From Acidobacteriota bacterium (GTDB lineage Bacteria > Acidobacteriota > Terriglobia > Acidiferrales > UBA7541), in contig QHYH01000169.1 of assembly GCA_003223215.1 (NCBI GenBank), positions 1 to 32,759 of the forward strand: DNA of 32,759 nucleotides. The letters run 5' to 3'. Numbering within the stretch: position 1 is the first letter of the stretch; each line of letters starts with the position of its first letter. Below are positions 1 to 32,759 of this stretch, piece by piece. The notes below the pieces were generated by a model. The model searched no databases, was not told the origin of the DNA, and worked only from the letters and a program-made list of their open reading frames with translations. The position numbers were made by a program, and so were the translations under genes.

Positions 1-598
1 GAAAATGCTCAATTCCGAATACGAGCGAGGCAACCCCCATCACGTAACGCACGACTATGGTCATGCTGTTTAACCTGCGTTTAGGCCAGTCCGTCGCTCG
101 AGCCAGAGCACACGCCAACGCGCCTCCGCTGAAGGAGGAATCCCGCAAGAGCACTGCGAGCACGAACCGGTCGCCAGGGCTTGCGACCAAGTTCGGCACG
201 GATATGAGCAGGACAAAGGAAAAAAGCACGGCACTCAAGAGCGTCGCGGCCAAAACGGAGTGCCTCTTCGTGACGATACTCAGCGCGGACGCGATCAGAG
301 CAACGCCAACCAAGTAGACCCAAAACAAATGCCAGGGAATCCAGGAGGGCACGATTGTGGCGACGAAACGGGGAGCGATAAAGTGGTCTGCCCCAAACAC
401 GGCCATGGGAATCGCAAAAAACACCGGGCCCAAAGCCACGGCCTTGTTGATCCCGCGTGCCTCCAATGCCTTTGCCCGGACAATTCTCACTAATCCGATG
501 ATCAAAATCACGGCTCCGGCAAAGTAAGGCCAAAACGCTTTCCCTGGAATCAGGAAGGCTGCGACCGGTTGGGCAAGACAGCCTAAGGGGAATTTCAT
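1..598 (-). CDS. DoxX-like integral membrane protein (partial, runs off left edge)
   Basis: The minus-strand frame stays open from ATG at 598 to base 1 (199 codons, no stop in the window), so the gene is cut by the window edge. The product starts MKFPLGCLAQPVAAF and has several hydrophobic segments. It carries the pattern FGADHFIAP followed by WIPWHLFWVYLVGVAL, typical of DoxX-like membrane proteins in Acidobacteriota. A second VFGIEHF-type motif appears near the edge, suggesting two similar halves. DoxX-like proteins are inner-membrane proteins whose biochemical role is mostly unknown. It is divergent from the MocR regulator at 869, which is the obvious candidate regulator. The frame is also open upstream of 598 and the ribosome site is weak, so the exact start is moderately sure. 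Confidence 0.75.
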   Translation of the reverse strand, partial: MKFPLGCLAQPVAAFLIPGKAFWPYFAGAVILIIGLVRIVRAKALEARGINKAVALGPVFFAIPMAVFGADHFIAPRFVATIVPSWIPWHLFWVYLVGVALIASALSIVTKRHSVLAATLLSAVLFSFVLLISVPNLVASPGDRFVLAVLLRDSSFSGGALACALARATDWPKRRLNSMTIVVRYVMGVASLVFGIEHF

Positions 599-617
599 CG
601 TTGGTAGATCAAAGGCG

Positions 618-671
618 AAAAACCCGGAACCCCCAGCCACCACCGCACTGACGGGTGGGGTTGGGGGCTCC
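618..671 (-). promoter_or_regulatory. Strong hairpin followed by a T-run in the leader of the DoxX-like gene
   Basis: Bases 626-646 pair with 653-671 across a small loop (C-rich left arm, G-rich right arm, about 17 pairs with one mismatch and small bulges). Read on the minus strand, the stem is followed by GGG and then five T at 622-618. This resembles an intrinsic terminator or attenuator about 20 bases before the DoxX-like start at 598. It could instead be a repeat hairpin with no regulatory role. Confidence 0.4.
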
Positions 672-810
672 GCAGGATTTGACTTTCAACGTCCAAAGGG
701 TGGGGCAAGTCCCTTCCCGAACGCGATGACTGGCTTCCCGGGGTAAAACCCAAACTGCCACGGTGGAAGCAGCTGCACCTTTGCCCGGCTGCGGTAATTT
801 CGACCGAGAA

Positions 811-857
811 AGTGGTCGGACACAATGACCACTTGCCGGCATGTCGTTATAACCACT
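811..857. promoter_or_regulatory. Three AGTGGTY boxes, likely MocR operator
   Basis: AGTGGTC lies at 811-817 and its reverse complement GACCACT at 827-833, a 7-bp inverted repeat with a 9-bp gap. A third copy, AACCACT, lies at 851-857. The two reverse-oriented copies are exactly 24 bp apart as a direct repeat. The first box reads AAAGTGGTCGGA, close to the AAAGTGGWCTA-type sites I recall for PdxR, a MocR regulator. The cluster ends 12 bases before the MocR start at 869, so autoregulation plus control of the divergent membrane gene is likely. This is inference. Confidence 0.5.
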
Positions 858-868
858 ATATTCCTCGG

Positions 869-2350
869 ATGAGAAAGGTAGCGAGCGGATTCTCTCCGGT
901 GATTGCCGTCGACCGGAGAAGCAGCAAACCTCTGCACAAGCAAGTCTACGAAGCCTTTTGCGCCGCCATTGTCGGCCGCAACCTGCGCGCAGGCCAAAGA
1001 GTTCCATCCAGCCGCGCCCTCGCCGTGGAGTTGCGCATATCGCGCATTCCGGTGCTCGGCGCCTATTCCCAGCTTCTTGCCGAGGGTTATTTTGAGGCGC
1101 GATCCGGCTCAGGAACATTCGTTTCGAGTTCTCTGCCCGACCAAAGGCTGTCGCTCGACCGTGGTAACCACATTGCGCAAGCGTTCCGACCTGGGCGTCG
1201 CTTGGTTTCGAGGCGATCGGCGCTTCTTCCTTCTTACAAACCCGCGCCCTGGACAAATAAATGGGGAGCCTTCATTGTCGGCCAACTGGCGTTCGAGCAT
1301 TTTCCCTTCCAAGTATGGTCAGGTCTCGTGAACCGCCACGTTCGCAACATCCGCGTCACGTCGCTTCATTATGGCGACCCGATGGGTTCCGAGAGCTTTC
1401 GCGATACGGTTGCCGTCTACCTGAGAACCACGCGTGCGGTGCGCTGCGATGCCGGTCAGATCATGATCGTGAGCGGTTCTCAGCAGGCTCTGGATCTGTG
1501 CGCCCGCGTCCTGCTCGATCCGGGGGACAAAGTGTGGATCGAAGAACCGGGTTACTGGTTAGCGCGGCACGTCTTCACCATGGCCGGTTGCCGGCTCGTG
1601 CCTGTTGCTGTAGATGAGGAGGGCTTGGGCGTCGCCGCAGCCATAAAGCGTTCTCGAAGAGCGCGCGCAGTTTTTGTTACGCCCTCCCATCAGTTTCCCC
1701 TTGGCGTCACAATGAGCGCATCCCGGCGCCTCCAATTACTGGATTGGGCCTGTAGCTCGGGTTCCTGGATCATCGAAGACGATTATGACAACGAGTATCG
1801 ATACGAGAGCATGCCCATTGCGTCTCTCCAGGGACTGGATCGCCATTCACGCGTTATCTATATCGGAACGTTCAGCAAGACCCTGTTCCCTTCCCTGCGT
1901 CTCGGTTACATCGTGATTCCTGCTGACCTCGTGGACCGATTCCTTGCGGCCCGGGAAGCGATGGATGTTTATCCGCCGCATCTCTATCAGGCAGTGCTTC
2001 ACGATTTCATCGGCGAGGGTCATTTTGCGCGTCACATCCGAAGAACACGCCCAATCTACAGCGAACGTAGGAACGTACTCGTTGAGTCTCTGCGAAGGGA
2101 GTTCGGGACAAGTGTCGAAGTTCTGGGGGCGGAAGCCGGCATGCAACTCGTTGCGGCGCTTCCGAAAGGGGTGCGCGACCGGTCCGTGTCCAAACAAGCG
2201 GCGCGCCGCGACCTTTGGCTCTGGCCTCTTTCGAGTTGCTATCTTGAGAAGGCTCTTCGCCAAGGGCTCATCTTGGGATTTGGAAGCACTGCGCCAGAGG
2301 AGATTCCGAAAGCAGTCCGGCGGCTGCGGACCATCATCGAGTCCCAATAA
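869..2350 (+). CDS. MocR-family transcriptional regulator (GntR winged helix plus aminotransferase-like domain)
   Basis: The product has 493 residues, normal for MocR proteins. Residues about 18-84 form a GntR-type winged helix (PLHKQVYEAF, VPSSRALA, then YFEARSGSGTFV). The rest is a fold-type I aminotransferase domain: IIEDDYDNEYRY carries the Asp expected to contact the pyridine nitrogen of PLP, and TFSKTLFPSLRLGY carries the Schiff-base Lys at about 337. Such proteins sense PLP or amino compounds and usually control vitamin B6, GABA or amino-acid genes; no such gene is adjacent. ATG at 869 was chosen because the longer frame begins with a GTG at 812 inside the putative operator. The target is probably itself and the divergent DoxX-like gene. 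Confidence 0.9.
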   Translation: MRKVASGFSPVIAVDRRSSKPLHKQVYEAFCAAIVGRNLRAGQRVPSSRALAVELRISRIPVLGAYSQLLAEGYFEARSGSGTFVSSSLPDQRLSLDRGNHIAQAFRPGRRLVSRRSALLPSYKPAPWTNKWGAFIVGQLAFEHFPFQVWSGLVNRHVRNIRVTSLHYGDPMGSESFRDTVAVYLRTTRAVRCDAGQIMIVSGSQQALDLCARVLLDPGDKVWIEEPGYWLARHVFTMAGCRLVPVAVDEEGLGVAAAIKRSRRARAVFVTPSHQFPLGVTMSASRRLQLLDWACSSGSWIIEDDYDNEYRYESMPIASLQGLDRHSRVIYIGTFSKTLFPSLRLGYIVIPADLVDRFLAAREAMDVYPPHLYQAVLHDFIGEGHFARHIRRTRPIYSERRNVLVESLRREFGTSVEVLGAEAGMQLVAALPKGVRDRSVSKQAARRDLWLWPLSSCYLEKALRQGLILGFGSTAPEEIPKAVRRLRTIIESQ

Positions 2351-2687
2351 AGCCGCGAAGCGGCACGTGCGGCTCAAAACCCGAACGTCGTCAGTTTAAA
2401 TCTGCCCCCGCAACCATTCTCCTGAGCTTACTGCTCTGGCCTTCCTATCGAAAAACCCGGACGGTATTTGCGGCTAACTAAGATCGACTCGATCGCCTCT
2501 TCCCGGGCTTGGCTAAGCTTGCTCTGATTGGGAGTGAGCAGCAGGTAAAACGCGCAGGTTCTAAATCATTGCTTGATGCCGGAACCTGTCGGCGTTTCCC
2601 GTGATCTTGGCCGCCTTGACGATTTCCGCGCCTGACAAAGAAGTATCGTTGTGAGTATTCTTGTGGGTAGAGGCTAGGGACAAGAAG
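2351..2687. other. Intergenic, 337 bp, no gene seen
   Basis: A short hairpin (GCCGC, GAA, GCGGC at 2352-2364) follows the MocR stop and may weakly terminate it, but there is no T-run. A short minus-strand open frame at about 2430-2560 is not recognisable. The ribosome site AGGGA at 2675-2679 serves the next gene. Confidence 0.4.
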
Positions 2688-4790
2688 ATGTGGAAAGAGT
2701 GGGTGGTTCGACTGCTTCTCGCTGCGTTGACGATTCCGAGCGGGTCTCGGGAGGGGGAGACGGCGCGAGAACGTGTGTCTTTACCCATCGAGGTTTTGGG
2801 CGCCGATGGTACTACGGCGAGCCGGACTGTCACGTTGGATGAAGCACAGAGCGATTCGGTGCGATTTCTTTGGCTCGAGACACATGGTTTGCACTATGCG
2901 AGCGAGGCCAGCGTGCAAGTCCACCAGAGCTCCTGGATACCACTCAACAACGAGACCGTGACCGTCAGCGAGCCCGGGAAAAGCTACGGCGGAATCGGCG
3001 GAGGGTTCGCAACGCTGGTGATGACCGTGGCCCTGCCGAAGGGCACAGTCGTCGCTGGGGCAAACACCACCCGCTTCCGCTTCAACGGAACCGATGGGCT
3101 GGCCAGCGGCTATCGCGTTTTGGCGTGGAACTTCCTGAACGGAGAGGGAGGGAAGGTGCTCCCGCCGCAGGAGTTTGTGGAGGATGACCCGGAATCGTGG
3201 AAGGCACCCCTCGGCGACACCGCCTCGATCGTCGCGGGAAAGGAACTCTGGCAGCACGCGCCGCTGGTGGCCAGCAGCCTGCCGAATAGCCCGCGGATTG
3301 AGGCGCGGTGTGCGGATTGCCACGCACAAGATGGCAGGGACCTGAAATACTTTAACTTCTCAAACCGGAGCATTGTGACGCGGTCCATGTTCCACGGTTT
3401 GAGCGAGCTGCAGGGCGAACTGGTCGCAAGCTACATACGGAGTTTGCCGGTGCCCAATCCAGGCCGGCCTTGGAATCCGCCTTATCAACCGGGACCCGGG
3501 TTGGACGAACAGGCCATCTCGACCTGGGCAGCCGGTGCCGGGTTGCATTGGGTCGTGGGGCGGGATGCGGATGCCATGCCCTATCTGATAAGCCAGCGTG
3601 GGGCAGCGGCGAGCAAGACGGAATCAACTCTGCGGGCCGATGTTCCGGGGCTGGATGAACTGCCGGGTCAGATTAAGCCGAGCCTCTTTCACCCCGACGG
3701 CAATCTCAGCCCCCGCGAGATTCCCATTGCTCTGCAACTGCCCGATTGGAGCGAGTGGTTGCCGCGCATCCACCCGAAAGATGCCTGGGGAAAAGCGTTT
3801 ACAAGCAGCGAATTCGCGGGACGCTATGACGGCGGAACGAGCGCGGAAAGCAACTACCAGGTAGGCAGGAAGCAGTCGCTCCGCGGACTCTTGGCGGCAG
3901 CGCCGAAGGGCAAGGTTCAGGGCGTGGTACAGGGCTTTGCGCAATGGTCTCGAGCACGCCAGGCTCTCCTGCGAGGGGTCGCCGGAGCGAAAGCGCCGTG
4001 GTCGCCGGACCTAACTAATCAGGTCTACTCGACACAGCTTTGGCAGCTGGTCAAAACGTGGGAGATGATGCAGGAGTTTGGGCTGGAAGGACGCGGGCGC
4101 GAACTGCTCGGGGCCAACGCGGATTTGCGCACGTGGTGCAACACTATCCCGGAAGATACGGCACCTTCGGAAGCGCACATACCGGATGGGCCGGCCGGGG
4201 TTGGCGGCAGCGCTTTGACCAATGAATATTTCATAGCGGCTTGGTATGAGTTGGAGATCATTCTGAATGCCGGCAATCACCAGCACCGGGATCGCAGCCC
4301 GGTGGATTGGGTATATGTCATAGGGCGCTTCCGTGACCTTTATACCCAGACGCACCAGGCAGAGCCGACACGGCTGCTGGTCGCCGTAATCAAGGCGTGG
4401 CAATCGAGCGATCCGCACCTGGGTCCCAACAACCTCCGGGAGGGCTGGCGGCCCGAACGTAACGTCGATCCGCGAATCATGATCAGTTCCGTTTGGGCGC
4501 CGATTTTTGCGCCCTTGCCGGGCGAGGTGCGACGGGCGCTAACCAATGCGTTGCTGTCTGCTTGGATGGACAAGAACCTGCAGTACCCCGTGGCGCAGTA
4601 TCTGCCCGTCCAGGGAGGGCTGCATGAGTCGTACACGCCATCGGCAGGTTACGGGGACATCAGCGGAGGAAATGTTTGGGAGGCAGCAGCAAAGTTTCGT
4701 GAGGCGGGGGTAGGGGCCGCCCTCGTCGAGCGGTTGCAGCTCTGGGGAGTGTCTTACATCGACCGGGCCGCGCGCCTGCAATACCACTAA
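2688..4790 (+). CDS. Large secreted mono-haem cytochrome c protein
   Basis: The product has 700 residues. It starts MWKEWVVRLLLAALTIPSG, a signal peptide, so it is exported. One c-type haem motif, CADCH, lies at about residues 208-212, followed by GRDLKYFNFSN. The region before it looks like a beta-rich domain and the long region after it is unrecognised. This is much larger than class I cytochromes, so the haem domain is part of a bigger periplasmic or surface protein, perhaps an oxidoreductase partner. ATG at 2688 was preferred over a TTG at 2661 because it directly precedes the signal peptide and has AGGGA upstream. The next two genes (barrel, small cytochrome) are co-directional and may work with it. 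The substrate is unknown. Confidence 0.75.
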   Translation: MWKEWVVRLLLAALTIPSGSREGETARERVSLPIEVLGADGTTASRTVTLDEAQSDSVRFLWLETHGLHYASEASVQVHQSSWIPLNNETVTVSEPGKSYGGIGGGFATLVMTVALPKGTVVAGANTTRFRFNGTDGLASGYRVLAWNFLNGEGGKVLPPQEFVEDDPESWKAPLGDTASIVAGKELWQHAPLVASSLPNSPRIEARCADCHAQDGRDLKYFNFSNRSIVTRSMFHGLSELQGELVASYIRSLPVPNPGRPWNPPYQPGPGLDEQAISTWAAGAGLHWVVGRDADAMPYLISQRGAAASKTESTLRADVPGLDELPGQIKPSLFHPDGNLSPREIPIALQLPDWSEWLPRIHPKDAWGKAFTSSEFAGRYDGGTSAESNYQVGRKQSLRGLLAAAPKGKVQGVVQGFAQWSRARQALLRGVAGAKAPWSPDLTNQVYSTQLWQLVKTWEMMQEFGLEGRGRELLGANADLRTWCNTIPEDTAPSEAHIPDGPAGVGGSALTNEYFIAAWYELEIILNAGNHQHRDRSPVDWVYVIGRFRDLYTQTHQAEPTRLLVAVIKAWQSSDPHLGPNNLREGWRPERNVDPRIMISSVWAPIFAPLPGEVRRALTNALLSAWMDKNLQYPVAQYLPVQGGLHESYTPSAGYGDISGGNVWEAAAKFREAGVGAALVERLQLWGVSYIDRAARLQYH

Positions 4791-4866
4791 AGCGTCCAAC
4801 CAGCGACGGAATAGCCAATCTCAAGCGTCGTAAGGTCATCAAATCCAACCGGATTCACCCGAAGTA

Positions 4867-4878
4867 CCAATCGATTGG
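4867..4878. repeat. Perfect 12-bp palindrome CCAATCGATTGG
   Basis: This is an exact inverted repeat in the leader between the large cytochrome gene and the barrel gene. It could be a regulator site for the barrel and small cytochrome genes. The function is unknown. Confidence 0.35.
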
Positions 4879-4925
4879 ATGAGAAGCGGAGAGTGTTGAA
4901 AATAGAGCTTGCCGAGCAAATCGGA

Positions 4926-4945
4926 CTGAATTAGTCTGAATTAGC
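4926..4945. repeat. Tandem direct repeat CTGAATTAGT / CTGAATTAGC
   Basis: Two 10-bp units sit head to tail, one helical turn apart, about 36 bases before the barrel start at 4981. The spacing suits a regulator binding one face of the DNA, but the repeat could also be a chance slip duplication. Confidence 0.35.
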
Positions 4946-4962
4946 AGTTGCAATTCACTTGC

Positions 4963-4968
4963 AAGGAG
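4963..4968 (+). promoter_or_regulatory. Ribosome binding site AAGGAG for the GTG start at 4981
   Basis: AAGGAG lies 12 bases before GTG 4981. An upstream in-frame TTG at 4948 would place this site inside the coding region and put hydrophilic residues in front of the signal peptide. The GTG is therefore the better start. Confidence 0.55.
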
Positions 4969-4980
4969 AAGCCCGCTTTC

Positions 4981-5868
4981 GTGCCCCTTCCGAAGACCTT
5001 TCTCATCGTTGTCACGGTGGTTGGATGCGCGGCATTTTCGGCGCCCGCCAGCCGGGCCCAGGAAAGCCCCTACTTTGTGACCTATGACCACTATCTAGAG
5101 GAACCAGGCAACTTGGAAATCGAGTATTCCTCCACGTTTGGCACACAGCGCGGCGGAAACGACTTCCACGCCTATTGGGCGGAGTTCGCGTATGGCGTGA
5201 AGGCCTGGTGGACGACGGAGTTTTATCTTGACGGGCAGACAACCTTTGGCGACAGCACGATATTTACGGGGATTCGCTGGGAGAATCGCGTGCGGCCGCT
5301 GAAGCGCGAACACTTCATCAACCCTGTCCTGTACGTCGAGTACGAGAATATTAAGGGTACCGAAAAAATCCTAAAGGAAGTTGAAGGCCACGACATTGAG
5401 GGCGATTTTGCCCCTTCCAACGGCACCTTGCGCAAGGAACACAAGCACGAAATCGAAACGAAGCTTATTCTTTCCGGCACCTTCAAAGGCTGGAATATCT
5501 CGCAAAATACGATCGCCGCAAAGAATCTCTCAAACGAGCCCTGGGAGTTTGGCTACGCCATCGGCGTGAGCCGCCCTCTGGCTCTCAAGGCCCGCGCAAA
5601 ACGCTGCTCCCTCTGTCCGCAGAACTTCACTGCGGGGGTCGAGATGTATGGTGGCCTCGGTGATCGCCACAGCTTTGGCCTTCACAACACTTCCCACTAT
5701 CTTGCGCCCGTCCTGGTTTGGAATCTGCCTTCGGATTGGGCTTTGCGAATCTCCCCGGGTTTCGGTCTGAACGACAACAGCCATCGCTTCCTCCTTCGTT
5801 GGGGAGTTTCTCGAGAAATCTCCGGCTTCGGTCCGATGATCGGTAAGTTGTTTGGGAGGCGCCCATGA
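4981..5868 (+). CDS. Outer-membrane beta-barrel protein next to cytochromes
   Basis: The product has 295 residues. It starts with a signal peptide (FLIVVTVVGCAAFSAPASRAQ), with cleavage probably after SRA or SRAQ. The mature part alternates polar and hydrophobic residues with many aromatic positions (LEIEYSSTF, YWAEFAYGVKAWWTTEFYLDG, and a terminal strand before GKLFGRRP), the look of a small outer-membrane barrel. An unusual CSLC pair lies at about residues 209-212. It has no following His, so it is not a haem site; it could be a disulphide or metal site. The stop overlaps the next start at ATGA, so it is translated together with the small cytochrome. A VVGC lipobox-like string is present, but a barrel fold argues against a lipoprotein. 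Confidence 0.7.
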   Translation: MPLPKTFLIVVTVVGCAAFSAPASRAQESPYFVTYDHYLEEPGNLEIEYSSTFGTQRGGNDFHAYWAEFAYGVKAWWTTEFYLDGQTTFGDSTIFTGIRWENRVRPLKREHFINPVLYVEYENIKGTEKILKEVEGHDIEGDFAPSNGTLRKEHKHEIETKLILSGTFKGWNISQNTIAAKNLSNEPWEFGYAIGVSRPLALKARAKRCSLCPQNFTAGVEMYGGLGDRHSFGLHNTSHYLAPVLVWNLPSDWALRISPGFGLNDNSHRFLLRWGVSREISGFGPMIGKLFGRRP

Positions 5869-6287
5869 AGCTTCTCTTACCGATTTTGATTCTTTTCGTT
5901 TTCTCAGAGATCGCGCCACGGGCGGGAGCACAAGATCATTCAAACCAGCCTGCCAAACGCGATACTGCCTATGATGAGATTGCTCAGGCTCCCGCGAAAG
6001 CCCGCGCAAAGCGAAATCCGCTCGAGAGCGACCCGGAGGCCATCGCAGCCGGACGCGCGCTTTTCGAGCAGCACTGCCAGGAATGCCATGGAAGATCGGC
6101 TGAGGGCGCCAGACGGGGGCCTAGCCTTCGCGCACAGGAAGTTCAGACGGCCGAGCCAGGGGCGATCTTTTGGATTCTGAGCAACGGCGTTGTCCGCCGC
6201 GGCATGCCTGACTGGTCAAAATTACCTGAGCCGCAACGTTGGGAACTCGTGTGTTTCATCAAGTCTCTTGGAAAGAAGCCCGGCTGA
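5865..6287 (+). CDS. Small class I cytochrome c (mono-haem)
   Basis: The product has 140 residues, of which about 1-23 are a signal peptide ending in AGAQ. The haem motif CQECH is at 71-75, followed by GRSAEGARRGPSL. The expected axial Met is probably M114 in RRGMPDW. The C-terminal helix RWELVCFIKSLG is the usual last helix of the fold. It is a periplasmic electron carrier with an added charged linker (residues 24-60). It overlaps the barrel gene by four bases, so the two are translationally coupled. The cluster suggests electron transfer near the outer membrane. Confidence 0.88.
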   Translation: MKLLLPILILFVFSEIAPRAGAQDHSNQPAKRDTAYDEIAQAPAKARAKRNPLESDPEAIAAGRALFEQHCQECHGRSAEGARRGPSLRAQEVQTAEPGAIFWILSNGVVRRGMPDWSKLPEPQRWELVCFIKSLGKKPG

Positions 6288-6495
6288 ACTCCAGTGTTTC
6301 CACATCTCGCTCGAGTGGGGTTGACGATTCGAACCGTTGCGCGGGGTTACAGCTCAACTCCAACTCGTTTCGCTCGGGATCATTGAAAAACAGGGCCCGC
6401 GGAAACTCAACCTCGCAAGGACTGAGGCCGAAGGTTTCCAGGCTTTGTTGAGTGAGCTTCGTAACTTTCTGGCGAGGCCTCGAAGGCTGGGTGGT
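6259..6495 (-). pseudogene. Truncated VOC/glyoxalase-family remnant
   Basis: This open minus-strand frame has no start codon and begins right after a TGA at 6496-6498. Its translation contains KLTQQSLETFGLSP followed by FFNDPERNELELSC, the typical last strand of the vicinal-oxygen-chelate fold, where a metal-ligand Glu sits in the DPxxNxLEL pattern. Only the C-terminal half of such a protein is present; the N-terminal 60-80 residues are missing. It overlaps the 3' end of the cytochrome gene on the other strand. It is most likely a decayed gene. Confidence 0.55.
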
Positions 6496-6716
6496 TCAAG
6501 CTGTTTTGCCAGGGCTGCGCAGTTTCCTTCATTTTCGGCTCAGCCCTCTGTCTTACGCTGCTCGCCTCAAGGCCAATCCGGGATCATCTCGGCAGATTGG
6601 CGATGTGCTCCGGGTCGTTGCGTAATTGAGCCTTGCGCATGTTCGCTGTGGATACAAATCGCCCGCGCTGAAGATCATGGTGGTCAACCTAGAATCGAAA
6701 CAGCCTGAGCTGTGAA

Positions 6717-7469
6717 CTACACGACAAAGTTCACCATTCCACTGGACAGGTCGTACATCGCGCCTGTGATTTTGATGGTCCCCTTCTTCTCCAGGTCTTC
6801 CAGTATCGGACTCCGCCGACGAATCTCGCCAAGTCCGAGCACCACACTCGCCCGCGCAACAGCATCAACATAAGGCGCATTCTTGCTCGACTTCTCCCCA
6901 TCAAATTCTGTCGCCGGTATCGCCGGTTTGATTCGCGCGAGCAGTCCGGTAAGATTGCCGAGCACCACATCATCTATCGCGCCCTTCACGGCGCCGCAGG
7001 CAGTATGCCCTAAAACCAGGACGACCTTGGCGCCAGAAACCGCGCAAGCAAATTCCATGCTGCCCAGCATGTCGTCGTTCACGACGTTGCCCGCGACCCG
7101 ACCAATGAAGGCATCACCGATGCCTGTATCGAATATAATCTCCGCGGGCACTCGCGAATCGACACATCCAAGTATCACCGCCGCCGGATATTGGCCAGCC
7201 GCACTAGCGCGTTTCTCGGCGAGATAATCCCGTGGGGTCATTTTCCCTGTGCGGAAGCGCTCGTTGCCTTTCTTTAATTCTTCGATAACTTGTGCCGGAC
7301 TCATGCTGTCACGTCGCTCTTTTGTCAGCGAGCCGCTTCGGCTCGCTGCGAGTTGAACCAAGGATAAGCGGGCAAGAGGAGTGCCGACACACGTCCCGAG
7401 CGCGGCCCCGAGAAAAGTTCGGCGACCCAGCAACTGGCTATCCAGAGATCTTTTGCTTGTTGTGCTCAT
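6717..7469 (-). CDS. Beta-class carbonic anhydrase, Tat-exported
   Basis: The product has 250 residues. Catalytic zinc ligands are visible: C102 and the D104/R106 dyad in CVDSR, then H155 and C158 in HTACG. The enzyme interconverts CO2 and bicarbonate. The N-terminus contains GRRTFLGAALG, a twin-arginine signal, so the protein should fold in the cytoplasm and be exported to the periplasm, unlike common cytosolic beta enzymes. ATG at 7469 has a strong GGAGG at 7479-7475, five bases away. The frame continues upstream to 7583, but with no better start. It is alone in its orientation here, next to the GrpB gene. Confidence 0.93.
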   Translation of the reverse strand: MSTTSKRSLDSQLLGRRTFLGAALGTCVGTPLARLSLVQLAASRSGSLTKERRDSMSPAQVIEELKKGNERFRTGKMTPRDYLAEKRASAAGQYPAAVILGCVDSRVPAEIIFDTGIGDAFIGRVAGNVVNDDMLGSMEFACAVSGAKVVLVLGHTACGAVKGAIDDVVLGNLTGLLARIKPAIPATEFDGEKSSKNAPYVDAVARASVVLGLGEIRRRSPILEDLEKKGTIKITGAMYDLSSGMVNFVV

Positions 7470-7844
7470 GCCTTCCTCCGTTTTTCGATTTACAAGCGTT
7501 GGGCTTAAGACGGAATTGAATCGTTCTCCTTCAACGGCAGGCCCGGCCGACTGGTACGCCCGCTGGGTTCGCCTGAATAACAAGCGACTCGTTCTTTGAT
7601 TTTCGAGCGCGGGAGCTTGCCTGTTATCTGGCAGTTCTGACAGTCATATGTCAGTTAGACCCATGAGCACGAGCTGATTCCCCACGGGGTCTGAAGTACT
7701 TTAACTGGCTCCAGCAGGTTCCAATTCATGGTCGATCTATCTTTGAATCTGTGGTCGCCAACTCTTCGCTAATCCGATAAAGGAAGAGTACCCCTTTGTT
7801 CGAGGATAAACTCGCCGCAGGCGTCCCGAGTCGACTTCTCACGC
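7470..7844. other. Intergenic between carbonic anhydrase and GrpB gene
   Basis: This is about 375 bp with no gene that I recognise. It holds the carbonic anhydrase leader and an inverted repeat, CTGACA / TGTCAG at 7637-7642 and 7649-7654, which may be an operator. Confidence 0.4.
7637..7654. promoter_or_regulatory. Inverted repeat CTGACA-N6-TGTCAG, possible operator
   Basis: Two perfect 6-bp arms are separated by six bases, about 170 bp upstream of the carbonic anhydrase start on the minus strand. The dyad suits a dimeric regulator, but no regulator is assigned. Confidence 0.3.
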
Positions 7845-8453
7845 TCATGTGGTGGCGGCGCGCAGTGCTCTCGACATGATTTCTGCGATCACCGCGGTCT
7901 TGGCATCAGCATAGTTCTGAGTGTATTTCCACTCCCGCTCTGCCAAAGCCCGTTTGGTCCGGGCGTACCGCTCGCGATCATCCTTGTTCGTACGCAACCA
8001 GTCGCGGAACCTCACCATCAGCTCTATTTCGGGGCATCCGGATGAGAACACGTGTAGATTTGCACTGTTCCCTGGCCCTTTGAGCAGCCGATGGCCATAC
8101 CAGTCTGGTTCGCGGACACGCAGGCAATAACCAGCTGCCTCCAGGGCCGGAACGTACCTGCCTTCGTCGTCCGACTCTGCCACCACGAGAACTATGTCGA
8201 TGATCGGCTTTGCGGGCAGCTCCGGAACTGAGGTGGATCCAACGTGTTCTAAGCGCAACGCGCGGCCGCCAAGGCTTTTCCGGATTCTCTCGGCTTCCCG
8301 CTCAAACGACTGTGGCCACTCAGGATCGTAGTCGACAACGCAAATCGGACCAGACAACGATCTCAACTCGCCTACGGTGTGCTCTCGGAGATAGTCTTCA
8401 CTCAGAGGCGTCCGTTGATCTTCGCGCTCCCCGTCCATACGATACTGTACCAT
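7845..8453 (-). CDS. GrpB family protein (nucleotidyltransferase-like)
   Basis: The product has 202 residues, the usual length. The signature EHVGSTSVPELPAKPIIDI lies at about residues 69-87, preceded by VVDYDPEWPQSF, both classic for the GrpB (UPF0157) family. The family has a nucleotidyltransferase-type fold with no firmly assigned reaction; it may act on small molecules or nucleotides in the cytoplasm. ATG 8453 has AAAGGGA upstream. A second Met five residues later is possible. It appears monocistronic. Confidence 0.92.
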   Translation of the reverse strand: MVQYRMDGEREDQRTPLSEDYLREHTVGELRSLSGPICVVDYDPEWPQSFEREAERIRKSLGGRALRLEHVGSTSVPELPAKPIIDIVLVVAESDDEGRYVPALEAAGYCLRVREPDWYGHRLLKGPGNSANLHVFSSGCPEIELMVRFRDWLRTNKDDRERYARTKRALAEREWKYTQNYADAKTAVIAEIMSRALRAATT

Positions 8454-8749
8454 CCGGGTCCCTTTCGCGCGTTTTGCCAGCCCTTCTTATCCGATACAGC
8501 GTGTCTTCATTCCGACGCGAGGTTTTTTGTCATTCGAGGGCCCACACCTCTCGTCCGCCGTCCGGCTCGTAATTGGTTTGCCAGCCATTATGCTGCGCCG
8601 CTTCTGTCTGTACCCCGAGACGGCTATCCCGTTAATCTGCTCGTGGTCCTCTTGAAGGTTGGTGCTTTATAAAGCTACCGGCTCATGAAGGAGTCCCTCC
8701 GACTAGCCGTTTTTCAAGTGGTTTCACTGAACCGAAGGGGGAAGGGTGC
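8454..8749. other. Divergent intergenic region, GrpB / XRE regulator
   Basis: About 296 bp between two divergent starts. No gene or remnant was recognised. It presumably holds both promoters. A small GGAG/CTCC dyad lies near 8690. Confidence 0.4.
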
Positions 8750-9151
8750 ATGATCATCGGTGGTCGATTGCGAGACGTAAGAGAAGCGAAGCATCTCTCA
8801 CAAGGAGATATCGAGAAACGTACCGGGCTGCTTCGTTGTTATGTTTCCAGAGTGGAAAACGACCATACTGTTCCGGCAATAGGAACGCTAGAGAAGTGGG
8901 CGCGGGCTTTAGAAGTTCCCCTGTACCAACTCTTCTATGACGGAGACGAACCGCCCCAAGTCCCAACCGCACTTCGAACCTCAGAACAAAAGCATACTGA
9001 TGATTGGGCTTCACGGGGCAGGGGCTTACGAATGTTTAGGAAGATTAGGAGCGCCCTGAGTCGGCTGAGCGATGAGGACCGGAGCCTGGTCTTGCACGTG
9101 GCCCAGAAGATGAGCAACGGAAGCCGGAGACTCAAGAATCATCGCGGATGA
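8750..9151 (+). CDS. XRE-family helix-turn-helix transcriptional regulator
   Basis: The product has 133 residues. Residues about 5-62 form a Cro/C1-type helix-turn-helix: GRLRDVREAKHLSQ, then IEKRTGLLRCYVSRVEN, then TLEKWARALEVPLYQLFY. The C-terminal half (residues 70-133) is charged and helical with no known ligand domain. This architecture is common in Acidobacteriota. ATG 8750 follows GAAGGG. The target is unknown; the repeat array at 9433-9528 and the downstream lipoprotein operon are the nearest candidates, but nothing in the sequence proves the link. Confidence 0.9.
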   Translation: MIIGGRLRDVREAKHLSQGDIEKRTGLLRCYVSRVENDHTVPAIGTLEKWARALEVPLYQLFYDGDEPPQVPTALRTSEQKHTDDWASRGRGLRMFRKIRSALSRLSDEDRSLVLHVAQKMSNGSRRLKNHRG

Positions 9152-9432
9152 CCCAGCAACTCTTGCCCTCGGACGATCTCACACTTGTGATGGTCCGACT
9201 TGTTCGCGCGCGGCGCTGTGACCGCACCGTAAAAGGTTCGCTGGGTTCCGACCCTCGGAGAGGCGAAAGGTGATTTGCCTGGCTCCGCATCGAGCGCTCG
9301 CATCCCGGCACGACGCGTTTCTAGCCGCACGCGAAGAGTGACAAAGGCGAAAACACTGATGGCCAGAATGGCCGCGTCGTAGTGCCTGCAATTGGTTGAT
9401 AAAAAATAGCTTAGATCCATGAAGCAATATAT

Positions 9433-9528
9433 ACTTGCACCTATCCAGCGCAATTGACTTGTGATTACGCGACATTATCTACTTGTAGTGACTCTCCGTA
9501 ATAAACTTGTAATGACCTAATGAATGAT
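9433..9528. repeat. Array of four 24-bp-period repeats, core ACTTGTRRTGAC
   Basis: Copies start at exactly 9433, 9457, 9481 and 9505. The cores are ACTTGCACCTAT, ACTTGTGATTAC, ACTTGTAGTGAC and ACTTGTAATGAC; the other 12 bases of each unit are not conserved. A weak fifth unit may start at 9409. The even 24-bp pitch and short conserved core look like multiple protein-binding sites. They could be an operator array upstream of the lipoprotein gene at 9617, or a decayed end of a transposon whose transposase binds several end repeats (TnsB/TniA/IstA style). It is not a CRISPR array, since the conserved part is only 12 bases. Confidence 0.55.
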
Positions 9529-9616
9529 TAGACGATGATTCTTCTACCGCAAGGATTTCGCCTAGGCGTACGATTATTGACATCCCGGTCCGTATTACCC
9601 GTCAGAGACTCAAACT

Positions 9617-10738
9617 ATGAACGCAAGAGCAATATTGCCTGCGCTTTGTCTGTGCTATTGCTTCACAGTTTCAGGCTGTGCCCCTTATCCTGGTCGGGTC
9701 GCCGCCTCCCTCAAGGGGCCGCAGCTCCGCAATGGGGTGGTCGGTCCGGCTACCGAAACCGCGGGCGGCTCCAGAGAAATGATCGTGTGGAACGCGCCAG
9801 ATTTGAACAACGGGCAGACTTGGGCGTTTTCACCAAACTATTCCCAGGATGACATCGATCGGTCGCTCAATTTGTGCCCACCTGCAGGTGTGCTCTTCGG
9901 TGAATGGAAAGATGTTGAAAAGAACCAATCCCAGCATGTTGCCCCGATGCGGCTCATTCACGGTTGGTCCGCAGCGAGTCAATTCGCAGGATCAGATTTT
10001 TGGGGAACCCATCGATATAGGGATTGGAACGTCCTCCTTGTGGGAAGCGGCGGCTTTGAACAATTCGCTGCGCCGGCCAACGATCCCAATTTTGCAGATT
10101 GGTCCGAGGTCCAAGACTTGTACGTGCAAAATCCCGAAATCGGCAGGATCATTGAGGTCGAGTGGGACTCCGGCTTCTTCGCTCCGGAAATGGCTCCACA
10201 ACTTGGAGATGAAACAGTGGTCGTCGGAAGATGGGATTTTGATTGTGGCCATGAAAGTGCGACAAAGAGCGGAGAAGTCAAAACAACTGGCTTCCGCAGT
10301 GAGATGCATGCGCCAGCAATCCTAATTTCGGCGCACATCACCAAAAACGAGCCATCCTCACTTCAGACCCGCTACAAAATCTTTGCTGGCAGCCGGAGCG
10401 GACCGCTGGACACCGTACCGCTATTGTTTTTCTTCCAAAGGTTATGGGGCACTCATATTAATCAACTCGGCGGGCAGGATTATTCGATCGCGTTGCAGGC
10501 TCCCCAAGACGGCTGGAGGATCGCCTCTTGTACTTCAGAAGAGGGGACGCCACCCGGCGGCAGGTCCAAGAAAATTGAGACGCAACTCCAGCCGAGCGAC
10601 GGGGGCAAGTCGCTGACGCTGACGCTATTGGCGAAACCCTTCAACTCCGGTGCACGCGTCGGAAGGAGTATGATCGTCAATGCCGTCTGGGTTCCGGAGA
10701 ACTCGCCGGGGCGCCAAGGGGCCGTAAAATGCGAGTAA
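9617..10738 (+). CDS. Secreted lipoprotein of unknown function
   Basis: The product has 373 residues. The N-terminus MNARAILPALCLCYCFTVSGC ends in a lipobox (VSGC, Cys 21), so it is predicted to be a lipid-anchored periplasmic or outer-membrane protein. The mature part is rich in Trp, Gly and Pro and has no domain I recognise; pieces such as IIEVEWDSGFF suggest a beta-sandwich. The start has no strong ribosome site. The stop overlaps the next gene by 10 bases, so it forms an operon with the HEAT-repeat protein. The 24-bp repeat array lies about 90 bases upstream. Confidence 0.7.
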   Translation: MNARAILPALCLCYCFTVSGCAPYPGRVAASLKGPQLRNGVVGPATETAGGSREMIVWNAPDLNNGQTWAFSPNYSQDDIDRSLNLCPPAGVLFGEWKDVEKNQSQHVAPMRLIHGWSAASQFAGSDFWGTHRYRDWNVLLVGSGGFEQFAAPANDPNFADWSEVQDLYVQNPEIGRIIEVEWDSGFFAPEMAPQLGDETVVVGRWDFDCGHESATKSGEVKTTGFRSEMHAPAILISAHITKNEPSSLQTRYKIFAGSRSGPLDTVPLLFFFQRLWGTHINQLGGQDYSIALQAPQDGWRIASCTSEEGTPPGGRSKKIETQLQPSDGGKSLTLTLLAKPFNSGARVGRSMIVNAVWVPENSPGRQGAVKCE

Positions 10739-11550
10739 GTCTCCGGATTCGGTTGCTGGGCCTGCTCGCTGTTCCTGCGCTGCTCCTCGGAGCAGACAAA
10801 CTGCAGGATGCTTTGGCCGGCCTGAAAAGCAAAGATGCTTCCACCTATGAAAAGGCCGCTGAATTCCTCGCGAAGCATCCTCAACAAGCACGCGATCCTT
10901 TGCAGAAGCTTCTTCAACAGTATGACGACAAAGACGCGCTAACCAGGTTTCGGGCTGCGAAACTCCTCGGCGATCTGAATGACCAGAGCAGCGCCGAGGT
11001 CATGAAGAAGGTGCTCTTTTCCGGGCTGGAGACGAACGCGGCCGTTAGAGTCGAAATCATCCGAGCACTGGCAAAGCTGGGACGCAAAGACGTAATCATT
11101 GCTTACTCTAATTCGGGTCTGGAAAAGTCGGCCACCGTGACCGCCGCAATCGCTCTGGCTTTGCAAGGAAGCGCTGATGAGGACTCAAAGGCCGAGTTAG
11201 GACGCTTGCTGAGTTCCACCGACGACGAGCGAGTTTCCAGAGCAGCAGTCTTCGCTATCTCCAAAATATATAAACCCGTTCTGGAAAATCCACGAAACGC
11301 CATGGCGAGTAAGTCTTCCGGGTTGTCAAAGGCGGCTTCAAGCCGAGGAAAGCTCCCCGCTCCTCCTCCGCCGCCGAGTACGACTCCGGATGATAAAGCG
11401 GGGAATGCAAAGGCTAAACTAGAACCGACCGCCGCCGATCAAGCCATTTTCGCTGCGCTGAAAGCGAAGGGAGAAAGCAAAAACCCAGCGATCACCAAAG
11501 AAGCTGCGGCTTTGCTCCAGGAGATTTCAAAAATTTACAAGCAGCCCTAG
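10729..11550 (+). CDS. Secreted HEAT-repeat-like protein
   Basis: The product has 273 residues. A signal peptide (RIRLLGLLAVPALLLGA) precedes an all-helical region of about 180 residues made of HEAT-like hairpins: ALTRFRAAKLLGDLND, then AAVRVEIIRALAKLGRKD, then ERVSRAAVFAISKIY. A Lys/Ser-rich segment and a run of five Pro (about residues 211-215) lead to a short helical tail. HEAT repeats usually bind proteins, so this is likely a periplasmic scaffold, perhaps for the lipoprotein with which it overlaps by 10 bases. No enzymatic motif is seen. Confidence 0.75.
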   Translation: MRVSLRIRLLGLLAVPALLLGADKLQDALAGLKSKDASTYEKAAEFLAKHPQQARDPLQKLLQQYDDKDALTRFRAAKLLGDLNDQSSAEVMKKVLFSGLETNAAVRVEIIRALAKLGRKDVIIAYSNSGLEKSATVTAAIALALQGSADEDSKAELGRLLSSTDDERVSRAAVFAISKIYKPVLENPRNAMASKSSGLSKAASSRGKLPAPPPPPSTTPDDKAGNAKAKLEPTAADQAIFAALKAKGESKNPAITKEAAALLQEISKIYKQP

Positions 11551-11892
11551 TTTTCCGCCCATCGCTCGCGGCGCTGCCCATTTGTTACAGCCCAGGAACT
11601 AAACAGCACCGCAAGCGACAAGGAGTGACCCGCATGCTGTCGCAAATGTCGCTGTTTGTCGCACCCCCACAAGCTTCCACCACTGAGCATCCTCGGTGGC
11701 GAAGCCACCCGGGACCATCAGCCGGCTTGAGCATTGGGAATACTCATCAAGAAGAGAGAGATTCCGCAGGCGAGTACGGCCTGTCTGCATCGGCCAGGTA
11801 GCCGCTCTCATAGCGAATCGTGATGGCGGAGCCGCGACATGGTGAAGCTGAGGCCATCTTGATCGCGTCCTTTGGGAACAGCGGGCTGCGAT
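11551..11892. other. Intergenic, 342 bp, with a compact hairpin
   Basis: Two convergent genes end here. A hairpin GGTGGC-GAA-GCCACC at 11695-11709, extended by a few more pairs, could act in termination although no T-run follows on either strand. No coding remnant is recognised. Confidence 0.4.
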
Positions 11893-12525
11893 TTACGGCA
11901 GGATGATGCGGGACTGGGTGTTGTTCTCGTCTTTCATGAACTCCGTGCGCAGGAACTCCAAGAACCCGCGCGAGAGCGGGCGGCCGGAGCTTCGGTCTAA
12001 GGCCAGCCGCAAGACGAAAACCAGTACCTTCAAAGCGTCGCTGTCCTGCAGATGAGGGTCGCCTGTCTCCTGGCCTTCTTGATCGTAATCCGCAATCACT
12101 TCACGCAATTCCTGTATCAAGGCTTGCTGAGCCAAGCTGGGACCAGTCGGTTCATAATGCAAGCCGGAGTTGGCTCGCGTCTCGAAACTGCGGACAAGCG
12201 CGACGAGGGCCTCGATCACATCTCGATCCCGGAGAGAGCTGTTCCCCAAGGCGCTTTTGCAAATTCTTTCCGCCAAATCCTCCAGTAAAAGGGGATGGGC
12301 GTCCAGGAAATCATCCTCGACTTGGACCTGCGCAAACCAACGTTCGTCCTCGAGCAGCTCAGGTCGGAAGCGAGCATATTCGCGCGCTTGCTTCAAGTAC
12401 AAGCAGTCGCTGGGACAATCTAGGAACACTTCGCGGTGCGTGCCGCAACACGTGGCACAAATGCGGGCATGAAGCGCTGGGCAGAAGCGCTTCTCCTTAC
12501 GAGTCTCGCAAAGGGTACAGTTCAA
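11893..12525 (-). CDS. Cys-rich (zinc-ribbon-like) conserved hypothetical protein
   Basis: The product has 210 residues. Eight Cys lie in the first 41 residues (C3, C6, C15, C23, C26, C27, C37, C41), in patterns CTLC, CATCC and CPSDC, the look of one or two zinc sites. The rest is acidic and helical. The start is TTG at 12525: starting there gives the compact Cys cluster at the very N-terminus, and AAGAGAG lies upstream. It is probably a cytoplasmic metal-binding protein. I do not know its function. Confidence 0.7.
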   Translation of the reverse strand: MNCTLCETRKEKRFCPALHARICATCCGTHREVFLDCPSDCLYLKQAREYARFRPELLEDERWFAQVQVEDDFLDAHPLLLEDLAERICKSALGNSSLRDRDVIEALVALVRSFETRANSGLHYEPTGPSLAQQALIQELREVIADYDQEGQETGDPHLQDSDALKVLVFVLRLALDRSSGRPLSRGFLEFLRTEFMKDENNTQSRIILP

Positions 12526-12731
12526 CTCGGTATGCTCTCTTGCTTAAATATCACATTTTTAGTCGAACTGCAGCTCCCGCCGTTTCCCTTTGCGGTCGGA
12601 GGCGTCGGAGGATGGTTGGCGAGAAGAGGTACGTGGCAGGGATCATTTTTTCTGGACGCTGCGACCCCGGTGGCGCTCCTGCCTAATGGTGTTCTGATGC
12701 GTCCACGGAAATTGCTCCGGAAGATTTAGGA

Positions 12732-14228
12732 CTACTCGCTCCGCTTCGCAGGTTTGAGGGTCCACGCCTGCAAGCGTGCCAGCTCCAGCAGATGTTCGGA
12801 ATGAAATCCCGGCGGGAAGATCGGCCACGACCAGATCTCCAGCGAATCCACAGCGACGTACTTTTCGGTGGCGAGCCGTGCCGGCGCGACCATCACTCTT
12901 TCCGGAGGCGCCCCGCCATTCGCGCCCTTCCTCGCGATCTTCGCCATGGCGACGAGAAAGGCCTCCGGCGGTACATTTTGACTACCCAACCAGACGGCAT
13001 TGGGAATTTGGTGGTTATGCTGAATGAAGCCGTGCAGGTCATACACGCTGCGCTCGAACTGTGACCAGGTCACTTCGACCGCCTCGGTCATTTGCGGCGA
13101 GGGCAGACTTGGTCCGTAGATGGTGAAAGGAAGAACCACCCCCGTATCCGCGCTCGGCTGCGCAGTCATTCGCTCAGCAACCAGGGTCATGATTTCTGCG
13201 GGCGAAAGCGTGTACGCCCCGAGGACCTGGAAGTTGACTTCCGATTCCACTTGGCTTGCGACGTCGGCGATTTCGCTCGCGCTGAACCTGTGTTCGCGCG
13301 CGCCGTCCGCGTACAGGCGCATGGCCTGCGGGCCGGTGATGAACTGGACCTGAGGAAATGACTTCATGTAACGAATCAATTGTTCAAAGTAGCCGAATGC
13401 TCGCTCACGCGAATCCGGCGGCCGTAGCGGATAGATTTGCCATTGCTCGCGCGTGGGATTGGCGCCGCGGGCAAAATTCATGTCCCAGAACTGGCTATGG
13501 ATGAACTCGCACGGATGAAAGTAAAGGCTGATCAGCCCCCCGCCGTTACTGGTCATCTGCTGGTAGAACTGGCGAAACTTGGTCTTGCTTTCTTCGATGT
13601 TGGTCCAGTCGCCATTGGGCCGGAGTTGCGGTCCCTCTTTAGTGTTGAAAATATTTAGGAGCCCGCCGTAGTAGAAGGGCTGGCCATTCAGTCCAACGTG
13701 CTCTGCCTCGTCAAGGTACAAGCCTACATCCCAACTGGCGAGCGAAGGAAACGCCTGTGGCGCCCACGAGCTGCCAGGCTGCCCGTAGCAGCACGGCTTC
13801 TGTTTGAAGATGCGTTGGACATCGTCAAAGCCGGGGCGCTCGCGCCGCGTAAACTCAGCTGCTCCCGTTTCCCAATCCAACAGCGACTCGTATTCCGCCG
13901 GAGTCGGATGCTGGCTGTGCGTGTTGGAGTGGTAGCCGATGGCATGTTTTTGCAGCGCGGCAATCACGTCTGTGCGATGGCGGCGCTCAAGCGTGCGCGC
14001 TTTTTCGCCAACGACCTTAAATGTCGCCTGAATGCCCTGCTCGGTCAGGAACGCCGCCAGGCGTTTGGCCGCGTCATCGCTCTCCGGCAGGATGTAGTCC
14101 TCGGTGTCGAACCAGAGAACGACATAGACCTTGCCCGGCGCTGGCCCGTGGGCAAGAAGATCGGCATCCACCAGCAGGAGGACCGTTATCGCGCAAAGGA
14201 TGCGAGCAAGCGGTAGCAATCGTTTCAT
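12732..14228 (-). CDS. NodB-like polysaccharide deacetylase family protein, secreted
   Basis: The product has 498 residues, longer than a bare NodB domain (about 200). A signal peptide (LARILCAITVLLLVDADLLAHG) is followed by VVLWFDTEDY (D41, E43, D44), matching motif 1, and GYHSNTHSQH (H100, H104), matching the metal-binding H-x3-H motif 2. The expected chemistry is metal-dependent removal of acetyl groups from a polysaccharide or peptidoglycan outside the cytoplasm. The long C-terminal region is unrecognised. ATG 14228 was preferred to an upstream TTG at 14249. The DoxX-like gene at 14365 lies upstream on the same strand, 136 bp away. Confidence 0.75.
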   Translation of the reverse strand: MKRLLPLARILCAITVLLLVDADLLAHGPAPGKVYVVLWFDTEDYILPESDDAAKRLAAFLTEQGIQATFKVVGEKARTLERRHRTDVIAALQKHAIGYHSNTHSQHPTPAEYESLLDWETGAAEFTRRERPGFDDVQRIFKQKPCCYGQPGSSWAPQAFPSLASWDVGLYLDEAEHVGLNGQPFYYGGLLNIFNTKEGPQLRPNGDWTNIEESKTKFRQFYQQMTSNGGGLISLYFHPCEFIHSQFWDMNFARGANPTREQWQIYPLRPPDSRERAFGYFEQLIRYMKSFPQVQFITGPQAMRLYADGAREHRFSASEIADVASQVESEVNFQVLGAYTLSPAEIMTLVAERMTAQPSADTGVVLPFTIYGPSLPSPQMTEAVEVTWSQFERSVYDLHGFIQHNHQIPNAVWLGSQNVPPEAFLVAMAKIARKGANGGAPPERVMVAPARLATEKYVAVDSLEIWSWPIFPPGFHSEHLLELARLQAWTLKPAKRSE

Positions 14229-14364
14229 CTGCCCCCATAATGCTGGCAACTCGGCACAACAGCAAGCATTGCCGAGCTCGACAGAAATGTCGCCTTCGTC
14301 CTCATTAGAAACGTCCCCTTTTTTGTCGAGTGTTCAAGGGCGCGAAGCTTGGACGAACTTACCG

Positions 14365-14730
14365 TTACGTGCCCGTTCTGTTTGTTACCACGCGCAGCGC
14401 AAGCGCTCCTCCCGCAGCTATCAGCATGAACACGGCGGGCCCCATGCCTTTGACATCGCCTACGCGCAGATGCGATGCGACTGCGCCAACAAAGTAGATC
14501 ACGAGACCAATGCCTGCCGCGACGCCCACCCATGGCGACCAGATGCCAAGAACGAGGCCCAGCGCACCGGCAAGCTCACAAGCCGCTAGGAGCGGGAAGA
14601 ACCGCAGCGGTACCCCGACCACTTCCTGGATCACATGAACTACCTTCGCGTCTCGGCGAATCTTGGCGACTGCCGAGAACGCCGCCATGGCCGCGAAGAG
14701 GATAGTGACGAGCAGATATGCGGTATCCAT
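14365..14730 (-). CDS. DoxX-like small membrane protein
   Basis: The product has 121 residues with four predicted membrane segments: LLVTILFAAMAAFSAV, PLLAACELAGALGLVLGI, GVAAGIGLVIYFVGAVA and AVFMLIAAGGALAL. This is the usual four-helix size and spacing of DoxX-like proteins, with the typical AKIRR and CELAGALGL features. The role is unknown; it is inner membrane. It may share a transcript with the deacetylase downstream. ATG 14730 has GGAG further upstream. Confidence 0.85.
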   Translation of the reverse strand: MDTAYLLVTILFAAMAAFSAVAKIRRDAKVVHVIQEVVGVPLRFFPLLAACELAGALGLVLGIWSPWVGVAAGIGLVIYFVGAVASHLRVGDVKGMGPAVFMLIAAGGALALRVVTNRTGT

Positions 14731-14842
14731 GCAAAGCGCTCCGATGGAGTGTCTCGATTTGGTGTGCGAGCCATGTTAGCTTTGACAGCCGTGCCGCTGT
14801 CAATGAAATTGGTGCGGGCGCCTCGATGATTGCTTTGCAAGC

Positions 14843-14953
14843 CTACGCCTGCACTATCTGAATCAAGTTTCCGCAGGTGTCGTCCAAGACGTAACTTTTT
14901 CGACCTATATGCCGCGGGCGTTCTGAAGTGGGTGCTTCCCTCGTTTGTGGCAT
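14843..14953 (-). pseudogene. VOC/glyoxalase C-terminal remnant
   Basis: This 36-codon frame ends in KSYVLDDTCGNLIQIVQ, the C-terminal strand of VOC-fold proteins (DTCGNLIQI is a very common ending). The earlier 100 or so residues of such a protein are absent. It is a decayed gene fragment. Confidence 0.6.
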
Positions 14954-15027
14954 CAGCCAAAATCTTTTAAAGAAAGGCTCGATCAATGTGAGCCTGATGG
15001 ACGGGCTCATAGCAAAGACTCTCTCTC

Positions 15028-15144
15028 AGGCTCGGATCGTTATGAGGCCCGCCGAGGCGACGCTTGGTCTCTTCATTGTGACTAGCCCGTAGTACAGCGT
15101 TGAGGATTCTCAACTCATGCCCCAATCAGTCCAATGGTTTTCAT
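15028..15144 (-). pseudogene. Aspartate/glutamate racemase N-terminal remnant with frameshifts
   Basis: ATG at 15144 opens MKTIGLIG, the start of Asp/Glu racemase family proteins. Then come the pieces ESSTLYYGL in one frame and NEETKRRLGG in another. These match the expected order after the first motif, but a stop (TGA where Trp is expected) and frameshifts interrupt them. Nothing of the catalytic core follows. It is a decayed fragment. Confidence 0.55.
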
Positions 15145-15190
15145 GCTTCGAAGGTCTGCCCTGTGGAAGTCGCACCCGTGCACGTTGCCT

Positions 15191-16444
15191 CTAAGCTTCC
15201 TGGAGACGGACCCGGCGCGGGCCGAAGGCGATTAGGCGGGATGGAATATCGCGCAAGAAAGGAATCTTGAAAAGCAGCTTGAATTGCCAGGGCACATTGG
15301 CGGGGCGCGTTGATTGAAGAGCGCGGACCATGAGGCGGTCTTGCATCGTGGATTGCATGCGCTGGATGACGCGCGTGGGCCACTCGCGCTGGCGTTGCAC
15401 TTCAGCCAGATGGGCTTCAGAGATGGTCCCGGACTTCAGCGGACCTGCCAGGACGTTTGCGGCAACGACAGCATCCTGGACAGCGTAATTAATTCCTACG
15501 CCCCCGACAGGAGACATCACATGCGCAGCGTCGCCGATGATGAGGACACCAGGCTTGTGCCAAAGGGGGCAGCGGCTGGATTCGACGGAAAGCAAGGTGA
15601 ACTGCTGCCAATCCGTCAGCGATTCAGCATGTTTCGCAAAACGAGGTTCGGTCTCGACCATGCTTTTGCGAATAGCTTCCACGCCCTGCGCGCGCACCAG
15701 CTGATACTGGCCCTTCGGAAAGACCAAGCCAGCCTGCCAATGATCGTTGCGTTCAAGCACGATAAAAATTCGCCCGCCGCCGATACCGCCAAACGCCCCA
15801 CCGATAACCTCGGGCTCGCCAGGAAGCTTCGGCAGGCGAAACCAGAGGACATCCATTGGAGGGGCGGTTTTGATAGGTTCAAAGCCGGCGCGCCGGCGCA
15901 CGACTGAAAAGCGCCCATCGGTACCAACCGTCAATTTGGCACGAAGCTCGTGCTCCAAGCCATCGTCGCCGAGATAGCCCACGCCGACGACGATTCCATT
16001 TTCTTCGGTCAGGCGCTGCACCTGGGCGTGCATGACCAATTTGAATTCTGGATACTTCGCGGCCTCGCGAGTGATGAATTCCAGAAAGCGAACCTGGGGA
16101 ATCATTGCAATGTAGGGAAAGCGCGTCTTGAGGCGGCCGAGATCGAAAGGGCGAAAAGGACCGTTTGCAAATTGAAGCGTGGGGCCGGTGACTTTGCTGT
16201 GAGGAATCTCGAGCAGTTTGCTCGCGAGCCCGATCTGGTCGAGGACTTCTAAGATGGAAGGGTGAACAGTGTCACCACGAAAGTCGCGGTCGAAATCTCT
16301 GTGCATTTCGAGGAGAGTCACGGGAACGCCGCGGCGCGCGAGAAGAAGAGCAAGCATGGCGCCGGCGGGTCCACCACCGACGATACAACAAGAAGTTGTC
16401 TGCACGTCACGAGCTTGGTTTTGAGCGAGCGAAGTCTGATTCAT
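15191..16444 (-). CDS. FAD-dependent monooxygenase (UbiH/PHBH-like)
   Basis: The product has 417 residues. The FAD/NAD dinucleotide motif GGGPAG is at 23-28, the DG motif at about 176-177 (VGTDGRFS), and the GD motif at 304-305 (LIIGDAAHVMSPVGGVG). This order is that of aromatic or polyketide hydroxylases of the group A flavin monooxygenases. The substrate is unknown. It starts at ATG 16444, overlapping the TGA of the truncated ion-channel gene at ATGA, so it sits in the same transcript. The C-terminal tail is basic and may touch the membrane. Confidence 0.9.
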   Translation of the reverse strand: MNQTSLAQNQARDVQTTSCCIVGGGPAGAMLALLLARRGVPVTLLEMHRDFDRDFRGDTVHPSILEVLDQIGLASKLLEIPHSKVTGPTLQFANGPFRPFDLGRLKTRFPYIAMIPQVRFLEFITREAAKYPEFKLVMHAQVQRLTEENGIVVGVGYLGDDGLEHELRAKLTVGTDGRFSVVRRRAGFEPIKTAPPMDVLWFRLPKLPGEPEVIGGAFGGIGGGRIFIVLERNDHWQAGLVFPKGQYQLVRAQGVEAIRKSMVETEPRFAKHAESLTDWQQFTLLSVESSRCPLWHKPGVLIIGDAAHVMSPVGGVGINYAVQDAVVAANVLAGPLKSGTISEAHLAEVQRQREWPTRVIQRMQSTMQDRLMVRALQSTRPANVPWQFKLLFKIPFLRDIPSRLIAFGPRRVRLQEA

Positions 16445-16752
16445 ATAGTTCGCTTCTTAATTCTTTCTGAATTGATATTGAGGCTAGCGGCCTCGGGATT
16501 CGCTTGGGACTTCCCAGCGGAGGGGAGGCCCACGAGACGAGCGATGCGAACGGCAACATACATGATGCCGCTGACTGCTTCGAGAATAGAAAGTGACCAA
16601 GCTTGCGCCGTCATCGGGACAATGTCGCCATAACCTAGCGAAGTCAGCGTCACGAAGCTATAAAACACGCAATCGAACCAGTCCAAACGATAGAAGAACT
16701 TTCCCTGTCGGATGACTGACGGATTCTCTAGCGTTGTCTGCAACACTGACAT
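16441..16752 (-). pseudogene. Potassium-channel-type gene, N-terminus lost
   Basis: The 103 residues contain the pore helix and selectivity filter YSFVTLTSLGYGD (filter around residues 37-42), then one membrane helix (about 52-74). A two-helix channel needs a first membrane helix before the pore, and it is missing. The region just upstream (16766-17030) is a decayed integrase, so the first half was probably lost by insertion or deletion. The frame is otherwise intact and overlaps the FAD monooxygenase start at ATGA, so it could still be translated. ATG 16752 is the best start; a TTG at 16785 would add residues from the junction. Confidence 0.6.
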
Positions 16753-16765
16753 GACATCTTGTCCC

Positions 16766-17030
16766 TTAATCCGAGCCCGTCCCAACTCTACATTCGCACG
16801 TCAAACAGACTTTGATCGTGAGTGTCGGAACGGTGAAGAAGTCCATTGCGGCGATGGCTTCCCGATGATCGTGCAGAAGAGTGAGCCAACGCTTGGCCGG
16901 CCTAGAGTCTCTCAGGGCGCGGCGCATCCAACACGATATGGCTCTCTCGGATACCTTGAAACCGAGCATGAGCAGCTCGCCATGAATCCGTGGGGCACCC
17001 AGGCGGGGTTCTCCGCAACCATCCGAAAAG
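16766..17030 (-). mobile_element. Integrase-type (DDE) transposase remnant
   Basis: On the minus strand FRMVAENPAW is read, then after a one-base frame change GAPRIHGELLMLGF, VSERAISCWMRRA, and REAIAAMDFFTVPTLT. This is the middle of an IS-type integrase transposase. AMDFF carries the first catalytic Asp; the second Asp and the Glu are missing because the fragment ends. It is frameshifted and cut at both ends. It abuts the truncated ion-channel gene. Confidence 0.75.
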
Positions 17031-17087
17031 TAGCGATTGAAAGCGTAGCCTTCCCACGATACGCTTGCCCGCATCGGAGTCAATTCC

Positions 17088-17627
17088 ATGCGAAAAATGT
17101 TGGTCCTCATGGTCATTGTAAGCGTGACCGCTCAAACCCAACAACCCGCCAGTTTGGAAGATACTTTGGTGTGGATGGACAATTTTGTGGCTGATCACGG
17201 AAGCCAGTTCACTGGGCAGAGAAACACTGATAAAGGATCTTGTAAGCTGGGTACCCCAGGCTGCGAGCCGCGTCATGATGTGACCACTTTCGATAGTCAC
17301 GGTTGTCTCGCTACGATAAGGTGGTCAGTTGCTGTGAACTTTAAAGATGTCGGCACCCACACCTACCACTTTTCGCTGAAAGACCTTGACCCCAATAGCG
17401 TAGCTTCGGTGAAAGACAATCCCTTCGAGAATGCCTTAGTCGTGGAAACAACAAATAGCGAAAAAAGGGTCACGGAATCCTTTACTCTGCTGGGTGGGAA
17501 GGCCGAAGAAAGGAACAAACACACGCGGGTGGAACTTGTCTTTGATAACGGAGATAACGCCAGACGTTTCGTGCAAGCTTTCAAGCACGCGATTCAACTC
17601 TGTGGGGGAAAACCGTCAGCATTTTAG
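17088..17627 (+). CDS. Secreted hypothetical protein
   Basis: The product has 179 residues with a short signal peptide (MRKMLVLMVIVSVTAQ). The body is beta-rich and charged (IRWSVAVNFKDVG, TYHFSLKDLD, HTRVELVFDNGDNARRF) with four Cys, likely two disulphides. No domain is recognised; it is probably periplasmic. Its TAG is followed directly by an ATG that begins another signal-peptide-like frame, so it was probably the first gene of a pair. Transposase debris flanks it on both sides. Confidence 0.65.
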   Translation: MRKMLVLMVIVSVTAQTQQPASLEDTLVWMDNFVADHGSQFTGQRNTDKGSCKLGTPGCEPRHDVTTFDSHGCLATIRWSVAVNFKDVGTHTYHFSLKDLDPNSVASVKDNPFENALVVETTNSEKRVTESFTLLGGKAEERNKHTRVELVFDNGDNARRFVQAFKHAIQLCGGKPSAF

Positions 17628-17801
17628 ATGGTTATGAGACCTGCCGTTTGCATCATCATCGGCGTGCTAGTCACAATTACCCAAAACCAGAATGGCCGTC
17701 ATGAGCTCATGCATCTCACACTGACCCGGCTTTATGCGTTCGATGCCAATGTTTTATCGATATCTATAACAACGAACGCCCGCACGAAGCTCTGGACATG
17801 A
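17628..17801 (+). pseudogene. Signal-peptide start of a lost secreted gene fused to an IS481-type remnant
   Basis: ATG at 17628 touches the stop of the previous gene. The first 21 residues, ending IIIGVLVTITQNQ, look like a signal peptide. From codon 22 the reading changes into NGRHELMHLTL, which belongs to an IS481-type transposase. The frame stops at 17799-17801. The simplest reading is that a second secreted gene in the operon lost everything after its signal sequence when transposase DNA was joined at about 17690. Confidence 0.5.
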
Positions 17802-17818
17802 ACTATGTGACGATGTGA
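17691..17818 (+). mobile_element. IS481-type transposase C-terminal remnant
   Basis: NGRHELMHLTL (in one frame) and FIDIYNNERPHEALDM (in another, ending at TGA 17816-17818) are hallmark pieces of IS481-family transposases. The stretch normally between them is partly deleted. Nearby at 17849-17865 lies a TGTCAC direct repeat with an 11-bp pitch, which may be the decayed element end. Confidence 0.7.
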
Positions 17819-18066
17819 TCGGCCCTCCGGCCGGGTATTGGAACGCGCTGTCACAAGAATGTCACGCGAGACGCGGCGAAGCGTAGCAAGTTGCGAATAA
17901 AACGTGAATAACGAAGGAGAGGTGGGTTCGTCACTTTTCATCAGAACTTGCTGACTCCCTCGGTCTAGCCCGTCATCCAGCAAGATTTGACTAAATAACG
18001 TCGATGGCTGTTAACCGAATTCTCACAAACACCCTGCAGGCCTGCTTCTCTCGGCAGCGGTATTCC

Positions 18067-19560
18067 TTACATTTCGCGCAGTCTCTTGAGCATGGCGGTC
18101 GCGTTCGTATTTTGCGGATTGAGCGAGAGGGATTTCTCGTAGTTCTTGACGGCTTGGGCCTTGTCTCCCGCGGCCATGTAGGCTTCGCCGAGGCTATCGT
18201 ACGTGTTTGCCGAATCCGGGTACAACTCGACGTTCAGCTGAAAAATGCGTATCGCGTCGGCAGTTTGCTTGTGCGACAGCAAGCCGTAGCCCAGGGAATT
18301 GACGGAGCTCTCGGAGATGGCATCGGATTTTAGCAGGCCGGCAAGATCAGCGATGGCTTGTGAGGCGCCCTTCAGGCGGACCGCCCTCGCGAAGCGCATT
18401 GCGACCGAGTCGTAGCTATCGTATTTGATCCAGGTGAAGGCCAGTTGCTGGCCGCCGATGGCGTCATGCACGATTGGCTTGGCGATGGCCAAGCCATTCT
18501 CGCTGTTCGTGAACATCACGATTGCTGTTTTGTCTTTGAGCTTCGCGGCGACAAAGCACTTGAATGCGCCGTTGTCGCCCCAGTGCCACAGCGAAACACC
18601 TTTCTCTGTGCGTTCGATGCCCCAGCCGAGTCCCCAGAACAGATTTCTCGAGAGTTCCCGCGGGACGCGGTCCGTGCAATTGGTGCACGACAGATCAAGG
18701 GCGACCTGCGGCGTTTCCATTTCGCCAAGCGTTGCCGGCTTCAAGCCTGTGCCGGTCAGCACTGCGGAGAGAAAAAGGGCGTAGTCACGGGCGGTGGTAT
18801 GCAGGCTGGCAGCGGCGTTTGCTTCCTTTGGCTTGCGCTTGTCCGCCGGTTGTGCGTCGGCATCGTGGCCGGTCGCAGCGCGTCGGTCGAAATCAGGGCG
18901 CCAGGTGTAACTGCTGCTCGCCATTCCCAGCGGTATAAAGACTGCCTCGGTCATGAAGTCATTCAATGGCTTGCCGGTAATCTGCTCGACAGCGCGTTGC
19001 AGGTACACGAAGCCTTCTCCGGAATAGCTGAAGCGCTCCCCTGGCGTGAAGCGGATTGTGAGCGAGTTGCCGTCGCCCCGCCAGTTGGGAAAGCCGGTGC
19101 GATGACTCAGCACGAAGCGAGCGGTAATTTTCGCGAGTCGGTCATCGCCTTCGATGTAGGGTTTAGAAAGGTACGACGTAAGCGGAGTATCGAGCGACAG
19201 TTTGCCTTGATCAACGAGCTTGAGCACCCCGTACGCAAAGACCGGCTTGCTCAGTGAGGCGGCTTCAAAGACCGTATCCGGCGTAACCGCCTCACTCGAT
19301 GTCGCGTTCATGACGCCGAATCCGTGCAGCCAGTAGGTTTGGCCGTTGCGGACCAGGGCGGCCGAAAGCCCTGGCAGAGTGGCTTGTTCCATCAAGCTGG
19401 GAATGTCTCTTTCCAGCGATGCAATGGCAGAATCCTTGGAAGGGTTTAACGGCACCTTTCTCGATCGAGAGGAGTCCGGGGACGACGGAATCGCCAGCGT
19501 CGCGCAGATCAGCAAACCGGCGACGGGCAACGAAGATGCGATTGTGTTGGCGAGGGTCAT
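18067..19560 (-). CDS. Beta-lactamase-fold serine hydrolase with C-terminal TPR
   Basis: The product has 497 residues. A signal peptide (MTLANTIASSLPVAGLLICATLA) is followed by a class C beta-lactamase/esterase domain: SLSK at 102-105 (nucleophile S102), YSG at 179-181 where YxN is usual, and HWG at about 326-328. The last 70 residues contain TPR helices (ANTYDSLGEAYMAAGDKAQAVKNYEK). The substrate may be a peptide, ester or D-amino compound, acting in the periplasm. ATG 19560 was chosen because GGAG lies just upstream and a signal peptide follows; the frame extends further but looks non-coding. It lies downstream of the esterase gene on the same strand. Confidence 0.88.
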   Translation of the reverse strand: MTLANTIASSLPVAGLLICATLAIPSSPDSSRSRKVPLNPSKDSAIASLERDIPSLMEQATLPGLSAALVRNGQTYWLHGFGVMNATSSEAVTPDTVFEAASLSKPVFAYGVLKLVDQGKLSLDTPLTSYLSKPYIEGDDRLAKITARFVLSHRTGFPNWRGDGNSLTIRFTPGERFSYSGEGFVYLQRAVEQITGKPLNDFMTEAVFIPLGMASSSYTWRPDFDRRAATGHDADAQPADKRKPKEANAAASLHTTARDYALFLSAVLTGTGLKPATLGEMETPQVALDLSCTNCTDRVPRELSRNLFWGLGWGIERTEKGVSLWHWGDNGAFKCFVAAKLKDKTAIVMFTNSENGLAIAKPIVHDAIGGQQLAFTWIKYDSYDSVAMRFARAVRLKGASQAIADLAGLLKSDAISESSVNSLGYGLLSHKQTADAIRIFQLNVELYPDSANTYDSLGEAYMAAGDKAQAVKNYEKSLSLNPQNTNATAMLKRLREM

Positions 19561-19736
19561 AAACGCTCCCGGACCATGCGTTGCTGGATATCGTATAGAC
19601 GCACGAACCAGGCTACCGTTAGGTTCGAACCGCCGGAAAAGCATGTGCTCCGGCCGCGAATTTACTTGGCGACCTACACCACGTAATGTCCGGCGATTCT
19701 CGAGCAACCGCGTGCCGGAAAACGTCTGTGACTTGT

Positions 19737-21734
19737 TTAGTGTTGCGGCGTCTTCAGCATATTGTCGAATCCGACCTTGGCAGGAGCGGCCATCGCTGCG
19801 AGGCGATCCATGTCGAACTCTTTGTACAGGTCGAGACAGAACAGCTCTGGCGCATTTTGAAACGTGACCGGAACCTGCAGCGCATAATCCAGACTGGCCA
19901 TGCCTTCGTGGACGACCACATCGGAAAAAACGTCTGGCTGAAGCGCCGCCACAACCAGCGCGATTGCTTCCGTGCGGATACCCCTGGATTCCAGACGTAC
20001 CTTCTGTGCGCCGGTACGTTTTCGAAGCCACTCAGCAATCTCGATGAGTTGAGCCGCCTGAATTCCAACTGCACGCTCGCCTTCTCCATCCAGAATCTGC
20101 ACATAGGAAAATGGCTCGAGGTCCTTCCAGGTGTCGCCAAAGAAAGTGAGGTCGAGAGCCAAAACCTGCTCGTCACGATTCACGCGGGCGGACACATCCG
20201 CCGCTGCGGCCTTGCGGCCCTGATCGTCAAGCACGAGGGTAACGGGAGCGTCCCGAGGAGCATCGATTCCTTTCACCCAAACGCCGCTGGCGGCTAAACC
20301 ATTGTCCATTTCGAACAAATAGGAAAGCGTCTCAAGCCCTTTGTTCTTGGTATTGGCCAGAGTCCAGATCCGCGCCAAACGCACCGGCTTGCAGCGAACA
20401 ACGGAATTTAGTTTCTGTCGTTCCGAATTCGCCCAGGCCGACCTGGCGGTGGAACCTGACGGAATGGGTGAGCGCCTTGCTGCGCTGGCGATCTTGCGCG
20501 CGAGATCGAGAATCGTCAGATTGTCTTTCGGGAGCCCGACAACGAGTTCTTCATAAGCTTTGATCTCCTGGCCCGCGGGAATTTCCTTCTCAACGGTCGG
20601 CATGCCGAATTGCTGGCTAAAGAAACGATAGGCATGCTCGCGATTATCGAGCTGATAGTTATGGGTCCCAGGGTCGCGGTTCTCGTGCCACTGGAAGACA
20701 TCCTCTTTGCCATAAAGCCTGAAAAAAGGCCGAATGCCGTCGTAGATCAACGGCTTCACCAGCGGCGCACGAAAGCAGCAATCGTCTTCCGCATTGTGGA
20801 TGAGCAGCGTGGGGCGTGGGGCCATCATCGCGGTGAGATGCGTGTAATCGACATTTGCGAGAAAATCTGTTCCGTTTTGTTCGAGGTCGCCTAAGTCGCC
20901 GTATTGTCTGGCTTCCACCTTAGTCGTGGCTGAGGAATAGCCCGCGACGGGCACGGCAACTTTTACGCGTTCATCGAGGGCACTTAGGAAAATCGTTTGC
21001 CATCCGCCGCCGGAGAGCCCGGTAACGCCGATGCGATTGCGGTCCACACTCGGATGGTCCGAGAGGTAATCGAGCCCGCGCCGCATTTCCAGCATAAAAA
21101 TTCCAAGCGCATTGGCGCCGACCAAGTCCAGATGCGCCCCATACCAATGTTGGTTTCCCTCGACCCGCAGCTCGCCAAACGCGAACCATTCCAAGTTGAG
21201 CGCCAGGATGCCGTGCTTCGCGAAATTGATGCACCGCTTTTGTTTGTATTCGACCGCTTTCCCCATCGGGCCGACGTGCCCATTCACGTTTAAAATTGCG
21301 GGCACTTTGCCCTCGAGCTTTTCCGGTTCATAGAGAATCGCGACAGATTGAAAGCCGGGAACAACTTCATAGCGCAGTTTGCGAAGACGGTATCCTTCGT
21401 GAGTCTCAATCGTCCCGACGTCTTCGAATTTTGGCGAGGACGTGACCCATTCCGGCGGCCAGCCGTGAAACACAACATCTTGCAATAAGTGCCGGCGCAG
21501 GCGTTGGGACTCCTCCGTCCATTGCGCCGCGCTCGTCGCAACAGGAGGCGGAGGGACGCGGCTCAGGATGAACGACTTCATCTGCAGCAAAGCGGCACTG
21601 GGCGCGAGTATTTGCTCCCCCAATACGGTCTCGAGGTCTCCGGGGGCGTTTTGCGCGAAAGTTTCAACGGAAAACAGAAAGCAAGCGAGGAGCGAAAAAC
21701 CAATAACGTGGATACGATGTCGCAGGAACCGCAT
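19737..21734 (-). CDS. Secreted two-domain alpha/beta hydrolase (acetyl-xylan-esterase-like)
   Basis: The product has 665 residues with a signal peptide ending ETFAQ. Residues about 100-400 form an alpha/beta hydrolase: the nucleophile elbow GLSGGG has S241, NGHVGPMGK may form the oxyanion region, and RPTLLIHNAEDDCC then HNY near 330-365 may supply the Asp and His. A second half (about 430-665) is related to neither partner with confidence. The family often cleaves acetyl or feruloyl esters from plant polysaccharides. ATG 21734 has GGGAGG upstream. It may share a transcript with the serine hydrolase, 176 bp downstream. Confidence 0.82.
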   Translation of the reverse strand: MRFLRHRIHVIGFSLLACFLFSVETFAQNAPGDLETVLGEQILAPSAALLQMKSFILSRVPPPPVATSAAQWTEESQRLRRHLLQDVVFHGWPPEWVTSSPKFEDVGTIETHEGYRLRKLRYEVVPGFQSVAILYEPEKLEGKVPAILNVNGHVGPMGKAVEYKQKRCINFAKHGILALNLEWFAFGELRVEGNQHWYGAHLDLVGANALGIFMLEMRRGLDYLSDHPSVDRNRIGVTGLSGGGWQTIFLSALDERVKVAVPVAGYSSATTKVEARQYGDLGDLEQNGTDFLANVDYTHLTAMMAPRPTLLIHNAEDDCCFRAPLVKPLIYDGIRPFFRLYGKEDVFQWHENRDPGTHNYQLDNREHAYRFFSQQFGMPTVEKEIPAGQEIKAYEELVVGLPKDNLTILDLARKIASAARRSPIPSGSTARSAWANSERQKLNSVVRCKPVRLARIWTLANTKNKGLETLSYLFEMDNGLAASGVWVKGIDAPRDAPVTLVLDDQGRKAAAADVSARVNRDEQVLALDLTFFGDTWKDLEPFSYVQILDGEGERAVGIQAAQLIEIAEWLRKRTGAQKVRLESRGIRTEAIALVVAALQPDVFSDVVVHEGMASLDYALQVPVTFQNAPELFCLDLYKEFDMDRLAAMAAPAKVGFDNMLKTPQH

Positions 21735-22013
21735 CAGCGCCTCCCGTTACGAAAATTGTGTAAGCGCCCAAGTTCCATAAAAAGGGCACTCCCCGTGTGG
21801 CTAATGCGCAGGCAATCGCCGTAGCATAGCGCGAAATTCCGCAGGACGCATGACAACGCAGACGGTCCCGTCGGGTCTACCGCTGGATGTTGCGCTGACG
21901 ACAACGGTACGAGAAGTTTGGTTAGGATGGACGCAACGACCGCCGCAAAGGGCGCCCAGTGCATGCCCTTGTGCGCGGCGCGCTCCGAATCCCGTTCTTC
22001 CTAGGGGGTGAAC

Positions 22014-25000
22014 TCAGAAGAACACCTTGACCGCGAGTTGAGCCACGCGTGGATCTGACGCCTGACCGGCGCGGAAAGTGCCGAACGCGTTGTTATTATT
22101 CAGCTTATCGAACGCGCTGATCTGGTCTGTGCCGTTCACCGCGCCTGTGCTGATGGTCTCCGGAGCGAAATTAGGATGGTTGAGCACGTTGAAGTACTCG
22201 ACGCGAAGCTGCAGCTTCCAGCGCTCCGTGAAATGGAAGTATTTCGAGACCTGCACGTCCCAAACCGCCGTTCTCGGCAGCCGCAGCACATTCTTTCCGA
22301 CGTTCCCAAAGGTCGGCAGAGCGCAGGTCGGTCCGAAGGTCGCGCAGTTGGCTTTCAGGGCGGCGGTGGACAGGAATGCCGCAGGGCTCAGCCAGCTCAC
22401 GCATTTTGCGGTGACGCCCGCGCAGGAATTCGCGCTATAAGGATCAAGACCCGCCACAAACGTGCCGCGATCCTGTCCGATTCCCGTGCTGGAGAGCTCC
22501 GTTCCTTGAAGCACGGTGATCGGACGGCCGCTCGCTGCGGAAATGATTCCGCCAATCTCGTAATCGCCCAGCAGGTAGCGCAGAAGGGTGCTCGAGCTCC
22601 GCAAACTCCGCGATTGCCACACGTAAGACCCGGTGAATACATGCGCGTGATCGAAGCCCGAGGGTCCGTAATCCATCCTGTGACGGTTCGGATCATTGAA
22701 TGGCAGCACCGAGTATCCAGTGTCAAATCCAGAAACGCCCTCGCCGAACGGAAGATCATCCAGGCTCTTCGAGTACGTATAGTTGGCCAGGAATGTGAAT
22801 CCGTGCGCCATGCGCTTTTCGACCGAAGTCTGCAGTGCGTTATAGTTGGCGTTGATGTCCGTGATATCGGCCTGCACGGTTGAGGAGAACGTGTTCGTCT
22901 TGAACGCACCGCCGCTGCCCAGAAAAACGGTGCAATTGGCCAGACCCGTTCCCGCTTTTCCAGGTGATCCCACTGACCCTGGGCACCCCGCAATTCCTCC
23001 CGGATTTGACGGGTTGTAGTATTCGGTTTCGAGGATGTGCAGGCTGCGCGAACCTACATAGGCAAAGCGCAAAAGGGTCTTCGCCGGCAGCTGCCGCTCG
23101 ATCGTCAGGTTCCATTCGTAGGTCGTCGGCACATGATACTGACCGCTCGGATCGTAGCTAACTGCGATTTCATTGAATGGCGGAATGTAGGCAAAGTTTG
23201 TCGGCGCTGGAAATGGACTCGGGAACGTCGGATAGTTCGCTGCCTGCGCTCCGCTGCAATTGAGTGCCGTCTGCGTTCCCGGGTTGGTGCAAAGAGGATC
23301 GCTGAGCGACCCGGGCGCTGAGGCGGCCGTCGGCGCGCTGCTGCCCGCCGTTGACAAAATAAACTGCGGGCTGAATGGCCATTCATCCACGAACCGGTTG
23401 CTCAACATACCCATCACACGCGTGTCGTAGAAAATTCCGGCCCCACCGCGCACGCTCGTGTTGCCGTTGCCAAATACGTCGTAGGCGAAACCCAGCCTCG
23501 GAGCGAAGCCTTTCCAGTTCGTGTACAGCGCATTCTTGGGCATTCCGCCGTCGCTGGGAATACCGTTTTGCGACGAGAAGAAAACGCCAGGAGGTGCGTT
23601 CGGATAAACTCGGGACCGCGTCCCGGCGGCCATCGCTGCAAGATTCACCTGCGCCCATCGGTTTCCAGTGTCGCTCCAAGGAAACGCCGGCTCGTACCGC
23701 AAGCCGAGATTGAGAGTGAGGCGGCGGGTGACACGATAGTTGTCCTGCGCGTATATGCCCACGAAGTTCGCCCGGTTGTTCTTGAACTCACCCGCACCCT
23801 GCTGTAGGGCAAACCCGTTGCCCACGCCGGCTCCATCGGACAAAATGCCGCCCAAAAAAAGCTGATACGTCGCAAACGAAGCACCGCCGAAAAGGTAGTT
23901 GTCTTGCGTTGCGAATCCAAAGATGCCCGGCTGGTTGAACAGATTGTTCAAATCCACGGAGCTGCGCTCGAACGAGCCGCCGAAGTGGAAGTCGTGTTTG
24001 CCGATCTCCCAACTCACGTCATCGGCCCAGGTGTAGTTATTGCGCGTGAAAAACGCCGGCGGGTTGTCACCGAAAGAAAAGCCTCCCTGCACACCGACGC
24101 CCTGGATGCCGGCAGGCTTTGGCTGAAACGGAATGCTGACACCGAACGCGGTCACATCCGTTGCGTTGTTCCCTGGACCGCGGTGGGACACTTCTCGCGA
24201 GTAACTGAACCGAAAATCGTTCACAAGCCCCGGCGAAAAAAGGTGAGTTTCATGAGCCAGGAAGTTTTGCGCGGTAATCGCAAACGTGGCGTCACTGTAA
24301 GAGATTAGCAGCAAGGGATTGAATACCGCTGCCTTGATGAAGCGGTCAAACTCGTAGCGCCCGGTGAGCTTGTCCGTCTGGCTGAATGAATGGTCTAGCC
24401 GCCCCATCGCGGAATCAAAACTCTCAGTGTCCGGCCGCGAGAACGGCACCGTTGGATTCGATCCCGCCGGAATACTGCCAGCGAGGCTGAACTTCGGAGA
24501 AGACAGTGCAGCCCCGGTATTCGGATCGATCCCCAACAGGGTGGCAACTGCGGGATCGATTACTCCGGCCGGGCCCGTCGCCGCTGTCGTCGGTGCGCCG
24601 CACGTTGGGCACGCCGCGGTCTTCGCACTCAGGAAATTCGTGATGTCGGTTTGTCCGACCACCTTCTGGCTGCCTAGGACGAGGTTTCGGAATTCCGTGC
24701 GCTGGTAGCCGCCGAAAACGAATGTCTTGTCGTGAATGATCGGGCCGCCCAGTGTTCCGCCAAACTGGTTACGCTTAATGCGGTCCGGCGTCGTCGGCGT
24801 TGCAAAAAAATTCTGCGCATTGAACGCGGGATTGCGGTTGAACTCGAAAGCGTCTCCGTGAAACTTGTTTGTTCCCGACTTCGTGATGACATTTACTACG
24901 CCGCCTGCGTTTGAGCCGTATTCGGCACTGTAGTTGGTGGTCTGCACGCTAAATTCTTGCAGGGCATCCGGGAACGGGAAAGGCTGATTGACGTTCGTGT

Positions 25001-25613
25001 ACTCATCCACGTAGTTGCCGCCGTCGAGCTGGTAGCTGATCGTGTTCTGCCGCGAACCGTTCGCGGAAAACGTGACCGCCCCGGGGAAGGTCTTTGTTGC
25101 GCCCTGGTCCGCTCCGCCGTTCGGCGAGTTCACCGCGCCTGCCACCAGCAGCGTCAGTTGCGCCGCGTTTCGCCCATTCAGCGGCAGATCGGCAATCCGC
25201 TGCTCCTCGATCACCTGCTTGAGCGTGGATGTGGACGTGTCCACCTGAAGCGCATCGCTCAGAACGGTCACCGTCTCAGTCGTCGAGCCCAGCTTCAGCG
25301 CCACGTTCACCGTCAGCGTCTGGTCCGCCAGGAGGGTGATTGCAATCTGCTTCGCCGTGCTGAAGCCTTTTGCCTCGACCGTAAGCGTGTAGATCGCCGG
25401 GTTTAGCGAGGGAATCACGTACAACCCGTCCGTCTCCGTTACCGCCGACCGCGCAAATCCCGTCCCTTCCTGTGTGGCGGTCACTTGCGCTCCACCCACT
25501 GCGGCGCCGCCGGGGTCCGTCACTCTTCCGGTTATGCTGCCCAGACCTTGGGCGTTGGTGAAGCGAGGGAGGATTAAAACAGCGAAAATAGCGATAAAGA
25601 CGTTCTTCTTCAT
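22014..25613 (-). CDS. Oar-like TonB-dependent receptor with carboxypeptidase-regulatory domain
   Basis: The product has 1199 residues. A signal peptide ends FTNAQ. Residues about 22-105 are a carboxypeptidase-regulatory-like beta-sandwich (GSITGRVTDPGGAAV, ATQEGTG). A plug domain follows (IADLPLNGRNAAQL, then NTISYQLDGG and YSAEYGSNAGGVVNVITKSGTN), then a large outer-membrane barrel ending VAQLAVKVFF with a C-terminal Phe. Such receptors import or bind large ligands in Acidobacteriota, mostly of unknown identity. ATG 25613 was chosen over a frame opening at 25661 because the signal peptide starts here and GGGAA lies upstream. No SusD-like partner is adjacent. Confidence 0.92.
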   Translation of the reverse strand: MKKNVFIAIFAVLILPRFTNAQGLGSITGRVTDPGGAAVGGAQVTATQEGTGFARSAVTETDGLYVIPSLNPAIYTLTVEAKGFSTAKQIAITLLADQTLTVNVALKLGSTTETVTVLSDALQVDTSTSTLKQVIEEQRIADLPLNGRNAAQLTLLVAGAVNSPNGGADQGATKTFPGAVTFSANGSRQNTISYQLDGGNYVDEYTNVNQPFPFPDALQEFSVQTTNYSAEYGSNAGGVVNVITKSGTNKFHGDAFEFNRNPAFNAQNFFATPTTPDRIKRNQFGGTLGGPIIHDKTFVFGGYQRTEFRNLVLGSQKVVGQTDITNFLSAKTAACPTCGAPTTAATGPAGVIDPAVATLLGIDPNTGAALSSPKFSLAGSIPAGSNPTVPFSRPDTESFDSAMGRLDHSFSQTDKLTGRYEFDRFIKAAVFNPLLLISYSDATFAITAQNFLAHETHLFSPGLVNDFRFSYSREVSHRGPGNNATDVTAFGVSIPFQPKPAGIQGVGVQGGFSFGDNPPAFFTRNNYTWADDVSWEIGKHDFHFGGSFERSSVDLNNLFNQPGIFGFATQDNYLFGGASFATYQLFLGGILSDGAGVGNGFALQQGAGEFKNNRANFVGIYAQDNYRVTRRLTLNLGLRYEPAFPWSDTGNRWAQVNLAAMAAGTRSRVYPNAPPGVFFSSQNGIPSDGGMPKNALYTNWKGFAPRLGFAYDVFGNGNTSVRGGAGIFYDTRVMGMLSNRFVDEWPFSPQFILSTAGSSAPTAASAPGSLSDPLCTNPGTQTALNCSGAQAANYPTFPSPFPAPTNFAYIPPFNEIAVSYDPSGQYHVPTTYEWNLTIERQLPAKTLLRFAYVGSRSLHILETEYYNPSNPGGIAGCPGSVGSPGKAGTGLANCTVFLGSGGAFKTNTFSSTVQADITDINANYNALQTSVEKRMAHGFTFLANYTYSKSLDDLPFGEGVSGFDTGYSVLPFNDPNRHRMDYGPSGFDHAHVFTGSYVWQSRSLRSSSTLLRYLLGDYEIGGIISAASGRPITVLQGTELSSTGIGQDRGTFVAGLDPYSANSCAGVTAKCVSWLSPAAFLSTAALKANCATFGPTCALPTFGNVGKNVLRLPRTAVWDVQVSKYFHFTERWKLQLRVEYFNVLNHPNFAPETISTGAVNGTDQISAFDKLNNNNAFGTFRAGQASDPRVAQLAVKVFF

Positions 25614-26601
25614 GTTTGCTTCCCTTTCGAGGACCAGCCGAAACCTCAACTCCGGCCCCACCCTTACTTGCGGCTAAGCCGCACCCCGACTGCCCGGCTC
25701 CCCCCGCCGGTATGTTTGCCGCAAACCCCGTACTTGCCTCGACACCAGCAACTTGCTGGATAGTTGGTATCGATTCGCTGAATAGAAATCAGTTTGCCGA
25801 CGGTAGAAACATGTTCCAAAGCGTGTCAATCCGAAAAATTTAAAGGAGTGATTTAGCCAGACTAAACCGGCTGGCGTGTCGAGCCCACTCTTGCGTTCAC
25901 CGCAGAAAGACGAACGCGCACCATAGCAAAGGCGTCGGCCCGTGTAGATCGCCCGTGTTTCGTCCGCGGTTCAGGTCGTGGGCCAGATCGTTCCTGTTGT
26001 TAGTTTCTTCGCAAACATTTTCATCCCTCGAGCAAGGTGTATCCAGCGCCGAAGGGCGATGGGCAACGTGACGTCGTAATTGCTGGAGGATGATCTCTCT
26101 TCGCCAACAACGTAGCAAGTGCTTGGAGGTTTTCGCGAGGAAAACAGATAAGAATTATGCGAAACTCGATGTTTCCGTGAAACCATTGAAAGGAAATATG
26201 CCGACTGTTCCGTTGATTTACCGAACCGGCGGTTTCTGACGTCAGGTGCCTATGTGTAGATCGCCGATCCGCTGTCCACACGAGATCGAAGTTTTTCCAC
26301 TTTCTTCGCCACTGTGGCGCCATCTGAAGATGAGACCCGTGTGCACAGCCCACTTCGAAGAATGTCCGACTATTCAGCCAAGTAGGCGCGGTCGCCCTTC
26401 TTCCAAAAGTTTCGTGTCGATGGACGCTGGTGCAGCATGCAACTATGCGGGAATCGCCTGAAGGTTGCAGCATACGCGGCTCGGCAGCGGAAGCGCAAAG
26501 CGCGAAGGAATGGAATAAGGAATGATGACTGAGACCCGTCGTTTTGTTACCACCAGAGAGCGGATGGCCGGCTGCGAAAGAATTGGGCATCACAACGAGG
26601 A
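25614..26601. other. Large intergenic region, about 990 bp, no convincing gene
   Basis: The part next to the receptor is its long leader. It contains a hairpin TGCGGC-TAA-GCCGCA at 25669-25683. The rest shows no frame I recognise. A minus-strand open frame across 26021-26740 is probably a chance one that runs out of the next gene. Base composition and the lack of known motifs suggest decayed DNA. Confidence 0.45.
25669..25683 (-). promoter_or_regulatory. Leader hairpin TGCGGC-TAA-GCCGCA upstream of the receptor
   Basis: A 6-bp stem with a 3-base loop lies 56 bases before the receptor start. It may affect mRNA stability or translation. There is no T-run, so it is not a standard terminator. 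Confidence 0.3.
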
Positions 26602-27954
26602 TCAAGCTTCGGCGGCAAGGGCTGCGGGAATTTGCATGGGGACGAGGAAATCGCTTGCGAGAAGATAAGCATAGAGGTGGCCGAGAGGAGGCGCGATACG
26701 CAGTTGTTTGGCGGAGACCCAGCCGTTCGTTTCGCTCCATTCCAAAGCAGTGGCCGAAAAACTCCCGATCGATTCCCGCAAATCCACCGTAGTCATGGGA
26801 TAGGCGTAGATGCGCACGTTCTGCGCGAAGAGAAGAGAGAGAGCTTCGAGACGCCTGCCTTCTAAATTGAAGTAGGAATCATCCAAGGCTCGGATCAAAA
26901 GCGAAAGACCTACGACGAAGCGCACCGGTGCTTTGGTGTGGCGATTCACGAGCGCCGTCATGGAATAAAGCTCGCGTTGCCGAAATAGGAGCACCTCGCC
27001 GTGTTGTGCGAGAAGTGCACCAATACGACGCATCAGGTCGGGGACTTCTGGGGCTGAGTCTTCGGGCCAAAGCGGAGCCGCCGACAGGCAGAAGACGCCC
27101 ATCGCTTGGGAGCCGGTTTCGCCCAGTTCCTTGCGAAGCTCCTCGAGGGCGGCCGCCAGCATTTGAGTATGAATCCGCCCATGAGCGGGATCCACGTGGC
27201 CGAAGTATCCTGGCGCGAGCACAACGGCTTTCTTGTACAGGGCTTCAGTGGGGGGAACAGCGGCACCTGTAGAGCTGAAGAACACCGCCTCGGCGAGTCC
27301 TGCGTGCACGAGGTAGGCCAAGAGTGTGGAGCGATCCCAGCTGGCAAACGCAGGGCCGCGAAAATCAACGAAGTCGATTTCGATTCGTTCTCTAGGGACG
27401 TCTTGTGCCAGGCCGGCGAAAAACGATTCCTTCGTCCCTAGTTGATAGAACGCGGCGTGGATAAGATTGACGCCCAAAATACCGATGGCTTCCTGCTGAA
27501 GGACATTCGAGGAATCCCGCAGGTTAATGTGCAGCAGAATATCGTTGGTTGGACCGCCAGGCTGCAACTGAAACCGCAGACCAATCCAGCCATGGGGGTC
27601 GTTGGTTCCGGCATAGTTACGCGCGGAGACCGTATCCACAAAGGAAAAGAAGCGAGTCTGCGATCCGCGAGTCTTTTCTAATTGGGTAAGCAGCTGAGCC
27701 CACTCGTTATCCAGCATGGCTTCAAGCCGTTGCCTGGAAACATAGCGCGAACCGGAGCCGTAGAGATCGTCGCTGACTTCCTTGTCGTATGCCGAGATAC
27801 TTTTGGCGACGGTGCCGGAGGCGCCGCCCACGACAAGGAACCAGCGCGCGACTTCCTGTCCGGCGCCGATTTCGGCGAAAGAACCGAAGGTCGATGGATC
27901 GAGGTTCAGGGTAAGCGCTTTCTGGTGGGTGTCGAGTTTTTCAGTGGAAGGCAT
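26602..27954 (-). CDS. Conserved cytosolic protein of unknown function, 450 residues
   Basis: I recognise the family look (FGSFAEIGAGQEVARWF, then GTVAKSISAYDKEVSD, then YVSRQRLEAMLDNEW) but not a proven function; similar proteins have been given conflicting names. There is no signal peptide and no membrane segment, so it is probably cytoplasmic. Several Asp/His-rich stretches and a well-kept frame indicate a real, selected gene. ATG 27954 begins MPSTEKLDTHQ; an upstream TTG at 27987 is possible. It is flanked by the long intergenic region on one side and by a transposase graveyard on the other, so no operon context helps. Confidence 0.7.
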   Translation of the reverse strand: MPSTEKLDTHQKALTLNLDPSTFGSFAEIGAGQEVARWFLVVGGASGTVAKSISAYDKEVSDDLYGSGSRYVSRQRLEAMLDNEWAQLLTQLEKTRGSQTRFFSFVDTVSARNYAGTNDPHGWIGLRFQLQPGGPTNDILLHINLRDSSNVLQQEAIGILGVNLIHAAFYQLGTKESFFAGLAQDVPRERIEIDFVDFRGPAFASWDRSTLLAYLVHAGLAEAVFFSSTGAAVPPTEALYKKAVVLAPGYFGHVDPAHGRIHTQMLAAALEELRKELGETGSQAMGVFCLSAAPLWPEDSAPEVPDLMRRIGALLAQHGEVLLFRQRELYSMTALVNRHTKAPVRFVVGLSLLIRALDDSYFNLEGRRLEALSLLFAQNVRIYAYPMTTVDLRESIGSFSATALEWSETNGWVSAKQLRIAPPLGHLYAYLLASDFLVPMQIPAALAAEA

Positions 27955-28106
27955 AGCCACGTTCCCGTCGAGCGAACTTCTCTCCAAGAGGCGCGCGAGT
28001 ACAATTCTACCGCATCTGAGCCGTAGAGCCTCTGCCTTCAGGTATGGGGATATAAGTGTACTAGGAGACTATTAACAAACAAAAAGCGAAGATGTATACT
28101 TTCCGA

Positions 28107-28390
28107 ATGATGCTAGTATACAGGTCAAATAACTTACAGTGGCAAATATCACGTTCTTTGGTGCCCCAAGTGCCGCCGCAAAGTTTTCTCGCCGGCGGCG
28201 TGGAGAAACGATTGCTCGGGTTGATACATAAGACTGCTGCGAGGTAGCGAGCCGAGGTCATAGCCCTGGGGATTCTGCCCGACCACGTCCATCTGTTCGT
28301 CGAGGTGGACCCGCAATTTGGCCTACACCGTTTGGTCAAGTACAGCAAAGGTGTCACGTCACACGAACCTAGAAAAGAGTTCGCCTCTTT
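28107..28390 (+). mobile_element. IS200/IS605 Y1 (HUH) transposase TnpA remnant
   Basis: VYRSNN, then in another frame YHVLWCPKCRRKVF, then after a further shift VEKRLLG, a TAG stop, and ALGILPDHVHLFVEVDPQFG with KGVTS. This is the order of a Y1 TnpA: HVHLF (His codons at 28284 and 28290) is the HUH metal motif. The catalytic Tyr region near the C-terminus is gone. At least two frameshifts and one stop make it inactive. Confidence 0.8.
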
Positions 28391-28611
28391 GCGAACCAGG
28401 TTGCCAACCAGGACTTCCGCGAGGCGATTGAGGCCGGGATCGCCATGATCCACATCAACACAGAATTGCGCGTGGCGTGGAGGAGAGGACTCGAGCAGCC
28501 GCTCAAGAAGAGGTCGGGTCCGTAGCGCCGTACAAGGTACTGCCCGAGGTCGTGCGCGAGGTGAAGGCGGTGATGGTTGAGAGGCTGATGTTGTTCAACG
28601 GCAAGTCATGA
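28391..28611 (+). pseudogene. 3' end of a class II fructose-bisphosphate aldolase gene
   Basis: Directly after the TnpA piece, DFREAIEAGIAMIHINTELRV is read, then WRRGLE, and after a frame change VAPYKVLPEVVREVKAVM and VERLMLFNGKS followed by TGA. This is the characteristic C-terminus of class II ketose-bisphosphate aldolases, a glycolytic enzyme family. Only about 70 residues remain. The body of the gene is missing and replaced by the transposase remnant. Confidence 0.8.
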
Positions 28612-28842
28612 CAAGCGCCGATCCGCATTGGCGTCCCTGCCCGATGTGTAGGGTAGCGCGACCACGCGATCAAGCCCCGATAGTCATCAAACCGCCCACG
28701 TGGTTCATAGGACTTAGTCCTCGAACGCGAGGGATTTCCATAGCAATTCCAATAGCGATTCACGCTGGCATCCATCCACCAGGTCTCCTTCAATTCGACG
28801 ACGCACAAATTCTTTATTCGTGAAGGGAGGATTGCCCGCCGG
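28612..28842. other. Short spacer between aldolase remnant and receptor
   Basis: About 230 bp, no recognisable gene. It may be more decayed DNA. The receptor stop at 28843 lies at its right edge. Confidence 0.35.
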
Positions 28843-31800
28843 CTACCACAGGAATTTCAATCCCAGTTGAATCTGTCGCGAAGTTGTTGAGGTCGATGTG
28901 ATCACACCGGCTGTGGGCGAAGGTCCGCCCGTCGCGGCGGTAAACACCACGGGATTTGGCGTGTTGAAGTTCGTATGATTGAAAATGTTGAAGAACTCGG
29001 CGCGGAATTGCAGGTTCAGCCGTTCGGCAAATGTCAGTTTCTTGGCCAGAGACAAGTCTGTCTCAACCAGACTGGGACCCGTCAAGACGTTTCTCCCCGC
29101 GTTGCCATAAGTCCCAGCAAGTGGCTGGATAAACGCACTGGGATTAAAGTACAAGCCGGGCCCTCCCAGAATCACGGGACCTGTAAAATTGGGGTTCAAC
29201 GAAGGCCGGACCGGATTGCGTGTGTCACCGTCGTTCGAGGGGTTGTAAGACAGTTGCGGAGTAAAAGGAAGCCCCGACTGCACAGTTTCGATTCCACTCA
29301 ATTGCCAGTCTCCGAAGAGCTTATTGGCCCAGTGGCTCCCGGACCCGTCATGCCGCCCAAAAGGAAGGTCATAGGTCGCGTTAATGACCGCAGCGTGCCG
29401 CAAGTCGAACGACGCGCGGCCATAATCGGATTTCTGTTGCAAGGGATTCGCAACATAGGCCGGCGAATTCGTTGCGACACTGGTATTCATGCTGTCCCCA
29501 TCATCAAGAGCTTTCGAAAACGTGTAAACGCCGCGGAACTGCAAACCGTGCCCGACCCGGCGATTTAAATCAACCTCGAGCCCGTGATAGGAACTTATGC
29601 CTTCCGAAAACCAATCCGTGGTGTTCCAGAAGGTGTCGTTAGCGAGCGGCGCGTTCGGTGGATTGTAATACGCCCCCGCGGGGTAACCCGCAGGGCAAGG
29701 AGAGGCGGGACAAATCGTTGGTACAGGCAAGTTCGCATCAACGGAAAGCAGTTCGTGATATCCATGCGAGCCAACGTAGCTGACGCCCAGGGAAGTGGCC
29801 GGTGAAAGCTGCTGCTCGATCTTGAAGCTCCAGGATTCGACGGTGGGCGTCTTCAGGTCAGGCTGAACCCCGCTTGGGAGCACTTTTGCTCCGGAGTACG
29901 TGGCGTTTGGACCGATGCTTGAAAATGGAATGTTCTTGACCGCAAAAACCGTGTTGTAAGGGCTGTTTTGGTCCAGGCGATAACTGAGGTTGTCGAGGAG
30001 CGCATAATACAAGCCAAAGCCCGCGTGAATCACGGTCCTTTTCTGTCCAAAGGGAGACCAGGCTAATCCCACACGAGGCGACGGCAGAAATCTTGCGTGG
30101 TTCACGGTGAAGACGGAGCTGCCAACAACGCGCTCGGTGAGAATCACGCCGTTCGCATCAAAGGCGTAGTTGGAGGCTCGTCCGTTCGCTTCATTCCATC
30201 CGTTGGTGAATTCTCCACGAAAGCCAAGTCGCACCTCAAGCGAGGGCTTGATTCGGATCGTATCCTCGGCAAAGGCGGCTCCCTCCGTGGATCGCCACGA
30301 CAACGGTGTGAAAGATGGCGCGTAGGTGTATGTGCTCACCGTGCCCTTCAGGAAGGTCTGCAAGTTCGAGAAAGAAATCTGGCCGTATTGGTCTTGCACC
30401 AGTGCGTCGTTGGCCTGGACGCGCTGAAGCCATGCTCCGAAGTTCAACAGGTGGACTCCGTGAGTCCACGTGAGCTGATCGGACACGGAGTACAAATTGC
30501 GAACCGCCGTCAGATTGCTCCCCGCGTTCGTGCCCCCGTTGGTAATCTGAGAGGCCCCGTTGAGCGTCGTACCGCCGCCTACTACGACGGCACCCACAGG
30601 CTGCCCGGCATGGATCCAGGCCGGCAAGGCGACGGTGGTTCCGCTGTTGAAATAAAACGCTCCGCGAGAGAAGCCCAAAGTCGCATGGTTGGCGAACTGA
30701 GGAGAGAAAATGTGGGTTTCGCTTGCGCTTGCTACCTGCTCTCGCAAGGTTAAGTCGACAAAGCTATTTGGATTCGTCGTTGGTGAGTGACCGGAGCTGT
30801 CATCTACGGTGTAAACGCTTGACAAAGAATCCATTTGGGAAAAGGTCTGATCAAAGCGCGCGGTGCCAAAGTCTTCCTGAATCTTTTGCAAGGGGTTGGA
30901 AAACGCTTCGGCAATTCCGCTGGCCGTCCCGGTCGAGGCCAACAGCTCCGGACCGTTGGCCACGGGCCACAAAGCCAGCAAAGGCTCGATGCTCGGGACT
31001 GCGCTGGCTCGCGAATTGCCGTCCGGCACAAGCGTGAGATCACTCAAGCCAAGATGCTGGCGGAAGCCTTCGTAGTTTGCGAAGAGGAAGCTTTTGTCCT
31101 TTTTGATAGGCCCGCCCAGCGAGCCGCCAAACACGTTGCGCTGAAATTGTGGAATCGTCCCGTGATCGAAAAAGTTTCGAGCATCGAGTGCGCTGTTGCG
31201 CAAGAATTCGTAGGCACTGCCGTGCAGCTGATTGGTGCCTCCAGCGGTGACAATACTCACTTGCGCGCCTGGACGTTTTCCGTATGCTGCGCCGTAGGTA
31301 TCCTTCACCACGCTGAATTCGCGGATGGCATCCACTCCGAGGAGCTGCCCGCTCACGCCGCCTGGCGTGTTATTAATTTCAGAGGCGCTCGTGAATTCCA
31401 CTCCGTTCAGGAGATAGAGATTTTCCTGGGGGCGCCTGCCAGACGCAGCAAACATGTTCCCGAGAACCGAGTTGGAGGTTCCAATGCCGCCAGCACGTTG
31501 TGAGGCGTAATTCACAATTCCGGGGTTGAGCGTGAGCAACTGGTCGTAGCTTCGTCCGTCGAGCGGAAGGTCCTTCACCTCCCGTTCTCCAACCAACCCG
31601 GAAACGTCCTCGTTTGTGACGGCCACTATCGTGGAATAGGCCGAAACCTCCACGCTTTGGTGCACCTCTCCGATTTGAAGCGCCAGATCTACTTCCTCTC
31701 GTTGGCCTACGACGAGAGTCACGGCCGTCCTGGCGCCTCCGCGAAATCCCGTTTTGAAGGCCGCGACTTGATACCGGCCCACAACAAGGGATGGGGCGCT

Positions 31801-32034
31801 AAACCGGCCGTCTTCATCCGTCAAAAGGTCGCGTTCCGCGCCAGTTTCGAGGTTTTTGATTTTGACGGTTGCTCCGGCAATGCCGGCACCGCTCGGGTCC
31901 TTCACCGAGCCCCACAGCGAAGCGTTGTCCTGAGCCGCAAGGCGCAAGGGAACCGCGGTGCTGACTAAAACGGCGAGTACCGCGTGGGCGATGAACTTTC
32001 CAACCTGATAAGCGGCTGCCTTGTGAGCACTCAT
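28843..32034 (-). CDS. Oar-like TonB-dependent receptor with carboxypeptidase-regulatory domain (second copy)
   Basis: The product has 1063 residues. A signal peptide ends RLAAQ. Residues about 40-125 are the regulatory beta-sandwich (SLWGSVKDPSGAGIAG, KIKNLETGAERD), then a plug (VKDLPLDGRSYDQLL, ENLYLLNGVEFT, YGAAYGKRPGAQVSIVTAGGTN) and the barrel, ending IQLGLKFLW. It is the same architecture as the receptor at 22014-25613 but clearly diverged, so it probably has a different ligand. ATG 32034 has GGAG at 32045-32042. No partner gene is adjacent. Confidence 0.92.
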   Translation of the reverse strand: MSAHKAAAYQVGKFIAHAVLAVLVSTAVPLRLAAQDNASLWGSVKDPSGAGIAGATVKIKNLETGAERDLLTDEDGRFSAPSLVVGRYQVAAFKTGFRGGARTAVTLVVGQREEVDLALQIGEVHQSVEVSAYSTIVAVTNEDVSGLVGEREVKDLPLDGRSYDQLLTLNPGIVNYASQRAGGIGTSNSVLGNMFAASGRRPQENLYLLNGVEFTSASEINNTPGGVSGQLLGVDAIREFSVVKDTYGAAYGKRPGAQVSIVTAGGTNQLHGSAYEFLRNSALDARNFFDHGTIPQFQRNVFGGSLGGPIKKDKSFLFANYEGFRQHLGLSDLTLVPDGNSRASAVPSIEPLLALWPVANGPELLASTGTASGIAEAFSNPLQKIQEDFGTARFDQTFSQMDSLSSVYTVDDSSGHSPTTNPNSFVDLTLREQVASASETHIFSPQFANHATLGFSRGAFYFNSGTTVALPAWIHAGQPVGAVVVGGGTTLNGASQITNGGTNAGSNLTAVRNLYSVSDQLTWTHGVHLLNFGAWLQRVQANDALVQDQYGQISFSNLQTFLKGTVSTYTYAPSFTPLSWRSTEGAAFAEDTIRIKPSLEVRLGFRGEFTNGWNEANGRASNYAFDANGVILTERVVGSSVFTVNHARFLPSPRVGLAWSPFGQKRTVIHAGFGLYYALLDNLSYRLDQNSPYNTVFAVKNIPFSSIGPNATYSGAKVLPSGVQPDLKTPTVESWSFKIEQQLSPATSLGVSYVGSHGYHELLSVDANLPVPTICPASPCPAGYPAGAYYNPPNAPLANDTFWNTTDWFSEGISSYHGLEVDLNRRVGHGLQFRGVYTFSKALDDGDSMNTSVATNSPAYVANPLQQKSDYGRASFDLRHAAVINATYDLPFGRHDGSGSHWANKLFGDWQLSGIETVQSGLPFTPQLSYNPSNDGDTRNPVRPSLNPNFTGPVILGGPGLYFNPSAFIQPLAGTYGNAGRNVLTGPSLVETDLSLAKKLTFAERLNLQFRAEFFNIFNHTNFNTPNPVVFTAATGGPSPTAGVITSTSTTSRQIQLGLKFLW

Positions 32035-32061
32035 TTTTACACTCCGTTAGATTTTTTTCCG

Positions 32062-32073
32062 TGACAGGTGTCA
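32062..32073. promoter_or_regulatory. Inverted repeat TGACA-GG-TGTCA in the receptor leader
   Basis: Two 5-bp arms with a 2-base centre lie about 28 bases upstream of the receptor start at 32034. They may be an operator for the receptor. The short arms make chance possible. Confidence 0.25.
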
Positions 32074-32233
32074 GGACGTACTCCGATTTCCCGAAAGAGA
32101 CAGACAAGGAGGGATCAACAACAACAGCGGACGTGCCTATTCGCTGAGGAGAAAGCTGCTAAGTAGTGCCGTCGATACATAAGAGTCATAAATCCAAGAT
32201 GCGCTTTCCTTAACGAACAACAAAACACACTAG

Positions 32234-32271
32234 AAAAACAAAACCCACCTGCCAGCATCTCTGGCGGTGGG
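32234..32271 (-). terminator. Intrinsic terminator on the minus strand
   Basis: On the minus strand CCCACCGCCAG pairs with CTGGCAGGTGGG across the loop AGATG (32271-32244, one bulged A), followed by TTTTGTTTTT (32243-32234). This is a textbook rho-independent terminator. It lies about 195 bases after the stop of the ISKra4 transposase and before the receptor gene, so it probably insulates the receptor from readthrough. Confidence 0.85.
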
Positions 32272-32464
32272 TGCGATTACGACTCGGCTCAAATCTTTGT
32301 TTCTAGATTACGAGTCTCCCCCGGCCAGAGGACGCTTCTCGGCAACAGATACAACACGTGCTCGGCGCGTTCTGGTGCGAATGGCCTGGAGAGGACATAC
32401 TCACAGTATATACGGGAACTCAGCTCTCGGCAACCGCCTCCTTTATTAAAAGATTTGGGTGTGG

Positions 32465-32759
32465 CTACTTTTTGGCAACGAGCTTCCGCCACTTCACAGA
32501 CTGAAAGAGGCGCTTCTGGTCTTGATCAACATGGAAGGGCCAGTACTGCTCGAAATGCTCCGAGAGGTAAACTGCCCGCAGCCGTAACACTGCCTCGGCC
32601 ATGGGTAGGGTCCAGCGCATTCCGGAACGTTCCATCCTGTCTTTGACTAGGTTTTTGCAGGCTCCTTCGACCGAGCCGCTGGCGATGGGGTAGCCTTCAC
32701 GGAGATAAGAGTCATAGCGCATTCGGGCGCGGTTTCGGTAGTAATAAGCTGCAACGGCC
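32465..32759 (-). CDS. ISKra4-family transposase, C-terminal part (runs off right edge)
   Basis: The frame is open to the right edge. The visible residues include YYYRNRARMRYDSYL, then YPIASGSVEGACKNLVKDR and MERSGMRW, then LRLRAVYLSEHFEQYW. The G-S-V-E-G-A-C-K region contains the last catalytic Glu of ISKra4-type DDE transposases, and the M-E-R-S-G-M-R-W tail is diagnostic. The product moves the insertion sequence. Whether it is intact cannot be judged because the N-terminal part lies outside the window. The stop is TAG at 32465-32467. Confidence 0.85.
   Translation of the reverse strand, partial: AVAAYYYRNRARMRYDSYLREGYPIASGSVEGACKNLVKDRMERSGMRWTLPMAEAVLRLRAVYLSEHFEQYWPFHVDQDQKRLFQSVKWRKLVAKK

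Follow-up and report, generated by a model that had tools for sequence, protein, structure and literature searches.

Remnants of insertion sequences (IS) lying beside truncated pseudogenes are a common kind of arrangement, and the locus examined here has the same arrangement with no notable difference from it. Its two parts resemble better-defined systems, namely IS605-type elements, which carry tnpA and tnpB, and the class II fructose/ketose-bisphosphate aldolases (PF01116) found in Acidobacteriota and elsewhere. PMC6006769 describes the guide/target arrangement of IS200/IS605 elements and a mechanism that cuts at the element ends. We have analysed a window of 32,759 nucleotides, the whole of contig C109 in a draft Acidobacteriota genome (8.8 Mb, 279 contigs, 97.65% complete, 1.96% estimated contamination), in which one IS copy shares with IS605-type elements the flanking target tetranucleotide, the complementary guide, the subterminal hairpin and a Y1 HUH tnpA. 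Unlike such elements, it has no tnpA end, and neither tnpB nor a right end was found for it; tnpB is present in related copies, one of which, in a relative, is bounded by both ends. The neighbouring relic shares with intact class II aldolases the C-terminal ~68 codons but, unlike them, lacks about three quarters of the gene and is frameshifted in the part that remains.

Features of the tnpA/aldolase locus and its flanks (positions in the window)
Feature	Position	Strand	Basis
Open 461-codon ORF without recognised family; mechanical start TTG 19 bases from the IS target	26602..27987	-	no aldolase beside homologue in G003
Target tetranucleotide CTAC, next to the IS left end	28007..28010	+	left flanks of the copies in the genome part company just upstream; target and guide complementary in 13 of 15 own left ends
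Left-end guide tetranucleotide GTAG	28023..28026	+	complementary to CTAC; TTAC with GTAA in a genus relative
Subterminal left-end hairpin	28029..28049	+	predicted fold; sequence common to own-genome copies
5' three quarters of a tnpA (Y1 HUH transposase) pseudogene; HVH 28284-28292, TAG 28245-28247, indels near 28132 and 28184	28107..28405	+	PF01797 match; C190 alignment
tnpA/aldolase junction; shared bases two or three at most	28403..28406	.	GGTTGCC ends at 28405, where IS homology stops; aldolase homology from 28406
Class II (ketose-bisphosphate) aldolase pseudogene, 3' tail, frameshift ~28510-28525	28406..28611	+	profile matches; alignments to intact relatives
Open 1063-codon ORF, TonB-receptor-like outer-membrane protein	28843..32034	-	ORF open; profile match

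The start of the tnpA relic, an ATG at 28107, was placed by alignment with intact tnpA. A Pfam Y1_Tnp match (PF01797) at 28185-28403 (E = 7.0e-13, 51.5 bits, above the cut-off) includes one in-frame TAG and covers positions 19-91 of the 121 in the model, indicating that the Y1 HUH domain is present but truncated; the HVH motif (CACGTCCAT) lies at 28284. At the DNA level the relic is 86-87% identical to two further copies in the genome, on contigs C190 and C116; compared with the C190 copy, it has small deletions near 28132 and a 2-base insertion near 28184. Homology to the C190 copy extends as far as 28405, the 3' quarter of tnpA being gone, and the relic ends at about codon 99 of 132, before the point where the C116 copy reads QYVESQ, whose Tyr we take to be the catalytic tyrosine in the C-terminal helix of IS200/IS605 TnpA. 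Since the relic stops before this tyrosine, the window copy is a relic of a family member and not a working member, and it should be inactive by itself.

Seventeen matches to this IS were obtained in the genome when 40 of the 45 candidates were scored; 15 of them, the window copy included, have a left end, and the two that lack one are both on contig C120. An exact target/guide complement, CTAC/GTAG, occurs in 13 of these 15 left ends, the exceptions being L008 (CTAG/GTAG) and L048 (CTAC/GCAG), and one relative has TTAC/GTAA, a matched change of target and guide; the search pattern was devised after viewing the copies, and these counts display the arrangement and are not an independent test of it. 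A right end of the family was not found in 28406-29405, where the best score was 9 against a mean of 9.4 and a maximum of 14 in 200 shuffles, or anywhere in the window on either strand, where the best score was 12, compared with 36-42 for true right ends (those of six short copies in the genome and of relative G043). Likewise, a hairpin pattern search of the window matched only the left end, with no right-end hairpin downstream of the aldolase tail. The preliminary description had proposed looking for IS605-type hairpin ends at the borders; of these, the left end with its hairpin was located. The copies on C190 and C188 extend into tnpB, and both reach the contig end. Several other left ends in the genome are likewise without a right end: the one on C116 has none within 1.9 kb, a distance greater than the 1.75 kb of the one long two-ended copy, in G043, and for those on C258, C54, C98, C245 and C211 none was found in the 1.46-1.55 kb searched, less than a complete element would occupy.

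Six short elements of 164-296 bases (L047, L048, L049, L050, L007 and L008, on contigs C178, C65, C233, C148, C92 and C105) have both a left and a right end. All but L048 also match the end of tnpB over part of their length, and the six look like non-autonomous derivatives of the IS605 family. Two tnpA relics, L004 (C188, 1501-2000) and L005 (C120, 1500-1615), have pieces inverted and reordered, and in each an inverted piece meets forward sequence close to base 170 of the element; this scrambling could be rearrangement or misassembly.

From 28406 onward the sequence encodes NQDFREAIEAGIAMIHINTELRVAWRRGLEQPLKKRSG and, after the frameshift, VAPYKVLPEVVREVKAVMVERLMLFNGKS, ending in a TGA at 28609-28611. 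The preliminary description had placed the tail of a class II aldolase next to frameshifted TnpA pieces with an HVH motif, and both the PF01797 match and the alignments to intact aldolases confirm this; its "last 70 codons" are indeed the tail of the gene, corrected here to about 68 codons in two frames. The first 39 amino acids match positions 214-244 of the 277 in PF01116 with E = 0.0032 and 17.5 bits, below the 25.5-bit cut-off, and the best NCBIfam ketose-bisphosphate aldolase model gives E = 0.0012, far below the cut-offs, such weak matches being expected because the piece is short. The second piece (44 amino acids) alone matched no family. Each half alone nevertheless matches the six intact aldolases of genus relatives, with E values of 1e-13 to 3e-11 and 2e-7 to 1e-6, respectively, obtained in a small local database without filtering or composition correction. 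With its two halves joined, the tail is 53-62% identical to these six proteins, all seven sequences agreeing at 25 of 68 columns, and spans residues 220-287 of a relative's 292-amino-acid protein; the preliminary description had named a failed translated search as grounds for dismissing the aldolase, and the intact relatives were matched clearly. The N-terminal three quarters of the protein, presumably the site of the metal-binding and catalytic residues, were found neither at the relic nor elsewhere in the genome.

No other class II aldolase was detected in the genome by a Pfam family search, which is blind to the relic itself and would miss short pieces. A search with the tail gave no other copy (two chance matches, E = 0.28 and 0.88), and the full protein of a relative, with E up to 10, matched the relic alone; the intact copy that the preliminary description had proposed to look for was thus not found among class II genes in this genome. 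A class I fructose-bisphosphate aldolase with an open frame is encoded on contig C40 (514.7 bits against an equivalog cut-off of 327), and the genome also has a tagatose-bisphosphate aldolase and a deoxyribose-phosphate aldolase. PF01116 is matched in only 6 of 24 genus relatives and in 7 of all 41 genomes compared, own included. In a contig scan, relatives of the tail were found at 103 loci, the best 80 of which span Acidobacteriota, Bradyrhizobium, Luteibacter, Patescibacteria and others, a spread that suits a patchily distributed gene. Given the class I enzyme, the genome need not have lost its glycolytic aldolase along with the class II gene, and to call the class II gene a central-metabolism gene, as had been done, is misleading.

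The tnpA relic and the aldolase tail have the same orientation and no spacer between them, and the breakpoint, which corresponds to base 407 in the C190 element, falls within the coding sequence of tnpA and not at an IS end. Extended microhomology was considered and rejected, as comparison of GGTTGCC on the IS side with the Gly-Thr-Asn/Asp/Glu codons of the relatives leaves two or three shared bases at most, which is not enough to claim a repeat-driven deletion. Among 89 family genomes searched, the junction (28330-28620) was found in its own genome and in none of the 88 others. Matches to this region were obtained in 10 of the 89, own included, and outside the window each of them covers one side of the junction alone, either tnpA or aldolase; no more than 8 candidates were scored per genome, so that a very diverged junction could be missed. 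Moreover, none of the best 80 of the 103 aldolase loci has a match to the C116 TnpA or the G043 TnpB in its flanks (up to 3 kb per side, less at contig ends), and the same queries did recover the copies of the genome itself. Both flanking ORFs, of 461 and 1063 codons, are open, and it is therefore unlikely that sequencing error accounts for every break.

Searched at E up to 1, neither Pfam nor NCBIfam gave a match to the 461-codon ORF, and homologues with 73-74% identity occur in 2 of the 25 other genomes searched. In one of these, G003, the intact aldolase is on contig C1 and the ORF homologue on C11, with a different gene, and no aldolase, at the position of the relic; in G014 the two are also on different contigs, the ORF being cut by a contig end. 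The genes flanking the relic in the window are not shared with any of six genus-relative aldolase loci (compared over 20 kb at four of them and over 6 kb at the other two), where gene-order comparison gave three weak matches (24-49% identity), none of them to genes adjoining the relic. Neither flanking protein was found beside any of the best 80 of the 103 aldolase loci, and the DNA after the relic (28609-28845) matched no aldolase locus beyond a 16-base chance match.

We consider it probable, without great confidence, that the locus is a degenerate scar, left by an IS605 insertion in or upstream of an accessory aldolase, a deletion that fused the two, and later decay. An IS605-type element with left end, tnpA, tnpB and right end would have inserted after CTAC, upstream of or inside the class II aldolase and in the same orientation. 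A later deletion by illegitimate recombination would have joined element base 407 to a point in the aldolase some 68 codons ahead of the stop, with loss of the tnpA end, tnpB and the right end on the IS side and of the first three quarters on the aldolase side, and point changes and small indels would then have broken both relics. The account builds on two relics, a left end with no right end found downstream, a junction inside tnpA and a genome in which no further class II aldolase was found; from these we infer the order of events and a single deletion as the origin of the join. The common orientation of the relics without a spacer, a junction with two or three shared bases at most, the C190 and C188 copies that go on into tnpB and the breaks present in both parts argue for it, as do the other left ends of the genome for which no right end was found. 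Against it, the aldolase loci compared in relatives lack the flanking genes of the window, G003 and G014 have the aldolase and the 461-codon ORF on separate contigs, the DNA after the relic matches no aldolase locus, and no second genome among the 89 of the family confirms the junction. The absence of these flanking genes from the six relatives' loci and from the 80 aldolase loci, together with the arrangement in G003, makes rearrangement or local acquisition a serious rival, to which we assign a clearly smaller, though not negligible, chance: two unrelated relics may have been united by inversion or translocation, or an aldolase acquired here may have been broken afterwards, with the IS present before or after. 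In addition to the unshared flanks and the separate contigs in G003, the inverted and reordered tnpA relics on C188 and C120 indicate an IS family already rearranged in this genome; such a history requires more events than one deletion, however, and leaves the common orientation of tnpA relic and aldolase tail as a point against it.

An assembly chimera in this 279-contig draft is improbable. IS copies are typical misassembly points and the junction involves one; it appears in no other family genome searched, and the draft carries some estimated contamination. For the tail, however, no other copy was found in the assembly (foreign DNA in the sample being possible), the IS copy is distinct, at 86-87% identity to its nearest relatives in the genome, and both parts are decayed. 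Still less probable is a one-ended or aberrant IS605 transposition, in which TnpA would have used a surrogate right end past the aldolase and moved the left end, partial tnpA and tail as a unit. The left end looks genuine, with target and guide complementary, and the two relics share their orientation; this reading, already weakened by the missing right end, also has to face a tnpA cut inside its coding sequence, no right-end-like sequence found downstream, and no second copy of the joined unit found in the genome or in the 88 others of the family. The juxtaposition that the preliminary description had called a chimeric scar is real in the assembly. Its proposals that a transposon replaced, carried off or imported the gene are not supported: the breakpoint is inside tnpA, the kilobase beyond the junction yielded no right end, and the junction was seen in only one of the 89 family genomes searched. 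We give least credence to the idea that breaks recur in the part of tnpA around base 407, where single-strand processing, TnpB cutting or template switching may scramble elements repeatably. An inverted 20-base piece of the C188 relic (bases 408-389) ends one base from the junction in the window, a coincidence that by a rough, uncomputed estimate is not significant.

Both relics look dead, and their join looks like ordinary genome decay and not like a new mechanism. What had been reported as a chimera is pseudogene decay beside an IS stub, of importance mostly for annotation, and it cautions against taking an IS remnant next to a truncated gene as transposon-driven gene capture. For the organism, the locus is the record of a gene that was probably lost, an accessory class II aldolase, in one lineage with a class I enzyme.
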